Assembly (NCBI RefSeq): GCF_026240635.1
Contig: NZ_CP110848.1
Span: 2,579,501 to 2,643,500, forward strand
DNA length: 64,000 nucleotides
Reading direction: 5' to 3'
Source: Trichothermofontia sichuanensis B231
GTDB taxonomy: Bacteria > Cyanobacteriota > Cyanobacteriia > B231
Part shown: piece after piece, positions 1-64,000 of the stretch
Layout of the letters: each line of letters begins with the position of its first letter
Position numbering within the stretch: the first letter of the stretch is position 1
Position numbers and translations under genes: made by a program
Notes under the pieces: model-generated
Databases searched by the model: none
Seen by the model: only the letters and a program-made list of their open reading frames with translations
Told to the model about the DNA's origin: nothing

Positions 1-192
1 CTGCGGTGTTCGACATCGGATCGTCAGCCAGAACCGGTGATTCGCTCAGCGATCGATCGTTTTTTGACCATTTTTCAGGAAAACCAGTTTCGCCAGCGGT
101 ATTTCTACGAAGCCCCCTGGCCAACCATTCAAGCAATGGTGATCCAAATGCTGCATAGCCGTCGGGACCCAGCGCTGTCACCACCGGGTTAA
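1..192 (+). CDS. 3' end of an unidentified CDS
   Basis: The window opens inside a reading frame (frame 1) that runs 63 codons to a TAA at 190-192. The visible C-terminus has an aromatic stretch (around residues 38-46, with R-Y-F-Y-E-A-P-W) and ends in H-S-R-R-D-P. Frequent HIP1-like CGATCG inside it and the lack of stops support it as coding. I do not recognise the family from this tail. The start lies upstream of the window. Confidence 0.55.
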   Translation: MRCSTSDRQPEPVIRSAIDRFLTIFQENQFRQRYFYEAPWPTIQAMVIQMLHSRRDPALSPPG

Positions 193-206
193 GCTTCGGA
201 AACCAC

Positions 207-378
207 CCCCCTGCCCCTGATTGCCTGACAAAACTCGAACGGCCCTTACCCCAACCCCTCTCCCAGAGCAGCCGAGGTGCTCATCGAGCCAGGGCCTGGA
301 GGTGAAGTCCCTACGCCCCTGGTGGGAGAAGGGATTGAGGGATGAGGGGCAAAGATCGGTCAGTCAACCAGCAGGGGG
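207..378. repeat. Dispersed repeat R4 (MITE-like), copy 1
   Basis: About 172 bp bounded by imperfect inverted ends: CCCCCTGC...TGATTGCCTGACA on the left, and on the right the reverse complement of CCCCCTGCTGGTTGACTGAC. The core is the CTCTCCCAGAGC...GGGAGAAGGG...GGATGAGGGG type common to many repeats in this window. Related copies lie at 30569-30759 and about 59775-59905. It occupies most of the 193-645 gap. The rest of the gap (379-645) is the AT-richer upstream region of the next gene, and I see no gene in it. Confidence 0.6.
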
Positions 379-645
379 CTTAAAACACCCGGTCCGCAAA
401 TTGCATACTTTTTTGAAGCTAAAGGTTATGAATTGTTACATAATAGACGCAACACCTTTCTAGAAAATTCGCTAAAGTAGCACACAAGCTTGGCTATAGT
501 CCTAGGTGCTCTAACGTTATCCCCAGCCTGCAACGATTGCTGTGCCATTTGTGAGCTTTAATCCCCCAGCCTGGATGCATGTGGGCTAGGTGTTGGGGCC
601 AATTTTTAAACACAACCGTCCTCTCATCCAACTGCCAGGATATCC

Positions 646-1938
646 ATGAACCACGCTGTCACCTTCCCCCGTTTTTCTCGCCTTGTTCTCCTCAGTGGCG
701 CGATCGCGACGACTGCGGTTTCCCTCTGGTTTGCCAGTCCCACGCAAGCTGCACCTACGGAATTGCAAGATAGTCCCAAGGCTATTCTGGATGAAGCATG
801 GCAAATTGTGAACCGGGAGTATGTCGATCCCAACTTTAACCAGGTGGATTGGCAGCGGACACGTCAGGAACTCCTTAGCCGTGACTATACCTCCCGGCAG
901 CAGGCCTATGAGGCTCTCAACAAAGCACTGGAGCAATTGGGTGATCCGTATACACGGTTTATGAATCCCAGCCAATACCAGGCGTTAACCAGCCAAACGG
1001 CGGGCGAAATGTCGGGGGTGGGGTTGCGCCTAGAGGTGGATGAAACACGGCAGGTGCTTCAGGTGGCGGAGCCGATCGAGAATTCTCCTGCCACGCGGGC
1101 TGGCTTACGGGCGGGCGATCGTATTTTGGCGATCGATGGTCAGTCTACGCGGGGGATGACAGCGGAGGCTGCGGCTAAGCTGATCCGCGGGGAAGTCGGG
1201 ACACAGGTAACGCTGTTGATTGAGCGGGAAACGGGTAAGTCTTTCTCCGTGGCCCTCACCCGTGCGCGGATCGAACTCCCGACGGTGCGCTATACCCTCC
1301 GGGAAGAGGGCGGGCAGCGGATTGGGTATATTCGCCTGAGTGAGTTTAATGCCCATGCGGCGGATCAAATGCGGCGGGCAATTCGGAATCTGGAATCCCA
1401 AAATGTGCAGGCTTTTGTGTTGGACTTGCGCGGGAATCCAGGCGGGTTGCTCCATGCCAGTATTGAGATCGCGCGCATGTGGATGAAGGAAGGTGCGATC
1501 GTGAAAACGGTCGATCGCGAAAATCATGATGAGCGGATTATGGCCAATCGCACGGCGCTTACTGATCTGCCCTTAGCCATCCTGGTGGACGGGAACTCGG
1601 CGAGTGCGAGTGAGATTTTGACAGGTGCCCTGAAGGATAACCAGCGGGCCACGGTGATCGGGACGCGAACTTTTGGCAAGGCTCTGGTACAGTCGGTACA
1701 TGGTCTTTCGGATGGCTCAGGCATTGCGGTGACGATCGCCCACTACTACACGCCGAACGGTACTGACATTAGCAAGAAGGGCATTACACCAGACATTGCC
1801 ATCACGCTTACGGAGGAGCAGCGGCGGCAGTTGTCCTCAGAACCTCAATTATTGGGGACACTCCGTGATCCCCAGTATGTTCAGGCAGTGCGGTTACTCT
1901 CGGCCCGTGGCGTGACGGTCCCGGTGGCTATTAAGTAG
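646..1938 (+). CDS. Carboxyl-terminal processing protease (S41, Ctp family)
   Basis: A 430-residue periplasmic or lumenal serine protease of the Ctp/Tsp family, which trims the C-termini of exported proteins. Residues 1-35 look like a signal peptide ending T-Q-A-A-P. A PDZ domain lies near residues 115-200, followed by the S41 catalytic domain. The Ser/Lys dyad is visible in S-A-S-A-S-E-I and T-F-G-K-A-L-V-Q. Length and order fit the cyanobacterial CtpB/CtpC group; CtpA (D1 processing) is less likely, but I cannot assign the paralogue. It stands alone, with a repeat upstream and a thioredoxin-fold gene 61 bp downstream. Confidence 0.92.
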   Translation: MNHAVTFPRFSRLVLLSGAIATTAVSLWFASPTQAAPTELQDSPKAILDEAWQIVNREYVDPNFNQVDWQRTRQELLSRDYTSRQQAYEALNKALEQLGDPYTRFMNPSQYQALTSQTAGEMSGVGLRLEVDETRQVLQVAEPIENSPATRAGLRAGDRILAIDGQSTRGMTAEAAAKLIRGEVGTQVTLLIERETGKSFSVALTRARIELPTVRYTLREEGGQRIGYIRLSEFNAHAADQMRRAIRNLESQNVQAFVLDLRGNPGGLLHASIEIARMWMKEGAIVKTVDRENHDERIMANRTALTDLPLAILVDGNSASASEILTGALKDNQRATVIGTRTFGKALVQSVHGLSDGSGIAVTIAHYYTPNGTDISKKGITPDIAITLTEEQRRQLSSEPQLLGTLRDPQYVQAVRLLSARGVTVPVAIK

Positions 1939-1999
1939 CTCAATTAAGTAACTCAAAGTAACTCAGATCTGCGATTCAGTTCTCAATCGAGAAGGGTAT

Positions 2000-2581
2000 A
2001 TGGCTAGAACTGCTTCCACGATGCTTGAACTCGGTGTAGTGGCACCGGATTTTGAACTCCCGGATACTGTGTCGGGGCAGATGATCTCATTAGCGACCTT
2101 TGCTGATTGTCCGGCGTTGCTGGTGATGTTTATCTGCCAGCATTGTCCGTTTGTCAAGCATGTGGAAGCGGAACTGGCGCGGCTAGGACAGGACTACGGC
2201 AGTCAGGGTTTGGGGATTGTGGCAATCAGTTCCAATGATATTGACAACTATCCTGAGGATGATCCGGCCCATCTGAAGGCAATGGCGGAGCGCTTAGGGT
2301 TCACGTTCCCAGTGTGTTACGACGCGACTCAGGCGGTAGCCAAAGCCTACCGGGCAGCCTGTACCCCTGATTTTTTCCTCTTTGATCGCGATCGCCGGCT
2401 GGTATATCGCGGGCAATTGGATGACAGTCGCCCTGGGAATAATCAGCCGGTCAATGGGGCGGATCTGCGGGCAGCGATCGCAGCAGTTCTGAAGGGTGAG
2501 CCAGTTTCTGCTGAACAAAAACCGAGTCTCGGTTGCAATATTAAGTGGAAACCCGGAAACGAGCCGGATTACTACGGCTAG
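2000..2581 (+). CDS. Thioredoxin-fold (AhpC/TSA-like) protein
   Basis: A 193-residue redoxin-domain protein. The N-terminal part (A-P-D-F-E-L-P-D) is the usual AhpC/TSA/Redoxin start. A C-Q-H-C motif followed by P-F-V sits near residue 50, as expected for a CxxC thiol-disulfide centre. The family C-terminal block Y-R-G-Q-L-D-D-S-R-P, with a late Cys in S-L-G-C-N-I-K-W, is intact. There is no signal peptide, so it is probably cytoplasmic. The partner is unknown. It follows the Ctp protease at 61 bp and may share its transcript. Confidence 0.88.
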   Translation: MARTASTMLELGVVAPDFELPDTVSGQMISLATFADCPALLVMFICQHCPFVKHVEAELARLGQDYGSQGLGIVAISSNDIDNYPEDDPAHLKAMAERLGFTFPVCYDATQAVAKAYRAACTPDFFLFDRDRRLVYRGQLDDSRPGNNQPVNGADLRAAIAAVLKGEPVSAEQKPSLGCNIKWKPGNEPDYYG

Positions 2582-2872
2582 TGAATGGAAGAGTCATCCC
2601 TACAGATTAGCTAAACACTGGTTAAATACAGATTAACCCTCCTCGTGAGGCAAATGCGACCAGTCCTGACGATAGAAAGCTTATGTACGGAAGCAGCCAG
2701 ATTCGCAGAAATAGAATCTGGCTCAGGCAAAAGCCGAATCAAGTACTTGACCATTTCAAATGCCTTGCAATGGAGACTTCAGTATAGTCGAGTGATCCAA
2801 CAGGTAGGCACTATTTCAGGGATAGTTAAACTTCGATAAATAACTCTGCACAGCGAAAGATAGATAACTGCA

Positions 2873-3035
2873 TGGCAAAATCATTAGAAAATGTCAATTT
2901 GGTGACTTCCAAACCCCCGAGTTGCTTGTGAGGTAAGTCATTCAATTACTGAAGGTGCGGCACAATATATTACCAGAAGTTGTTGTGGAGCCGAGTTGTG
3001 GCAAAGGGGCATTTCTGTGTGCTGCATTCTTGTAG
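2873..3035 (+). pseudogene. Relic of an N6-adenine DNA methylase (restriction-modification)
   Basis: In one frame the translation gives Q-F-G-D-F-Q-T-P-E-L-L-V-R, an in-frame TAA at 2934-2936, then Q-L-L-K-V-R-H-N-I-L-P-E followed by V-V-V-E-P-S-C-G-K-G-A-F-L-C-A-A-F and a TAG at 3033-3035. The FGDFQTP block plus an E-P-x-C-G-x-G-x-F-L motif I is the N-terminal signature of type II/IIG N6-adenine methylases. Only about 50 codons remain and no catalytic NPPY motif follows. The 2582-2872 stretch upstream may hold a remnant of the cognate nuclease (a frame near 2665-2710 reads S-L-C-T-E-A-A-R-F-A-E-I-E-S), but this is weak. Confidence 0.6.
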
Positions 3036-3045
3036 ATGAACTTTG

Positions 3046-3675
3046 CTAGGGTTTAATACCAACTAGGAGGGCCATTTCTAACCATTTCCAATAGCAATCC
3101 ACATCGATAAAACCAATTTGTCGCAACCAGTTTAATTGGGTTTCCACATCTAGCAATTGGTTGGAGGGATCTTCGTCCTCAACGCGGTAGCCGATCGCGG
3201 TCATAAAGCGTTCATGCAGTCGGGGTGTGGGCGAAGCAACGTGCTCTAGGTTACAAAAAATGCCGTTAGGGGTGAGGCGATCGTAGATTTCTTGATAGAG
3301 CGTGCGTTTGCGATCGTGGCTGACATGGTGAATGGCGAAACTGGAGACGATCGCATCGAATGGCCCTAAGTCCGGTAATGGCTGCTCAAAATTGTGCTCA
3401 ATGACCGTGACCTGCGGGTCTTGGGCAAAGGTCTTCCGCGCCGCCTGGAGCATGGTGGGGGAAAAATCAAGGGCGAAGCAGGTGGCCTGGGGGCGATCGA
3501 GTTTCAACAGGGAGAGCAAGCGACCGTTCCCAGTACCAAGATCGAGAATGCGCTGTACAGTTTTAGGGACTTGCTCTAGCAGGACAGCTTCTCCCTCAGT
3601 ACGGTGGGGGATTGTATCGGCTCGACGCAGATAATCGAGGGCATGGGCGGCGGAAGTCCACTGGTTGGCCATCAA
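3046..3675 (-). CDS. Class I SAM-dependent methyltransferase
   Basis: A 209-residue methyltransferase with a Rossmann fold. Motif I I-L-D-L-G-T-G-N-G-R-L-L lies near residue 40; the acidic end of strand 2 (C-F-A-L-D-F-S) and a D-A-I-V-S-S-F-A-I-H-H-V motif follow, as in UbiE/COQ5-like small-molecule methyltransferases. The substrate cannot be inferred. It is transcribed alone, divergent from the histidine kinase, and its 3' end abuts a decayed DNA methylase fragment of unrelated family. Confidence 0.85.
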   Translation of the reverse strand: MMANQWTSAAHALDYLRRADTIPHRTEGEAVLLEQVPKTVQRILDLGTGNGRLLSLLKLDRPQATCFALDFSPTMLQAARKTFAQDPQVTVIEHNFEQPLPDLGPFDAIVSSFAIHHVSHDRKRTLYQEIYDRLTPNGIFCNLEHVASPTPRLHERFMTAIGYRVEDEDPSNQLLDVETQLNWLRQIGFIDVDCYWKWLEMALLVGIKP

Positions 3676-3857
3676 TGTTCCTGACGTAATGCCTAGCTAA
3701 CAGGGGGTACCCAATGGGGACAGCGAGAGTGTGCTCCCTGCTGAATCATACCCCAGTTACTCCAGGTACTATAGACGTATGGGACAAAAACCAATGCGTT
3801 GTTGAGTACAATTTTCAGGCCAAGCGCAACCCAGGCTGCAACTGAAGGGAGGGGGCT

Positions 3858-6800
3858 GTGTCGGAGGATCTACGATCGGAGGTGGCAGCATTACGGGCCG
3901 AGAAGCAAGCACTAGAGCAACAGTTGCAAGCTTGTCAGCAACGACTACACGAGGCCGAGGCTGAGCACCAGGCTACCACAGCCCACTATCAACAAGCTTG
4001 GCAACAATTGACCTTTCTGCTGGAGAATTTGCCCCTCGCCACGATCGTTTGGGATGCGGAGTTTCGCGTGCAACGCTGGTCACCTCAGGCCGAAAAAATG
4101 TTTGGTTGGCAGGCAACGGAGGTGGTGGGCAAAACCATGTACGACTGGCCCTTCATTTTTGAAGCTGATGTCGAGCAGGTCACGGTCCATGCACAAACCT
4201 TACTACGCACCGGGGGAGCAGGAATTTGTCAGAACCGTAACTATCGTAAGGATGGTCAGGTTATTTACTGCGAATGGTTTAGTTCAGTTTTGCTCGATGA
4301 AGCAGGAGAGCTAGTTCTATTCCTTTCCTTAACTAAAGATATTAGTGATCTCAAACGTCTGGAAGCTGCCTTACGAACCCAGGCTCAGCGAGAAAAAACA
4401 CTCAATTCGGTTATCCGGTCAATCCGAAATTCCTTAGATCTCAATCATATTTTTCAAACAACCGTTACTGAGGTAGGCAAATTTTTGCAAGTTGATTATG
4501 TGATCGTTCACGAGCTAAATGCGGAGCGAAAAATTTGGCAGCCGATCGCTGAATATCGCCAACAATCTTCTCTTGTCAGTTTTTTCGAGTTGGATATCCC
4601 CGATTTTAATAATCCGATCGCGGCGCAACTTAAGAAGGGACACTTGGTTTGTATTAATGATTCAACTATTTTAACAGATGAGGTCAACCGCCAGATTGGT
4701 GCTTTGTTTCCAGGAGCTTGGTTGATTATACCGATCCAGGTAGCGGCTTATCCCCTCACTACGATCGCCCTAGTGAAAAGAGGGAAAGATCAGAGGTGGT
4801 CAGAAGCTGAGATTGAGCTAGCAACCGCGATTGCCGATCAACTGGCGGTAGCGATGCAGCAAGCCGTTCTTTTACAAGACCTACAGTCCGAGTTAAAGCA
4901 ACGTCAAAAAGCTGAGCAGGCTTTACAACAACTTAACCAGTCATTGGCGGCAGAGGTACGGGCCCAAACAATGAAACTACAAGTGGCCTTGGCTGCGGTC
5001 AAGATGGGCATTTGGGAATGGGATATGACCACGAATCAGGATTACTGGTCCCCCGAAACCTACGAAATCCTAGGTTTACAGACCGACGATCGGGGGTATA
5101 TTCTCAATAGCGCTGGGGAAGTGATTGATACCAATGCCCATCCCGAATTATTTTTTAGATATGTCCATCCCGACGATCGCGATCAGGTGAAACAAACAGA
5201 AGCAGAAGCTATTGCCCAGAAGATGCCCTTTGAGGTTGAGTGCCGTTTATTACTGGATAATGGCCAAATGCGTTGGGTGTATGAACGGGGAGCCTGCACC
5301 TTTAATGAACAAGGGGAGGCGATCAAAATGGTGGGCATCATTATGGATGTGAGCGATCGCAAACAAGCAGAACAGGCCCTTCAAGAAAGTGAGGCTCGCT
5401 ATCGTGCGATCGTTGAAGATCAGACTGAAATGATTGCTCGTTTTGCCGCAGACAGTACCATGCTCTTTGCCAATGAAGCCTATTGTCGTTATTTTGGTCT
5501 ATCACTAGAAGACCTCATTGGCAAGAGTTATAAGCCCGTGATTTATGAGGCAGATCGGGAACGCATTACCCAAGAGTTAAAAGTGTTAAGTGTTGATCAA
5601 CCAATGGTCGTCACTGAAAATCGAGTTTACAATGCCCAGGGGGAAATTCGCTGGACACAATGGGTGAATCGCTTACTCCCTAATGCCAGCGGTGACATGG
5701 TTGAGATTCAGTCAGTCGGTCGTGATATTCATCAGTTAAAGGAAACTGAAATTCAGTTACGTCAGGTGCGCGATCGCTTGCAATACCTAATCACGCACTG
5801 TCCAGCCGCCATTTTTACCTGTGAACCTTCCGGAACCTATGGTACAACCTATATTAGCGAGAATATTACGGCGATTTTGGGGTATCATGCCCGTCAATTC
5901 CTAGAAGATCCCAATTTTTGGGCTGATCATATCCACCCTGACGATCGTGATACCATTCTTGCAAAAATTCCGCAAATTTTTGAACATGGATTTCATCAAC
6001 ATGAGTTCCGATTTCTTCACGCAGATGGTACCTATCGCTGGCTTTATGAACACCTCAATCTGATTCTTGATGAGCATGGACAACCGTTAGAGTTCATTGG
6101 TTATTTAATTGATATTAGCGATCGTAAAGCGATCGAAGAGCAGTTACATCGTACAGAAGAGCGCTTTCGCATTGCCCAAGAACTTTCCTTAGATGCTTTT
6201 ACCTTACTTGAATGTGTTCGTGATGAGCAGGGTAAAATTATTGACTTTGTGTGGACCTATGCTAATCCGAAAGCTTGTGAGATCTTAAAGCAACCTTTAG
6301 ATAATCTCATTGGTCATCGTCTCCTGAGCGTCTTACCTGGCAATCGGGAAAATAGTGAGCTATTCGAGCGTTACGTACAAGTTGTAGAGACCGGTCAACC
6401 CCATGATATTGAACTCTTTTATGAATCGGAAGGAATTTCGGGTTGGTTTCGGAATATGACGGTCAAGCTAGAAGATGGGATTGCCGTTTTCTTTAGCGAT
6501 ATTACCGAGCGGAAGCAGACAGAAGCCGCCCTGCGTAAGAGTGAAGCTCGACTCAAGGAAGCACAACGGGTTGCCCATGTGGGGGATTGGGAATTTGATG
6601 TTCTCACTGGTAAGATTACCTGGTCCGACGAAGTCTTTCGCATCTTTGGTTGGTCACCCACAGAACCTGCTCCCACCTATGAACAACTGTCTCAAAGTTT
6701 TCCGCCTGCCGAGCGCGAACGCCACGATCGCATCGTCGCCCAGATCCTGGCTACGGGCGAACCCTATAATGAAGATTTTCTGATCAATCGCCCCGATGGT

Positions 6801-7691
6801 TCAATTGCCTGGATGTCAGTCAAAGGGCATGGGGTCAAAGACGAGCAAGGCCGCGTGGTTCGACTGTTTGGTACCACGATGGATATTAGCGATCGCAAAG
6901 CTACAGAAGCAAAACTCCAGCAGGCTATTCAAGAACTGGAACAGCTTAACCGCCTGAAAGATGATTTTTTAAGTACGGTTTCCCACGAACTGCGCACCCC
7001 CATTACTAATATGAAACTCTCGCTGCGGATGTTGGATATTAGTATGGCGCAACCTGAATCACCCCAACGCAATCAGAAAATTGCTCAATACCTGACTGTT
7101 CTCAACCGTGAATGTGAACGCGAAATCAACCTGATCAATGATCTGCTGGATCTCCAGCGGTTAGAAGCGGGTAAACACCAGGGAGAAGTTCAAGTTTTAT
7201 GTATTACTGACTGGTTATCGGAGTTTATTCGTCCCTTCCAGGAACGCGCTAATGCCCGTCGGCAAGCGTTGAGAGTAGACTGTGTAACTCTGGATCGGGA
7301 TTCTACCATTACCTGCGAGGTCGATAGTCTGGAGCGGATTGTCAGCGAACTGATTAATAACGCTTGTAAATATACCCCGCCTGAACAGGCGATTGTCATC
7401 ACCAGCCGGATCACGGACGATCGCTGGCATCTGAGCGTGACCAACTATGGGGTTGAAATTCCCAGCGGCGAATTACCGAAAATCTTCGAGCGCTTCTACC
7501 GTATTCCCAGCCATGATCCCTGGAAGCAGGGGGGGACTGGCCTCGGGTTGGCCTTGGTCAAAAAGCTAGTGGAATATCTAGGAGGCACCATCCAGGTTGC
7601 GTCGGGCGGCAATCAGACCAGTTTCCACCTGAGCCTCCCCCGATCGCCGATCGCCCCGCCGTCCCTGTCTTCCCCAGATGCCAAGAATTAA
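3858..7691 (+). CDS. Multi-PAS/GAF sensor histidine kinase
   Basis: A 1277-residue hybrid-type sensor kinase without transmembrane segments. Order: coiled coil (about 1-50), PAS (about 52-165), GAF (about 190-335), coiled coil, then five further PAS/PAC units (about 370-505, 510-630, 640-765, 770-890, 900-1020), each ending in the typical D-I-S-D-R-K segment. It ends with a HisKA domain (phospho-acceptor H1043 in S-H-E-L-R-T-P) and a HATPase domain with N-box N-N-A-C-K-Y and G-box G-G-T-G-L-G-L-A. There is no receiver domain, so the response regulator is elsewhere. GTG is chosen as start because GAAGGGAGGGGG lies just upstream. The NACHT-like gene follows 50 bp downstream. Confidence 0.93.
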   Translation: MSEDLRSEVAALRAEKQALEQQLQACQQRLHEAEAEHQATTAHYQQAWQQLTFLLENLPLATIVWDAEFRVQRWSPQAEKMFGWQATEVVGKTMYDWPFIFEADVEQVTVHAQTLLRTGGAGICQNRNYRKDGQVIYCEWFSSVLLDEAGELVLFLSLTKDISDLKRLEAALRTQAQREKTLNSVIRSIRNSLDLNHIFQTTVTEVGKFLQVDYVIVHELNAERKIWQPIAEYRQQSSLVSFFELDIPDFNNPIAAQLKKGHLVCINDSTILTDEVNRQIGALFPGAWLIIPIQVAAYPLTTIALVKRGKDQRWSEAEIELATAIADQLAVAMQQAVLLQDLQSELKQRQKAEQALQQLNQSLAAEVRAQTMKLQVALAAVKMGIWEWDMTTNQDYWSPETYEILGLQTDDRGYILNSAGEVIDTNAHPELFFRYVHPDDRDQVKQTEAEAIAQKMPFEVECRLLLDNGQMRWVYERGACTFNEQGEAIKMVGIIMDVSDRKQAEQALQESEARYRAIVEDQTEMIARFAADSTMLFANEAYCRYFGLSLEDLIGKSYKPVIYEADRERITQELKVLSVDQPMVVTENRVYNAQGEIRWTQWVNRLLPNASGDMVEIQSVGRDIHQLKETEIQLRQVRDRLQYLITHCPAAIFTCEPSGTYGTTYISENITAILGYHARQFLEDPNFWADHIHPDDRDTILAKIPQIFEHGFHQHEFRFLHADGTYRWLYEHLNLILDEHGQPLEFIGYLIDISDRKAIEEQLHRTEERFRIAQELSLDAFTLLECVRDEQGKIIDFVWTYANPKACEILKQPLDNLIGHRLLSVLPGNRENSELFERYVQVVETGQPHDIELFYESEGISGWFRNMTVKLEDGIAVFFSDITERKQTEAALRKSEARLKEAQRVAHVGDWEFDVLTGKITWSDEVFRIFGWSPTEPAPTYEQLSQSFPPAERERHDRIVAQILATGEPYNEDFLINRPDGSIAWMSVKGHGVKDEQGRVVRLFGTTMDISDRKATEAKLQQAIQELEQLNRLKDDFLSTVSHELRTPITNMKLSLRMLDISMAQPESPQRNQKIAQYLTVLNRECEREINLINDLLDLQRLEAGKHQGEVQVLCITDWLSEFIRPFQERANARRQALRVDCVTLDRDSTITCEVDSLERIVSELINNACKYTPPEQAIVITSRITDDRWHLSVTNYGVEIPSGELPKIFERFYRIPSHDPWKQGGTGLGLALVKKLVEYLGGTIQVASGGNQTSFHLSLPRSPIAPPSLSSPDAKN

Positions 7692-7741
7692 GCTAGGCTT
7701 GAGCCGTTTCCCTGCATCTTCCCTGACTAGAGCAGCCTCCT

Positions 7742-9520
7742 GTGACCCCCGGCCCTCCTTCCCCACCCCATCCGCTGCGGCAGCAACTGCTGCTGAGTCT
7801 GAGACAAGACCTAGACGATCGTCTCAGCTATTCTTTGCATCAGGGGGTTTGGCGGGAAGCCATCCGGGGGCCGCTGCCGGAGTTGCCAGCGCGATTGTGG
7901 AATATCGAAGTCAAACTACGTCAGGCTCCCCGGTTTCCCCTCACGCAAGCAATGGGGCTATTGGGTGTCCTGGCCCAAGCGGAGGGCAAACTGATGGTGC
8001 TGGGTGGAGCGGGGACGGGTAAAACAAGTACCCTGATCGACCTAGCCCACCAGTTATGGTCGATCGCTCAAACCAGCGTCACAGCCCCCGTCCCCCTTTA
8101 CCTATCCCTGCGGGACTGGCGACAACCCAGCGCGATCGCCCCCTGGTTGGTCGAACAATTACACCGACGTTACCAGATTCCGCCGCCTATCGGCCATCTG
8201 TGGCTACAGCAACATCAGTTTCTCCCCTTGCTGGATGATCTCGATCGTCTACCCCTCGGTCATCAGGAATACTGTCTCCAAGCCCTCAACCAGTTTCTCG
8301 CCAGCTATCCCCGGCTAGTCGTGGCCACCTCGCTGGAAGCCTATACCCGCTGTCAAACTCGGCTGAGCCTGAATGGGGGGATGCTGCTGCGTTCCCTCAC
8401 CAATGAACAAATCGACGCGTACCTCAACCATACCGAAAGTCTAGAATTACATCGAAGTCTGGCCGCCGATCCGGCCCTGCTCGGTTTAGCCAAAAATGCC
8501 CTCCTGCTCAATATGATGATTCTGGCAACGGATGAAATTCTGATCCGGGCCTGGCGGGGGCTGAGTACGTTTGACGATCGCCGTCACTACCTGATCAGTG
8601 CCTACGTGCGCAGTCGCCTGCGCCGCAATCCTCACGATCCCTGGTATCCCCGCAACCAGGAACCCCTGGCAGAGCAAACGAAACGCTGGCTCCACTGGCT
8701 GGCCCACTACCTCCACAGTCAGCAGTTGGCAGACTTCCGGATTGAAGATCTCCAACCCAGTGTTCTGGCCAAAACCCAGAGCCGCTGGACCTATGCGATC
8801 GGGGTGGGCCTCCTGGAAGGCATCATCCTCGGCGGCAGCTTTGGCCTGCTGTCTCGCCAAGTACCCCTCTTAACCCTCGGCCTCGCGATCGGACTGGCTA
8901 GCACCCCTCTCCACCTTTGGCAACAAGTTGATCGGCAGATCCAACCCCAAGCCCCTATTTTCAACCTGTTGAACCGCCACTGGGCCAGCCACACCAGCGT
9001 CATTATCGGGACGATTATCCTGGTGAGCGCGATCGTCGGTTGGCTGCTGCAAACCCTCGGCCAGGGTTCCTCGAACGGGGTGATCACCGGTCTCACCCTC
9101 CTCCTCAGCCTGGGGTTAATTTGCCTCACCCCTTGGGGCCTCAAGGCCCTCACCCAGCGCTGGCGACCTACCCCACTGTCCCCCCTGCCGACGGCGGTAC
9201 AAGCGACGCAAAATGCCAGTCTCCTGACCTGCTTGGGGATTGTTATCTCCAGTGGCCTGTGGTTCTGGATGGGCCTGCCCCTGGCCCAGTACGCTGTCTT
9301 GAGTATCTGTCTGGGACTGCTCTTAGGCATGGCCGCTGGCGGCGAAGCCTGTATCCAGCATGGTGTGCTGCGCTTCCTGCTCTGGAGCCAAGGCCATATT
9401 CCCTGGAACTATCGTCGCTTTCTGAACTACGCCAGCGATCGCCTGCTCCTGCAACGGCACCAAAACCGCTATGAATTCATCCATGCCTTGTTACAAAATT
9501 ATTTCGCCCAGAGCCGATAA
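7742..9520 (+). CDS. NACHT-like STAND NTPase with C-terminal membrane domain
   Basis: A 592-residue protein. Residues 10-80 are a charged lead-in (R-L-W-N-I-E-V-K) seen in cyanobacterial NACHT proteins. Walker A G-G-A-G-T-G-K-T-S is at 88-96 and a Walker B L-L-D-D-L-D-R-L at about 163-170. From about residue 330 to 560 there are several hydrophobic segments, so the NTPase is probably tethered in the membrane with the ATPase in the cytoplasm. No WD40, TPR or other sensor repeats and no N-terminal effector are visible. The GTG start is the first in frame; no better start with a ribosome site is seen. Such STAND proteins often act in signalling or defence, but the job here is unknown. It lies 50 bp after the kinase. 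Confidence 0.8.
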   Translation: MTPGPPSPPHPLRQQLLLSLRQDLDDRLSYSLHQGVWREAIRGPLPELPARLWNIEVKLRQAPRFPLTQAMGLLGVLAQAEGKLMVLGGAGTGKTSTLIDLAHQLWSIAQTSVTAPVPLYLSLRDWRQPSAIAPWLVEQLHRRYQIPPPIGHLWLQQHQFLPLLDDLDRLPLGHQEYCLQALNQFLASYPRLVVATSLEAYTRCQTRLSLNGGMLLRSLTNEQIDAYLNHTESLELHRSLAADPALLGLAKNALLLNMMILATDEILIRAWRGLSTFDDRRHYLISAYVRSRLRRNPHDPWYPRNQEPLAEQTKRWLHWLAHYLHSQQLADFRIEDLQPSVLAKTQSRWTYAIGVGLLEGIILGGSFGLLSRQVPLLTLGLAIGLASTPLHLWQQVDRQIQPQAPIFNLLNRHWASHTSVIIGTIILVSAIVGWLLQTLGQGSSNGVITGLTLLLSLGLICLTPWGLKALTQRWRPTPLSPLPTAVQATQNASLLTCLGIVISSGLWFWMGLPLAQYAVLSICLGLLLGMAAGGEACIQHGVLRFLLWSQGHIPWNYRRFLNYASDRLLLQRHQNRYEFIHALLQNYFAQSR

Positions 9521-9561
9521 TCACGGTTTTAACCGTATAGTTATTTCAGATTTAGAAAGAG

Positions 9562-9715
9562 ATGTCTAAGCCTCTCTCTCCCAGAGCAGGAGAGGCACTT
9601 GAAAATCCGGCTCCCCTTCTCCCCACTTGGGAGAAGGGGGTGGGGGATGAGGGCTGCCAGTCGGATCAAACTCCAAACCTTAATGGTGTACTGAGTAAAT
9701 TAGGTAAAGGCAGTA
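9562..9715. repeat. Dispersed repeat (element D), copy 1
   Basis: A core of CTCTCTCCCAGAGCAGGAGAGG...GGGAGAAGGGGGTGGGGGATGAGGGC is followed by about 58 bp (to a G-G-T-A-A-A-G-G-C end) that matches, inverted, the left part of the repeat at about 18943-19070. It fills the first part of the 9521-10019 gap. The remainder (9716-10019) is a long leader for the next gene with a short palindrome CAGGTGAACCTG near 9848. I see no coding sequence there and no RNA family I can name. Confidence 0.55.
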
Positions 9716-10019
9716 TATGTGAAGACCCTAGGTAAGGATAGCTGGCCATTGGGGGGGACGGTTGAGCCTAAATCTGTCCCGGTGCGTAACGACGCAATTG
9801 AGACCAACTTACGGATTCAGACGTCTGCTACACTCAGTACAGGTGAGCAGGTGAACCTGCCCGATCGCCAGTGACTAGACCACAAACCTGCTCAAGAACC
9901 CGCTACCATAGGAGGTTTGTTGGCTACAACCTGGTCAGGGGAGACAAACGGGGGATCGGGGTGTAGAAGAATGACTTGCCACTTACCGAGATGTCGGCCC
10001 AGCAACGGGTAGCCAGGTT

Positions 10020-10568
10020 TTGAGTACCACGACTATGTTTGACTTGCCTAACTACCTATCGCACTTGCTAGAACGCAAGAGTCGTCGTATCCGTTACTCA
10101 CTCGTCAAGAAATACCGGGTGATCAGTTCCGCGTCCGTGGAGGATCTCTGGCAAACGATCGCCAACCTGGCGGATGTCTCCTGGCACCCCCTCCTCTGGC
10201 GGACCAGCCTGCCCAAAGGCCTTATGGCCAAACCGGGCCTTTTCTACCGTGCCGTTACCCGTCTCTTCCCAGTTCCTGTGCGCATCTTTGTTGAGCGGGT
10301 TCGTCCGGGGGAATTACTCAGCCTGCGGGTCCTAGGAGCCTGGGGCATCGAAGAACAGGCCACCTATCAGGTGGAACCCAGTCAAGAGGGCAACTATGTT
10401 TCCTACCGGGTTACCCTGCGGGGCTGGCTCTCGCCTCTGATTTGGTCGCTGATTCGCCCCCATGCGGCACGGGTAGCTGCGCAATTAGCCCAGGCTGCTG
10501 AGCAAGCCAAGCTCCAGGCTGTTGGCCACCCCCCCCATCCTCAGGAACGTAATTGCTTCGACTGGTAG
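10020..10568 (+). CDS. SRPBCC-fold protein (polyketide cyclase/START-like)
   Basis: About 180 residues with the SRPBCC layout. A first strand Y-R-V-I-S-S-A-S-V-E-D-L-W-Q-T-I-A-N-L is followed by the typical W-H-P-L-L-W, a central region, and a C-terminal amphipathic helix rich in A-Q-L-A-Q-A-A. Such proteins bind hydrophobic ligands; nothing indicates which one. The start may be TTG at 10020 or ATG at 10035; neither has a well-spaced Shine-Dalgarno sequence, so the first five residues are uncertain. Confidence 0.65.
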   Translation: MSTTTMFDLPNYLSHLLERKSRRIRYSLVKKYRVISSASVEDLWQTIANLADVSWHPLLWRTSLPKGLMAKPGLFYRAVTRLFPVPVRIFVERVRPGELLSLRVLGAWGIEEQATYQVEPSQEGNYVSYRVTLRGWLSPLIWSLIRPHAARVAAQLAQAAEQAKLQAVGHPPHPQERNCFDW

Positions 10569-10990
10569 CATCCGGCTGGCCTCACCCTCTCAGGAGCCAG
10601 CGACAGGGAGAACACCGAACAGATCGCTGCCTGAACGGCTCAAAACTGAACGACTCAACGGTTAAAATAGGGGCTGGCAATAAGTAGACCGCGCTTATTA
10701 AGCTCATTAACTAAGCTACCCTCATTGGCCACCGCATTGCGGCAGGCGAATCGCGCTCACCCCCAGGGCTGTTCCCCTAGTCCCCTACCAATGGAGGGTT
10801 GGGACAACGCCAGCCATCATTATAGTTCCCCCTTTTCCCAAGGTGGGAGCAGGAGCTAGGGGTTGAGGGCTTTGGGGTTAATGGCTTTCCCCTACTTAGG
10901 CAAATCCTATTGAGTCATAGCGTTGGGGCATATCGGGTTAATCCCCTCATCCCCACAGGCACGCTAGGAAGAATGCTGGATCTTGAATGC
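10569..10990. other. Intergenic region with a degenerate repeat core
   Basis: No gene is visible. Around 10770-10880 there is a decayed copy of the window's repeat core (CCCCTTTTCCCAAGGTGGGAGC, then AGCTAGGGGTTGAGGGC, reading across 10830-10870). The far end abuts repeat R1 at 10991. Confidence 0.45.
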
Positions 10991-11097
10991 TATGGTCAAT
11001 CCAAATAAGAACGATACAGTTCTTCGCTCCCCTCTCCCAGAGCGGGAGAGGGTCTGGAGGCGAGGGTCCTGTTTCAGCCTAAATTGCAATGACTATA
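10991..11097. repeat. MITE-like repeat R1, copy 1
   Basis: A 107-bp element starting TATGGTCAATCCAAATAAG and ending GGCTGAAACAG-type sequence (read inward from the right end: TATAGTCATTGCAATTTAGG). The two ends form an imperfect terminal inverted repeat of about 29 bp (TATrGTCA-T-CCA...). The middle is the CTCTCCCAGAGCGGGAGAGG hairpin. Near-identical copies are at 28069-28190 and 47768-47874. Its right end overlaps the first three codons of the next gene, so the ATG at 11089 comes from the repeat. Confidence 0.75.
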
Positions 11098-12300
11098 GAT
11101 TTATTACTGATTGCGGGTTTAGGGTTCCTGGGCAGCTTTGGTCACTGCTTGGGGATGTGTGGTCCCCTAACGTTGGCGTTTTCCCTCGCCCAGCCAGTTA
11201 CGGCGACCAAGGCAGGGCCACCCTGGCGCTTTCACCTGCTCCTAAATCTGGGGCGTATCGCTAGCTATGCCCTGGTCGGTGCCAGTATTGGTGGGCTTGG
11301 ATCAGTGCTGGTGGCCAGTGGTCAGATGGCGGGTGTGGGGAGTCTCTTCCGGCAAGGCATGGCGATCGTTACCGGCTTGCTGCTGATTTGGTTTGGCCTT
11401 GGGCAAATTAACCCCCACGGCTTACCCCCGGTTCCATTTCTGAACCCAATGGCCCAGGCGGCATTGCACGATCGCCTCCAGCGGGGCCTCCAACGCCTTT
11501 CCCTAAACCCCCACGCTTGGACCCCGCTTTTTCTGGGCTTAGTTTGGGGGCTGATGCCCTGCGGCTTTCTCTACGCGGCCCAACTGAAGGCGGCGGAAAC
11601 GGCTAACCTCTGGCGGGGAGGTGCAACCCTGTTGGCGTTTGGCCTCGGTACCCTGCCGATGATGTTGGGGGTGGGCACTGCAACTGCATGGCTCAGCCGC
11701 GATCGCCGCAGTCAACTGTTTCGCCTGGGGGGCGGGTTAACGTTAACGATCGGCGTCCTCACGCTCCTGCGCAGGGGTGACATGGTGGACTATACCGGCC
11801 ATGCTGCCCTCGGCTGCCTGTGGCTGGCGCTGATTGCCCGTCCCCTCAGTCGGCTGTGGCCTGCCGGCCTGGGGGTTCGGCGTGTCTTCGGGGTGGGGGC
11901 GTTTATCCTGGCGCTGGCCCACATGGCCCACATGGTGACGATGGGGTGGAATCTAGCGGCGTTGCCCTTCCTGGTGCCGACGCTCCAGGTGGGGGGCTGG
12001 GCGGGGGTGGCGGCCCTGGTCCTAATGATTCCCCTCGCCCTGACCAGTTTTGACTGCGCACAAGCATCCCTTGGCCGTCATTGGCGATCGCTGCATTTAC
12101 TCAGTGTGCCGATCTTCCTGCTGGCGGTTACCCACACCCTTCTCCTCGGCAGCCGGTATTTGGGCAGCTTTACCCCATCGGCCTGGAACTGGTTGGCGGC
12201 TGGTCTCTTAGCCACCCTGACGGGCCTCACCCTGCTGCTGCGGTGGCGGTGGTTCTGGTCCCTGTTATCGTTAGAACGGTTTTATGCGTCTCCTAAGTAG
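11089..12300 (+). CDS. Polytopic membrane protein, UreH/TauE-SafE type, with heme-reductase-like C-terminal half
   Basis: A 403-residue integral membrane protein. The first half has the UreH_2/cytochrome-biogenesis-like signature G-H-C-L-G-M-C-G-P near residues 20-28 and a second L-M-P-C-G-F-L-Y motif near 155; paired Cys/Met/His motifs suggest metal or thiol handling. The C-terminal half has A-H-M-A-H-M and H-W-R-S-L-H-L-L with T-H-T, reminiscent of ferric-reductase-like heme-binding helices. The ATG lies inside repeat R1 and has no ribosome site, while homologous sequence begins only a few residues later. A periplasmic protein follows 28 bp downstream; the pair probably works together on a metal, which is inference. 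Confidence 0.8.
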   Translation: MTIDLLLIAGLGFLGSFGHCLGMCGPLTLAFSLAQPVTATKAGPPWRFHLLLNLGRIASYALVGASIGGLGSVLVASGQMAGVGSLFRQGMAIVTGLLLIWFGLGQINPHGLPPVPFLNPMAQAALHDRLQRGLQRLSLNPHAWTPLFLGLVWGLMPCGFLYAAQLKAAETANLWRGGATLLAFGLGTLPMMLGVGTATAWLSRDRRSQLFRLGGGLTLTIGVLTLLRRGDMVDYTGHAALGCLWLALIARPLSRLWPAGLGVRRVFGVGAFILALAHMAHMVTMGWNLAALPFLVPTLQVGGWAGVAALVLMIPLALTSFDCAQASLGRHWRSLHLLSVPIFLLAVTHTLLLGSRYLGSFTPSAWNWLAAGLLATLTGLTLLLRWRWFWSLLSLERFYASPK

Positions 12301-12328
12301 TTTGGGTCAAAATCGGAGGAAGTGAGGA

Positions 12329-12931
12329 ATGGACGTCGGGGTCGCGATCGCCGCGGTCGGGAGGCTGGCTGGCTGGCTCTCCCGACCGGCCTATGCCCAC
12401 AAAACCGAGGTATCGGGTGATGTGGCGGGGATTTGGCATCTGGAACCTAACCATAGCCCGAAGGCGGGGGAACCCGCCCAGGTCTGGATTGCCTTAACCC
12501 AAGCTGGGGGTAAGGTGATTCCCCTGAAGGACTGTGACTGTCGCTTAACGGTCTATGCGGGTCCCACGATCGCCGCGCCGCCCCTCTTAGAACCGCCCCT
12601 AGTGGCGATCGCGGCGGAACAGTACCAGGGGATTCCCGGTGCTACCCTCATCTTTCCCGCCGTGGGGCAATACTTCCTACAGTTGACGGGAAAACCCCAA
12701 GCCGGCGCGACGTTTCAACCCTTTGCCCTGAGTTATACCGTCACCGTTGCGGCGGGCCAATCCCCGGCCCCAGCGATCGCCCGCTCACCGTCGCCTCCCT
12801 CGCCATCTCCTGCTGCTGCCGCTGTTCCCCTGGTTTCGCCTCACCCTGGGGCTGGCTGGCTGGGGGTTGGTGTCCTGCTTAGTCTTGCGGTTGGCCTGTG
12901 GTTGGGCCGTCGTCGTCCGCCGCTGCCTTAA
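12329..12931 (+). CDS. Exported, membrane-anchored protein (cyanobacterial conserved)
   Basis: A 200-residue protein. A hydrophobic leader (1-23, ending A-Y-A-H) precedes a beta-rich domain with H-L-E-P-N-H-S-P-K-A-G-E and a C-D-C motif. A Pro/Ser-rich linker (about 148-168) and a C-terminal membrane helix ending R-R-R follow. The N-terminal His after cleavage (A-H-K-T-E) recalls copper-binding exported proteins but is not proof. A strong GGAGGAAGTGAGGA precedes the ATG. It forms an operon with the upstream UreH-type membrane protein, which suggests a role in metal trafficking across the plasma membrane; I cannot name the family. Confidence 0.75.
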   Translation: MDVGVAIAAVGRLAGWLSRPAYAHKTEVSGDVAGIWHLEPNHSPKAGEPAQVWIALTQAGGKVIPLKDCDCRLTVYAGPTIAAPPLLEPPLVAIAAEQYQGIPGATLIFPAVGQYFLQLTGKPQAGATFQPFALSYTVTVAAGQSPAPAIARSPSPPSPSPAAAAVPLVSPHPGAGWLGVGVLLSLAVGLWLGRRRPPLP

Positions 12932-13048
12932 GGCCAGAACCCCAGGCCAGAACCCCAGGGGTGAGTGCTCTCAATCCCTCCAGGGTCATGCCACAATAAA
13001 CCCTGGGAAAAACAACGCTGGCGACATGACTGGTGAAGAGGAGGACTC

Positions 13049-13822
13049 ATGCCGATGCCCCGACGCCGTGCCCACGATCGCGCCCCCAATCAACTGCGTC
13101 CCATTCGCTTTCAGCGTCACTTCACGCGCTTTGCGGCGGGGTCGGTGCTAGCCCACTGTGGACAAACCCAGGTCCTCTGTACGGCAACGGTCCAACCCGA
13201 AGTTCCCCCATTTCTGGCGGGTACGGGGCAAGGTTGGCTGACAGCGGAATATCGGCTGCTCCCGGCGGCAACCCCCCAACGGCAAGCCCGCGAATGGACT
13301 AAACTCTCCGGTCGCACCCAGGAAATTCAACGGCTGATTGGCCGATCGCTGCGATCGGCGCTGGATCTGACGGCCCTGGGGGAGCGGACGATCACGATCG
13401 ATGCCGACGTGTTGCAAGCGGATGCGGGCACCCGGACGACGGCGATTACGGGTGGGTTTGTGGCCCTGGTGGATGCGATCGCCACTCTGCTGCAGACGGG
13501 CGAACTCACCACGTCACCCCTGCGTCACCAGGTCGCCGCGATTTCGGTGGGCTTGGTCGGGGGGGAGGTGTTGCTCGACCTGGACTACCCGGAGGATGTG
13601 GCGGCAACGGTGGATTTTAATGTGGTGATGAACCAGGATTTACATCTGATTGAGGTTCAGGGGACGGCTGAATCGGGGAGCTTTACGCGATCGCAGTTAC
13701 AGGCAATGCTGGACTTGGCAGAGGGAGGGATTCAGCAATTGTTTGGGTATCAACGTCAGGCTCTAGTTGATGATCCGCGTGTGGTGCACCTCCTGCCCGC
13801 ATACGGCCAGGGGACGGATTAG
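13049..13822 (+). CDS. rph: Ribonuclease PH
   Basis: A 257-residue phosphorolytic 3'-5' exoribonuclease that trims tRNA 3' ends. The usual N-terminal block (R-P-I[15 protein letters not shown]), the [16 protein letters not shown] core, the [12 protein letters not shown] stretch and the phosphate-binding [10 protein letters not shown] are all intact. Length matches the family. The first residues ([11 protein letters not shown]) are a slight variation on the usual start. It ends convergently, overlapping the 3' end of the next gene by 4 bp. Confidence 0.95.
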
Positions 13823-14478
13823 TAGAGGGCGGGCACAGCTTGGGCGGTGGTTCGATCGGTCTCTGAGACTAGGGTAAGGCGATCGCCTGCGAGGACATAT
13901 ACTTGGCGCAGGGGTTGGGTGGGACAACAGACCGCGTCATTGGGACCGTGGCTGATCAGATCAACCTGGATTTGACCGTTGAGAATCTGGATGGCCTCGA
14001 GGTTCACCCGTTCGCCGAGGAGGGTGGTGGCGATCGGGGTGAAGCGAGTCTCCTGCTCCCGCGCCACGGCTAAATGGACAAAGTTGCCGGTGCCGCCGCT
14101 GTTGGCGACCAGAATTACCGCTGCGGCCTCTGTTCCATCCGCTAACTTTCCAAAGGCGATCGTGTAGGGCCGGTTGAGCAGGTTCACCCGCAAGCCTGCA
14201 ACGGTATTCTTCTCATACTCGCCGTTGGTCAAGGCTGCCGTGCCAAACTGGGGCAGGTCATAGGTGAGATTTTTCAGGACCTCCACTCGCCGACACCAAG
14301 CTTGTTTCTCTGGACGCCACACTTCACGGGTGAGGCAGTTATGCCAAACTGGTTCCTCCTCTGCGGGGGCAGGGCGGGGGGCCACGGGTAACGCCTGGGC
14401 CTGGAGGGCCGGGGGACTGACCAGACCGATGATGCTAAGGGTTGTGCCTATCGTCAAACATTGAAGGCGCGATCGCAT
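13819..14478 (-). CDS. Exported protein, LppP/LprE-like
   Basis: A 219-residue secreted protein. Residues 1-27 form a signal peptide ending L-Q-A-Q-A. The mature part carries a C-terminal block with [11 protein letters not shown], resembling the G-x-x-D-x-x-C-C-P motif of LppP/LprE-type proteins. Four Cys residues are compatible with disulfides. The function is unknown. It is monocistronic and convergent with rph. Confidence 0.72.
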
Positions 14479-14697
14479 GGTTAGCTCCTAGGGGTGAACA
14501 GGTGAGGTGGGTTCGGCAATTGCCCCTATCAACAGACGGAGAAACCGAATTCCGGTTCCTCAAAGCATTTGATAGCCTGGAATTGCAGTCCTACCAAGCA
14601 CGCAGGGACTCCTCAGAAGCATAGGCTCAAACAAACACTATGGAAACTAGGTACACTAAATCGTCACTCAATCGTCAGGCTTGCTGGAGGTAAAGGG

Positions 14698-15687
14698 ATG
14701 GCTGTGACTGACTATAAGGATTATTATGCTGTGCTCGGCATCAGCAAGGGGGCGAGTGCTGACGATATTAAGAAAGCCTATCGGCGGTTGGCCCGCAAGT
14801 ACCACCCGGATATGAATCCTGGTAACCGTCAGGCGGAGGCTCGCTTCAAGGAGGTGAATGAAGCCTACGAGGTGCTCTCGGATCCGGAGAAGCGGCGCAA
14901 GTATGACCAGTTTGGCCAGTATTGGCAGCAGGTGGGACAGGGCGGCTGGTCACCCAATGGGGCCAATGTGGATTTTGGCGGGTTTGATTTTAGCCAGTAT
15001 GGCAGCTTTGATGACTTCATTAACGAGTTACTCGGACGCTTTGCCACGGGTCCCCAAGCGACGGGGACGGGCAGGCGGCGTACCTATTCCTATCAAAGTG
15101 GTGGGCCTGGTAGTACGGGCTTTGGCGGGTTTAATGACTTTGGCAACTTTACCGATAACACCATCCCCCTGGATCAGGAGACGAGCGTACGTCTGTCCTT
15201 TGCCGATGCCTTCCGCGGCACCACGTTGCGGCTAGAGGGCGGTGAGGTGAATATCCCCGCTGGCGTCAAGCCCGGTAGCCGTATCCGCGTCCGGGGCCAG
15301 GGCCGCACCCATCCCTACACCCACCAACGGGGGGATCTCTATCTGAAGGTGGAAGTCCAACCCCATGAATTCTTCCAATTCGAGGGGGATAACCTGGTGT
15401 GCGAGGTGCCCATTACCCCCGATGAGGCAGCCCTAGGTACCCAGATCGAGGTGCCGACGCCCGATGGCCGGGTGACGGTTCAGGTGCCGGCGGGGGTGCG
15501 ATCGGGTCAATCCCTGCGGTTACGGGGTAAGGGCTGGAAGGTCAAGGGCGGACGTACGGATTTGATGGTGCGGCTAACGATCGTGGTGCCCAAGACCTTG
15601 AGTGCGATCGAGCGGGAGTGCTACGAAAAGCTGCGCGATCACCGTCATAGCAACCCGCGTGCCCACCTGCAACACGTGAGCCTGTAG
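14698..15687 (+). CDS. DnaJ-class chaperone (class B, CbpA-like)
   Basis: A 329-residue J-domain co-chaperone. The J domain (residues 4-72) has the Y-H-P-D-M tripeptide that stimulates DnaK ATPase. A Gly/Phe-rich linker (about 80-150) precedes two C-terminal substrate-binding beta domains (about 155-320). There is no zinc-finger CxxCxGxG domain, so it is class B. The ATG at 14698 is preferred over the longer in-frame TTG-type extension from 14569, because GGAGG lies 7-8 bp upstream and the J domain begins right after it. It is followed by tRNA-Pro. Confidence 0.92.
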
Positions 15688-15784
15688 AGACGGGGGGCAA
15701 TGCTGGTAGCCCCAGCGGCCAGTCCCCCCAGTGCGAGAATAGCGCCCGCTCCCGGATGTGTCTGGGTTGCCAGGGAGTGCTGTT

Positions 15785-15812
15785 TTGACAAGGGGCGATC
15801 GTGTGTTAGGAT
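15785..15812 (+). promoter_or_regulatory. Sigma-70-type promoter of tRNA-Pro
   Basis: A TTGACA hexamer at 15785-15790 and a TAGGAT hexamer at 15807-15812, spaced 16 bp, lie 22 bp upstream of the tRNA 5' end. The match to the consensus -35 box is perfect. Confidence 0.6.
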
Positions 15813-15834
15813 AGTATTCCGGTTAATCCGGTAT

Positions 15835-15908
15835 CGGGGCGTAGCGCAGCTTGGTAGCGCACCACTTTGGGGTAGTGGGGGTCGCTGGTTCAAATCCAGT
15901 CGCTCCGA
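15835..15908 (+). tRNA. trnP-GGG: tRNA-Pro (anticodon GGG)
   Basis: A full 74-nt cloverleaf. The acceptor stem CGGGGCG pairs with CGCTCCG. The D arm is GCGC...GCGC. The anticodon stem CCACT/AGTGG encloses the loop TTGGGGT, giving anticodon GGG, and the T arm is GCTGG-TTCAAAT-CCAGT. The discriminator base is A, and CCA is not encoded. GGG reads the proline codons CCC and CCU. Confidence 0.95.
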
Positions 15909-16070
15909 TTTGAATTTGATCCCGGTTGTATTAAGGACGACTTGATTAATTGGGATTGGGGCAGTTGAACTGCAACAACTCCAGAAATTGCGTTGCTTGT
16001 CGGGACAGGACCTGGCATTTTTCGTGGTACCCTTTTGAAGACCTCATATAAAAGCCAGAGAGATTGACGC

Positions 16071-17684
16071 ATGACATCGTCGTCTTTGTACAGGGATCAA
16101 TATCGAGCTTATGTACAAGCCACTGGTACTGCGTTGCATGAGGCAACGGAAAAGACACTTGAGCAGGTCCTAGAGCAGACCAACTGGGAGAATCCTCAAA
16201 CTGCATTAGATTGGAATAACCTGGCTGTTGTTACCTTAATTGAAGCAGAATTTGTTGATAATTTAGGATCACGATCTATTCGTTTCAAAAAAGCCTTAGA
16301 GGCACTCAATCAAGGAATTAGTCTAGGTAATCATCCACTTCCATTTGCACACCTAGCCATCTTAAAATCGCTTTTGCAACCTCAGAAAGATCAATTTACC
16401 AATTTATTTCCAACCTTTCTTAATCTGCTTATTAATGGATTTCACGCTAAGAAAAACGTTGAGATAGGCTTGATCTATCTACCGTTTGATTTTAGAAAAA
16501 TCATACCCCAAGAACGTATCCAGTTGCAAATTGTTAATATCCTCAATGCAGACAGTGGTTATACACAAGCGCTTAAGTTACTAAGCGAATCACTCTATCG
16601 CAGTTATTATGCATTTTATAGTGCCCCTGCGCTGAGGCTACTGAATTTGGCTGCTCAACTCTCTCCCGATTCAGCTGTTACTCAGTTGAAGCTCGGTATT
16701 TCTAATTTGACGAATGCTTGTCAAGAAGGGCTACTGAATCTGCATCGTGCCCAAGCATTGGCTCCCCATTTGGCTGCCGCCCGTCAGGCGCTTTATCTTG
16801 CCTATCGCGATATGGGAATTCCCCACTTGGCCAAGGTTTGGTTGCAAGCCGATCGCGGGCAGCATGAGACAGCACCGATCGCTTTGTCATGGCGCTGGAC
16901 AGAATTAGCGATCGATGCTCCCGTCACCTATGTCCCGTTTGAAGAATCTTTGCTCATGGCTGTAGGGCCAAGTCTACGCAGTATCGTGACGCAAGTTTTG
17001 ATTGCGGAAGGGGATTGGTTTGAGCCTGAAATGGAGTTTTGGCGTCATTGGCTCAAACCAGGGATGACGGTTATTGATGTGGGGGCGAATGCGGGTGTTT
17101 ATACTTTCAGTGCGGCGAAGCGAGTTGGTCCCGATGGTCGTGTCTTCGCGATCGAACCTTTTTCTCGATGTGTCGAATACATGGAAGTGACCAAGCAGTT
17201 AAATCAGTTAGACTGGGTCAGTATCTATAAGGCGGCTGCCAGTAATCGTCGGGGAACCATTCGACTCTCTCTCGCCAGTGCCAGCGAGTTGAATACGGTT
17301 ATGATGGATGATGCTCAAAAAATAGCTGGATCTTTTGAAGAAGTCACTGCCTTGCCGCTCGATGACTTGATTGAACAAGCACAGCTCTCACGAGTAGATT
17401 GGTTAAAAATTGATGCCGAAGGTCATGAAATGCAAGTCCTTCAGGGGAGCGATCGTCTCTTAACAGAGTTTATGCCCGGTATTTTATATGAAAATCTAGG
17501 AGCAGAAACACACAGTAATTTACCGGTTGCGGAGTATTTACAAGCGAAAGGCTATCGTCTATTTCGCTATCAACCCTATCTTCGTCAGTTAATTTCCATT
17601 GAATCAATGTCTCAATTACCAGGTATCTTGAATATTATTGCGCTGCCCTCACAGAAGTTAAATGATTTTAGGCTCTCTCAGTAA
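16071..17684 (+). CDS. FkbM-family methyltransferase with N-terminal helical repeats
   Basis: A 537-residue protein. The first ~290 residues are alpha-helical and TPR-like (N-L-A-V-V-T-L-I-E, L-K-L-G-I-S-N-L-T). The C-terminal ~220 residues are an FkbM methyltransferase: motif I V-I-D-V-G-A-N-A-G-V-Y-T, then V-F-A-I-E-P-F, then W-L-K-I-D-A-E-G-H-E and L-Q-G-S. FkbM enzymes O-methylate sugars or polyketides. The base composition is more AT-rich than the neighbours. It is followed by a repeat remnant and a second FkbM gene, suggesting a glycan- or exopolysaccharide-modifying pair. Confidence 0.87.
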   Translation: MTSSSLYRDQYRAYVQATGTALHEATEKTLEQVLEQTNWENPQTALDWNNLAVVTLIEAEFVDNLGSRSIRFKKALEALNQGISLGNHPLPFAHLAILKSLLQPQKDQFTNLFPTFLNLLINGFHAKKNVEIGLIYLPFDFRKIIPQERIQLQIVNILNADSGYTQALKLLSESLYRSYYAFYSAPALRLLNLAAQLSPDSAVTQLKLGISNLTNACQEGLLNLHRAQALAPHLAAARQALYLAYRDMGIPHLAKVWLQADRGQHETAPIALSWRWTELAIDAPVTYVPFEESLLMAVGPSLRSIVTQVLIAEGDWFEPEMEFWRHWLKPGMTVIDVGANAGVYTFSAAKRVGPDGRVFAIEPFSRCVEYMEVTKQLNQLDWVSIYKAAASNRRGTIRLSLASASELNTVMMDDAQKIAGSFEEVTALPLDDLIEQAQLSRVDWLKIDAEGHEMQVLQGSDRLLTEFMPGILYENLGAETHSNLPVAEYLQAKGYRLFRYQPYLRQLISIESMSQLPGILNIIALPSQKLNDFRLSQ

Positions 17685-17691
17685 GTTTGTT

Positions 17692-17785
17692 GGCTCTCCT
17701 GAGTTTATGGTGGGATGGCTACCCAACTCACCATAAACTTAACATCTTAGGAAGAAGCAGTTTATCCAAAACTCAAGTTGAAAAA
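17692..17785. repeat. Repeat R2, degenerate copy
   Basis: Begins GGCTCTCCTGAGTTTATGG and contains an arm CCATAAACTTA, as in the intact R2 copies at 18830 and 22902, but the right end has decayed (CCAAAACTCAAGTTG instead of CCAAAATCTCAGGAGAGCC). It forms the whole spacer between two FkbM genes and reaches up to the start of the second. Confidence 0.55.
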
Positions 17786-17792
17786 CGAATCT

Positions 17793-18782
17793 ATGGCTAC
17801 ATTTTTAGTAACTCTGAAGCAACTTGGCCATCTCGAACAGATGGGATTTACTGTGGTCAACGTTGGCTCTCGAAAAATCAGTGCAGAGGATGACTATGCC
17901 CAACAAGATTGGAGTCTATTTGCCCCAAACTTGAAAATTTATGGTTTTGATGCTGATGAAGAGGCGTGTGCTCAGGCTAATGCAGATCTCGCTAGACGGA
18001 ATATCAATTGGCTCGAGAAGCATGTCCCTATTGCTTTGAGTAATACAGTTGGTCGTAAAACACTCTACATAACTAAAAATCCCATGTGTAGTTCGCTGTA
18101 TGCGCCTAATGAGCCTTTTTTGGCGCGACTGAGTGGGTTGCCAGAATTGGTGAATCTTGATTACACACTTGAGGTTGAGACAACAACGCTAGAGGCGTTT
18201 TGTCAAGCTGAGGGGATTGAGACTATTGATTTCCTACAAGTAGATGTCCAAGGAGCAGATTTACAGGTTTTACAAGGGGCAAATTCTTTGCTTCAAAATA
18301 TATTAGCAATACAGATAGAAGTAGAGTTCTCACCTCTCTATATCAATCAACCGTTGTTTGCGGATGTTGACGCCTATTTACGATCGCAAGGATTTTCCCT
18401 ATTTGATCTGTTGATGGCTCGGCGTCTACGGGCGCGATCGCCAGTGGCCAACACACGACATCCTGGTCAAGTCTTGTGGGGGGATGCCTTTTACTTCCGT
18501 GATCTCTTACAAGCAGAAAATCGTGATCAACAATCACCAGAAAGGTTATTTCGGCTCGCCTGTATCGCTGATGTCATGCAATTTCCTGACTATGCATTAG
18601 AGATTTTAGAATATATTACCCTTAATTATGGCAGAGACAACCCTCGATACAATTTTGCAAATGTAATTGTCCAGGTTTTAGCTCAGGCTGCTAAGCCTAC
18701 AGGGCGTAGTTTAGAATCACTACCAATTGTTGCTAGCCTTCGGGACTTCATTACCCGATCGGAATTACTAAAGCCTAATTAA
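17793..18782 (+). CDS. FkbM-family methyltransferase
   Basis: A 329-residue methyltransferase. It starts with a short helix, then V-V-N-V-G-S-R-K-I-S replaces the usual glycine-rich motif I, followed by I-Y-G-F-D-A-D-E-E-A and F-L-Q-V-D-V-Q-G-A-D-L-Q-V-L-Q-G-A, the FkbM hallmark. The C-terminal ~90 residues are extra helices. ATG at 17793 is chosen over an in-frame TTG at 17778; neither has a clear ribosome site, and both fall at the edge of a repeat remnant. With the preceding gene it makes a likely two-gene glycan methylation unit; the substrate is unknown. Confidence 0.83.
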   Translation: MATFLVTLKQLGHLEQMGFTVVNVGSRKISAEDDYAQQDWSLFAPNLKIYGFDADEEACAQANADLARRNINWLEKHVPIALSNTVGRKTLYITKNPMCSSLYAPNEPFLARLSGLPELVNLDYTLEVETTTLEAFCQAEGIETIDFLQVDVQGADLQVLQGANSLLQNILAIQIEVEFSPLYINQPLFADVDAYLRSQGFSLFDLLMARRLRARSPVANTRHPGQVLWGDAFYFRDLLQAENRDQQSPERLFRLACIADVMQFPDYALEILEYITLNYGRDNPRYNFANVIVQVLAQAAKPTGRSLESLPIVASLRDFITRSELLKPN

Positions 18783-18821
18783 GGATAATCTCTACAGCCG
18801 TTTAGGTCAGGTTGAGGGGGA

Positions 18822-18949
18822 GTACAGCCGGCTCTTCTGAGTTTATGGTGGGGGCGCGTAGCGCCCCCACCATAAACTCAGCATTTGCGATCGTTTATTT
18901 GTAGCTGCTGATACTGCTTACCCCAAAATCCCAGAAGAACCGTACAGCC
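18822..18949. mobile_element. MITE R2, intact copy with 8-bp target duplication
   Basis: The 112-bp element at 18830-18941 has terminal inverted repeats GGCTCTTCTGAG / GGTTCTTCTGGG (the latter is the complement of the right end). Inside is a long perfect hairpin, GAGTTTATGGTGGGGGCGC with its complement. It is flanked on both sides by GTACAGCC (18822-18829 and 18942-18949). The GGCTCTTC ends and 8-bp duplications are what ISL3-family transposases make. It has no coding capacity, so it must be mobilised in trans. Confidence 0.8.
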
Positions 18950-19070
18950 TTTACCTAATTGACTCAATACACCGTTAAGGTTTGGAGCTGGATCCGACTG
19001 GCAGCCTTCATCCCCCAACCCCTCGCCCAGAGCGGGCGAGGTGCTCATCGAGCTAGGATATTGTCTTAAT
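18943..19070. repeat. Dispersed repeat (element D), copy 2
   Basis: The left part (about 58 bp ending CCGACTGGCAGCC) matches, inverted, the right part of the repeat at 9562-9715. The CCCAACCCCTCGCCCAGAGC core follows. R2 inserted at its left edge. Together R2 and this element fill the 18783-19155 gap; no gene is present. Confidence 0.5.
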
Positions 19071-19155
19071 ATCGATCGTCCTTGAATGATCAATCCCCTG
19101 AATTGAGAATTACCAATTCCCTTAAACTTTAAGTGTCCCAGGAGAAATTAATACT

Positions 19156-19944
19156 ATGCCAGAAACCATGAGTGCGGTCAGAATTTACTACGAAGACCTG
19201 GGGCAGGGCGATCCGGCACTGCTGATGTTGCCTGCCTGGTGTATGAGCCATGCGGGATTCGCCACCTTACCCCAAACCTGCGCAGCCAACCGGCGAGTGT
19301 TGGCGCTCGACTGGCGTGGGCATGGCCAATCGGCCTCCCCCAGTGAGGATTTTGGGGCCGAGGGGCTGGTTGAGGATGCCCTCGCAGTTATTGCAGCCAG
19401 TGGGGCAAAAACCGTGATCCCGGTGACGTTGTCCCACGCCGGTTGGGTTGGCATTGAGTTGCGCCAGCGGCTGGGCGATCGCATTCCCAAGCTGATTCAT
19501 CTGGACTGGCTGGTCTTGCCGCCACCGCCAGAATACGTAGCGTTTGTCAGCGGCCTCACAGAAGCCGACAAGTGGGAATCCGTTCGAGCCACCCTGTTCG
19601 ATATTTGGCTAGAGGGTATTGATGATCCAACCCTAACCGAGTTTGTGCGGGGTGAAATGGGGGCTTATGGGGCTGATATGTGGATGCGATCGGGCCGCGG
19701 CATTGGCGGCTGTTATCAAGCTGGGGGATATCCTTTAAATGCAATGATGACGATCGATCCACCCGTCCCGATCCTACATCTCTATGCCCAACCCGCCACA
19801 GAGGATTATCTTGCTGCCCAGAAAGCCTTTGCCCACGCCCATCCCTGGTACCATGTCCACCGCTTACAGGCAAAATCCCATTTCCCCACTTTTGAAGTGC
19901 CGGAGGAAATGGCCCGTGTGATCGAGGACTTTGTCGAGTCCTAG
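19156..19944 (+). CDS. Alpha/beta-hydrolase-fold protein, cofactor-free quinolone 2,4-dioxygenase (HOD/QDO/AqdC)-like
   Basis: A 262-residue protein. The features recall the HOD/QDO dioxygenases, which cleave 3-hydroxy-4(1H)-quinolones with O2 and no cofactor, rather than ordinary esterases. They are L-P-A-W-C (W28, C29), D-W-R-G-H-G-Q-S, S93-H94 followed by A-G-W in place of the G-x-S-x-G elbow, H-L-D-W-L with D117, D-I-W-L-E-G, R-S-G-R-G-I, and S-H-F-P-T-F-E-V with H242. The His/Asp pair and the S-H-x-G-W motif are kept. The second His of the HOD W-C-H block is replaced by Met. Known relatives degrade quinaldine intermediates or the Pseudomonas quinolone signal; the substrate here is not known. 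The gene is monocistronic. Confidence 0.75.
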   Translation: MPETMSAVRIYYEDLGQGDPALLMLPAWCMSHAGFATLPQTCAANRRVLALDWRGHGQSASPSEDFGAEGLVEDALAVIAASGAKTVIPVTLSHAGWVGIELRQRLGDRIPKLIHLDWLVLPPPPEYVAFVSGLTEADKWESVRATLFDIWLEGIDDPTLTEFVRGEMGAYGADMWMRSGRGIGGCYQAGGYPLNAMMTIDPPVPILHLYAQPATEDYLAAQKAFAHAHPWYHVHRLQAKSHFPTFEVPEEMARVIEDFVES

Positions 19945-19982
19945 GGCAAGGTTGACACCAACCTTGCAGCCGAGCCAACCGG

Positions 19983-20747
19983 TTAGGGAAAAACCTGTGG
20001 ATACTGACTGGGATCAACCACAGTTTCATCACAGTCAAACTTGGCTCGATATTCCACTAACTGGAATTGATCCCCTTGCAACTGGTAGGTTGCCAGGGAA
20101 CCACAGGTCCCCATGCCCGAAAATTTAGTGAGCAGCGTTAACTGCTGCTTCCCAGGTTCGTATTCCGGCAGTCCCCCCACCTGCTGCTCCTCCAGCCTGG
20201 ATAACTGTCCATTTTCGTCTGTTTGGAAGCGGGCCAGTTTCAGTGCTTTCACTTGGGGGCCATCAGCCGTTTTGGTATAGATTAAATACTCATAACTCCC
20301 CTGGTAAGCCGCCATAAAACACATCATTTGCACCAGATACTGGTTATCACCCACGGGATAGACGAGCGAACCGTTAGGGGAGGCTTGGGCATCAAAGCCA
20401 TCGGGGCAAATGCCCAACTCTGCTTGATGAGCATACAAATCGGCCAGCACCGCCTGGGGACTGGTTGGCTGCACTGACGTTGCCGCCGTCACTTGCTCGG
20501 CACCAGCAGTAGGAGAAACGCTAGGAGCAGGGGTTACCCCATTTCCCCGCACATCCGACCTCGCACCTGCCGGCATAATACCTGCGGTTGATGCTGAGGC
20601 AGTGGGAGCCTGTCCTGCCGGTTCAACACGAGCAGCGCCCGTTGCGATCCCAGGGTTGTCGATCGGCTGGGAAGAAGTTGTTTGGCTACAGGCGATCGTA
20701 AACATCAAACTGGTAAGGACCAACCCAAAACCGGTGAGAGGCTTCAT
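19983..20747 (-). CDS. Lipoprotein with DUF1176-like domain
   Basis: A 254-residue predicted lipoprotein. The ATG at 20747 gives M-K-P-L-T-G-F then a hydrophobic stretch ending in the lipobox T-I-A-C. A longer frame (to 20882) would bury this signal and is not preferred. A low-complexity Ala/Pro/Thr linker (about 25-95) leads to a C-terminal domain with F-S-G-M-G-T-C-G-S and K-F-D-C-D-E-T, resembling DUF1176. It is probably anchored in the plasma or outer membrane. The function is unknown. Convergent with the hydrolase gene. Confidence 0.7.
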   Translation of the reverse strand: MKPLTGFGLVLTSLMFTIACSQTTSSQPIDNPGIATGAARVEPAGQAPTASASTAGIMPAGARSDVRGNGVTPAPSVSPTAGAEQVTAATSVQPTSPQAVLADLYAHQAELGICPDGFDAQASPNGSLVYPVGDNQYLVQMMCFMAAYQGSYEYLIYTKTADGPQVKALKLARFQTDENGQLSRLEEQQVGGLPEYEPGKQQLTLLTKFSGMGTCGSLATYQLQGDQFQLVEYRAKFDCDETVVDPSQYPQVFP

Positions 20748-20905
20748 AGCAAGGGAGAAAGAGGAACTGCGGATGCATAACCACCTTAACGGATTCAGCC
20801 CGTGTTCGTGCAGCCTCTCCCCAGAAGAATGGCCGCTCCCCTCCCTGCTCAGGGATGCCTCGCCGGGATCAGTCTGGTGCACTGGAAGAAATCAGCATCG
20901 TTGGG

Positions 20906-22006
20906 CTAGGGGTTAAGACCAGCCGGTGGTTGGCAGCGTCCCCCCAAATTGTTCACGATGGTGCAGGTATTGTGCACCAACATTTGTTGGGTCGTTGCCA
21001 CGGCTGTCCCTGGCCCCGTCGGGCCTTCAACCAGTAGAGGTGGCTCAGCCAATTTCACGCCTGCTTCACGGGCGATCGTGGCCATGATCTCAGGATTAGA
21101 AGTACTTTCTGCAAAGATCGCGGGCACACCCAGGCGTTTGACCTGTTCGACTAAATCAGCCAAATCCGCAGGGGAAGGCTTCGCCGCCTTGCTCACCCCC
21201 TGCAGCGATCCCTTGACCTGTAAGCCATAGGCATCGGCAAAATAACCAAAGGCATTGTGGGGCGTGATGAGTTGGCGTTGGGTGGGAGGAACCGTAGCCA
21301 CCTGGGCCTGTATCCAGGTATCAAGGGTGTTGAACTCCGTCGTCAGACGATCAGCGGCTTGACGGTACTGGGCTTGATGGGCCGGGACAAGCCGAGCCAA
21401 CTCGGTCGCAATCACCGTCACGATCGCCCCATCGTGACGGGCATTGTGCCAAATGTGGGGGTCGGGCACCCGCTCATTCGCCGTAGGTGCCGCCGCAGCC
21501 TGTTCCTGTTCATGCTCATGTTCATGCTCATGTTCATGCTCATGTTCATCGGCCTGAACATAGCGCGGCGTCGGCACCGCAGCTTCGTAAACCGCCACCT
21601 GGTTTTTCCCCGACTGGCTCTTGACCAAGCGGATCAGCTTGGGGGAAGCCCCATAGCCATCGTAGAGCACCAGATCCGCCTTGGCGATCACCGCTCGATC
21701 CGCTGGGGTCGGTTCATACACATGGGGATCCTGGCCAGGAGCCATTAAACAGGTGAGGGCGATCGTCTCCCCCGCAATCTGCCGGGTCAGGTCGCACAAA
21801 ACCCCTGTTGTTGCCACCACGTTGGCTGGCGATGCGCCCGGCGTGGGGACTGTCTGCGGCACAACCCCAGACTCGGCCTGAGACTCGACTTTGGGACCCA
21901 AAGCCACCGGTCCACAACTGACACACCCCAGGGTGAGCAACACCCCAAACACTCTCCAGCGATCGCTCAACCAATTTGCGACAAAATTTAACCCAAACAG
22001 AGGCAT
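20906..22006 (-). CDS. znuA: Zinc ABC transporter substrate-binding protein
   Basis: A 366-residue cluster A-I metal-binding lipoprotein (leader with L-T-L-G-C). Visible features: V-V-A-T-T-G-V-L-C-D-L, the metal-binding D-P-H-V-Y-E-P, a His/Glu-rich loop of alternating E-H pairs near residues 153-168, then P-H-I-W-H-N-A-R-H. The charged His loop is typical of zinc (ZnuA) rather than manganese binders. It is divergent from the ATPase gene with a Zur-like box between, so both are probably repressed by Zur-Zn. No permease gene is adjacent. Confidence 0.9.
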   Translation of the reverse strand: MPLFGLNFVANWLSDRWRVFGVLLTLGCVSCGPVALGPKVESQAESGVVPQTVPTPGASPANVVATTGVLCDLTRQIAGETIALTCLMAPGQDPHVYEPTPADRAVIAKADLVLYDGYGASPKLIRLVKSQSGKNQVAVYEAAVPTPRYVQADEHEHEHEHEHEHEQEQAAAAPTANERVPDPHIWHNARHDGAIVTVIATELARLVPAHQAQYRQAADRLTTEFNTLDTWIQAQVATVPPTQRQLITPHNAFGYFADAYGLQVKGSLQGVSKAAKPSPADLADLVEQVKRLGVPAIFAESTSNPEIMATIAREAGVKLAEPPLLVEGPTGPGTAVATTQQMLVHNTCTIVNNLGGRCQPPAGLNP

Positions 22007-22043
22007 GGGTCAGTAGCTCCTGCAATACAAGTTTGATAGGATT

Positions 22044-22058
22044 TGAGAATGATTATCA
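22044..22058. promoter_or_regulatory. Zur-type operator
   Basis: TGAGAAT-G-ATTATCA is a 7-1-7 palindrome with one mismatch to TGATAAT-N-ATTATCA, the cyanobacterial Zur (Fur-family) box. It lies between the divergent znuA and znuC starts, 15 bp from the znuC ATG, so it could repress both. Confidence 0.8.
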
Positions 22059-22073
22059 TTTCCCCTGTTGGCC

Positions 22074-22817
22074 ATGCTAGAGGTTGAGCACCTGTCTGTC
22101 AATTACCAGCGGCAGCCTGCCCTTACCGATTTTTCCCTACGCTTAGTACCGGGGGAGATGGTGGGGGTGGTGGGTCCCAATGGGGCGGGTAAAAGTACGC
22201 TGATGAAGGCGTTACTGGGTTTGATCCCTTACCAAGGGCGGGTCCTGCTGGCCGGACAACCGTTGCAACGACAACGACAGCGGGTGGCCTATGTACCGCA
22301 GCGATCGCAGATCGATTGGGACTATCCGATTACTGCCTGGAATGTGGTGATGATGGCCCGCACACGGGCGATCGGGTGGCTACGGTCACCTAGCCCCCTG
22401 CAGCGGCAAATTGTGCAGGCGGCCCTGGAACGGGTGGATATGCTGTCCCTCGCACGACGTCCGATCGGTCAACTGTCGGGGGGACAACAGCAGCGGGTGT
22501 TTATTGCACGGGCACTGGCGCAACAGGCAGATGTATTTTTGCTGGATGAACCCTTTGCAGGGATTGACAAGAAAACGGAAGCCCTCCTCGTGGGAGTGTT
22601 TGCCGAGTTGCGTGCCCAGGGAAAAACGCTCTTGGTCTGTAGCCATGAGTGGGGCGATAGCCTGAATCGCTACGATCGGCTCTTGTTACTGAATCGGCAC
22701 CTGTTGGCTGAAGGGAAACCGCGATCGGTGATGACGATGGAGAATATTTACCGGGCCTATGGTGACGCCTCAGCATCGAATAATGGCCAAAAACCAGGGT
22801 CCTTCTTCTTTTGTTAA
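22074..22817 (+). CDS. znuC: Zinc ABC transporter ATP-binding protein
   Basis: A 247-residue ABC ATPase. Walker A G-P-N-G-A-G-K-S-T, Q-loop V-P-Q-R-S-Q-I-D-W-D-Y-P (typical of metal-type ATPases), signature L-S-G-G-Q-Q-Q-R, Walker B V-F-L-L-D-E-P-F-A-G-I-D and H-loop S-H-E-W are all present. ATG at 22074 is preferred over the in-frame TTG 6 bp upstream. The last ~17 residues (S-N-N-G-Q-K-P-G-S-F-F-F-C) look atypical. The expected znuB permease is missing downstream, where a 284-bp gap contains MITE R2. Confidence 0.9.
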   Translation: MLEVEHLSVNYQRQPALTDFSLRLVPGEMVGVVGPNGAGKSTLMKALLGLIPYQGRVLLAGQPLQRQRQRVAYVPQRSQIDWDYPITAWNVVMMARTRAIGWLRSPSPLQRQIVQAALERVDMLSLARRPIGQLSGGQQQRVFIARALAQQADVFLLDEPFAGIDKKTEALLVGVFAELRAQGKTLLVCSHEWGDSLNRYDRLLLLNRHLLAEGKPRSVMTMENIYRAYGDASASNNGQKPGSFFFC

Positions 22818-22893
22818 TTTTGTTAATGTTTCTTGCGTCGTTTCTTGCATCTACAACCTTTGTCGCCTCAGTGAGGGGCAGGCAATTGGCTCA

Positions 22894-23019
22894 AGCCCTT
22901 TGGTTCTTATGGGTTTATGGTGGGGGCGCTACGCGCCCCACCATAAACCCAGCATTTTAGTTCTTTAATTTGTAGCTTTTTGCACTGTTACACCAAAATC
23001 TCAGGAGAGCCAGCCCTTT
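22894..23019. mobile_element. MITE R2, intact copy with 8-bp target duplication
   Basis: A 110-bp element (22902-23011) with ends GGTTCTTATGGG and CTCAGGAGAGCC, an internal hairpin GTTTATGGTGGGG / CCCCACCATAAAC, and perfect flanking duplications AGCCCTTT at 22894-22901 and 23012-23019. It is of the same family as the copy at 18830-18941. It sits just downstream of znuC, where a permease gene would be expected. Confidence 0.8.
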
Positions 23020-23101
23020 GTTCACCAGGTACTGCTGTCCTTCAGAGACTTGGGAAACGCTGTATTTAGATATTGTTAGATATTGCGTCTAGATATTGCA
23101 T

Positions 23102-23470
23102 CTATTTAGGAATAACATCGCCCAATTCCTGAATTGCCTTTGCGAAAAACTCAAGCGCCACCATCAACACGGGATACATGACCCCCATCAGCCCTAACCA
23201 GCCCGCTGCTTGTCCGGCCCAGATCAGGGCTTGTTTCGTGGGACCGGGTTCGGCGCGATTCGCGCTGGCAACAAACTCGGAACTGGCTCCCACTAGGATG
23301 GCCCCTCCTAAGCCTAGGGGAATGCCCGTGGCAATCCAGATAAAGAGTCGCCCCTCTGGTTGGATGATGCCCAAGGCAGGTAGCAGAATAAAGCCCAAAA
23401 AGGCCATGAACAACCACAGTAGAAGCGCGCTGATCGCATCTTTGCGGGATAGCGACTCAAAGGGGTTCAT
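23102..23470 (-). CDS. Small membrane protein, unknown
   Basis: A 122-residue protein with three hydrophobic segments (about 12-34, 42-62 and 85-110) joined by short polar loops; the first ~10 residues (N-P-F-E-S-L-S-R-K-D) are cytoplasmic-like. No known motif. Just downstream of its stop a TAGATATTG-type unit is repeated three times (about 23070-23100). Monocistronic. Its function cannot be inferred. Confidence 0.65.
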   Translation of the reverse strand: MNPFESLSRKDAISALLLWLFMAFLGFILLPALGIIQPEGRLFIWIATGIPLGLGGAILVGASSEFVASANRAEPGPTKQALIWAGQAAGWLGLMGVMYPVLMVALEFFAKAIQELGDVIPK

Positions 23471-23721
23471 ACACTGGTTTCTCGCAACAGGGTAGAAAAA
23501 GGATACTGCTCAGGATGCCGGATCGGGGCCGCTGGGACTATCCCTCTAACGATAGAGTGGGCGAGCTTGGGTGACCTATACCCTCACCACTGATCACACT
23601 GCTGATCACGCTGCACCGTTACTCTGTGCCCCCACGCTGCACCATCAGTTTGTGCCACCAGTGTAACGGCTCAATCGCTCAACGACACACGTAGATATCT
23701 CATCACCCATGCAGGCTTTTT

Positions 23722-23755
23722 CTCACCACATCAGGGTTCTCACCACATCAGGGTA
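23722..23755. repeat. Short tandem repeat
   Basis: The 16-bp unit CTCACCACATCAGGGT occurs twice in tandem (17-bp period) directly downstream of the aldehyde dehydrogenase stop. It lies in the 23471-23747 gap, which holds nothing else I recognise. Confidence 0.6.
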
Positions 23756-25142
23756 AAAAGGGTAAAAAACGCGCCACCGATTTAAATCTAGCCAGGGTCC
23801 CAGTGTAAGGAGGATAGCGGAACTGTAAATCGAGCCGGAAGGGGCGCTGGAGGACTCCCTTGAAGTGTGAAAATGTGTCGAAACTGGCCTTACCGTGGTA
23901 GCGCCCCATGCCACTCGGACCGACGCCCCCAAATCCCAGGTCGGGTACGAGGTTGTGTAGCAAGACATCGTTCACACAGACGCCACCAGCAGAGGTTTGG
24001 GCCAGCACCTGTTGGGTATAGTCGCGATTACGGGAGAAGCAGTAGAGGGCTAGGGGCTTAGGCCGAGCATTGACGAAGGCGATCGCACTTTCTAGGGTAT
24101 CGTAGGTCAGCACGGGCAAGATCGGGCCAAAAATTTCCTCCTGCATCACCGGTGCCTCGGGAGACACCTGATCCAGAATCGTCGGCGCAATGTAACGATC
24201 GCGCGCATCTGTCTCACCTCCTACCACAATCTGACCATCCTGGAGGAAGGCACTGAGGCGTTGGAAATGGCGATCGTTAATAATTCGCGCATAGTCAGGG
24301 CTTTGGGCCGGAACCTCGCCATAAAAGTCCCGCAGACAGGTTTGCATCGCCGTCAACAGGGGGGCATGAATCGCGCGATCGACCAGCAAATAATCCGGTG
24401 CAATACAGGTTTGGCCAGCATTGGCAAACTTTCCCCAGACAATGCGACGGGCAGTCGTAGCGAGATCCACATCGCGGTCAACGAGGCAGGGACTTTTGCC
24501 CCCCAGTTCCAGAGTGACGGGGGTGAGGTGTTGGGCCGCAGCTGCCATAACGAGCTTACCGATGGCTGTCCCACCGGTAAAGAAAATATGATCAAAACGC
24601 TCAGCTAACAGACGCTGACTGGTTTCGGGTCCTCCCGTGACGGCACACACAAAAGCCGGATCAAATGTGGCCTTGATCAAGTCGGCGATTAAGGTTGCTG
24701 TAGCACTGGCGACCTCCGAAGGCTTGAGCACCGCGCAGTTACCCGCAGCAATTGCCCCCACCAAGGGCAACAGACAGAGTTGAAAAGGATAATTCCACGG
24801 ACTGATAATCAGAACGATCCCCAGGGGTTCCGGAACCAAGGTAGCGTGTCCGGGCTGAGTCATTAGGGGAACCTTCACCCGTTGCGGTCGCATCCAAGTG
24901 GGTAGATGCTTGAGGGTGCGATCCAGTTCTTCAAGAAGAATATAAACTTCGGCAGCGTAGGCTTCAAACTGGGGTTTGCGCAGATCAGCATGGAGGGCTT
25001 CCAGAATTTGGGCCTCGTTGTCCACAATCCGTTGCCGTAACTGTTGGAGTTGGGCACGACGAAACGCAAGAGGACGGGTTTGTCCCGTGGCAAAAAATTG
25101 ACGTTGCTGATCAAGCTGCTGCGCGATCGTGTCCATAACCAT
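23748..25142 (-). CDS. Aldehyde dehydrogenase (ALDH3-like)
   Basis: A 464-residue NAD(P)-dependent aldehyde dehydrogenase. The general-base Glu lies in T-L-E-L-G-G-K-S-P and the nucleophilic Cys in F-A-N-A-G-Q-T-C-I-A-P. The short length and the start L-D-Q-Q-R-Q-F-F-A-T-G-Q-T-R match class 3-type fatty-aldehyde enzymes. The C-terminus is basic and hydrophobic (F-K-S-V-A-R-F-L-P-F-L-P), which may touch the membrane. Cyanobacterial relatives oxidise fatty or apocarotenal aldehydes to acids. A small conserved gene lies 24 bp upstream and may be co-transcribed. Confidence 0.92.
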   Translation of the reverse strand: MVMDTIAQQLDQQRQFFATGQTRPLAFRRAQLQQLRQRIVDNEAQILEALHADLRKPQFEAYAAEVYILLEELDRTLKHLPTWMRPQRVKVPLMTQPGHATLVPEPLGIVLIISPWNYPFQLCLLPLVGAIAAGNCAVLKPSEVASATATLIADLIKATFDPAFVCAVTGGPETSQRLLAERFDHIFFTGGTAIGKLVMAAAAQHLTPVTLELGGKSPCLVDRDVDLATTARRIVWGKFANAGQTCIAPDYLLVDRAIHAPLLTAMQTCLRDFYGEVPAQSPDYARIINDRHFQRLSAFLQDGQIVVGGETDARDRYIAPTILDQVSPEAPVMQEEIFGPILPVLTYDTLESAIAFVNARPKPLALYCFSRNRDYTQQVLAQTSAGGVCVNDVLLHNLVPDLGFGGVGPSGMGRYHGKASFDTFSHFKGVLQRPFRLDLQFRYPPYTGTLARFKSVARFLPFLP

Positions 25143-25166
25143 TCGGTAGAATCCAGTCTCTCCAGA

Positions 25167-25484
25167 TCAGGCTGCGATCGCTGCCAACAGGGTCGTTGCT
25201 TCCTCAACCTGACTATCCGCCATTGTCTGGGGCGCTCGCAAGCTGACCCACACCGCATAGCGCTGGCTGGAGCAGGTCACACATACAGGATAGCCCGACT
25301 GGGCCAACTTCCAACCGACATCGTAGGCCCGCAAACGATCGTGTAGCCCAAACGACCGAAAATGACGATAGAGTTCTTCGCCGCAGCGCATCCCTTCCTG
25401 GATCTCGCCCTGCCAGTATTTGAAAAGGGTGACCACGTCTTCATTGATCACCAGCGGCGTAATGGGAGTGGTAACTTGACTCAT
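25167..25484 (-). CDS. Small conserved protein, unknown
   Basis: A 105-residue soluble protein. It contains R-C-G-E-E-L-Y-R-H-F and V-C-V-T-C-S, with no signal peptide or membrane segment. The coding quality (frame, HIP1-derived codons) and its position 24 bp before the aldehyde dehydrogenase support a real gene. No function can be assigned. A promoter must lie in 25485-25760, a 275-bp gap with no other gene. Confidence 0.65.
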   Translation of the reverse strand: MSQVTTPITPLVINEDVVTLFKYWQGEIQEGMRCGEELYRHFRSFGLHDRLRAYDVGWKLAQSGYPVCVTCSSQRYAVWVSLRAPQTMADSQVEEATTLLAAIAA

Positions 25485-25760
25485 AACTTTACACCACGCT
25501 TATCCGTACAAACATCAGGGTAAGCAACGATCGTGAAAAAAAGGAGAATGGCTCTCAACTAAAACGGTAGAAATGCTGAAATTTTACTGTCGACAAACGA
25601 TGCTCGATCGCGGCACCGAGGGGCTAGTTAGGATCGCCCTGTTGAAGTGAGGGGTGAGGTTAGGGTGGTGGGGCGGGGGCGGCATTAGCGTCATCATGGT
25701 AATCACCTGGTAAGGAGCCGAGCGATTGGTCCCATTCGCCGGTTGCGTCCCCAGATGGGG

Positions 25761-27863
25761 CTATTCTGCCGCGATCGTCAGGACTTGGGGCGGGACGGCA
25801 TCGGGGGGATAGAGAAAATCGACTTGGACGAAGCGTTTGCTGTTGGGGGGCATGGTGAGGGTCACCAGGGGTTCGCCCGGATCGCCGCGCCGTTGGGCAA
25901 GGTGAAAGTATTGGGTTTGGGACTTACCTGCGTCATCGTCATACCGAACCCGCACAGTTCCTCGGAAGAAGACGCGATCGGGCGGCGGGTCAAAGAACTT
26001 AAGGCCCTGGGCATTGGGTAAATCTTCCTTGATGGGGGTTTGGAGGGTCAGGGTAACGGATCGCTTGGCGCGGCTGGCATTGTGCAGCGGCAGGGTCAGG
26101 CTGTATTGAACCGCATAGTTACCGTGGGAGCGGTAAGCCGTGTCGGGATAGCGGGCCAGCATTGGGGCGCTCTGGATTTGCCCGGTACCAAAGGTGCCCT
26201 GGGGAAGGGTACTGAGGCCATAGGCAATCGGTTTTCCGGGTTTGGGGAGGGTGAGGGTAGGCGCCTCCGGGCTATCGGTTAGTTTGGCCTGCCATTGGGA
26301 GCCTTGGGAAACCCCGGCAACGCGACCATAGATGATTTTGCCGATCGTATGGTCGGGATCGGTGGGGGGGATATCGCGGGGTCCGGCTAAACAACCGCTC
26401 TTGAGGAGAGACTGCCATTCTTCCAAGGTGGGCGATCGTTCACTGCCATCGCTATGTTTGCGGGCAAACATGGCCAGATCGGCTACATAGACGGGGCCGC
26501 CACTCCAGAGTCGTATCAGGGTCGATCGGGCATTGGCGGTGGGCACCAGTTCCCCGTGGCCAGTGGGCAGCGGCAAACTCAGGAGCATTTGGCTTTGCTT
26601 CGGCGCGAGGGTCAGCGTCGCCGGGAACAGGTCTTGACGACTGCCCTTGAGGATTTCCGTGGTCATGCGACTTCCCGGCCCGGAAAAAACATCCCCAGCC
26701 GCGTTATTCACTTGGGCAGGTAATTCGACAAACCCCGCATCGGTTCCCGTTAGGTAGGTTGCGGCCTGGAAGATCTCGATCGTCACGGGTTGGTCGCCGG
26801 GATTGTGGAGCATAACCCCCTGGAAGAGGGTGCGGGTTTCTTTGGGATCAGTGGTTTTAGCAATGTGGTGGGAAAAGATATCGAACCGACCTTCAAAGGC
26901 ATAGTTCAGATGAGCCGCCGGGTCTCGCTTTTTATCCGGAGGAAACGTGGAGAGCAGAATCCCCTCGGTCTGGACAATTTCTGGACTGTTGCTATTAAAA
27001 ACGGGGATGTTGTCCAGTTTCCCCGGTAGGGGACGAATCTCCCGGTTAGCATCCACGATCCGTTCGACCCCCGCTGGTAAGGTCTGCCAGTTCTCATCCG
27101 CCTCAAACTGGGGGACAGGGGTGGGCGCGATCGTGGGCAGTACGGGACACGCCTGACTGGTGAGCGCTTGGGCACTCGGCTTGGGGGCATCTGGGCCAAT
27201 GATATGGGCATACACTAACCAGTAACCCAGGGCAAAACTGGCGATAAACAACCCACTCACCAGGCAGAAGCGCAGGAACCGGAAAGGGTGTTTACCAGAT
27301 TGCCGCCGCTTCTGGGGCGGGTGAGGGGTAGGGGCACCCTGCCGATGGGGGCGGTGAGACGGGGAGGGTGGAGGATAGCGGGGAGAGGTCGCTGAGCGGG
27401 TTACCGTAGCTCGGAAGGCGTGAGGAGGGGCCTGGGCCGTTTTGGCAGAGGGTCGGGGGGAACCGGAAGCCGGCACCGTTGGCGCCGCTGGGGTCTGGGA
27501 GAATGGTGCCGATCGGGGTGAGGCCCGGTGGCACAACCGCACCGTCTGTTTCCAGAGGACTTTGGCCTCACCATCTAGGCGGGCAACCAGATGAATCCCC
27601 TGCACCAGATCGAGGTTCAGGGCGACTAACTGGTCACAAATGAAGCGCACGAGATAGGGTTGCAAACTCAAGCAGAGTTCCCGTGGCATGGACACCTGGA
27701 AATAGACAGCGATATCCAGATAGAGGGTGGGGGTGACCTCTATTTCCAAATACATGCCCTGGGGAATGAGGGAACTGTTCATCCAGTGGGCGATCGCCCA
27801 GCAATCCCCCGCCTGTGCCAACTCAGGGATGGATGGCAGATATGGCGTATGTCGATCGAACAT
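25761..27863 (-). CDS. DUF3370 protein with N-terminal cytoplasmic module
   Basis: A 700-residue protein in three parts. Residues 1-115 are a small domain (W-A-I-A-H-W-M-N-S, P-Q-G-M-Y) of a kind often attached to cyanobacterial regulators. A Pro/Ser/His-rich linker and a single membrane helix (about 198-218) follow. The rest, about 440 residues, is a DUF3370-type domain (T-E-G-I-L-L-S-T-F-P, L-F-Q-G-V-M-L-H-N-P-G). DUF3370 on its own is usually exported, so here it would be outside, linked to a cytoplasmic domain. The function is unknown. The gene is monocistronic. Confidence 0.78.
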   Translation of the reverse strand: MFDRHTPYLPSIPELAQAGDCWAIAHWMNSSLIPQGMYLEIEVTPTLYLDIAVYFQVSMPRELCLSLQPYLVRFICDQLVALNLDLVQGIHLVARLDGEAKVLWKQTVRLCHRASPRSAPFSQTPAAPTVPASGSPRPSAKTAQAPPHAFRATVTRSATSPRYPPPSPSHRPHRQGAPTPHPPQKRRQSGKHPFRFLRFCLVSGLFIASFALGYWLVYAHIIGPDAPKPSAQALTSQACPVLPTIAPTPVPQFEADENWQTLPAGVERIVDANREIRPLPGKLDNIPVFNSNSPEIVQTEGILLSTFPPDKKRDPAAHLNYAFEGRFDIFSHHIAKTTDPKETRTLFQGVMLHNPGDQPVTIEIFQAATYLTGTDAGFVELPAQVNNAAGDVFSGPGSRMTTEILKGSRQDLFPATLTLAPKQSQMLLSLPLPTGHGELVPTANARSTLIRLWSGGPVYVADLAMFARKHSDGSERSPTLEEWQSLLKSGCLAGPRDIPPTDPDHTIGKIIYGRVAGVSQGSQWQAKLTDSPEAPTLTLPKPGKPIAYGLSTLPQGTFGTGQIQSAPMLARYPDTAYRSHGNYAVQYSLTLPLHNASRAKRSVTLTLQTPIKEDLPNAQGLKFFDPPPDRVFFRGTVRVRYDDDAGKSQTQYFHLAQRRGDPGEPLVTLTMPPNSKRFVQVDFLYPPDAVPPQVLTIAAE

Positions 27864-28040
27864 CCCTTCTCACACCGGTTCGCCGATCTCAGCCAGCGGC
27901 ACCCGATCCTCACAGAGTTAATCGGTGCCTGACCCTGGAGCTAAAGTTGCAGCTAAAGGGTAACGTATTGCTCCCAAAACCGGACATCCCATAACAGCAA
28001 CTTAGGGGTAATTGCTTAAAAAACTTTACGGATCTGTTTA

Positions 28041-28068
28041 CCGCTTGGAATCTTGCCGCTTGGAATCT
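28041..28068. repeat. Tandem 15-bp repeat beside MITE R1
   Basis: CCGCTTGGAATCTTG occurs twice in tandem, and a third, diverged copy (CCGCTTGGCATCGAT) starts immediately after the right end of R1 at 28191. R1 is therefore inserted within, or has duplicated, this sequence. Confidence 0.6.
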
Positions 28069-28190
28069 TATGGTCAATCCAAATATGGTTAATCCGAATA
28101 AGAATGATACAGTTTTTCACTCCCCTCTGCCGCTCTGGGAGAGGGGCTGGGGGTGAGGGGGCTGTTTCAGCCTAAATGGCAATGACTATA
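28069..28190. repeat. MITE-like repeat R1, copy 2
   Basis: A 122-bp copy of R1 with the same ends (TATGGTCAATCC... and ...GGCAATGACTATA). It is longer than the other two because the first ~20 bp are partly repeated (ATGGTTAATCC). It lies in the 27864-28302 gap, which otherwise contains no gene. Confidence 0.7.
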
Positions 28191-28302
28191 CCGCTTGGCA
28201 TCGATCAACCTGAACGCCTAGGTTTGTCGGGATCTGTGTGCAATCACCCTTTGGGGCTGGCTAATAATGAACGGGCGCTTCTTGATAGCGCGGTAGTCAT
28301 TC

Positions 28303-29553
28303 TCATCGGTCATCCGCCAGCAGTTGGAGTTGCCATGCGTGCACCTCCTGCTGTTTGCCCTTCATCTGGAGAGGCGGCAGGGGTTGGGCGAGCGGGCGGG
28401 GGTGGAGGCGCTGGTAGCAGGCATCGGAAATCGTAATCGCGCCTGCCGGGGTACACCCTTCCAAACGTTTAGCCGTATTGACCACATCGCCAATGACTGT
28501 ATAGCTACGCGCTTCATCGCTGCCAAACAGCCCTTCAATCACGTCACCACAGTGCACAGCACACCCGGCTCCCAAACGGTAGGGTGTCAAGACTTGTATC
28601 GCGCGTTGTTGCATGAGCTGGGCAGCAGCCAGTGCCTGTTCTGGTGTGGCATAAATGGCCATCACTTCATCAGCGGTGATGCTGATGCGAATGGGTGATT
28701 GGCTGGCAGCCGCCGGTTCTACCGCTTGGTAATACTGGTTAAGGAGTTGGGCCACTTGCTTAGGAGTTTGCTGCTCACACCAGTGGGTAAACTCTCGAAT
28801 ATCCATGAACAGGATACTGCGATCGCGTAGGGTCAAGGCAAGAGCTTCTGGATCGTTCACAGCCTTATGTACTGCATAGTGTCCTATCCCCCACTCGGCT
28901 AAGTGTTTAAGGGTTTGGGCAGTTTGATGGAGTTCTTGCTGCTGCCGAGTAATCTGGAGCATTTGCAGACCCAGTAACCAGCCAATCAGGATTATGCTGC
29001 TGACCAGAAACTTCCCGGTCGGAGGCAAAGTTGCTGTTTGCGCAACTTCGGACAGTGTGGCATTAGCCCCTAGGCGTACCACTAGATAGAATGCAGGCAA
29101 CATTAAGGCCCGGATCACACTTTCCAGGGGAATGAGCCAACTGGAGGTGGTTGCCGCCCACCGCGATCGCACCTCCTGACACAGGGCGATCGCCAGAGAA
29201 GTGATCCAGAACACCTGATGGCTCAGGTCCTGAAAAAAACCCAGGCCATCATGCCCCAGGTCTAAAAGAGTATAGAGCGTCACACCAATCAGGTTGCCCC
29301 AAAATCGATTTGCCCTGGGCTGGGAAAGATACGCAGTTTGAAGAACGCTTGCAAAAACGAGCAGGTACTCCGGAGCATGGGTCAAGTAATAGCGCCATCC
29401 TTCCACACTCAGATCCGCTAGACTTTTGAGCACCAGAAAATAGCCACTGTTGGACACAAACTCCCGACTAAAGGCATCCCAGCGGGACCCCACTAGCCGT
29501 CGTTGGCGAGGGTTAGACGAGGGGGGCGGGGATACGTGGAAGGAACTACACAT
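28303..29553 (-). CDS. Membrane-bound adenylate/guanylate cyclase
   Basis: A 416-residue class III nucleotide cyclase. The N-terminal ~215 residues contain about five or six hydrophobic segments. A short coiled coil leads to the cyclase domain (about 235-400): metal-binding Asp in F-M-D-I-R-E-F, second Asp in I-T-A-D-E-V-M-A-I-Y (the usual G-D is A-D), and Y-T-V-I-G-D-V-V-N-T-A-K-R-L-E for the catalytic loop. It probably makes cAMP. The sensory input is through its membrane part, with no recognised sensor domain. Monocistronic. Confidence 0.86.
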   Translation of the reverse strand: MCSSFHVSPPPSSNPRQRRLVGSRWDAFSREFVSNSGYFLVLKSLADLSVEGWRYYLTHAPEYLLVFASVLQTAYLSQPRANRFWGNLIGVTLYTLLDLGHDGLGFFQDLSHQVFWITSLAIALCQEVRSRWAATTSSWLIPLESVIRALMLPAFYLVVRLGANATLSEVAQTATLPPTGKFLVSSIILIGWLLGLQMLQITRQQQELHQTAQTLKHLAEWGIGHYAVHKAVNDPEALALTLRDRSILFMDIREFTHWCEQQTPKQVAQLLNQYYQAVEPAAASQSPIRISITADEVMAIYATPEQALAAAQLMQQRAIQVLTPYRLGAGCAVHCGDVIEGLFGSDEARSYTVIGDVVNTAKRLEGCTPAGAITISDACYQRLHPRPLAQPLPPLQMKGKQQEVHAWQLQLLADDR

Positions 29554-30004
29554 ACTGTCAGGGGACTCCGGTGGCTACTTTGACCTCCCCCGTGCCGTAA
29601 GGCCCTCAGCGGGGAGAAGGGCCAAAGGGAGAATAGTCTGGAGCATGGGGGATGGCTGATCGGTATTCTTCCCACTCTACAAACATCCCTAGACACATTC
29701 CGGGACTCCTACATTCTGATTGCTTGCCCCAGGGGTTGCCCAACAGACAAACCAGCAGCATGGATTCATGAGTGTTCCTGGCGATGGGAGCAGTTTCTGA
29801 CGGGGCCAGAGGATGCCGTTAGGGCAGGGGGGCGGTGTCAGATGGCGTAAAATGTATCAAGTTGTAACAAAGCAGACAACGGCTGGTTCGATCGCTAGCG
29901 ACATAATCTAAAAACAAGAAAACGCCCAGGGGTGGGGAAACCCCCCGCAACCCCCCAGTCAACGGGAAGAGGTCGATCAACGGTGAGATGTAGGAGGGAG
30001 TGTT
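29554..30004. other. Intergenic region without a gene
   Basis: 450 bp between the cyclase (minus) and a plus-strand gene. It has the G/C-rich start of a decayed repeat core near 29560-29640 and an AT-rich likely promoter region at 29850-29920. No ORF with support is present. Confidence 0.4.
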
Positions 30005-30430
30005 GTGAATGCAGCCGAGCAGGCCACAGGCTTAGAAGTCGCCAGTAAAATTGCCACCGTGGTAAACCTATTCAAGTCCCACTTTCCCGATGCCCGTGCC
30101 GATTTGAATCCCTGGCGTAATGATCCCGATACTCGCAAATGGGTTGATCCGGATTCGATCGACATTGGCTTTCACCTGCCGGGGTGGAGCCCCCGCTTCC
30201 AAAGCCGCAGTATTTTGGTGCAAATTCGAGTTCACACCGATCCCTTGGCAGAGACCCGGCGGGCGATCGGGGTGGAGGCGGTGGGGATGGCCCACACGGG
30301 TGAACAATGGCGGCTCTCAACGATCGGACATTGGCATATCGTTGGCGATCGCCCGCCGGCCCCTCCCATCCAGGATCGCCTCAAGCAGTTCTGTCGCCAA
30401 ACGGTCGAAGTGTTTAATCAAGTATCCTGA
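30005..30430 (+). CDS. Conserved protein, unknown
   Basis: A 141-residue soluble protein starting at GTG with a strong AGGAGGG 6-8 bp upstream. It reads as a compact alpha/beta protein (F-K-S-H-F-P-D-A, D-I-G-F-H-L-P-G-W-S-P, I-G-V-E-A-V-G-M-A-H). No catalytic motif is recognised and no operon partner lies nearby. The codon use and HIP1 content fit the neighbours. Confidence 0.65.
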   Translation: MNAAEQATGLEVASKIATVVNLFKSHFPDARADLNPWRNDPDTRKWVDPDSIDIGFHLPGWSPRFQSRSILVQIRVHTDPLAETRRAIGVEAVGMAHTGEQWRLSTIGHWHIVGDRPPAPPIQDRLKQFCRQTVEVFNQVS

Positions 30431-30568
30431 CACGTATCCTGAGTCAGTGGGTGTCATGCCGCTAGGCCCCGTATCCCCTCGCCCCTTCTCCCAAGCAGGC
30501 AGAAGGCACACTGCCTGTGCGAGTAGCATCCTGGGGCATAATTCTGGCAGGATACCTAGGGAGAAAGG

Positions 30569-30759
30569 TTATCCCCCCGATTGACTGATAAAATTCGGAC
30601 TGCCCTCACCCCCACCCCGCTCCCAGAGCAGGTGAGGGTTAAGAGGAGTGAGGATAGAGAAGTGAGAAGCGAGGGCAACTGAGCGATTATCTCTGTCCTC
30701 TGTCCTCTGTTCCCTCTCCTCGTAAAAGGGGAAAAGATTGGTCAGTCAACCGGGGTTAT
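30569..30759. repeat. Dispersed repeat R4, copy 2
   Basis: Bounded by CCCCCCGATTGACTGATAA and, inverted, CCCCGGTTGACTGACC, as in the copy at 207-378; TTAT follows both outer ends and could be a target duplication. It covers much of the 30431-30805 gap, and another core-like fragment lies at 30470-30550. No gene is present. Confidence 0.55.
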
Positions 30760-30805
30760 CCCCTTACCGTTTTACCTGCTGGCCTGATTGTGCCCCCGAT
30801 TGCCC

Positions 30806-32119
30806 ATGCGTATTCTATTTCTTCACCCCAACTTTCCAGCCCAGTTTCGCCATGTGGCACGGGCGCTGGCTGCGAATCCTCAAAATCAGGTGATCTTTGG
30901 GACCAAAAACGAGCGGCCTGAGTGGGTGATTCCTGGTGTTCAAAAGGCCCTCTTTGTTCCCTCGCAGGCACCCAATCCCCAAATTCACCACTACCTCCGG
31001 AACCTGGAGGAAGCTGTTTTAAATGGACAGGCTGTGTATCGCATGGCGGATCAGCTTAAGAAACAGGGATTTGTGCCCGATATTGTCTACGGCCATTCTG
31101 GCTGGGGACCGACTTTGTTTGCTAAGGATATTTTTCCCCAGGCAAAGTTAATGTGTTATTTCGAGTGGTTCTACCACGCCTTTGGCTCCGATGCCAGTTT
31201 TGACCCCAACGACCCCCTGAGTGTGGATGATGTCCCCCGGATTCGGATGCGCAATACGCCGATTCTGGTTGATCTGTATAGCTGTGACTGGGGTCTGACT
31301 CCCACCTATTGGCAGCGATCGCAACTGCCACCAGAATTTCATCCCAAGATATCAGTCCTGCATGATGGGGTCGATACCGAGTATTTTCAGCCTAATCCCA
31401 ATGCTAAGCTGGTGCTCCCCGAAGTGGGCTTGGACCTTTCCGGTGCGGAGGAGATTGTTACCTATGTTGCACGGGGGATGGAACCCTACCGGGGGTTCCC
31501 GCAGTTTATTGAATCCTTACCCTATCTGTTGGAGCGTCGGCCCCAGTGCCAGGTCGTTATCGTGGCAGCGGAACGGGTGTGCTATGGCAAGTCTCTGCCC
31601 AATGGTAAGAGTTACAAACAAGAAATGCTAGAGCGCGTTCCGTTAGATCTGTCCAGAGTCCATTTCACGGGGTCATTGCCCTATGGACAATACCTCCAAG
31701 TCCTCCAAGCCTCCAGTGTCCATGTCTATTTGACTCGCCCGTTTGTGCTCTCTTGGTCGATGATTGAAGCCATGTCGGTCGGGTGCCTGATCGTGGGGTC
31801 GAATACCCCCCCAGTCCAGGAGGTGATCGAAGATGGCAAGAATGGTCTACTGGTGGACTTTTTCAAGCCCAAACAAATCGCTGATCGCGTCTGTGAAGTC
31901 CTGGATCACCCCACGCGCATGGCGGAACTCCGGGCCAATGCCCGGCAGACTGTCCTAGAACGTTATAACCTCGCTGATTTATTGCCCCAACACCTGGCGC
32001 TGATTGAAACGGTGGCCAATGGCGGCACCCCTGGCGTGACGGAGGCTCCGAAACCGCTAAAGGTCTCGAAACCGACGCCCAAAGCCCCCAAGGGGTTTGC
32101 GGAACTGCGTAAGCAGTAA
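30806..32119 (+). CDS. Glycosyltransferase (GT4-like, GT-B fold)
   Basis: A 437-residue glycosyltransferase. It starts M-R-I-L-F-L-H-P-N-F-P-A-Q-F; the ATG at 30806 is preferred over an in-frame TTG at 30788. The domain junction contains H-D-G-V-D-T-E-Y-F-Q-P-N, the GT4 acceptor/donor linker. The sugar-nucleotide-binding block is S-W-S-M-I-E-A-M-S-V-G-C-L-I-V-G-S, i.e. the E-x7-E/A region with Ser. The C-terminal ~35 residues are Lys/Pro-rich. The sugar and acceptor are unknown. hisF follows 55 bp downstream but is unrelated in function. Confidence 0.88.
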   Translation: MRILFLHPNFPAQFRHVARALAANPQNQVIFGTKNERPEWVIPGVQKALFVPSQAPNPQIHHYLRNLEEAVLNGQAVYRMADQLKKQGFVPDIVYGHSGWGPTLFAKDIFPQAKLMCYFEWFYHAFGSDASFDPNDPLSVDDVPRIRMRNTPILVDLYSCDWGLTPTYWQRSQLPPEFHPKISVLHDGVDTEYFQPNPNAKLVLPEVGLDLSGAEEIVTYVARGMEPYRGFPQFIESLPYLLERRPQCQVVIVAAERVCYGKSLPNGKSYKQEMLERVPLDLSRVHFTGSLPYGQYLQVLQASSVHVYLTRPFVLSWSMIEAMSVGCLIVGSNTPPVQEVIEDGKNGLLVDFFKPKQIADRVCEVLDHPTRMAELRANARQTVLERYNLADLLPQHLALIETVANGGTPGVTEAPKPLKVSKPTPKAPKGFAELRKQ

Positions 32120-32174
32120 TTATCAGCCTCGTTTTGATTGATTTGCTTGAACAGTTCTAGGAGCAGAGATACGC

Positions 32175-32945
32175 ATGTTGGCAAAACGCATTTTGCCTTG
32201 TTTGGATGTCAAGGCAGGTCGAGTGGTCAAGGGGGTTAACTTTGTGAATCTGCGCGATGCCGGTGATCCAGTAGAACTGGCTAAGGTTTACGACGAGGCC
32301 GGAGCGGATGAACTGGTCTTCCTGGATATCACGGCAACCCATGAGGATCGCAACATTATTTTTGATGTGGTCTATCGCACGGCAGAGCAGGTGTTCATTC
32401 CCCTTACAGTTGGGGGCGGCATTCAGGACCTCGAGACGATTAAACACTTACTGCGGGCAGGTGCGGATAAGGTCAGTATCAATTCCTCGGCGGTGCGGAA
32501 TCCAGACTTTATCAATGAGGCGAGCCAGCGGTTTGGCAACCAGTGTATTGTGGTGGCGATCGATGCCCGGCGGCGGCCTGATCCCACCCAAGCCGGTTGG
32601 GATGTGTACGTGCGAGGGGGACGCGACAATACGGGACTAGATGCGGTGGCCTGGGCGGAGGAGGTCGCTCAACGGGGGGCGGGCGAAATTTTGTTAACCA
32701 GTATGGATGCGGATGGGACCCAGGCCGGCTATGACCTGGAACTGACCCGCTCGATCGCTGAGCGGGTTGAAATCCCAGTGATTGCCTCTGGGGGGGCTGG
32801 CACCTGTGAACACATTAGTGCGGCCCTGACGGCGGGAAAGGCTGAAGCGGCCCTGCTGGCCTCGTTGTTACATTACGGACAGTTAACGGTCGCTCAGATT
32901 AAGCAACATCTGCAAGCGTGTAATATCCCGGTGCGCTTGACCTGA
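32175..32945 (+). CDS. hisF: Imidazole glycerol phosphate synthase, cyclase subunit
   Basis: A 256-residue TIM barrel that, with the glutaminase HisH, converts PRFAR to IGP and AICAR in histidine synthesis. The family signature is complete: R-I-L-P-C-L-D-V-K-x-G-R-V-V-K-G, F-L-D-I-T-A (catalytic Asp), [24 protein letters not shown] (second catalytic Asp) and I-A-S-G-G-A-G. HisH is not in the window. The his genes are dispersed, as is usual in cyanobacteria. Confidence 0.97.
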
Positions 32946-33148
32946 GCTTGACCTAAGGGTGGGTAGGAGTACGGCAATCACGCTGGGAGCTTTGGGTTAG
33001 GGAGTTGCCAGCGAGTGGGTCCGCGATCGGGTGGGCATTTCTTCGGACGGTTAACAAGGAACTGCTTCCCAAGGAAAACCTTAAAAATACTGGCGAAATC
33101 TGAGAGGGCTGTTAAAATATGTAAAAGTGTTACGTTTCGTAAACGCCT

Positions 33149-33424
33149 GTGATTGCGATCCTGCTGGTGGTGATCCTATTGGTGGCTTGGTCTCTGCACC
33201 TGATGCAAGAGGCGCTAGACACGCGTGAATTTTCATTGATGTTGGCGGGCTTTCTGGTGGCAACGGCGGCGGCAGCGCTCATGGCTGTTTACTTCCTCAT
33301 AAGCCATTACTTCGTCTACATCAGCGATATGCCCCAACAGGCCCAGTGTCCAGAAGCCATGGAGTCAGTCATGAACTGGGTAGCGGAAATGGATGCAGCG
33401 ATTGACAGCGGCTATCCCCAGTAA
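33149..33424 (+). CDS. Small membrane protein, unknown
   Basis: A 91-residue protein starting at GTG with two hydrophobic helices (about 1-20 and 27-52) and a polar C-terminus of about 38 residues with N-W-V-A-E-M-D-A-A-I-D. A TTAAAATATG-like promoter element lies about 35 bp upstream. No function can be assigned. It is flanked by about 200-bp gaps with no gene. Confidence 0.6.
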   Translation: MIAILLVVILLVAWSLHLMQEALDTREFSLMLAGFLVATAAAALMAVYFLISHYFVYISDMPQQAQCPEAMESVMNWVAEMDAAIDSGYPQ

Positions 33425-33633
33425 TGCCGGTGAGATAGACCTGGCGTTCTCTCAACAGAGAAATATAAAGTTTTTTAAAATCCGGGATCGGTTGCATAAC
33501 TCCTTGGCCGCGGGGCTGATGGGTTAGTGGGGAGCGGGGTTGGCCAGTCGGGCCAGCAGACTAGAGGACGAGTTGGGCCTGTGCCCTGCCCATTATCACG
33601 CTCACATCAACCAGTTTGGCTAGGAGTTAGGGT

Positions 33634-34125
33634 ATGAAACGGGTTTTACACGCGATCGCATTCACGACGGTGTTATTGGCAGCCAATAGTGCCTTAGCGG
33701 CGGAGTTTAATCTGAAGTGTCTAGACACGCGGGGAGAAACCGATGATTGTCGGGTTACGATCGCTGATAACCAATTGCAGGTGACTTATAAATCACCTCA
33801 CAATCATAGTTTGAATGTAAGCGTATCTGGCGATCGTATCTTAGACGTCGTCCAGGGCGATCGCTTACAGGAGGATGGCCAGGATGCAGCCACGGCAATG
33901 GCGATCGCAAGTACGGTTACCTCCTATATCCCAGTTCCCTTACCCATCCCCGTCCCCATTAGTTTAGTGGGGAGCTTATTCCGCAGCAGACCACGCACCT
34001 TCGTGGGGGTACAGTATTTAGACGATTGGGACAATCGCCAAGTCGTGGTCATGAGTGTCCGCGAAAAGCAAAGCTTTATGCTTTTGCAACACCTGCAAGC
34101 TCTCAGTAATTATAGAGAAGATTGA
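33634..34125 (+). CDS. Exported protein, unknown
   Basis: A 163-residue protein with a clear signal peptide (1-23, cleavage after A-L-A-A). The mature part has a C-L-D-T...D-D-C pair likely to form a disulfide, a beta-rich body, and a hydrophobic Pro-rich segment (P-V-P-L-P-I-P-V-P-I). It ends R-E-D. It begins the accessory region rich in secreted proteins. No family is recognised. Confidence 0.68.
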   Translation: MKRVLHAIAFTTVLLAANSALAAEFNLKCLDTRGETDDCRVTIADNQLQVTYKSPHNHSLNVSVSGDRILDVVQGDRLQEDGQDAATAMAIASTVTSYIPVPLPIPVPISLVGSLFRSRPRTFVGVQYLDDWDNRQVVVMSVREKQSFMLLQHLQALSNYRED

Positions 34126-34189
34126 GAGGATACAGTTAGAGGATACAGTTTCTTTTTATATAGAAGTATTACGGATGTATCCTACTTTT

Positions 34190-34325
34190 GCTACCCTCAC
34201 CCTAAATCTCTCTCCCAGAACGGGAGAGGGACTTAAAATCCGGCACCCCTTCGCCCAACCCTCCATTCGCGGGGGACCGGGGGGGCCGGGAGAAGGGGAT
34301 GGGGGATGGGGGATGCCTGTTACAA
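34190..34325. repeat. Repeat core copy in intergenic region
   Basis: CCCTCACCCTAAATCTCTCTC...GGGAGAGGGACTTAAAATCCGGC...GGAGAAGGGGATGGGGGAT: the window's common core, with a G-rich insertion in the right arm. The rest of the 34126-34607 gap is AT-rich (tracts around 34440-34500), probably the promoter of the next gene. No coding sequence is seen. Confidence 0.5.
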
Positions 34326-34607
34326 ACTGGGATACCTCCTATTAATCTCCTCTCTGTAGTATGCCTGATTAGCTCTAAATATCCCAAATTAGTATCGTGC
34401 TTCCTCATGGTTGCGTGGAGGCACGAATTTTGCTGGAGAAAATAATTTCTAAAATTGACAAAGATTTTTTTGGAAATTTTGCATAATTTTTCCTGTGATG
34501 GCTGATTTCTAAATAGAGGCGGGATATGTCATTCAGGTTAATGACTTAATGATCCCCTAAAATTCCTTGCACAGCTAATTCAGATAAGTCTGTAAAAGGA
34601 GAGTTCA

Positions 34608-36026
34608 TTGCATACCCTATCAACAACAACTATGAAGACAAAAATCAAGTATTATACTCTGGCCCTTACAGCATTTTTGCTAACTGCTCGTTTTGGCCCT
34701 AGTACTGTTCCTGCAATGGCAGATGCCTTGGAAATCTATCAAGCTATCCAAGCAACATCTGAGTACAAGAATCCAGTTCTTGGCACGACGATTCGTTATC
34801 CGAAAAACTTGAAAGTTGTGGAAGACAAAACTCAGTCTAGAACCTGGGGATTCACACTGATTGATCCTAGTGGCCAGCCTCATTTCCAAGAGACATCCAA
34901 TGAGCAGCATCCTGTTTTGCGAGTTAGCGTGATTCTGGAACCTAATGTCACAGAACCTGAACAGGCTGCCCAATCACTCTTGCGCTCCTTCCCTGGTGTT
35001 TCCATCCAACAACAGGCTATTACTATTGGTGGGGAATCAGCACAAGCCCTATCGTCGGTACCAGGAGAACATCCTGCGACCTATATCTTCTTGAAAAACA
35101 ATGGGAAGGTATATGAGATCATCTCTTACGATGATCTAGATCACCAGGGGGAATCCTTATTGAGTAGCCTTACTTTTGAGACACCTCAGACCTCGGTAGA
35201 ATCTCTGCACCTTCCAAGCTGGACTGAGCCACCCCTCCGTACTGAAATTCCAGGACAGCCTGATGAGAAAGACGTTCCTGTCAAAAAAGAGCCAGAAAAA
35301 ACACGGCTAGCGCCTGTTAGTCTGGCATTGAAAGCGCTACTGCCAGAAGCTAACCCAATGAAATTCTTGAATTCAGATTTGGGTGGAACTAATGCTCTAG
35401 GTGAATCTGTTATAAACCCATCTGTTTCTGGAGGCGTTCAGGTCGCTGCTGCTTTTGGATGTGCAGATTGGCCAAGTTGGAAGTTTATCCAAACACCATT
35501 CTCTTCCACAGCTAACGGTAATGGTTGGTCTAAAGCTGGTCCAGCTTACTATGGCGAAAATATGCACAAAAATTGCAACTCATCTAACCGACTTAACGAT
35601 TATCATGCGCTTGACTTTCCCCTGAGGAATGGAGATATTATCTATCCTCCTGCTGCAGGTAGAGTCATCTATGCTGGTTGGGCTGCACCAGGTTGGGGCT
35701 CACTAGGACGTATCGTTGTTGTTGATTTAGGCGATGGGTATTGGAGTCTTTCGGCTCATCTTAGCAGTATTAATGTCTCACCTGGACAAACAGTTGGAAT
35801 CAGTACAGTGATTGGTCGGGCTGGGGGGAGTGGCTACTATCGTGATAATGCTTGGAGTATACACTTACACCAGGGTATTTATCGCAATGCTAGGCTTTTC
35901 CGCGACTCAGCCGGTCGAGTAGGGATTTATGGCGGCCAGAGCGTTGAAATGCACAATGTTCGCTATTTTCGGAATGGTGGAGGGGCGTACCAAAATATTT
36001 ATCGTGGGCAGTCTCTTAGTTGGTAA
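34608..36026 (+). CDS. Exported M23-like metallopeptidase with PsbP-like N-domain
   Basis: A 472-residue exported protein. A signal peptide (1-38) is followed by a PsbP/Mog1-like domain (about 55-195; I-R-Y-P-K-N-L-K and later G-G-E-S-A-Q-A-L). A Pro/Lys-rich linker leads to a lysostaphin-like domain (about 290-445): Y-H-A-L-D (H333, D336), P-A-A-G-R-V-I-Y-A-G, L-S-A-H-L and I-H-L-H-Q. The first motif has H-x-x-D rather than the usual H-x-x-x-D, so activity on peptidoglycan is not certain. TTG is taken as start because AAAAGGAGA lies just upstream; an ATG at 34632 lacks a ribosome site. Confidence 0.78.
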   Translation: MHTLSTTTMKTKIKYYTLALTAFLLTARFGPSTVPAMADALEIYQAIQATSEYKNPVLGTTIRYPKNLKVVEDKTQSRTWGFTLIDPSGQPHFQETSNEQHPVLRVSVILEPNVTEPEQAAQSLLRSFPGVSIQQQAITIGGESAQALSSVPGEHPATYIFLKNNGKVYEIISYDDLDHQGESLLSSLTFETPQTSVESLHLPSWTEPPLRTEIPGQPDEKDVPVKKEPEKTRLAPVSLALKALLPEANPMKFLNSDLGGTNALGESVINPSVSGGVQVAAAFGCADWPSWKFIQTPFSSTANGNGWSKAGPAYYGENMHKNCNSSNRLNDYHALDFPLRNGDIIYPPAAGRVIYAGWAAPGWGSLGRIVVVDLGDGYWSLSAHLSSINVSPGQTVGISTVIGRAGGSGYYRDNAWSIHLHQGIYRNARLFRDSAGRVGIYGGQSVEMHNVRYFRNGGGAYQNIYRGQSLSW

Positions 36027-36081
36027 AAGGCATCATCAGCCTATCTACTTTTAACTGCCTAGCTATACCTAGCCAGCATTG

Positions 36082-36220
36082 AGCTTCTTAAACCTCAACG
36101 GATATAAATATTCGTTATTTAGCATCGTGTAATCCTATCTATCAGTCACATCAAAATTCGCTTTATTCGAGTTATCAAGATGAACGATAGGATGATTAAA
36201 TTCAAGAGGTTTAAGAAGCT
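36082..36220. repeat. 139-bp segment bounded by a perfect 15-bp inverted repeat
   Basis: AGCTTCTTAAACCTC at 36082-36096 is exactly inverted at 36206-36220. The interior is AT-rich and non-coding. No target duplication is evident. It could be a MITE remnant or a structured transcript end between two genes of the accessory region. Confidence 0.5.
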
Positions 36221-36259
36221 TTACTTAATAAGTCGATTGTAGATCTTAAGGAGAATTTG

Positions 36260-36607
36260 ATGAAAATTTTTTTGCTCACAGTCACATTTTTAGTGGCATC
36301 TTCACCTCCTAAAGGTGTATTTGCTATACCCAGTTTTATTGAATCAAATCCCTCTTTGAACCGGGCTGAAGTAACTGAATCTCATCTTTGCTATATGCGA
36401 AGTTCCAATGGCCAGATACTTAATCTGAGTAAAATGTGTGGGAAAAAGCCTGATTTGAATTTTGTCAATACCCCTTCTCCAAACTTGCAAGCGATTCAAG
36501 CCCTTGACATTCCTAAGGATTCCTCTTTTTTCCCACCTGTCCCAGACAACGATCCTAATTTTCCAGCGAATCGTTCTCATAGTGTCTCAGGAAGAGGTGT
36601 TTATTAA
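36260..36607 (+). CDS. Small exported protein, unknown
   Basis: A 115-residue protein with a signal peptide (1-21, cleavage after F-A). The mature part has the pattern C-Y-M-R-S-S-N-G-Q-I-L-N-L-S followed by M-C-G, a two-Cys motif I recall from many small cyanobacterial exported proteins of unknown role. TAAGGAG lies 8 bp before the ATG. It is AT-rich like the next gene and shares its orientation, 84 bp upstream of it. Confidence 0.65.
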   Translation: MKIFLLTVTFLVASSPPKGVFAIPSFIESNPSLNRAEVTESHLCYMRSSNGQILNLSKMCGKKPDLNFVNTPSPNLQAIQALDIPKDSSFFPPVPDNDPNFPANRSHSVSGRGVY

Positions 36608-36691
36608 GTCAAATCTTGTCTGATTTTTCACTTGCTCATCTCCAATGATTTCTGTTGAAAAAAATTTCGGTTAAAGGGATTAGAGACATAT

Positions 36692-38371
36692 ATGAATTCA
36701 TCTTCGCTAAAACTCTCTGCTTGGCAGCAACTTAAACAGGGTTGTTTGAGTTGCGAGGAATCTCTCAATCTATTAATTGAGGACAACGGCACTCTCAATT
36801 TTGAGAAGTTCGATGACAATTTGAATGCTCGTTTTTTGAGAACGATCTCAACCTTGAACCCCATGCCCCCGGTATTGCCCTTATTACTATGGCGCAATTG
36901 CTACTACTTGGGTAGTCCTGTAACCTTGAGTGCAGATGAGGTTCAAAAACTGAAAGACCGGACAGGTTCTGAGATCAAGATTATCCCCATTTCTCTAAAA
37001 AGTTATCAAACCTGGTTCCAGCTTCAACATCTCGATTCCAGTTGCATCAGCACTACTACAGCCATCAACCCATTGAGTAGTGAGGCTGATTCTGAAGACA
37101 TCAGCGAAATTGCCAAGTTCACCCTATCGAAGGCAACCGATCAACTTGAGCGAATTAAAACAATCCTATCCAGTGCTCTCCGTAATCGTGCGAGTGACAT
37201 CCACCTGGAACCCACCTCGGATGGGCTACGAATTCGCTATCGAATCGATGGTGTACTTCGGGATATAACCACCCTACCTAGCGATATTGGTCGGCGCGTA
37301 GTGGTTGCCCTAAAAGTGATGTCTAACCTGGATATTGCAGAGAGTCGTCGGCCACAGGATGGGCGCATTCGGGAGAATTATCAGACCGAGAATGGAGCAG
37401 GAGTAGGTCTAGATATGCGGGTTAGTACATTGCCGTGTATTGGAGGTGAAAAAGTGGTGATTCGCCTATTGCCCCAAGAGAACCCCTTTACCGACATTGA
37501 TAGTCTGGGCTTTTCCCATCAAAGCCTAGAGGTTTACAAAAGCTGGCTGAAACAGCCCCAGGGGATGATCATTTTCACTGGACCAACCGGGTCGGGCAAA
37601 ACCAGTACCCTGTACACGAGTCTGCAATCTGTTGCAACCGAATCCCTGAATGTGACAACTGTTGAAGATCCGGTTGAATATGTTTTATCAGGGATTACGC
37701 AGACTCAGGTTCATGAGGCGGCTGGGATGACTTTTGCGGCTGGCCTCCGAGCCATTTTACGCCAAGATCCAGATGTGATTATGGTGGGTGAAGTTCGCGA
37801 TCCAGAAACCGCTGAAACTGCTGTACGGGCTGCACTGACTGGCCATTTAGTTTTGACAACCATGCACACAAATGATGCCGTGAGTGCGATTCCTCGCCTG
37901 AAGGATATTGGTCCTGATCCCGGATTAGTGAGTGATTCACTACTGGGAATTGTAGCCCAACGGCTAGTTAGGCGCGTTTGCCCCCACTGTTCACAGGCAT
38001 ACACCCCCACCGAAGAGGAGTTAGTACGGGTAGGGATCAATGCCAAACAAGCGAGATCTGGCAATTGGCAACGGGGTAAAGGCTGTTCTAAATGCTTTAA
38101 CTCAGGTTACTTAGGTCGAGAAGCGATCGTGGAGTTACTACATGTTGATCAAGCTGTTCGCCAAGCAATTTATGAGGGTAATATTATTCACCTTCAGCGT
38201 CAGCTTAATTCGACTAACTTTCATTCTTTTCATCAAGCGGCAGTAGAAAAGGTCATGAAAGGAACGACAACTGTCAATGAAATTATGCGAGTTCTACCGA
38301 TTAGTGCTTTACAGTCAAGGGTGGCAACCATCATGCCGACACAACCGGCCCTGCGTCTAAATGCAGTTTAG
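36692..38371 (+). CDS. GspE/PilB-family secretion ATPase (orphan)
   Basis: A 559-residue AAA+-like secretion ATPase. A divergent N-domain (about 1-140) is followed by the Asp/His-box region (R-A-S-D-I-H-L-E-P) and Walker A G-P-T-G-S-G-K-T-S (about 293-301). V-E-D-P-V-E-Y, a Walker B-like P-D-V-I-M-V-G-E-V-R-D, T-M-H-T-N-D-A and a four-Cys zinc motif C-P-H-C...C-S-K-C (about 430-468) complete it. It is shorter than a typical PilB, mainly at the N-terminus. No pilC, pilT or secretin gene is nearby. It sits 122 bp before the sigma-like/DUF1822/CHAT operon in the same direction. Confidence 0.9.
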   Translation: MNSSSLKLSAWQQLKQGCLSCEESLNLLIEDNGTLNFEKFDDNLNARFLRTISTLNPMPPVLPLLLWRNCYYLGSPVTLSADEVQKLKDRTGSEIKIIPISLKSYQTWFQLQHLDSSCISTTTAINPLSSEADSEDISEIAKFTLSKATDQLERIKTILSSALRNRASDIHLEPTSDGLRIRYRIDGVLRDITTLPSDIGRRVVVALKVMSNLDIAESRRPQDGRIRENYQTENGAGVGLDMRVSTLPCIGGEKVVIRLLPQENPFTDIDSLGFSHQSLEVYKSWLKQPQGMIIFTGPTGSGKTSTLYTSLQSVATESLNVTTVEDPVEYVLSGITQTQVHEAAGMTFAAGLRAILRQDPDVIMVGEVRDPETAETAVRAALTGHLVLTTMHTNDAVSAIPRLKDIGPDPGLVSDSLLGIVAQRLVRRVCPHCSQAYTPTEEELVRVGINAKQARSGNWQRGKGCSKCFNSGYLGREAIVELLHVDQAVRQAIYEGNIIHLQRQLNSTNFHSFHQAAVEKVMKGTTTVNEIMRVLPISALQSRVATIMPTQPALRLNAV

Positions 38372-38493
38372 TGGTCTGAACGGGTGGGGAACAAATGCGT
38401 GGGGATACCTCAAAGTGACTGTCTTCCTTGAAAAAAATACTCAGACCAGTGAGAATGGGAGTTGTATAAAGATTACTACTGTAGTCACAGAGA

Positions 38494-39156
38494 ATGGATA
38501 ACACCTTCGATGGGGAGAGTTTTAAGCAGTTGCTTGAGGAAACCTGTCGGCATTCACCGGATAGCCTAGAGCGTCGGCGCGGGTTAACCAAGATCATTCG
38601 GATGATCGTGCAATCGGGTAAACTGTGGCGGGAGGCAACTGACTACTATGAAGACGCCCTCCAACAAACCTGGATCTACTTTTGCCAAAACCTCTGTGAA
38701 GCAACGACAGCCCGATCGGCCTATGATCTGGCGGTGGGCAGCGTGACCACTTGGTTAAATGCCTACCTAAAACGTCGCCTTCAAGATGGCCGTATTCAAA
38801 AAAGTGAGGAGTCCCAAAAACGCGCATTTCTACCTCAGTCTCAGGATGAATCCCAGGAGGGTATGGCCAATCCACTGGAAAACCTAGCTGGTAATCCAGA
38901 TATCCCACCGTTACTGGAAGAAACTTATAGCTGGGCTGAACAGGACCCAACCGGGGAATTACGTCAGACTCATGTTAAAAACCGTCCTGATATCACTGCC
39001 CAAATCTTGATCTTACGGCGATTACCGCCAGAAACTAGTTGGGAAGTGTTATCACAAGACTTGAAAGCATCAATTAGTACCCTCAGTGGCTTCTATCAGC
39101 GTAAATGTCTACCTTTACTCTGTCAATTTGGTCAGTCCCAAGGTTATTTAGATTAG
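38494..39156 (+). CDS. Sigma-70/ECF-like regulatory protein
   Basis: A 220-residue protein resembling a small sigma factor. Residues about 45-100 (Y-E-D-A-L-Q-Q-T-W, then S-V-T-T-W-L-N-A-Y-L-K-R-R-L-Q-D) match sigma region 2. Residues about 165-210 (L-I-L-R-R-L-P-P-E-T-S-W-E-V-L-S and onward to Q-R-K-C-L-P) look like a helix-turn-helix region 4. Between them is a polar linker. Region 2 is recognisable but not canonical, so it may direct transcription or only bind polymerase or a partner. It is the first gene of a tight operon (10 bp to DUF1822). Confidence 0.72.
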   Translation: MDNTFDGESFKQLLEETCRHSPDSLERRRGLTKIIRMIVQSGKLWREATDYYEDALQQTWIYFCQNLCEATTARSAYDLAVGSVTTWLNAYLKRRLQDGRIQKSEESQKRAFLPQSQDESQEGMANPLENLAGNPDIPPLLEETYSWAEQDPTGELRQTHVKNRPDITAQILILRRLPPETSWEVLSQDLKASISTLSGFYQRKCLPLLCQFGQSQGYLD

Positions 39157-39166
39157 GAAGAAGATC

Positions 39167-40171
39167 ATGAACATCATCACATCAGAACCGATCCCAGATT
39201 TTTCACTCAGATTGCCAATCACACGGGCTGATAAAGTGATCGCCGATCGTTTCTCGCGACAACAGCCCAACCCAGTGAAGGCAGAGCAGGTTTATCGGAA
39301 CACGCTGGCCATTTTAGTCGTTAAGAACTATTTGGAAATGCTAGGGATTGTGACCGATCTTGAGCGTAGCTATAGCTGGAATCCTGTTGTTCCCCTAGCA
39401 GCCGATGTGGCCGATCTGCAAGTGGTGGGTCGGGGTGCTTTGGAGTGTCGCCCGATCCAACCCGGTGCGGCCATCTGTTCTGTTCCCTATGAGGTTTGGG
39501 ACGATCGCGTGGGCTATGTGGTGGTCGAGGTTGCCGGTCAGGCTACGAATCCGACGGAAGCAAGGATTTTGGGGTTTACACCAACGGTGGTTTCAACTGA
39601 AGTGGCTATCGCAACCCTAAAACCGCTAGAGGACTTATTAGAACATTTAGCCACGTTAGAAAAACGGGTGAGTACGGTCACAACAACTGTCAATGAGAGC
39701 CAGCGATCCTTGGTTAACCTGAGTGAATGGTTTCAAGGGACGATCACGGAGGGATGGCGATCGCTCCAGTATCTCCTGAATCCGGAAGTTCAAGTATTTG
39801 CCTTCAGAGGTCGTAGTGAGTCTGGGGTCCGCGAAACGGATCAACAATATGCCGGAGTTCGCAAAGGTAAAGTCCTCAATTTAGGGGTACAGCTAGCTGA
39901 GCAACAGGTAATTTTGGTGATTGAAATCAAGCCTGCGGAGAGCGATCGCTTCCAAATTCTGATACAAGTGCATCCAGCTAGTGAGACACTCTACCTACCG
40001 CCAAACTTGAGGCTTGTGATTTTAGATGGGCAGGACGAAACATTTTTAGAGGCGAAGGCCAGGGAAGCAGATAATTTCATTAAACTCTCGTTCCGTGGCA
40101 GCGTCGGGGAAGCGTTTGGGGCTAGAGTGAGCCTAGAAGATGCGGTAATCACCGAATATTTCAAGATCTAG
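39167..40171 (+). CDS. DUF1822 protein
   Basis: A 334-residue soluble protein of the cyanobacterial DUF1822 family. The N-domain (about 1-135) has A-L-R-style F-S-L-R-L-P-I, V-Y-R-N-T-L-A-I-L-V-V-K-N-Y-L, S-W-N-P and L-E-C-R-P. A central helical stretch (about 145-205; L-E-K-R-V-S-T-V-T-T-T-V-N) leads to a beta-rich C-domain (about 225-334; L-G-V-Q-L, V-I-L-V-I-E-I-K-P, L-R-L-V-I-L-D). There are no catalytic residues. Placed between a sigma-like gene and a CHAT protease, it may be the substrate or bridge between them (inference). Confidence 0.85.
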   Translation: MNIITSEPIPDFSLRLPITRADKVIADRFSRQQPNPVKAEQVYRNTLAILVVKNYLEMLGIVTDLERSYSWNPVVPLAADVADLQVVGRGALECRPIQPGAAICSVPYEVWDDRVGYVVVEVAGQATNPTEARILGFTPTVVSTEVAIATLKPLEDLLEHLATLEKRVSTVTTTVNESQRSLVNLSEWFQGTITEGWRSLQYLLNPEVQVFAFRGRSESGVRETDQQYAGVRKGKVLNLGVQLAEQQVILVIEIKPAESDRFQILIQVHPASETLYLPPNLRLVILDGQDETFLEAKAREADNFIKLSFRGSVGEAFGARVSLEDAVITEYFKI

Positions 40172-40286
40172 TTAAACGCCTTATAAGATACAAAAGTACT
40201 GGTGATTAGTGAGGTAGGATAGAGTCAGAATAATATCATTCTAGCTAGAGCAACGGTTGGCTAGAGGAGGGGGAGTCAGGCTAAGC

Positions 40287-42077
40287 ATGGCACAGCTAGT
40301 AGTCTTTGAGCTAGAGGGAAGCGATCTGGCGCAGCCGCTCAAGGTGACGCTAGAAATTTCGGATCAAGTCAACTATGCCCATACGCGTTTGATCAGTGGT
40401 TTGCCGCCAGCCCCACAGGTTGCTGAAAACTATGACCAATGGCATAGTGTCTATCGTTGTTTGGATCTGGATTTACGCTTAGAGGCAGACGCTGGTCAGG
40501 TCACGAATGTTGCCTATACCCAGTTAATCAGCAATTGTTATCACTCAACGCAAGTTTTGAACCAAAGTCTCAATGAGTGGTATCGATCGGACAATTTTAG
40601 TCGGATTCGGGAAAAATTGCTGGAGGTCCTCAATTGGGATCAGGAAATTTTAATCCAGGTAAGAACGCATAATGAGGTTCTGTGGAAGTTACCCTGGCAT
40701 TTATTTTTTGATCAGTTTTTAGAACGCTATCGGCTGGCTGAAATCGTCCTCAGTGTTCCGGAATATGAGCAGGTAAGAACAAATGTCCCGGCGACAGATA
40801 AGGTTCGGGTTTTAGCGATTTTGGGGAATAGTGCGGGAATTAATGTTGAGGCCGATCGCGCCTTACTGGAGAGTTTACCCCAGGCAGAAGTTAAATTTTT
40901 AGTCGAGCCACGTCGTGAGGCATTGAATGAACAATTGTGGGAGCAAAATTGGAATATCCTCTTTTTTGCCGGACATAGTTCTAGCCGAGGGGGAACAGGG
41001 ACAATTTATATCAATGCAGAGGAGGCATTGACGGTAGCAGAGGTGCGGTATGCCCTGCGAGAATCGGTGGCACGGGGATTAAAGTTGGCGATTTTTAACT
41101 CGTGTGATGGGCTGGGGTTGGCGAAGGAATTATCAAGCTTGAATATTCCCCAGTTAATCATTATGCGTGAGCCAGTACCCGATCTGGTAGCGCAGACATT
41201 TTTGAAGTTTTTTCTGAATGCATTTTCTAATGGTAAGTCATTATATTTGTCGGTACGGGAAGCGCGGGAACGATTGGAGTCACTCGAAAACCGTTTTCCA
41301 GGGGCAAGTTGGTTACCGGTGATTTTCCAAAATTCAACTCAGGCGTTGATGGACTGGCAGGAACTCCGGTTATCGACGCCGCAACGGTCGCACCCGATCG
41401 CACCCCAAGTCCCAGCCCCAACGCCAATCCCTACCCCGACTAAGCCACCTCGGAAAACAACGCTTAAACCGACTCAACAGCGCCCGTCTAAACAGCGATC
41501 GTTCCCGGTGAAATATAAGGCTTTATTGCTGGGTGTTGTCGCGGTCGGTTTGATCGGTGGTGGGTGGCTGTGGCAGCAAAGAGGTGGACTGGAGCGTCTC
41601 ATGGCTGTGCCGATGACCTATGAGAATGCCCATGATGGGGTGCAGATGACCTATCTCAGCAATTGGAAGCTATCGGCGGAAACGAACGATATTATTCTGG
41701 GGAAGGTTGCAAGGTTCACGCCTAAGTCAGTGGTTGCGAAAGGGGGATTTGCGGAGGTAACGATCGAGGTGATTAAACTGCGAAAACCGATGACGTTGAC
41801 TGAGTATACTACTGAGTCAGTGGCACAAATTATTGAGTATATGCCAGGAGCAAAAATTCTTCGTTCAAACCCAGTGATGCTAGGGGAACGACCAGCCCAC
41901 GAGGTCATTTATACTGGGAAGGATGAGGAGCGGCAGGTCGCACTTAAGGCTTGGCAAGTCTGGACGATTCGGAACGATCGGGCCTATGTGATCACCTATA
42001 TTGCCGATGAGGTACTCTACGATCGTTTTGTAAAGGATTTTCAACGAATGCTAGATAGCGTTACATTAATTTGGTGA
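40287..42077 (+). CDS. Membrane-anchored CHAT protease with extracytoplasmic PsbP-like domain
   Basis: A 596-residue protein. Residues 1-165 are an N-domain typical of CHAT genes paired with DUF1822 (L-P-P-A-P). The caspase-like CHAT domain spans about 170-350, with His H230 in F-F-A-G-H-S-S and Cys C273 in F-N-S-C-D-G. A Pro/Thr/Lys-rich linker (365-405), one membrane helix (about 409-428) and a C-terminal PsbP/Mog1-like domain (about 440-596) follow. The protease would be cytoplasmic and the PsbP-like domain outside. ATG at 40287 is preferred over an in-frame TTG at 40257. It is the last gene of the operon. Confidence 0.88.
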   Translation: MAQLVVFELEGSDLAQPLKVTLEISDQVNYAHTRLISGLPPAPQVAENYDQWHSVYRCLDLDLRLEADAGQVTNVAYTQLISNCYHSTQVLNQSLNEWYRSDNFSRIREKLLEVLNWDQEILIQVRTHNEVLWKLPWHLFFDQFLERYRLAEIVLSVPEYEQVRTNVPATDKVRVLAILGNSAGINVEADRALLESLPQAEVKFLVEPRREALNEQLWEQNWNILFFAGHSSSRGGTGTIYINAEEALTVAEVRYALRESVARGLKLAIFNSCDGLGLAKELSSLNIPQLIIMREPVPDLVAQTFLKFFLNAFSNGKSLYLSVREARERLESLENRFPGASWLPVIFQNSTQALMDWQELRLSTPQRSHPIAPQVPAPTPIPTPTKPPRKTTLKPTQQRPSKQRSFPVKYKALLLGVVAVGLIGGGWLWQQRGGLERLMAVPMTYENAHDGVQMTYLSNWKLSAETNDIILGKVARFTPKSVVAKGGFAEVTIEVIKLRKPMTLTEYTTESVAQIIEYMPGAKILRSNPVMLGERPAHEVIYTGKDEERQVALKAWQVWTIRNDRAYVITYIADEVLYDRFVKDFQRMLDSVTLIW

Positions 42078-42152
42078 GATTTTAAACTTACACATAAGTG
42101 GGTTTTAGCTGAACTAGCGGCACACGTGTCTAAATGATTTTCAATCGTAAAT

Positions 42153-42389
42153 TTAAGTCTCACTTTGTCGAAGTGGAAGTTTACGAATGCGCACAGAATC
42201 ATCATTAATAGTAATTGCCGCACCTTCTTTAAGTTCCGTCTCACGGTAAAATATCTATAAGTTTTTTTTAGAAATCACATCAGGTTTGGCAGAAGATAAT
42301 CGTAATGTAATCAAACTGGACAGTCGATAATTACTGAGAGTTATTAACGGAGAAATATGAACATCAGCCAGCAAACGCAAACTGCTCAT
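42153..42389 (-). pseudogene. Relic of a DUF5615 (PIN-like) toxin
   Basis: Read from 42389, the frame starts M-S-S-L-R-L-L-A-D-V-H-I-S-P-L, the typical DUF5615 start with its first acidic residue. It soon loses similarity and hits a stop. A C-terminal piece E-L-K-E-G-A-A-I-T-I then N-D-D-S-V-R-I-R-K-L-P-L follows in another frame, ending at 42153. The middle with the remaining PIN acidic residues is gone. It overlaps the end of the hicA remnant. Confidence 0.5.
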
Positions 42390-42399
42390 GCTGAAGTAA

Positions 42400-42493
42400 A
42401 GCTAACAATCCGATCGGATACAGCCCAATTTTGAAATGTTTTTTCAAGTGCTTTCACCTATTCTATATCAGAAATGACAGGTAAATTATTCAT
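42400..42493 (-). pseudogene. hicA: Relic of hicA toxin
   Basis: It starts at the ATG that overlaps the hicB stop (ATGA, 42490-42493), the usual hicBA coupling. Translation gives M-N-N-L-P-V-I-S-D-I-E, an in-frame TAG, then V-K-A-L-E-K, which fits the HicA consensus L-P-V-x-S-x-x-E-x-x-K-A-L-E-K. The rest, including the catalytic S-H-x-x-Y/F region, is lost. Confidence 0.6.
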
Positions 42494-42865
42494 ACCAGGA
42501 TGATTTCAACCGCATTGTCTGGAATGGATTCACCTCGCTCTTGCAAGACCTCAATATAGAGAGCGATCGCTGGGAGCATCTCAGTTGGACAAGATGCAGC
42601 CCTCATCCCCCAACCCCTTCTCCCCACTTGGGAGAAGGGGAGTCGGATTTTCCAGTCCCTCTCCCGCTCTGGGAGAGGGATTTAGGGTGAGGGCCGCACA
42701 AGTGAGATGCACCCGCGATCGCTGTCTCAATATTAGCTAAAGCCTCTTCGCGAGTTTAGCCCTGGCTAATACAGCCTTTGTAGGCTGGAAACTTCGGCAA
42801 CCAAGTAGCCATCCTCACCAGGATAGAGAAGAAATGGGCGCTTGTTTTTTGCTATTGGCTTTGTC
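42490..42865 (-). pseudogene. hicB: Relic of hicB antitoxin, interrupted by a MITE
   Basis: The minus-strand translation gives R-P-F-L-L-Y-P-G-E-D-G-Y-L-V-A-E-V-S-S-L. A one-base insertion and a frame change lead to G-C-I-S-Q-G, a TAA in place of a Lys codon, then T-R-E-E-A-L-A-N-I-E-T-A-I-A. A 143-bp repeat interrupts it. Beyond, the frame resumes as L-Y-I-E-V-L-Q-E-R-G-E-S-I-P and ends E-I-I-L-V. This is the HicB antitoxin fold, dead by three lesions. Confidence 0.75.
42563..42723. mobile_element. MITE R3 with 9-bp target duplication at a HIP1 site
   Basis: The 143-bp element at 42572-42714 has ends GGGAGCATCTCA / TGAGATGCACCC (11 of 12 inverted) around the CCCTCATCCCCCAACCCC...GGGTGAGGGCC core. 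GCGATCGCT flanks both sides (42563-42571, 42715-42723). Removing the element and one copy restores the hicB reading frame T-A-I-A-L-Y-I-E. No coding capacity. With the three relics around it, this explains the 42078-42916 gap. Confidence 0.8.
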
Positions 42866-42916
42866 TTTGTTATAAAGTATGGCTCTTCAACGATCGGAAA
42901 CTCAGGAGAGCCAGTA

Positions 42917-43642
42917 TTAACGTCTTGAAGGTAGACCAACTTCACCACTACCTACTTTTTCTTTCATTAGTTCTGCGAATCTGATGGCATCTTCACGATC
43001 GATAAAGGATGCTACCTGAATAGAGTGTAATTTTGATCCTTCGCGACGATTCCGAATGGCATCTCGACAATACTGGGAACGAATCAGACGTAAGTTGCTT
43101 TCCCTGTAGTTAACATAAACGGGATACCATGTGCTTGCGTTACGATGGGTGTCACCGCAGGTATCCATTGGAAAATTAAAGCGATTAGTACTCAGAAGGT
43201 TATTACTATCGCCCAGGATAACGGGTAACTGTCGATTCTTAATGCGATCGAGGATTGCTTGTGAGTTGGTATTTGCTCTCAGGGTAATAAGAGTACCATT
43301 TGGTAAACAAGGACCGCCATTAAAGCCTGCTACACAAATGACAGGGAGATTATTGACAATACCAGTTGTCATAAAATTGATTGTCCCGTTATCATCAGCG
43401 CGTTGGAAGCGATCGGCTATTTCCCGGCAGCGATCGCCCAGTTGTGACGATAACCTTTCGTTCCAAACGATAAATGGAACATCGCCTCGATGTGTTGTGC
43501 GTAGGAATATGGCTACACTGCCTTGATATTCACTACAGTGATAACTTCGAGATTGAGCCAAGGTTGATTGAGTACTGGCCAGTATTCCTCTCAGTGACAG
43601 AATAGCAATGATTAATAGTTGACCTAAAAATGTTGACTTCAT
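42917..43642 (-). CDS. COP23-domain exported protein with C-terminal module
   Basis: A 241-residue exported protein. A signal peptide (1-30) is followed by a COP23-type domain (about 32-160; Y-H-C-S, R-C-R-E-I-A-D-R-F, V-I-C-V-A-G-F, G-P-C-L-P-N-G-T-L), with four to six Cys probably in disulfides. Residues about 166-238 form a module, F-P-M-D-T-C-G-D, T-W-Y-P-V-Y-V, Q-Y-C-R-D-A-I and I-Q-V-A-S-F...V-G-S-G-E-V-G, that recurs twice in the neighbouring protease. COP23 proteins are thylakoid/periplasm-associated with no known reaction. Last gene of the minus-strand operon. Confidence 0.82.
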   Translation of the reverse strand: MKSTFLGQLLIIAILSLRGILASTQSTLAQSRSYHCSEYQGSVAIFLRTTHRGDVPFIVWNERLSSQLGDRCREIADRFQRADDNGTINFMTTGIVNNLPVICVAGFNGGPCLPNGTLITLRANTNSQAILDRIKNRQLPVILGDSNNLLSTNRFNFPMDTCGDTHRNASTWYPVYVNYRESNLRLIRSQYCRDAIRNRREGSKLHSIQVASFIDREDAIRFAELMKEKVGSGEVGLPSRR

Positions 43643-43657
43643 ATCATAAAAATTGCT

Positions 43658-44977
43658 TTATCTTCTCCCTGCCCCAGAAGTAGCCGATCGCGCATCAAAC
43701 TGCGACGACTCACCCACCTCACCACTGCCAATCCGCCTTTTCATCAGATCCGCAAATGCCTGGGCATCCTCTTGCTTCAAGAACGACGCAATTTGAATCG
43801 AATGTAAGCCCAGTTTTTCACGATAGTTCCGGATCGCATCCCGGCAGTATTGCGTCTGAATCATCCTGAGACGGGCTTCGCTGTAATTGACAAATACTGG
43901 ATACCAGGTGTTACGGCCACCCGGATCCCGATCGCCACAGGTTGCCATCGGGAAATTCCAGTTTCTTCGGGGTGGGGGGGATGGCACGTAGGGAGAACCA
44001 ACACGACCACTGCCCACGGCATTCTGCATAAAACTAGCAAATTCTCTGGCCTTTTCTACATTCAAAAAAGAAGCTACCTGGATACCATTATCCTTGCGAA
44101 TCGCATCTCGACAATACTCCGCCTGTACTCGCCTAAAATTTGCTTCAGTATCATTGATTAATACCGAATACCAGGTATTGCTTCCCCCAGAATTGGGATC
44201 GCCGCAACTAGCCTTGGGAAAACCAGCGATCGAAGCGGGTACGGGATTGGGTATTGGTACCGAAAAGCGTTCAATAAAGCGATCGGTAACAAAGCGGCTG
44301 AGGGGTATGCCAAACGCAATCAGCGTCCCTGTTGCCGGATCGGTCTGCGCTTTACCGTTGATCCCAATTACCCGACCCGCTTGGGATAAAACCGGTCCCC
44401 CTGAAGTTCCCGGCACCACCCGATTATCATAGGCAACATCGTAGCCTTTAGCATCGTTCGGTGCAAGACTCGTGATCCGACCCGATGTAAAATGCGTTGG
44501 CGCGGAGATTAGAGAGGGATAACCAAAAATATAAACCTCCTGACCATAGGCTAATGGTGTCTTATTATCCAGTTCAGCAGATGGATAACTACGTTGGCTT
44601 TCAAATTTTAAGAGCGTAACATCTAATTCAGGTGAAATCCTTAAACCCAACTCAGCAACTTCTCGACTCCCAACGGGAGACAGGGGATAATAAAACTCTT
44701 CATTCGACATCTTGATCTGATAATCGCCCGGATAGTTCATCACATGACGACTGGTTAAAACGTAATAATCTGAGCGATCGCGACCAACAATAACGGCAGA
44801 TCCCGCCTTTTCCCGCCGACCCTCCCGCACTAAAAAGATTTGCCCAGTAATTCTCTTGGCGATATCACTAATCTCACTAATCTGAAGAGCAACCGTTGAA
44901 TTAATCGCGATCACGCTTTGTACAATCGCGATCGTGGCCCCCAATAATACCGTTGCCAGGGATAGCTCACATCGCAT
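43658..44977 (-). CDS. Trypsin-like serine protease with two repeated C-terminal modules
   Basis: A 439-residue exported S1-type protease. A hydrophobic leader (1-30) is followed by the protease domain (about 38-240) with H78 in T-S-R-H-V, D119 in P-E-L-D-V-T-L-L and S192 in P-G-T-S-G-G-P. Two copies of a ~75-residue module follow (about 252-328 and 341-423), each with C-G-D, N-T-W-Y-x-V, Y-C-R-D-A-I, I-Q-x-A-S-F and V/I-G-S-G-x-V-G. Between them is a short Pro-rich linker. It lies 11 bp after the upstream protease and 15 bp before the COP23 gene. Confidence 0.88.
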   Translation of the reverse strand: MRCELSLATVLLGATIAIVQSVIAINSTVALQISEISDIAKRITGQIFLVREGRREKAGSAVIVGRDRSDYYVLTSRHVMNYPGDYQIKMSNEEFYYPLSPVGSREVAELGLRISPELDVTLLKFESQRSYPSAELDNKTPLAYGQEVYIFGYPSLISAPTHFTSGRITSLAPNDAKGYDVAYDNRVVPGTSGGPVLSQAGRVIGINGKAQTDPATGTLIAFGIPLSRFVTDRFIERFSVPIPNPVPASIAGFPKASCGDPNSGGSNTWYSVLINDTEANFRRVQAEYCRDAIRKDNGIQVASFLNVEKAREFASFMQNAVGSGRVGSPYVPSPPPRRNWNFPMATCGDRDPGGRNTWYPVFVNYSEARLRMIQTQYCRDAIRNYREKLGLHSIQIASFLKQEDAQAFADLMKRRIGSGEVGESSQFDARSATSGAGRR

Positions 44978-44988
44978 AACCTTACCCC

Positions 44989-45822
44989 CTACTTATTCCC
45001 AGACAATGACACCGTTGATGACCATAGCGATCGGGCCGCACTAATCGGAATTCCCCAGCTATAGCGACTCAGTTCTGCTTTCAAATTCGCTTCCGGTAAA
45101 GTCCCATCCATAAACACATAGGGATCACCCCAGAGCGCCTCCGAATGCATTCCATTGATTGCCAGCAACTGTCCCTGGGCATTCAGAACCGGCCCGCCGC
45201 TCATCCCCGACGCCACCGGATTCGTATACCCCACCTGATACCCCCCGGCTAGCGGCTTAGGCAGAAATAAGGAAATCTGACCACGCTGCAATGTAAATCG
45301 CGGCGGAGCCTCCGAATCAAAGGCGATCGGAAATCCCGCCGCATACACCACCTCTCCCACCTGGCCTCCCCCCCCTGGGGCCACCACCGCATACTCAGTC
45401 TGCGGACTGTCGAACGCTAAAACCGCCAAATCAGCGTCATTAAACGGGATATTCTCCACTGGCAGCGCCGCATACACCTGACCATCACTGGTTTGCACCC
45501 AATAGGGACCCGGATCGGCCCGGAGAACGTGGGCATTCGTCAGCACCCAATACACTGACCCCTGCCGTTTAATCACCGTCGCCGAGCCAATGGTTTGGCG
45601 CGTTGGCTCACCCGCCATGACCTGAACACTAATCCGTTCTGCCAGTTGATATAGGCGCGTGTCCTGAACCAGAACATCTACGGACGTCTCGGTCAATGGG
45701 GGAAACGCCTGTCCAGAGAAGGGCACGCGGCTCCACGGACAGACGATCGTGCCAACACACAAGCTACCCGATACCAGCCCTGCCAACAGAGCCGGATGAT
45801 AGCCATGCTTTCCCCTCAACAT
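44989..45822 (-). CDS. Trypsin-like serine protease
   Basis: A 277-residue exported protease. The ATG at 45822 lies 4 bp after the stop of the upstream COP23 gene and is followed by a hydrophobic leader; a longer frame into that gene is not supported. Catalytic residues: H98 in L-T-N-A-H-V, D131 in N-D-A-D-L-A-V-L and S208 in S-G-M-S-G-G-P. It lacks the C-terminal modules of its neighbour. It is probably periplasmic and co-transcribed with the COP23 gene before it. Confidence 0.86.
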   Translation of the reverse strand: MLRGKHGYHPALLAGLVSGSLCVGTIVCPWSRVPFSGQAFPPLTETSVDVLVQDTRLYQLAERISVQVMAGEPTRQTIGSATVIKRQGSVYWVLTNAHVLRADPGPYWVQTSDGQVYAALPVENIPFNDADLAVLAFDSPQTEYAVVAPGGGGQVGEVVYAAGFPIAFDSEAPPRFTLQRGQISLFLPKPLAGGYQVGYTNPVASGMSGGPVLNAQGQLLAINGMHSEALWGDPYVFMDGTLPEANLKAELSRYSWGIPISAARSLWSSTVSLSGNK

Positions 45823-45826
45823 GGGC

Positions 45827-46447
45827 CTATTGCTCCCCGATGGCGGGTTCCTCCCAGACCGGCCCTGACCCTGGCGGCACTGGCGGCAGCAGTTCCAGCA
45901 AAGGCCGCAAATCCCCATAAACGGCTTCACCCACAGGGGTAATGTCCATCTGAACCCTCTCTTCGTCTAGGTTTCCAGATAGAAAAACGGGTTGACCATC
46001 AACCATCACCCGCTTCGTCAACAAACGCTCCAAAACAGCACTTGGATCGGTATAGGGTCTTAAGGTCACAACCAACCCATTGGGCAGACAGTCCCCCCCT
46101 TGAAAAGCCGCGACACAAAGGGCCGGTTGTCCATTCGTGATCGCCGATCGCAGATAGTTCAGCGTGCCATTTTCATAGAAGCGTTGAAAACGGGCCGAAA
46201 TCTCCTCGCATCGGGATTGGGGATTCCACGGCTCCGGGAAGGAATCGTCCACCCACAAAATTAACGGGATATTCCCGCGTGAGATCGTTCGGACAACGGT
46301 AGCTGGGTGCCCCTGGTAGAGGCCACAGAAAAATCGAGATGCGGTGGATGCACTCGTCTGCGCCAGTCCCGGCAGGCTGGTCATCGCCAGTGTCCCCGAA
46401 ACCAAGGTAGCGCTGAGGAGTCCCCTGATCAATCGCGGTAGAGTCAT
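45827..46447 (-). CDS. COP23-domain exported protein
   Basis: A 206-residue exported protein. The ATG at 46447 starts a clean signal peptide (1-29, cleavage after L-A-Q); upstream extensions are not needed. The COP23 domain (about 35-165) has F-F-C-G, R-C-E-E-I-S-A-R-F, A-L-C-V-A-A-F, G-D-C-L-P-N-G-L. The tail is Pro-rich and lacks the module seen in the second COP23 protein. It is the first gene of the operon; the promoter should lie in 46448-46620. Confidence 0.8.
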   Translation of the reverse strand: MTLPRLIRGLLSATLVSGTLAMTSLPGLAQTSASTASRFFCGLYQGHPATVVRTISRGNIPLILWVDDSFPEPWNPQSRCEEISARFQRFYENGTLNYLRSAITNGQPALCVAAFQGGDCLPNGLVVTLRPYTDPSAVLERLLTKRVMVDGQPVFLSGNLDEERVQMDITPVGEAVYGDLRPLLELLPPVPPGSGPVWEEPAIGEQ

Positions 46448-46629
46448 AGGTCGTCTGCCCACTGTCAGCAGTGTTGATGTAAGCTTATCTCCAGTGTTCC
46501 CCCCCTTGCCAGGAACTAACATAACCATCGATAAAGTTTTGGTAAATTTGACAGACCCGGTTCAGTTGCTTAAGTTCGTTTGATCGCGCTGTTTCAAGCA
46601 GTTACCGCTATACCGTGAGGGAATGGCCT

Positions 46630-46750
46630 TTGGCAGCCCTCATCCCCCAATCCCCTTGCCCCTTTTGGGAGAAGGAAACCCTCATCCTAAATCCCGCTCC
46701 GGCTCTGGGAGAGAGATTTAGGATGAGGGCCGCACTAGGGGGATGCACCC
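46630..46750. repeat. Repeat R3, degenerate copy
   Basis: Ends GATGAGGGCCGCACTAGGGGGATGCACCC, matching the right end of R3 at 42572-42714 (GGTGAGGGCCGCACAAGTGAGATGCACCC), with the common core inside. The left end is poorly conserved and no duplication is evident. Confidence 0.55.
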
Positions 46751-46799
46751 AGCCTATCCCGGTAAAGCGGTACTTTATACTTAAGGTAAAGGCTGTATT

Positions 46800-47741
46800 G
46801 TGTCTGATCAATCTAATAAATATGCGATCGTCTTTGGGAGTCTCAATATGGATTTGGTGGCAACGGTACCCCGTTTGCCGTTGCCTGGTGAGACGATCTT
46901 GGGCGATCGCCTGTTAACGATTCCTGGGGGTAAGGGAGCCAATCAAGCGGTTGCGCTGGCGAAGTTGGGGGTGCCGACGGCGATCGTTGGTCGGGTAGGA
47001 GCCGATAGTTTTGGAACAGCGTTATGTGAGCAATTGGCAACTGCGGGGGTGGAGATTACGGCGATTGCGTCAGATGACTCCGTAGCGTCGGGTGTAGCAC
47101 TGATTGCTGTGGATACCCAGGGTGAAAATCAGATTATCGTGATTCCAGGGGCTAATGGGCAGGTAGGCCAGCCAGACCTCGATCGCCTGATCTCGCGACT
47201 CCCCCAGGCAAACTTTCTCCTATTGCAGTTAGAAATTCCCCTGGCGGCTGTAGGGGCGGCGGCACAAGCAGCCCACCAACAAGGGGTACAGGTGGTCCTG
47301 GACCCGGCCCCCGTGCGCGCCCCCCTACCGTTGGATCTGTATCCACTCGTGGATATTTTGACCCCGAATGCGATCGAAGCCAGCCAGCTAGCCGGTTTCC
47401 CCGTGACGGATCAGAAGAGTGCGATCGCGGCGGCCCAAACCCTCTGCGATCGGGGCGTGCAAACCGTGATTGTGACTTTGGGGGGAGCGGGGATTGTCTG
47501 GGCCACAGCAGCGGGAACAATCGGACAACTGGCGGCCTATCCCGTCACGGCGATCGATACGGTAGCCGCCGGGGATGCGTTTAATGGCGGGCTAGTAGCC
47601 GCGCTGGTTGATGGCTTGCCCTTGGAAACGGCGCTGCGTTGGGGGATGGCGGCAGGGGCACTGGCAACCACCCAAGTCGGTGCCCAGGCATCCCTCCCCG
47701 ATCGGGCGGCTGTGCAGACATTGTTAGATAGTGTTAGATAG
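46800..47741 (+). CDS. rbsK: Ribokinase (PfkB family)
   Basis: A 313-residue sugar kinase that phosphorylates ribose, or a related sugar or nucleoside, at the 5 position. N-terminal signature: F-G-S-L-N-M-D-L-V, then I-P-G-G-K-G-A-N-Q-A-V-A. The C-terminal PfkB signature D-T-V-A-A-G-D-A-F-N-G-G has the catalytic Asp. Length and N-x-x-D/G-G-K-G-A-N motifs favour ribokinase over fructokinase. It starts at GTG. No ribose transporter or rbsD is adjacent. Confidence 0.92.
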   Translation: MSDQSNKYAIVFGSLNMDLVATVPRLPLPGETILGDRLLTIPGGKGANQAVALAKLGVPTAIVGRVGADSFGTALCEQLATAGVEITAIASDDSVASGVALIAVDTQGENQIIVIPGANGQVGQPDLDRLISRLPQANFLLLQLEIPLAAVGAAAQAAHQQGVQVVLDPAPVRAPLPLDLYPLVDILTPNAIEASQLAGFPVTDQKSAIAAAQTLCDRGVQTVIVTLGGAGIVWATAAGTIGQLAAYPVTAIDTVAAGDAFNGGLVAALVDGLPLETALRWGMAAGALATTQVGAQASLPDRAAVQTLLDSVR

Positions 47742-47753
47742 TGTTTGAAATGT

Positions 47754-47874
47754 GGCTCTCCTGGGTTTATGGTCAATCCAAATAAGAACGATACAGTTTT
47801 TTACTCCCCTCTCCCAGAGCGGGAGAGGGGCTGGTGGTGAGGGTGCTGTTTCAGCCTAAGTGGCAATGACTATA
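47754..47874. repeat. R1 copy 3 preceded by an R2 end
   Basis: 47768-47874 is R1 (107 bp, TATGGTCAATCC...GGCAATGACTATA). The 14 bp just before it, from 47754 (GGCTCTCCTGGGTT), equal the terminus of R2, and the two ends share TTTATGGT, so the junction is a chimera of the two repeat families. It lies between the converging ribokinase and permease genes. Confidence 0.65.
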
Positions 47875-47957
47875 AGAGGTGGGTGCTGCGGGACAGCAAT
47901 ACTGTGGCGACTAAAGTCGCTACTACAAGCACTGCTCCTTAAACAGGGCAGGCCACC

Positions 47958-49442
47958 TCAAAGCACCTGGGTACTGGGTGTCAACAGGGCCTTCGAGGCT
48001 GACTCTCCCAGGCGATGCAGCCGCCGGGCAAACTGGAGATTCAGGAGCGTCGTGGCCAGACATTGACTGACACAAGCGAACAGGAAGGTAGACCTCAACG
48101 TGTATTCAACCGCAACCCACGGAAAAGCGGTAAATAACCAGAACGGTGCGCCACTGTAGGAATTGGGGGCTAGGTCCAGGAAAGCCAGGATGATGGGCGG
48201 GATGAGCATAGCCACGACAATTGCCCCCGCTGCCAAAACGGTTCGGCGGGGTGAGGCTGAGAGCAGACACAGTTGGACGATCGCCGCGTAGACCAGTAAA
48301 ATCCCCAGGGTTAGGACTGTGCCCAGGAGTGCCTGTCCTCTGATAACTGACCCATTGGCAGTCTCAGCGGTAAAGGTTAAGCCAATCCAGACACCTTGAG
48401 CGATCGCCAGGATAAGCAGATTCAGGACGATCGCCAGAAAGGCCGGACTGTTCTCCCCCCAGGTCAATTCTTTTAACCACTGGCGCAACCCGGATTGCCG
48501 TTCCGACCGTCGGACATACCGATAGCGTGCCCATTCCACCAGTACAGTGCGCTGGGGCATTAAGGCCGCCATGAGGAATAATCCCAGGCATAGATTCAAA
48601 GTCAGCATATAAATCCAGGCAACCTCAATGTTGTAACTGCTACTGGTCAAACCAGGCTGTACCATAAAGCCCAGCATCGCCCCCTGCAAAATAGCAGTTA
48701 ACGTATAACTTTGGACCTTGGTCAAAATCGTCGCATGAGTTGTCCGAAAGCGTCGTTTTAAGACTTGCCAGATCCAGTAGGTCCCTACCCCATAGAGCAC
48801 CAACGTAAAGGCAGTGGTCCCGATCGTTATCAGACCGATCGGCAAATAGAACCACTGTAAATGCGACAGTTGCAAACTACCGCTCGAGCGGAGCATAACA
48901 CTGGTCTCCAGCCCCGGAACGAATAGGGTTGGGAAGAGAATCCGGGGCCAAATGCTAACATTATTTACCTCCGCCCCACCCGTATTCATGAGGGTATAGG
49001 TACTCAAAATTAGAAAGAATGTTCCACTACCGACCCAGGCTTGTAAACTCCCTAGCCAGGTGGTAACCAGACCAAACATTAAAGATAAGCTATAGAAAAA
49101 GAGACAACTACCCACCACAATGCTGTAGTAGCACACCAGGGTTGCCGGGGAGAGTTGCCCCGCTAGCCCTGCATAAATAGATAGCGGCAGGGTTAATAGC
49201 AGCATAAGATAAAACAAAACAGGGACCCCCAATAACTTGCCCCACAGGATGGTTTGGGCTGGTTGGGGACTTAGCCGAATGAAGTTGAGGGTTCCCTGCC
49301 GTTCTTCTTTAGAAAGATCACTAATGATCAGATAGCTGCCCCCCACTAAGAGCAGGAGTAAGGAGAAAATACTCAGCAGGATAAACAAATCCTGCCACCA
49401 ACTTGACCAGTTGATAATAAATTCCCCATTAAAACCTGTCAA
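47958..49442 (-). CDS. ABC exporter permease (start uncertain; frame open further upstream)
   Basis: At least 494 residues of a polytopic ABC permease with about 11 hydrophobic segments. The first recognisable block, S-D-L-S-K-E-E-R-Q-G-T-L-N-F-I-R-L-S-P-Q, is the coupling region of this cyanobacterial family. The first in-frame usual start is the TTG at 49442, but the frame stays open about 58 codons further. It encodes an expected first helix (F-G-Q-L-L-L-I-L-F) and N-P-Y-C-T-G, and enters the end of the ATPase gene. There it has no ATG, GTG or TTG. See the slippery heptamer at 49610-49616. Confidence 0.8.
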   Translation of the reverse strand: MTGFNGEFIINWSSWWQDLFILLSIFSLLLLLVGGSYLIISDLSKEERQGTLNFIRLSPQPAQTILWGKLLGVPVLFYLMLLLTLPLSIYAGLAGQLSPATLVCYYSIVVGSCLFFYSLSLMFGLVTTWLGSLQAWVGSGTFFLILSTYTLMNTGGAEVNNVSIWPRILFPTLFVPGLETSVMLRSSGSLQLSHLQWFYLPIGLITIGTTAFTLVLYGVGTYWIWQVLKRRFRTTHATILTKVQSYTLTAILQGAMLGFMVQPGLTSSSYNIEVAWIYMLTLNLCLGLFLMAALMPQRTVLVEWARYRYVRRSERQSGLRQWLKELTWGENSPAFLAIVLNLLILAIAQGVWIGLTFTAETANGSVIRGQALLGTVLTLGILLVYAAIVQLCLLSASPRRTVLAAGAIVVAMLIPPIILAFLDLAPNSYSGAPFWLFTAFPWVAVEYTLRSTFLFACVSQCLATTLLNLQFARRLHRLGESASKALLTPSTQVL

Positions 49443-49603
49443 ACACTGAGGAGAGGTATAAGGATACTCTTTTGGCCCTGTACAGTAGGGGTTTTCAAGA
49501 TAAACCGCCTTGTCAACCGAGGGGAGTTGCCCTAGATGGAACAGGATGAGGAGTAGTTGACCAAAGACAGAGAGGCTGGTGACGATCGCCCCATTACGCA
49601 GCG

Positions 49604-50641
49604 TCAGTCGCCCTTTATGGCTTCGAGGTCCTCCTGTTCGGGACGAAATTCTGCGATCGGTAAACCTGCTTCGACCAATTGCCGCAGGAGGGCAGCGGCG
49701 GTGTCTGGCCCGCCGGTGAAGTTGACCTGGACTGTGGCCACGGTTTGGGTGCCTGTGGCAGGTGATGCGCCTGCGGCAAGGCTAGGCGAAGGCTGCGGGG
49801 CGGGGGATACGGGGTCGATCGCGGCGACTGCCGGATGGTTACGCAGTTCTGCCTGGAGGGCATCCAGACTCCCAAGGCTGGAAATAATCAACCGTTGTTG
49901 GCTCCAGCGCTGATAGAGATCAGCCAGGGAGGCACTCTCCACGAGGAAGCCAAATTCCATGACCCCGATCGTGGTACACAGTTCCGCCAGATCGCTCAGG
50001 ACATGGGACGAAATGACAATGGTCATCCCGGCCTCCCGCAGCGCCCGGATCAAGTCGCGAAAATGCAAGCGAGCGATCGGATCTAGCCCGGAGACAGGTT
50101 CATCCAGTAGGAGCAACAAAGGTTCGTGAATAATGGTGCGGGCCAGACTGAGGCGCTGGCGCATCCCACGGGAGAGGGTGGTGATCGGGCTATGGCGCTT
50201 GCCCGTGAGTTGCACCAATTCCAAGACCTCATGGAGGCGGTGCCGACGGCGCGGCTGCTGCAAACCATAGAGACGGGCGAAGTAGTCGAGATAGTCCCAC
50301 ACGGTTAGCTCATCATAGAGGGGATAATCATCAGGTAGATAGCCAATGCGCTGCTTGAGAGCCAGGTTGTGTTCATCCTGTTTTAGCCGTTGGCCAAAGA
50401 GATAGATTTCCCCGACTGTCGGCGTTTCGGCAGTGGCCAGAAGGCGGATGAGGGTAGTCTTACCTGCTCCATTGGGGCCAATCAGTCCATAAACCTCACC
50501 AGCAGTTACCGCAAGATCAATGTCGCTCACGCCCCGCTGCCGATTCTCCGGCGGGGAGGCACTGCGAGCACCCCGTGGGGAGGTGGGCACATCGAACTCC
50601 TTCGTCAGGCCCTGGGTGAGGATTGCCAATTCTTGAGTCAT
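49604..50641 (-). CDS. ABC exporter ATP-binding protein
   Basis: A 345-residue ATPase. Walker A G-P-N-G-A-G-K-T-T, Q-loop Y-L-P-D-D-Y, signature L-S-R-G-M-R-Q-R, Walker B L-L-L-L-D-E-P-V-S-G-L-D and H-loop S-S-H are present. A C-terminal regulatory extension (about 235-345) ends abruptly in Q-E-D-L-E-A-I-K-G-D, where homologues usually run on through E-x-x-F. It is of the ABC-2 exporter type and pairs with the permease that overlaps it downstream. The substrate is unknown. Confidence 0.88.
   Translation of the reverse strand: MTQELAILTQGLTKEFDVPTSPRGARSASPPENRQRGVSDIDLAVTAGEVYGLIGPNGAGKTTLIRLLATAETPTVGEIYLFGQRLKQDEHNLALKQRIGYLPDDYPLYDELTVWDYLDYFARLYGLQQPRRRHRLHEVLELVQLTGKRHSPITTLSRGMRQRLSLARTIIHEPLLLLLDEPVSGLDPIARLHFRDLIRALREAGMTIVISSHVLSDLAELCTTIGVMEFGFLVESASLADLYQRWSQQRLIISSLGSLDALQAELRNHPAVAAIDPVSPAPQPSPSLAAGASPATGTQTVATVQVNFTGGPDTAAALLRQLVEAGLPIAEFRPEQEDLEAIKGD
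49610..49616 (-). promoter_or_regulatory. Candidate -1 ribosomal frameshift site between ABC ATPase and permease
   Basis: On the minus strand the ATPase ends ATA-AAG-GGC-GAC-TGA. A-AAG-GGC is of the X-XXY-YYZ form. A -1 slip there reads on as K-G-R-L-T-L-R-N-G-A-I-V into the open permease frame without a stop. No downstream structure was computed, so use of the site is unproven. Confidence 0.35.
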
Positions 50642-51066
50642 GACGGCTACAACAACGGTGGAAACCCGACACTGCTACGGCAATGCGGCAAGAACGCACG
50701 CCTACAATCCTGCAATTACAATCCCGCGATCACAATCCTGTCACCGCCGGCCATCAATCGCCGGCCATCAATGGGTACACCTGATACACCCTGACAGCAG
50801 CCTATCCAGTCCTCAGGGGATCGCCTGACTTCAGTTTAGTGCTGTACTTTGGGAGACTTCATCGGCTCCAGGATAGATTCCGGCTAGCAGCCGTCATGAC
50901 CTACTGGGGAAGCAGCAAGCGTGCCCAAACCAGACAGTCTGACTGGGCGACTGCTCAACATTACCTGGATCGCGGTGAGGGAGCAGAGGTAGGTTGTGCC
51001 AGAATCTCGACTGGAACCGGATGAGGCCGATCGCGATTCGGGTCGATCGCTCCCTTCACCCAGTGC
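50642..51066. other. Intergenic region with short tandem repeats
   Basis: Between the ABC ATPase and acs (both minus). CGCCGGCCATCAAT occurs twice in tandem near 50748-50775, and ACAATCC recurs several times upstream of it (about 50703-50740). No gene is supported. Confidence 0.45.
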
Positions 51067-53037
51067 TTAAGCGCCGCCCCGTAACTTATCCAGCACACTG
51101 CGATCCTCCAGCGTTGAGGTATCCCCCGACACTTCCTGATCGGCAGCCAACGATCGCAACAACCGCCGCATAATTTTTCCCGATCGCGTCTTGGGCAGGG
51201 CTTCACTAAAGCGAATCTCACCGGGACGGGCGATCGCGCCAATCTCCTGGACCACGTGCTGTTTCAATTCCTGGGCGAGGGCCTCGCTGGGCACATACTC
51301 GCCTTCCAAAGTGACAAAGGCCACCACCTCTTCGCCTTTGACCTCATCCGGTTTACCCACAACGGCGGCTTCGGCCACAGCGGGATGGGACACCAGCGCC
51401 GATTCAATTTCCATTGTTCCCAGACGGTGACCGGCTACACTGATCACATCATCAACGCGCCCCATTACCCAGAAATACCCCTGCTCATCCCGGCGGGCAC
51501 CATCCCCGGCAAAGTAGAGATATTGGCCATCCTTGGGCGGAATATGCTCCCAGTAGGTGCGGCGGAAGCGATCGGGATCTTTGTAGACTGTGCGCATCAT
51601 ACCCGGCCAGGGGTGACGGATGACTAAGTAGCCCCCTTCATTTACCCCCACGGGATTCCCCTCTAGGTCCACCACATCGGCCAGAATCCCTGGAAAGGGC
51701 CGGGTGGCTGATCCGGGCTTAGTTGGAATCGCGCCGGGCAGGGGCGTAATCATAATGCCGCCGGTTTCCGTTTGCCACCAGGTATCCACGATCGGGCAAC
51801 GCTCCTGGCCAATCACCCGGTAGTACCACATCCAGGCTTCGGGGTTAATCGGTTCCCCCACCGTGCCCAGCAGCCGCAGGGAGGATAGGTTGCGGGATTT
51901 GGGATGGTGTTCGCCCATTTTGATAAAGGCACGGATGGCCGTCGGAGCGGTGTAGAAAATAGTAACCCCGTATTTTTCGATCACATCCCAGAAACAGCCC
52001 GGATTCGAGGCGCGGGGTGCCCCTTCGTACATCAGGGTCGTTGCCCCGTTGGAAAGGGGGCCGTAGACAATGTAGCTGTGGCCGGTAATCCAGCCGACAT
52101 CGGCAGTACACCAATAGACATCCGTATCCTTGAGATCAAAAATCCACTGGCTGGTGATGTGGGTGTAGAGGTTATAGCCACCCGTGGTATGAACGACGCC
52201 CTTGGGTTTGCCGGTGCTACCGGAGGTGTAGAGGATAAATAGCATGTCTTCGCTGTCCATTGGTTCAGCGGGACAGTCGGCGCTCACCCCAACGCGTAAG
52301 TCATGCCACCAGTGGTCACGGCCCGGTTCCATGTGAATTTTTTGTTTGGTCCGTTCCACCACCAGCACGTTTTCCACCGTGGGCACCGCATCATTGGCAA
52401 TGGCTCGATCCACCTGTTCCTTCAGGGGCACGATCGCGTCCTTGCGCCAGCCCCCATCAGCGGTCACCACCAATTTTGCCTCGGCATCAATCAGGCGATC
52501 GCGCAAGGCTTCCGCACTAAAGCCGCCAAAGACAACCGAGTGGGGCGCACCGATCCGCGCACAGGCCAACATGGCGATCGCGGCTTCCGGAATCATTGGC
52601 ATATAAATCCCGACGCGATCGCCCTTGTTCACCCCTAGTTGCTTGAGCACATTGGCAAACTGGCACACTTCGCGGTGCAGTTGAGCATAGGTGAGCGTTC
52701 GGGAATCTCCCGGTTCCCCTTCCCAGATGAGGGCGGCTTTGTTCCGTCGCCAGGTGGTCAGGTGGCGATCGAGGCAATTGTAGGCAATGTTGATTTTGCC
52801 CCCGACAAACCACTTGACATGGGGGGGGTGCCAATCAAGAACCTGTTGCCACGGTTCAAACCAGTGGAGTTCCCGTTCGGCCAACCCGGCCCAGAAACTA
52901 GCCGGATCAGCCTGCGCCTGGGCGTACAATTGTTCGTAGGCTTCCCAGCTATTGATGTGGGCGGCTTGGGCAAACTCCGCTGGCGGCTGAAATAAGCGAT
53001 TTTCTTGCAGAATGGATTCGATCGTCGGTTGTGACAT
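51067..53037 (-). CDS. acs: Acetyl-CoA synthetase
   Basis: A 656-residue AMP-forming acetate-CoA ligase; it activates acetate through acetyl-AMP. ATP-binding motif [11 protein letters not shown], the W-W-Q-T-E-T-G block, G-D-x-[11 protein letters not shown], the hinge [12 protein letters not shown] and the catalytic Lys in [11 protein letters not shown] are all present. That Lys is the usual acetylation target. Full length. Monocistronic. Confidence 0.97.
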
Positions 53038-53272
53038 AAGCAGTGAACTCTGAATGATAGGGCTACCGGTAGATCAAGGGAGGTGAGGGTCTGGTGGCCC
53101 AGCTACCCTTGCCATTTAAGCTTTTTTGGGAAATTCCCCTAGGGGTATTCCCCCACTCACCGACCCAAGCGTTGACGCCTAGGCTAATCAAAACCATACT
53201 CTTTTCCCGTCCCTCCGGGTTACTGCCGCCTTCCCCGTCTATCCCGAAGCTCCCTATCTATCCCTTGTTGCG

Positions 53273-54820
53273 ATGACAGCGAATATCCCCGCAGAACCCG
53301 CCCTCCAGCCGTTGGATGCCGATAATCAACGTCTCATGTTCCAGGTGCGCCCGCCGGATTGGGTGAATCCACAACCGGCTGGCTGCTATGACCTAGTAGT
53401 GATTGGGGCTGGGACAGCGGGGCTGGTGGTGGCAGCAGGAACGGCGGGACTGGGTCTCGGTTTCAAAGTGGCCCTGGTTGAAAAAAGTTTACTGGGGGGG
53501 GATTGTCTGAATGTGGGCTGTGTGCCGTCTAAGTGCGTGATTCGTTCGGCCCGTGCTGTTGCGGATATGCGCGATGCTGCGGTCTATGGGATGCAGCCGC
53601 CAGACCCCATCGCGGTTGATTTTGCGGCTGTAATGCAACGCATGCGACGGATTCGCGCGGAGATAAGTCACCATGATTCGGTCGCCCGTTTTCAGCAATT
53701 GGGCATTGATGTGTTTTTAGGACCGGCTCGGTTTGTCGATGCTCAGACGATCGCCGTTCACGATCGTTCCTTACGCTTTAAAAAAGCTGTCATTGCAACG
53801 GGTGCCCGTCCCACCCGTCCCTCGATACCGGGGTTAGCAGAGGCGGGTTATTTGACGAATGAAACTGTTTTTTCCCTGACGGCGTGCCCCCCGCGACTCG
53901 CGGTGATTGGTGGCGGCCCGATCGGGTGCGAATTGGCTCAAGCATTCCATCGCCTGGGAAGTCGCGTCACGGTGTTACATCAGCATCACCATTTACTCAC
54001 TCGCGAAGATGCAGACGCTGCCGCTATTCTTCAGGCACGTTTCCGCCAAGAGGATCTCAATCTCCTGCTGGATGCCAGAGTGGAAAAAGTCGAAACAACG
54101 CCAGCAGGTAAGGTGATCACCTACCAACAAGAAGGGCAGTTGAAAACCGTTGTCGTTGATGAGATTCTGGTGGGAACCGGGCGGACACCTAATGTGGCGG
54201 GATTAAACCTAGAGGCAGTGGGTGTTAAATATGACAGCCGTCGTGGCGTTATGGTCAATGATTATTTGCAAACGACGAATCCCCGTATTTTTGCGGCGGG
54301 GGATATTTGTATGAGTTGGAAATTTACCCACGCAGCGGATGCAGCGGCCCGGATAGTGATTAAAAATGCCTTATTTTCACCATTTGGGTGGGGGCGGAGT
54401 CGGCTAAGTAAGCTGGTGATGCCCTGGGTCACCTATACGGACCCTGAAATTGCCCATGTCGGTCTTTATGAACAGGAAGCACAGGCCCAAGGGCTAAAGA
54501 TACAGACGATTAAAATTCCTCTGACAGAGGTCGATCGCGCCCTGACCGATGGTGAAACCGACGGATTTATCAAAATCTTGCATCAACAGGGATCGGATCG
54601 CATCCTAGGAGCGACGATCGTGGCCCGCCATGCCGGAGAAATGATTAACGAAATAACGCTCGCGATCGTGACCAAACAGGGTCTTAATACCCTAGCAGGC
54701 GTGATTCATCCCTATCCCACCCAGGCAGAGATGATTAGAAAGGCAGCGGATACCTATCGACGAACACTTTTAACACCTCGTACCCAATCCTTCTTAAAGT
54801 TCTTAGCGAAACTCAGTTAA
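53273..54820 (+). CDS. MerA-like FAD/NAD(P)-disulfide oxidoreductase
   Basis: A 515-residue class I flavoprotein disulfide reductase. FAD-binding G-A-G-T-A-G, redox-active G-G-D-C-L-N-V-G-C-V-P-S-K, NAD(P)-binding G-G-G-P-I-G-C-E, second FAD site F-A-A-G-D-I and C-terminal H-P-Y-P-T-Q-A-E are visible. There is no N-terminal heavy-metal domain and no C-terminal Cys-Cys pair, so it is a mercuric-reductase relative rather than proven MerA. The C-terminal H-x-x-P-T catalytic block is intact. It is divergent from acs. Confidence 0.9.
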   Translation: MTANIPAEPALQPLDADNQRLMFQVRPPDWVNPQPAGCYDLVVIGAGTAGLVVAAGTAGLGLGFKVALVEKSLLGGDCLNVGCVPSKCVIRSARAVADMRDAAVYGMQPPDPIAVDFAAVMQRMRRIRAEISHHDSVARFQQLGIDVFLGPARFVDAQTIAVHDRSLRFKKAVIATGARPTRPSIPGLAEAGYLTNETVFSLTACPPRLAVIGGGPIGCELAQAFHRLGSRVTVLHQHHHLLTREDADAAAILQARFRQEDLNLLLDARVEKVETTPAGKVITYQQEGQLKTVVVDEILVGTGRTPNVAGLNLEAVGVKYDSRRGVMVNDYLQTTNPRIFAAGDICMSWKFTHAADAAARIVIKNALFSPFGWGRSRLSKLVMPWVTYTDPEIAHVGLYEQEAQAQGLKIQTIKIPLTEVDRALTDGETDGFIKILHQQGSDRILGATIVARHAGEMINEITLAIVTKQGLNTLAGVIHPYPTQAEMIRKAADTYRRTLLTPRTQSFLKFLAKLS

Positions 54821-55272
54821 GGATACTTCATTGCAGACGTCCTCATACTGGTTTGACTCTGATCGAGAACAAAGGAGAGCCAAATAGAAACAAATAGAAA
54901 GCTGTTGAGAACCGGATAGTTATCCGTGGCGAGGTGGCCCAGGTGCTTTTTGACGATCTGAGGAAAGTTTCATATCATGATACTAATATTATTTTGTTGT
55001 TTATAGCCTCTAGTTTACACGATTAGGAGCTATTTTTTAAACATATTTGCTATCATTCAACGCTTATGGATGCCCCCTTGCTGAAACTGACTAACAGTGT
55101 GGTAAATGCGATCCTACTCAAGGTGGTGACGGAAGACGTGATCGCCATTGCTATCGTAGCAGAATAGTAGCAGAATAAAATGGAGGGACAGAGTTGAAAT
55201 CTAGGTCAAGCCTATGCCCCTTCGACAACCTCGCTACCGCAAAGAAGAATTCGCCCCTGGAGCCGTGAAAGC
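54821..55272. other. Intergenic region with possible gene scraps
   Basis: No intact gene. The frame 55065-55157 reads M-D-A-P-L-L-K-L-T-N-S-V-V-N and ends after 30 codons. The frame 55214-55276 reads M-P-L-R-Q-P-R-Y-R-K-E-E-F-A and stops at once; R-Y-x-K-E-E-F-A is the start of a small cyanobacterial protein family, so it is probably a fragment. Both are weak. Confidence 0.35.
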
Positions 55273-55983
55273 GTGACTGGTTTGGAGAGGATGCAGTTTG
55301 TCTGGCTACTGGCAGTGCCAGCATTCGTTCAGGGAGGGCCGCAGGTCTCTGGGCTGAATCTGCAAGCGGAGTTGTACGCAGTCTTACAATGGGTTAAGGA
55401 CCTGGGCATCGGCGGGGGCTTTGCGTTTATTGCGATCTATAGTGCGGCGACAGTGCTGTTTGTACCCGGATCGCTTTTAACGCTGGGGGCGGGCATTGTC
55501 TTTGGCGTTGTTTTCGGCTCAATTTATGTATTCATTGGGGCAACGATCGGTGCGATCGCAGCGTTTTTAGTGGGACGCTATCTGGCACGGGCATGGGTGA
55601 GTCAAAAAATTGCCGACAATCCCAAGTTTGCCGCGATCGATCAAGCCGTTGCCAGAGCCGGCTTCAAAATTGTCCTTTTGACCCGTCTTTCACCCGTATT
55701 TCCCTTTAATCTGTTGAACTATGCGTTTGGCATTACGGGCGTAAGTTTGCAGGACTATGCCCTTGGTTCGATCGGGATGATTCCGGGGACAGTCATGTAC
55801 GTTTATCTCGGATCGCTAGCAGGCGACTTGGCTATGCTGGGGACAGTGGAGCAACCAACGGCTGCAACGGTTGAGTGGGGGATTCGGATTCTGGGGTTGA
55901 TGGCAACCGTAGTGGTGACGCTCTACGTGACCTGGATTGCCCGTCGTGCGTTAGCGGCTGAGGTTAAGGATCTTGAGCTTTAG
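55273..55983 (+). CDS. VTT-domain (TVP38/TMEM64, DedA-like) membrane protein
   Basis: A 236-residue integral membrane protein with about five hydrophobic segments and the VTT core: F-V-P-G-S-L-L-T-L-G-A-G, G-A-T-I-G-A-I-A-A-F, then L-L-T-R-L-S-P-V-F-P-F-N-L-L-N-Y and G-M-I-P-G-T-V-M-Y-V-Y-L-G. These proteins are proposed lipid scramblases or transporters. The GTG at 55273 may be replaced by ATG at 55291. Its end overlaps the end of the WYL gene by 20 bp (convergent). Confidence 0.87.
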   Translation: MTGLERMQFVWLLAVPAFVQGGPQVSGLNLQAELYAVLQWVKDLGIGGGFAFIAIYSAATVLFVPGSLLTLGAGIVFGVVFGSIYVFIGATIGAIAAFLVGRYLARAWVSQKIADNPKFAAIDQAVARAGFKIVLLTRLSPVFPFNLLNYAFGITGVSLQDYALGSIGMIPGTVMYVYLGSLAGDLAMLGTVEQPTAATVEWGIRILGLMATVVVTLYVTWIARRALAAEVKDLEL

Positions 55984-56854
55984 GGCGGGGGAGTCGAGTG
56001 GCTGTGTAGTAGTTGGCGACGGCGATCGCGTCACGGGCAAAGCGATCGCGCACTTCCGGTGGTCCCACAATGATGCAGTCGGGGCCATAGCGACGGACTT
56101 CCCGGCAGAACCAGAAGGTATTGTGGATGCGCCGAACAACCCGTTTGATGGGTTGGTCGGGGAGCCAGTTGAGTTCAAGATCGGCGGTGCTTTTAGGACG
56201 ATAACTGAAGGCAAGGTTACCGAGGAGGTGGAATTCAACATCAATCTGGCTCAGTTGGGGCCGCCAAGGGCCATCGGTACGGGCGATGACCGTTTCGGCG
56301 GGGATGCGATCGAGGCGGAGGGACCAGTTATGTTGGAGGGGGTCAATGTCCTGGTTGCCGTCGGTTTCGTCGCACCAGCAGTCGAGGTAGAGATAGTCTT
56401 CGTGACGTTCGATGCGGGCGTGGCGAACGGTGAAGCTCCAGATGCGGCCTGCGGCATCTTGATAGGCCAGACGAAAGGGCTGTTGGCGGCGAATCCATTG
56501 TTCAATTTCCTGTCGCCAAGGGGGGCTGGGGTGATCAGCCCAAGCTTGGATTTCCTGGCGCAAGGGCAGGCTAAGTTCGCTGCGTTCGAGCAGCAGGTGG
56601 GCCAGTTCGAGGGCGGCAGAGACTTCATCATGGGTTTTAAGCCAACCCAAAATGCGATTAAGGGTGTCGATGCGATCGCGACTCCAATCATGATTGCTGG
56701 CAAGGCGCAGTTTGCCTTGGGCAATGGCTTTAATAAGTTTTGATACGTTGGGTTTTGCACCCCAGGTTTGACCAAAAGCGAGGGCAAGCTGCTCTAGCTG
56801 GGCCTTTTCGTGCTCGGCAATGGAGAGAGTGATGGAGGGTCGTCGGCGCACCAT
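55964..56854 (-). CDS. WYL-domain transcriptional regulator of the CRISPR-Cas locus
   Basis: A 296-residue protein. The N-terminal ~40 residues (R-R-R-P-S-I-T-L-S-I then A-E-H-E-K-A-Q-L) look like a ribbon-helix-helix DNA-binding domain. A WYL-like domain (about 125-215; Q-Q-P-F-R-L-A-Y, H-E-D-Y-L-Y-L-D-C-W) and a C-terminal extension follow. WYL regulators often lie beside type I-D cas genes and control them. ATG at 56854 is preferred over a TTG at 56869 because GGAG precedes it at 8 bp. It is divergent from Uma2 and cas3, with a palindromic operator between. Confidence 0.82.
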   Translation of the reverse strand: MVRRRPSITLSIAEHEKAQLEQLALAFGQTWGAKPNVSKLIKAIAQGKLRLASNHDWSRDRIDTLNRILGWLKTHDEVSAALELAHLLLERSELSLPLRQEIQAWADHPSPPWRQEIEQWIRRQQPFRLAYQDAAGRIWSFTVRHARIERHEDYLYLDCWCDETDGNQDIDPLQHNWSLRLDRIPAETVIARTDGPWRPQLSQIDVEFHLLGNLAFSYRPKSTADLELNWLPDQPIKRVVRRIHNTFWFCREVRRYGPDCIIVGPPEVRDRFARDAIAVANYYTATRLPRPKAQDP

Positions 56855-56868
56855 AGGGGAGATCTCCA

Positions 56869-56958
56869 AAAGTGTACGTGCACTTTGTCGCTATATTGGT
56901 TGCCCTGACTCTATTGTGCGGGTAAAAATAGTGCTTAACCATAAGATACGTGCACTTA
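56869..56958. promoter_or_regulatory. Candidate WYL operator pair
   Basis: AAAGTGTACGTGCACTTT (56869-56886) is an 18-bp palindrome with two mismatched central bases. TACGTGCACTT recurs within AAGATACGTGCACTTA (56943-56958). The two sites, 72 bp apart, lie in the divergent WYL/Uma2 promoter region. The first covers the WYL leader; the second is 20 bp before the Uma2 ATG. The arrangement suits repression of both directions. Confidence 0.55.
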
Positions 56959-56977
56959 TTGACGGACCAGTAATGGG

Positions 56978-57523
56978 ATGCGGCATAGATTTACGGTGGT
57001 GCAGTATGACCGGATGATTGAGGTGGGAATTCTGACGGATCGCAATCAGTTTGAATTACTCCGGGGAGAAATTATGACAGTGGCTCCGGTGGGGGTGCAC
57101 CATACAGCCTGTGTTGATCGCTTGGCGGAGTTATTTGTACGGACGTTGGCGACGTGGGCAAGCGTGCGGGTGCAAGGTCCGATTCAGTTGGGCGTGGATT
57201 CGCTACCGCAGCCGGATTTAGCAATTCTGCGGCAGCGATCAGATGGTGATGGGGGGAAGTATCCACAAGCTCAGGATGTCTGGGCACTGGTGGAGGTGGC
57301 AGATACGACGATCGTGTTTGACCGATCGGTGCGGGTGCTCCTCTACGCCCAGGGCCAGATCCCGGAAGTATGGGTGGTGGATCTAACGGTAGGGGCGGTA
57401 CATGTCTACCGAAACCCCAGTGCAACGGGCTATGGGTGGGTGCAGATTATGTGTCCTGGCGAAGCGATCGCGTTCCAGGCATTTCCCAATATTTCATTCA
57501 CGGTTGATCAACTTTTGAACTAA
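56978..57523 (+). CDS. Uma2-family (DUF820) endonuclease-like protein
   Basis: A 181-residue PD-(D/E)xK-fold protein common in cyanobacteria. Visible: Y-E-L-I/E-L-L-R-G-E-I-style core (N-Q-F-E-L-L-R-G-E-I-M), P-Q-P-D-L-A-I-L (PD), V-E-V-A-D-T-T (E of the ExK), Y-A-Q-G-Q-I-P-E-V-W-V-V-D. The Lys usual before L-x-L-Y-A-R is replaced (D-R-S-V-R-V-L-L-Y), so catalysis may be weakened. The function of the family is unknown. It lies 33 bp before cas3 in the same direction and may be carried on its transcript. Confidence 0.82.
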   Translation: MRHRFTVVQYDRMIEVGILTDRNQFELLRGEIMTVAPVGVHHTACVDRLAELFVRTLATWASVRVQGPIQLGVDSLPQPDLAILRQRSDGDGGKYPQAQDVWALVEVADTTIVFDRSVRVLLYAQGQIPEVWVVDLTVGAVHVYRNPSATGYGWVQIMCPGEAIAFQAFPNISFTVDQLLN

Positions 57524-57556
57524 GGGTCAGGGACCCATTGCTTAGTAGGTAAATTT

Positions 57557-59728
57557 ATGTATTCTGTGCATCTCAAATCAGTCTACTCTTGCCCAGCCAG
57601 CGCAGTACCTCCGGAAATCCATCTGCCAGCAGGTTGGCAATTGTCATGGCATCAGTTGGAGACCTTAAAAGCATTGCGTGATCCGAAGGTCGATGTGGTT
57701 TTTAATACAGCCATGACAGGAGATGGTAAGAGTCTAGCAGCCTATTTAGACGTTCTCCAAGGGGAAAGTTTTGCGATCGCTCTCTACCCCACCAATGCCC
57801 TAGCCAGCGATCAAGAAAACCAGATAAAAGACTATATTCATCACTTCCAACCGGCCAATTCACCACGAGTTAACCGTCTGAATGGACCTGAGTTAGAAAT
57901 TTATGCCGAGAATGAGGGATTACGAAAAGGAAGCGCGATCGCATCGCGTTCAAGTCAATCAGAAGTTCTGATTACTAACCCCGATATCTTCCATTATCTT
58001 CATCGAGGTGCTTATTTAAGCTCGCAAGATAATCCGGATAAGCTCTGGAATCGAATTGACAAGGATTTTGATCTATTTATTTTTGATGAATTCCATGTTT
58101 TTTCGGCTCCACAAATTGCAAGTGTACTTAACATTATGTTGCTGATTCAAGCAACCAACCGAGCTAAGAAGTTCCTATTTTTATCAGCAACACCGAGTGA
58201 TGCCCTGCTCAAGCGATTGGATAAGGCCGGATTTCGCTGCCGGGTGATTAACCCAATTGATGCCGGTAAGTACCAATTTCCAGATACCCCTGCAGAAACG
58301 GCGGCGTTAGCTTCAGCCCACTGGCGACAAGTGGCCCATGCGGTTAACTTAACGTTTGTGCCGCTGGAGCCATCCTCTAAAGCTTCTGAAGCATGGCTTA
58401 AGGAAAACCAGTCGCTTATTCTCCAACCGTTTCTAGCCCATCCCGGCACTAAGGGAGCCATCATTCTTAACTCGATCGCTGCCGTCAAACGGCTCATGCC
58501 AATTTTGCGGCATTACTTTGCTCAGCACGGGTTAACGGTGCGAGAAAATACGGGTCTCTCTGGTGGTCAGGAGAAGGCAGAATCCCTTGCGGCTGATTTG
58601 GTCATTGGCACCAGTACGATCGATGTGGGGGTTGATTTCAAGATCAACTTCTTGATCTTTGAGTCGTCAGACGCTGGTAACTTTATCCAACGGTTAGGGC
58701 GTTTAGGTCGCCACAGGGGTTACCAAAAAGAGGGTCGGGATATTGAATTTGCTAATTTTCAGGCTTATGCACTCGTTCCTAACTTTTTTGTAGAACGATT
58801 GTTCGCTGGAGAAACCGCAGTTTTAGCGGATGGACAGGCATACGATCGCGTCCATTTTCAAGCCATTATCCGTGAGAAATATCGACAGATTAATGATTTT
58901 GAGGGCTATTACCAACGCTGGGGAAGCGTCCAGTCGTTTTATCTGGCAAAGCAACTCAGGCATCCCAACCTGCAACAGCAATATGCCGACTCTCTCCAAA
59001 AATTCTGTCACGCCTGTGAACAGGTTTTTGACACCAGTCTAAAGCAAGTGGGTGGTCGGATCGCAGGCTGGCAGACGGACTGGCAAAGACTTTCGGGCAA
59101 AAAAGGTAGTCCCATTGCCGATGATGCAACCAGCTTTCGTGGCTCTAGTCCTCTGCAATGTGGGCTGTATGACCTGACTGAACCCAATGAGCGCGATCGC
59201 TTCAAAACCTATGACTTGCCCGGCATCCTGAGTAACCTGGAAATTGAAATGTGGAGCAAAGCGGCGTTTTTAGTAAAGCTCAAGGAAACGGCTACTCGCA
59301 CGGGATACCCCATCCCCAAAGGTCAGTTTGAGCGTTGTCTCGGCTTCATGAAATTGCGGGGGTATCGGGAAGAGCGTCTGAATTGGACGTTCACGTACCC
59401 CGGTGACCTGCAATCGATCGCGGCTACCTATCAGGTGCAAGTCTTGGTAGGACTACAGATTTGGCAGCCTGATAATCCCTGGGTGGGGTCCATCAACCGG
59501 CTTCTCAAGTCTCAGGGGGTGGTGGCGTATGTGCTGCGACAGCCAGTCCGGGAGGTTCGTTTACGTTTGCAGTTACCCACGCACTTCCAGATTTACCCGA
59601 TCAGCGACTTACACAGTTTGCATGACACCAACGCGCCCTATTCAGTGGCGTTCGGCCAGTCAGCCCTGCTGCTCGACACCCTCGCCCACCGATTCCACCA
59701 GGAGGGAGGTGAGCTATGGATTGCTTGA
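57557..59728 (+). CDS. cas3: Type I-D CRISPR-Cas helicase Cas3 (Cas3')
   Basis: A 723-residue superfamily 2 helicase without an HD nuclease, as expected in type I-D, where HD is on Cas10d. Walker A A-M-T-G-D-G-K-S (52-59), D-E-F-H box (177-180), S-A-T-P (210-213), motif V/VI I-G-T-S-T-I-D-V-G-V-D and Q-R-L-G-R-L-G-R-H. It unwinds target DNA after Cascade binding. C-terminus appears complete. The next cas gene is 428 bp away, across a repeat and a toxin-antitoxin relic. Confidence 0.93.
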   Translation: MYSVHLKSVYSCPASAVPPEIHLPAGWQLSWHQLETLKALRDPKVDVVFNTAMTGDGKSLAAYLDVLQGESFAIALYPTNALASDQENQIKDYIHHFQPANSPRVNRLNGPELEIYAENEGLRKGSAIASRSSQSEVLITNPDIFHYLHRGAYLSSQDNPDKLWNRIDKDFDLFIFDEFHVFSAPQIASVLNIMLLIQATNRAKKFLFLSATPSDALLKRLDKAGFRCRVINPIDAGKYQFPDTPAETAALASAHWRQVAHAVNLTFVPLEPSSKASEAWLKENQSLILQPFLAHPGTKGAIILNSIAAVKRLMPILRHYFAQHGLTVRENTGLSGGQEKAESLAADLVIGTSTIDVGVDFKINFLIFESSDAGNFIQRLGRLGRHRGYQKEGRDIEFANFQAYALVPNFFVERLFAGETAVLADGQAYDRVHFQAIIREKYRQINDFEGYYQRWGSVQSFYLAKQLRHPNLQQQYADSLQKFCHACEQVFDTSLKQVGGRIAGWQTDWQRLSGKKGSPIADDATSFRGSSPLQCGLYDLTEPNERDRFKTYDLPGILSNLEIEMWSKAAFLVKLKETATRTGYPIPKGQFERCLGFMKLRGYREERLNWTFTYPGDLQSIAATYQVQVLVGLQIWQPDNPWVGSINRLLKSQGVVAYVLRQPVREVRLRLQLPTHFQIYPISDLHSLHDTNAPYSVAFGQSALLLDTLAHRFHQEGGELWIA

Positions 59729-59774
59729 AGTCTTGGGCAGGGGAGAAATCGACTTGGCATCTCTGCATCTCTGG

Positions 59775-59905
59775 TTACCTGACCGATCTTTTCCCCTCAT
59801 CCCTAAATCCCTTCTCCCACAAGGGGCGAAGGGACTTGAACCGCAAAACCTGCTCGATGAGCACCTGGCCCGCTCTGGGAGAGGGGTTAGGGTTAGGGCA
59901 GTTCG
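59775..59905. repeat. Repeat R4, copy inside the cas operon
   Basis: Inverted relative to the copy at 207-378: CTGGTTACCTGACCGATCTTT at the left end, then TCCCCTCATCCCTAAATCCC...CTCTGGGAGAGGGGTTAGGG, and GGGCAGTTCGAGTT at the right, matching the other copy's AACTCGAACGGCCC. It lies between cas3 and the DUF433 relic. Confidence 0.55.
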
Positions 59906-60176
59906 AGTTACTACCAGCCCACAAATCTTTAACGGCAAGTGTTTTAGCTTGCCTTGCCTATACCTGTCGATTAGTTGCCGAGCGGGTAGAACCGCTGCTG
60001 GTGGAGACAGTACAGTGAAAATCCTTTTGGATACTTGCGTTTGGAGTGGGATAATACCTGTGCTAGAAAGTGACGGCCACGATGTACTTTGGGCTGGTGA
60101 GTGGGAGACAGACGAGTCAGAATTCGTCCCTTCACTGACAATTAAAATAGGAAAAGATGACAATGACACCAAGTGA
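59906..60176 (+). pseudogene. Relic of a DUF433-DUF5615 toxin-antitoxin pair inside the cas operon
   Basis: An N-terminal scrap of the DUF433 antitoxin reads V-T-T-S-P-Q-I-F-N-G-K (59901-59940). Its C-terminus appears in another frame as A-C-L-A-Y-T-C-R-L-V-A-E-R-V-E-P-L-L, ending at the TGA 60016-60018. The DUF5615 toxin starts at GTG 60015, overlapping that stop (GTGA), and reads V-K-I-L-L-D-T-C-V-W...L-E-S-D-G-H-D-V-L-W-A-G-E-W for about 34 residues. It then loses similarity and ends at 60176, inside cas10d. The later PIN acidic residues are missing. Confidence 0.65.
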
Positions 60177-63100
60177 CGACGATAACAACTTTGATTTCCT
60201 GGATGATGACTATGGCTTTGATGAGAGTGGCGATCGCACCGTAGAACCTGCGGCGCGGGAACTGCTAACCCTCAAACTGCTGCGACAAGCCATTCAAGCT
60301 CAAAATCCTGATGATAACGTGATGCAGGACTTTGCTGAAATGGTCCTGCCTAATCTGATCAAATACACGATCGGAGTAACTGCCAAGGGTGGTAAATTCT
60401 TTGCTGAATATCTCGATCGCGTTGTGAACCCTCAACGAATTGCTGAGGGCAAAGAACCTGTTCGTCGCGATAATGCTGCTGACCAATCCCTCAATACGCA
60501 CCTACTGAATGGACTATTTCCTGCTAATCTGATCGAGCGGCGGCTGCAACAGCTTGATACAACAGTTAAACGTTTAGTCGGAGAGCGAGAACGTCGTCTC
60601 CTGATCTCAGGCTTTATCCTGCATGACTTTGAGAAATTTGACTATGATCTACTGCCTGATATGCCTGATTTTATTCGGGCAATCCGACGCGATCGCTCAC
60701 AAGATATTCGTAAACGTCCAATCTCAGAACATCGCGAGATTATTACTATTCTTGTGAAATCTTTAGGGCTGGATGCATTTATCTGTCCCAACTCAACAGA
60801 AGATTGGGCGCAGTACCTTGATGATCTCCTCTTTCTAGCCTACAATGCCCAGCGACGCAACGATACCAACCTGAATCTGTCTGAAGAGGGACTCAATCCC
60901 GTTTTGCGCGATCGCACCCTGCGCTGCCTCGCGGATCTCACTTGCCTTGCCGATCGTCTAGCCTCGATTATTAAACATCCTCAAGATGCAGAAAATTCTG
61001 GCATCAACGATATTATCCACAGTCTCAGTGATGGGCAACTCCGGTTTACCTACCACGCCATTGCCGAAAACCGAGGCGTGTTAACTAACGTAGTCAACAA
61101 TGCCCTCATGGATGCCTACACCTGTCTGAATACCCCCGAACAAACGCAATACACCCCCCTGTTATACCTACCTACCGGCGTGATTTACCTAGCCCAACGC
61201 GAGGCACCAGCCGTCAATCCCACTACCCTGCCCGATCGCGTCGTTACCAGCATTAAAGATCTGTGTGCCGAACAACTACGTCTCCGTCAAACTGGGTTTG
61301 GGCGTGATGGCAAAGGTATGAAATATGCCGATTACTACAACCTATTCTTTGATGACGCTGGCTTAATGGACGTAGCCTTAAGCGCTACCTTACGCATTCT
61401 CAACTCAAATAAGGGATCAGTTGCCGGTAAGCGCAGTGAAAATCTAGTGGCCTTTCAGCAGCGGGGCGTCCTGTCTGCCGACTACGACTTTAGCTTCAAG
61501 GATGATATTCGCATTGACCAACTAGCGGAATTTGGCGATCTCATCAGTCGTAAAATCTGGGGTGAACGCTTTAAGCAACTAGGGGAGATCATTAAAGAAA
61601 GAGCTAAGGCACGTAAAACCAAGAAGAACCTACCTGAGCTACCCGCTATCCCTGAAACTCTGTCACCCGACAATATCATCCGCAAGGTAGCTGAGTTTTG
61701 GAATTTGTCTCAGTATTTACCCCAGATTTGCGAGATCCAAGGAATTAACGAAAAGCTCAAGGAACTCAAGCTGACGGGTAATACTGGTGGCGTCCCCTAC
61801 GAGTGGTATTTTCTAGCCGCTAGATTCCTAGCCCAGAACCCCGGTATTGAAGACGTGCGCGATACCTGCCGTCAGGTCATTACCTACGTTACCGAGCTTA
61901 CCCAACCCGTTGTTGCTCAGTATCCACTCCCAGATGGCTGGGGAGATATCCGTGATTGGGTTAGTAAAGTTGTGATGTTGCCAGGTCAAAGACAGACCCC
62001 CTCGACGACTGAGCAGGTGGAAGTTTTCCTCAAAGAACTCGCTTACTACAACGCGGCTAAGAAAGCAGGGCGAGGGCGACAGATGATTTGCTCAATTTCC
62101 CATTCACCCTATTCTGTTAGTGAGCAGATGGAATCCGCTGTGCTATTTACGCCACAGGTCTATACAAATAAACAACACCTAGGGGGTTCTAATGCTAAAC
62201 GCAACATCTCCAGTATCGCTGGTACCGAGATAATGCTACGACAAATTTTAATGAACCAGACTCAAGCCGTTGGTAAAAGCTTTGAAGATAGCAAATATCG
62301 CTATCTCTATTTTTATCCTACCTACTACTTCACCCCAGAAACCAACTCATTTCTACACCGGGCCTATAGTACTATTGCCCAAACTCGATTTGATACCGGC
62401 ATTCGCAACCACTTCATCCCTAAGCAACGAGAAGCAGACTTTAGCCGTGAACGCTATCAAACCGTTGATGCTTTTCTGATGGATGAAGCCTTGCCTCAGC
62501 ACAAACAATTGCCTGAAGAGGACCCTAATTTTAGACGCGATCGTACCTTCAAACTAGCCTACCCCGATGATAAACCCCTAACCTTCTATTTTATGGCGCT
62601 ACCCCCAGGACGAGACAGTACAGATACCGAATCCTGGGTAATGCCCAGTTGGTTAGCCTTTGCTTTTCCCATGATATTGGATGTTAAAACCGTTGTCTCA
62701 GAATCACCCATCCCTCCTTTTACGGATGGGGCTGAATTTGAGGAAAGTGTTTTTCTCGATTCTGCTCCCCACGCTTTTCGTACCTTGGTCGGTCAAGATC
62801 GCTTTCGCTTAGATAGTATTCTGGAAGGGTGGACAGATAGCAGTGGAATAAAACGACCGGCACCGCTAAACGTCCTGACTGCCGCCTATGCCATCCATAT
62901 AGATGTCAATGCTAAACAGGGCAAAAGAGGCTATGACGCTAACTGGGGACATTTCACAGAACTAGCCAAAGATCTTGAAACCAGCCCACTATATGTCTTT
63001 TCGTATCTGGCCAAGTGGTGTCGGGGCCAAAAGATTGATGAACCCAATCTGCAAAAAATTAGACTCTATACCTATTACTTTTATCCCTGTTTTGATCCCT

Positions 63101-63606
63101 ACTGCACCTATAATTTTAATGAGGAAGAATGGAACATGACCACAGAATCAGCCCTGAATCACCCTAAAAAGTTGACAGAATTGTATCGCAAATTCTATCG
63201 AGCCAACAAGCGTTACAATCCCAAAGCTAATGCAGTTCTCAAACCGATTGACATTGCTGCTGATACCATCCTTAAGGCTGAAACCAGTATGTTTCATGAT
63301 GAGGCCCTAGTCACTGTTGTTGCTGCCGAAGTTTGTAAGCTCATGGATCGAGTTCACTCATCCACGGCTGAAGGTCGTTGGGTTGTCAGCGATCGTGAAC
63401 AAGAGCGGCAACTAGTTTTGGACTTTGCTCGCTATTTTGTTATTGATGTATTTGAGAAAGCCTTTGCCGGCGATCGTGCCCGTCTAGCGGGTCGTCAACT
63501 TAACCTGATCCGTGACACCTGCGAATTTCTCTATCGTCTAGAGCAAGACAAGGAAAACCAGGAACTCAAGGCTAAAGGCGAGGCGATCCAGGATGATACT
63601 GAGTAG
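60157..63606 (+). CDS. cas10d: Type I-D Cas10d (Csc3) with HD nuclease
   Basis: An 1149-residue large subunit of the type I-D Cascade. The N-terminal HD region has H115 (N-T-H-L-L-N), H156-D157 (I-L-H-D-F-E-K-F) and H192 (S-E-H-R), the set that cleaves target DNA in this subtype. The remaining ~900 residues match the Csc3 body (K-Y-A-D-Y-Y-N-L-F, Y-P-T-Y-Y-F-T-P-E). No GGDD palm motif was seen, as expected. ATG at 60157 has AGGA about 5 bp upstream and overlaps the toxin relic by 20 bp. Partner of csc2. Confidence 0.95.
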   Translation: MTMTPSDDDNNFDFLDDDYGFDESGDRTVEPAARELLTLKLLRQAIQAQNPDDNVMQDFAEMVLPNLIKYTIGVTAKGGKFFAEYLDRVVNPQRIAEGKEPVRRDNAADQSLNTHLLNGLFPANLIERRLQQLDTTVKRLVGERERRLLISGFILHDFEKFDYDLLPDMPDFIRAIRRDRSQDIRKRPISEHREIITILVKSLGLDAFICPNSTEDWAQYLDDLLFLAYNAQRRNDTNLNLSEEGLNPVLRDRTLRCLADLTCLADRLASIIKHPQDAENSGINDIIHSLSDGQLRFTYHAIAENRGVLTNVVNNALMDAYTCLNTPEQTQYTPLLYLPTGVIYLAQREAPAVNPTTLPDRVVTSIKDLCAEQLRLRQTGFGRDGKGMKYADYYNLFFDDAGLMDVALSATLRILNSNKGSVAGKRSENLVAFQQRGVLSADYDFSFKDDIRIDQLAEFGDLISRKIWGERFKQLGEIIKERAKARKTKKNLPELPAIPETLSPDNIIRKVAEFWNLSQYLPQICEIQGINEKLKELKLTGNTGGVPYEWYFLAARFLAQNPGIEDVRDTCRQVITYVTELTQPVVAQYPLPDGWGDIRDWVSKVVMLPGQRQTPSTTEQVEVFLKELAYYNAAKKAGRGRQMICSISHSPYSVSEQMESAVLFTPQVYTNKQHLGGSNAKRNISSIAGTEIMLRQILMNQTQAVGKSFEDSKYRYLYFYPTYYFTPETNSFLHRAYSTIAQTRFDTGIRNHFIPKQREADFSRERYQTVDAFLMDEALPQHKQLPEEDPNFRRDRTFKLAYPDDKPLTFYFMALPPGRDSTDTESWVMPSWLAFAFPMILDVKTVVSESPIPPFTDGAEFEESVFLDSAPHAFRTLVGQDRFRLDSILEGWTDSSGIKRPAPLNVLTAAYAIHIDVNAKQGKRGYDANWGHFTELAKDLETSPLYVFSYLAKWCRGQKIDEPNLQKIRLYTYYFYPCFDPYCTYNFNEEEWNMTTESALNHPKKLTELYRKFYRANKRYNPKANAVLKPIDIAADTILKAETSMFHDEALVTVVAAEVCKLMDRVHSSTAEGRWVVSDREQERQLVLDFARYFVIDVFEKAFAGDRARLAGRQLNLIRDTCEFLYRLEQDKENQELKAKGEAIQDDTE

Positions 63607-63670
63607 CACGTAATCAGCTCATCTCCTGGTTAATTGATCAATTTTCATTGACTATTAAGAGGATACAAAC

Positions 63671-64000
63671 ATGGCCCTACTAAAATCCGTTGATGCCAAG
63701 TTCTTCCACACTGAAATTCCCTATAAACCGATGGGGAAATATGCCCATTTTCTGACAGTGCGGGTCACCGAATCCTATCCTTTATTCCAAACCGATGGTG
63801 AACTCAATAAGGCGAGGGTACGCGCGGGAATAAGAGACAATAGCACGATCAGCCGTCTTGCCATGTTCAAGCGCAAGCAATCGACGCCAGAGCGCTTGGT
63901 AGGGCGAGAATTGCTGCGCACCTACGGTTTGGTCAAACCAGAAGAATGTGAGTATAACGTTGAGTTTGGGATGGATAACCCTGATTGTATTATCTATGGG
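63671..64000 (+). CDS. csc2: Type I-D Cas7d (Csc2), 5' part
   Basis: The first 110 codons of csc2, cut by the window end. M-A-L-L-K-S-V-D-A-K-F-F, T-V-R-V-T-E-S-Y-P-L-F-Q-T-D-G-E-L-N and S-R-L-A-M-F-K-R-K-Q then R-E-L-L-R-T-Y-G are Csc2 hallmarks. Csc2 forms the backbone that coats crRNA in the I-D Cascade and contacts the PAM. It lies 64 bp after cas10d. csc1, cas6, cas4, cas1, cas2 and the array would be expected beyond the window. Confidence 0.94.
   Translation, partial: MALLKSVDAKFFHTEIPYKPMGKYAHFLTVRVTESYPLFQTDGELNKARVRAGIRDNSTISRLAMFKRKQSTPERLVGRELLRTYGLVKPEECEYNVEFGMDNPDCIIYG

Follow-up and report, generated by a model that had tools for sequence, protein, structure and literature searches.

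The three closely packed genes on the plus strand of the window, i.e., the 64,000-nucleotide stretch of Trichothermofontia sichuanensis B231 DNA analysed here, raise the question of whether a membrane-anchored protease may activate a sigma factor by cutting the protein encoded between them. The preliminary description of this DNA had noted the tight packing, and open reading frames for all three are present: an ECF-like sigma factor of 220 aa (38494..39156), a DUF1822 protein of 334 aa (39167..40171), and a CHAT protease of 596 aa (40287..42077). The first two are separated by 10 bp and the last two by 115 bp, taking ATG 40287, which the alignment favours over TTG 40257, as the start of the CHAT gene. 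The DUF1822 gene is the only copy in this genome. We put the probability that the locus constitutes a protease-released sigma switch, with DUF1822 as the anti-sigma factor that is cut, at roughly 0.6, and the earlier idea of a sigma factor released by proteolysis is partly supported.

The assignment of the first gene is based on its open reading frame, the Pfam matches of its relatives, and a predicted fold. Sigma region 2 and region 4 features had been described for the window protein, and we place them around residues 50–100 and 165–212, respectively; they are recovered in family members and in the predicted fold of a relative, but neither Pfam nor NCBIfam recognised a sigma domain in the window protein itself, even at E ≤ 1. 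Among 30 members of the family, Sigma70_r4_2 was matched in 10 (best 9e-6) and Sigma70_r2 in 7 (best 2.3e-6). The model of a 55% identical relative, from locus L057, resembles ECF sigma chains (6dv9_F, 5zx2_F, 9m9e_F, and 9n9q_C) over residues 9–219 with Z of 6.3–7.4, which points to a two-domain ECF fold; the rmsd of 16–24 Å to these chains is high since the two domains are arranged differently from the RNA-polymerase-bound form. Sequence profiles of the sigma factor, CHAT, and DUF1822 retrieved no convincing PDB relative, and the only signals from a search for a shared promoter motif ahead of 81 sigma genes were weak and AT-rich.

Across cyanobacterial genomes the genes follow a conserved order, namely sigma, DUF1822, protease. 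At 47 of the 50 strong matches to the sigma family of the window, found in 96 cyanobacterial genomes, a DUF1822 gene follows on the same strand within 1.5 kb, and in a second sigma family, of approximately 400 aa and with Pfam Sigma70_r4 above the cut-off, DUF1822 is directly downstream in 49/53. The linkage, which the preliminary description had proposed as a check, is thus strong and far above chance. The two sigma families did not match significantly when their profiles were compared with each other, and we therefore do not claim them as one. The third gene encodes a CHAT protein in 63/78 first-family and 22/52 second-family loci, and a C14 metacaspase in 8/52 of the latter (PF00656, E = 6e-19 for the protein of locus L206); all eight metacaspases retain intact FSGHG and DACHSG/DACHGG motifs. 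Some sigma/DUF1822 pairs have no neighbouring protease; this applies to 22 of the 52 second-family DUF1822 genes. In most of the Nostocales loci examined, the sigma gene does not adjoin DUF1822, although each of the 14 genomes of this kind that were checked has a DUF1822 gene. No sigma-DUF1822 fusion occurred among the matches listed from 390 genomes (open frames of up to 345 aa).

The protease of the window matches the CHAT domain (PF12770) with E = 1.3e-11 and 44.9 bits against a gathering threshold of 24. The catalytic residues His230 (40974..40976) and Cys273 (41103..41105), correctly numbered in the preliminary description, are invariant across the 38 aligned CHATs (the window protein and 37 relatives). 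Asp299 (41181..41183) is also invariant and, when the protein is aligned with other CHAT proteins encoded in this genome, coincides with the Asp of the LWxVxD motif of canonical CHAT domains; a search with a canonical CHAT as query found no separase or Csx29 for alignment, so we suggest only tentatively that it is an S1-pocket acid. The cytosolic part, consisting of an N-terminal region and the CHAT domain, is followed by a single predicted transmembrane helix (residues 412–430; 41520..41576), recognised from hydropathy and sequence, whose Lys/Arg-rich N-side flank predicts an N-in/C-out orientation. Beyond the helix lies a PsbP-like domain (41613..42059), the presumed extracytoplasmic sensor, in which residues 443–591 match PsbP_2 (PF18933) with E = 6.7e-5 and 23.4 bits, below the cut-off of 27; its relatives occur as the outer domains in proteins of kinase-TM-PsbP-like architecture. 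The PsbP-like sensor, to which sensing outside the cell had been ascribed earlier, is particular to the window locus; most CHAT relatives carry CHASE2 or other sensors, and signal sensing is therefore variable. The Pfam scan of the CHAT protein found no EACC2 match; its N-terminal region is conserved over about 130 aa. The protein scores 29.5 bits against the HetF model NF045509, whose equivalog cut-off is 1200, and the literature yielded nothing usable on HetF-PatU3 cleavage or on links between orthocaspases and sigma factors. An M23 peptidase encoded at 34608 appeared PsbP-like by eye and has no similarity to the CHAT sensor.

The middle protein matches PF08852 over the whole profile (1–370) with E = 4.1e-67 and 227 bits against a gathering threshold of 25, and matches no PDB chain in sequence. 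In the models of the L057 relative, an N-terminal alpha+beta domain is followed by a C-terminal Ig-like beta-sandwich (39860..40168 in the window), which resembles Ig-like domains with Z of 5.7–7.9. Foldseek and VIA searches were filled by this domain and barely covered the N-terminal one; no Csx30-like match was seen in them. The sigma factor and DUF1822 of the relative were also modelled by AlphaFold2 as one tethered chain, with the intervening stop codon read as Gly. The pTM was 0.63 over 574 residues for the tethered chain and 0.55 over 339 residues for DUF1822 alone, i.e., approximately 362 versus 186 confidently placed residue-equivalents; a tethered chain lacking the contact would be expected to reach about 0.40. 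These confidence scores imply that sigma docks on the N-terminal domain of DUF1822, the interface being judged from pTM arithmetic. Structure modelling, which had been proposed as another check, thus predicts the contact.

The linker between the two domains of DUF1822 contains a good candidate for a cut site. The Trp residues of the LSEWF...EGW segment (W188 and W197; 39719..39757) are invariant in 43/43 aligned proteins, and the segment is ordered in the models immediately ahead of the flexible linker. In most members, 16–21 residues past the second Trp, an Arg follows (Arg214 in the window, FAFR^GRS; 39806..39808); it is present in 43/43 aligned members and in 81/85 CHAT-linked members of a wider set. 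Its equivalent lies in a stretch with pLDDT below 50 in both the tethered and the DUF1822-alone model. The residues around it read A-[FY]-x-[FL]-R-[SG] with CHAT and A-R-[GSD] in 8/8 cases with C14 metacaspases, a difference that is confounded with phylogeny. The second-family DUF1822 proteins without an adjacent protease retain the Arg in nearly all cases, so it may have another role, or a protease may act on it in trans.

The genes, the conservation of their order, the intact catalytic residues, the exchange of CHAT for a metacaspase, the ECF fold, and the conserved Arg of the linker are thus shown. We infer from these features a cis-encoded, proteolysis-activated sigma switch, together with its binding (from model confidence), inhibition, cutting, cut site, signal, and regulon. 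The N-terminal domain of DUF1822 would bind the ECF sigma factor and keep it off RNA polymerase, while the membrane-anchored CHAT protease would be gated by its C-terminal sensor, here the PsbP-like domain across the membrane. Once triggered, CHAT would cut DUF1822 after Arg214 as the P1 residue, parting the sigma-binding domain from the Ig-like domain; sigma would then be freed, perhaps only after degradation of the remaining fragment, as in the proposals for Csx30 and CalpT.

The same components could be arranged otherwise. DUF1822 might bind sigma without being cut, as a scaffold or co-activator bringing it to the protease/sensor complex, with the CHAT or metacaspase activated autoproteolytically. 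This reading, which we consider unlikely, resembles what Kaur et al. 2021 (PMC8195603) proposed; they suggest autopeptidase activation and call DUF1822 a TPR protein. It would accommodate the sigma-DUF1822 pairs that have no adjacent protease. However, the modelled DUF1822 contains no TPR array, and a mere scaffold would hardly account for an Arg that is almost invariant within a disordered linker and has flanks that differ with the protease type.

Less probable still is that the protease ends sigma activity by cutting sigma itself or another target, DUF1822 being the adaptor that presents it. The linker between sigma2 and sigma4 is also disordered in the model (pLDDT blocks 53–55), but an alignment of ten sigmas reveals no invariant basic or protease-like motif there, unlike in DUF1822, and the substrate is the middle protein in both known CHAT/Lon-sigma systems. 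We give a similarly small chance to mere co-transcription, in which sigma would do no more than drive its operon together with secretion genes in the vicinity, while the targets of CHAT would be unrelated. TPS-exoprotein and secreted TPR-CHAT genes within 7 kb of sigma in 22/80 loci could represent such a regulon, but the strict gene order, the predicted contact between sigma and DUF1822, and the occupation of one position by either of two clan CD protease types argue for a direct circuit.

For most caspase-like proteases of cyanobacteria, CHAT proteins and metacaspases alike, we are aware of no described natural substrate, and we know of no explanation for the regulation of many cyanobacterial ECF-type sigma factors. 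The proposed module names the substrate, the partner sigma, the sensor, and a single mutable residue. We would give even odds to the broader claim of a general, CRISPR-independent cyanobacterial module, in which interchangeable clan CD proteases (CHAT or metacaspase) with interchangeable sensors cut DUF1822 after the conserved Arg and release an ECF sigma; if so, DUF1822 would form a large new anti-sigma family, and some cyanobacterial CHATs and metacaspases would gain a natural substrate. Its suggested inputs are ordinary environmental ones (CHASE2, periplasmic-binding, PsbP-like, and WD40/STAND sensors).

The gene triad as such had been described by 2021. The window locus almost certainly belongs to the EACC2-caspase neighbourhoods with ECF sigma and DUF1822 described by Kaur, Iyer, Burroughs, and Aravind in eLife (PMC8195603), having the same three gene types, with a caspase-fold protease whose C-terminal sensors vary in the same way. 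A role of DUF1822 as an anti-sigma factor that is cut, the cut site, and the PsbP-like sensor were not found in the available portions of that text; the anti-sigma reading looks new, as do the candidate site of cutting and the replacement by a metacaspase.

The window system, as proposed, works like Craspase and CalpL-CalpT-CalpS and is a member of neither. Craspase/CASP (type III-E CRISPR: Cas7-11, the TPR-CHAT protein Csx29, Csx30, and CASP-sigma) shares the CHAT protease, the ECF sigma, and a middle protein whose N-terminal part binds and inhibits sigma; Csx29 cuts Csx30, the inhibitor bound to the ECF sigma, and Csx30-N remains bound (PMC10028731, PMC9729208). It uses TPRs and a guide RNA, whereas the window CHAT has a membrane sensor and no TPR match in Pfam, the Pfam scan of eight proteins from the locus revealed no Cas protein, and PADLOC does not match the triad. 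Csx29 cleaves after Leu (PMC10028731, PMC9729208), in contrast to the candidate P1 Arg of DUF1822, so Arg at P1 is not general for CHAT. In the type III CRISPR system, the protease, anti-sigma, and ECF sigma likewise act jointly, and CalpL cuts CalpT to release a fragment still bound to CalpS (PMC11417357); CalpL, however, is a Lon protease with a cA4-binding SAVED domain, whereas the present system employs CHAT, with a PsbP-like C-terminal domain in the window, or a metacaspase, with other sensors. The proposed module suggests that the logic of a protease-freed sigma has a wider reach outside CRISPR. With regulated proteolysis of the RseA/DegS/RseP type, the proposed switch shares the loss of an anti-sigma factor upon an extracytoplasmic signal, but here it is the protease, of the caspase-fold cysteine type, and not the anti-sigma factor, that would span the membrane.

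The window locus is one of many copies of a gene triad noticed in 2021 in EACC2-caspase/ECF sigma/DUF1822 neighbourhoods (Kaur et al., eLife, PMC8195603). In this cyanobacterial genome of 4.44 Mb in one contig, three plus-strand genes encode a sigma-like protein of 220 aa (38494–39156), a DUF1822 protein of 334 aa (39167–40171; PF08852, E = 4e-67) and a CHAT protease of 596 aa (40287–42077; PF12770, E = 1e-11). The genome encodes no second DUF1822 protein. It has eleven CHAT proteins; apart from that of the triad, most carry canonical CHAT domains with far higher scores. Genes for secreted trypsin-like and COP23 proteins cluster beside the triad on the minus strand (42917–46528).

The window sigma protein alone gave no sigma match in Pfam; among 30 diverse members of its family (family 1), ten matched Sigma70_r4_2 (best 9e-6) and seven Sigma70_r2 (best 2.3e-6). 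For a relative from another locus, L057, residues 9–219 of the AlphaFold2 model resemble the ECF sigma chains 9n9q_C, 9m9e_F, 6dv9_F and 5zx2_F (Z 6.3–7.4), and the rmsd of 16–24 Å across both domains suggests that the modelled domains are arranged unlike the polymerase-bound form. Of 390 genomes sampled from the class, 160 contain family 1; at genus level it occurs in 88 of 160.

For 47 of the 50 strongest family-1 matches (96 genomes), a DUF1822 gene on the same strand follows at a distance of at most 1.5 kb. Many DUF1822 genes without this linkage adjoin, downstream, a distinct sigma family of ~400 aa (family 2; Sigma70_r4 above the cut-off), itself linked to DUF1822 in 49 of 53 cases; DUF1822 thus partners with both sigma families. 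Family-1 sigma genes of heterocyst formers often stand alone, yet DUF1822 was found in all 14 such genomes checked. At L002–L030 and L142–L181 the ~400-aa family is tied to a longer DUF1822 subfamily.

Physical contact was approached through L057, a natural locus with the sigma stop codon in frame with the DUF1822 start. The stop was read as Gly (88 aligned rows), a modelling tether that implies no read-through, and AlphaFold2 gave a pLDDT of 85.9 and a pTM of 0.63 for the 574-residue chain, against 87.6 and 0.55 for the 339 residues of DUF1822 alone (43 rows). Multiplied by length, the control pTM corresponds to ~186 confidently placed residues, which is the N-terminal domain with the Ig-like domain floating, and the tethered pTM to ~362, roughly what that domain and the ordered part of sigma add up to; we estimate that the tethered chain would reach a pTM of ~0.40 if the two made no contact. 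This comparison of pTM values argues indirectly for a predicted sigma–DUF1822 contact.

The N-terminal domain of DUF1822 has an alpha+beta fold and closes with a conserved Trp segment; a linker of pLDDT <50 then leads to an Ig-like sandwich. A linker Arg (R214 in the window), usually 16–21 residues past the second Trp, is invariant in the first alignment (43/43) and present in 81 of 85 CHAT-linked proteins of a wider set. Its context is A-[FY]-x-[FL]-R-[SG] in CHAT-linked DUF1822, A-R-[GSD] in all eight metacaspase-linked ones, and mostly [AG]-x-R-[SG] where no protease is adjacent. Many ~400-aa sigma/DUF1822 pairs keep the Arg with no protease alongside, and at L045 (2179–3303), L183, L195 and L221 a long, apparently HEAT-repeat-like insertion directly follows it. 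Metacaspases prefer Arg or Lys at P1. Separase recognises its P1 Arg via an Asp; Csx29 has Lys there and cuts after Leu. Asp299, invariant in the triad CHAT family, aligns with the LWxVxD Asp of canonical CHATs and may have the separase Asp role of reading the P1 Arg.

Across 130 complete DUF1822 loci, CHAT follows DUF1822 in 63 of 78 family-1 and 22 of 52 family-2 loci, certain loci scored as lacking a third gene being merely contig ends. Eight family-2 loci (L160, L163, L168, L172, L204–L207), whose host genomes span several families of the class, have in CHAT's place a C14 caspase-fold metacaspase with intact FSGHG and DACHSG/DACHGG motifs, directly downstream of sigma–DUF1822; that of L160 continues into nSTAND1 and WD40 domains.

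The window CHAT has a single hydrophobic helix (residues 412–430) with a Lys/Arg-rich N-side, which predicts a protease in the cytosol and a PsbP-like domain beyond the membrane. The examined relatives of this domain are kinase-TM-PsbP-like proteins; it is a portable outer domain that kinases also carry. Elsewhere the C-terminal parts of CHATs are CHASE2, TPR, nSTAND1-WD40, periplasmic binding protein, protein kinase or nucleotide cyclase. Fusions of CHAT with a Ser/Thr protein kinase (L126, 8731–11526) and with a nucleotide cyclase and CHASE2 (L095, 7692–10889) lie inside the DUF1822 operon. At L190, L193, L194 and L199 proteins of ~1550–1640 aa fill the CHAT slot, that of L190 bearing nSTAND1 and WD40 repeats C-terminal to the CHAT region.

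At 22 of 80 loci, genes for TPS exoproteins or secreted TPR-CHATs, which may belong to the regulon, occur within 7 kb of sigma. They are frequently divergent from sigma or placed between it and DUF1822, as likely regulon members (L081, L088, L117; L058, L060, L062, L075, L080). The stretch examined at the window locus holds neither; its genome encodes six TPS proteins.

In the simplest reading, the DUF1822 N-domain would be an anti-sigma, and a sensor-gated protease would sever it from the C-terminal Ig-like domain. The triad likely works similarly to Craspase and Calp, although it belongs to neither system. Csx30-N remains on sigma after cleavage by Craspase, and a CalpT fragment is left on CalpS; sigma release may require more degradation after the cut. 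Relative to the 2021 report, the anti-sigma and cut-site reading of DUF1822 and the metacaspase replacement of CHAT appear to be new; that report describes the architecture seen in the CHATs of these loci, a constant protease with a variable sensor.
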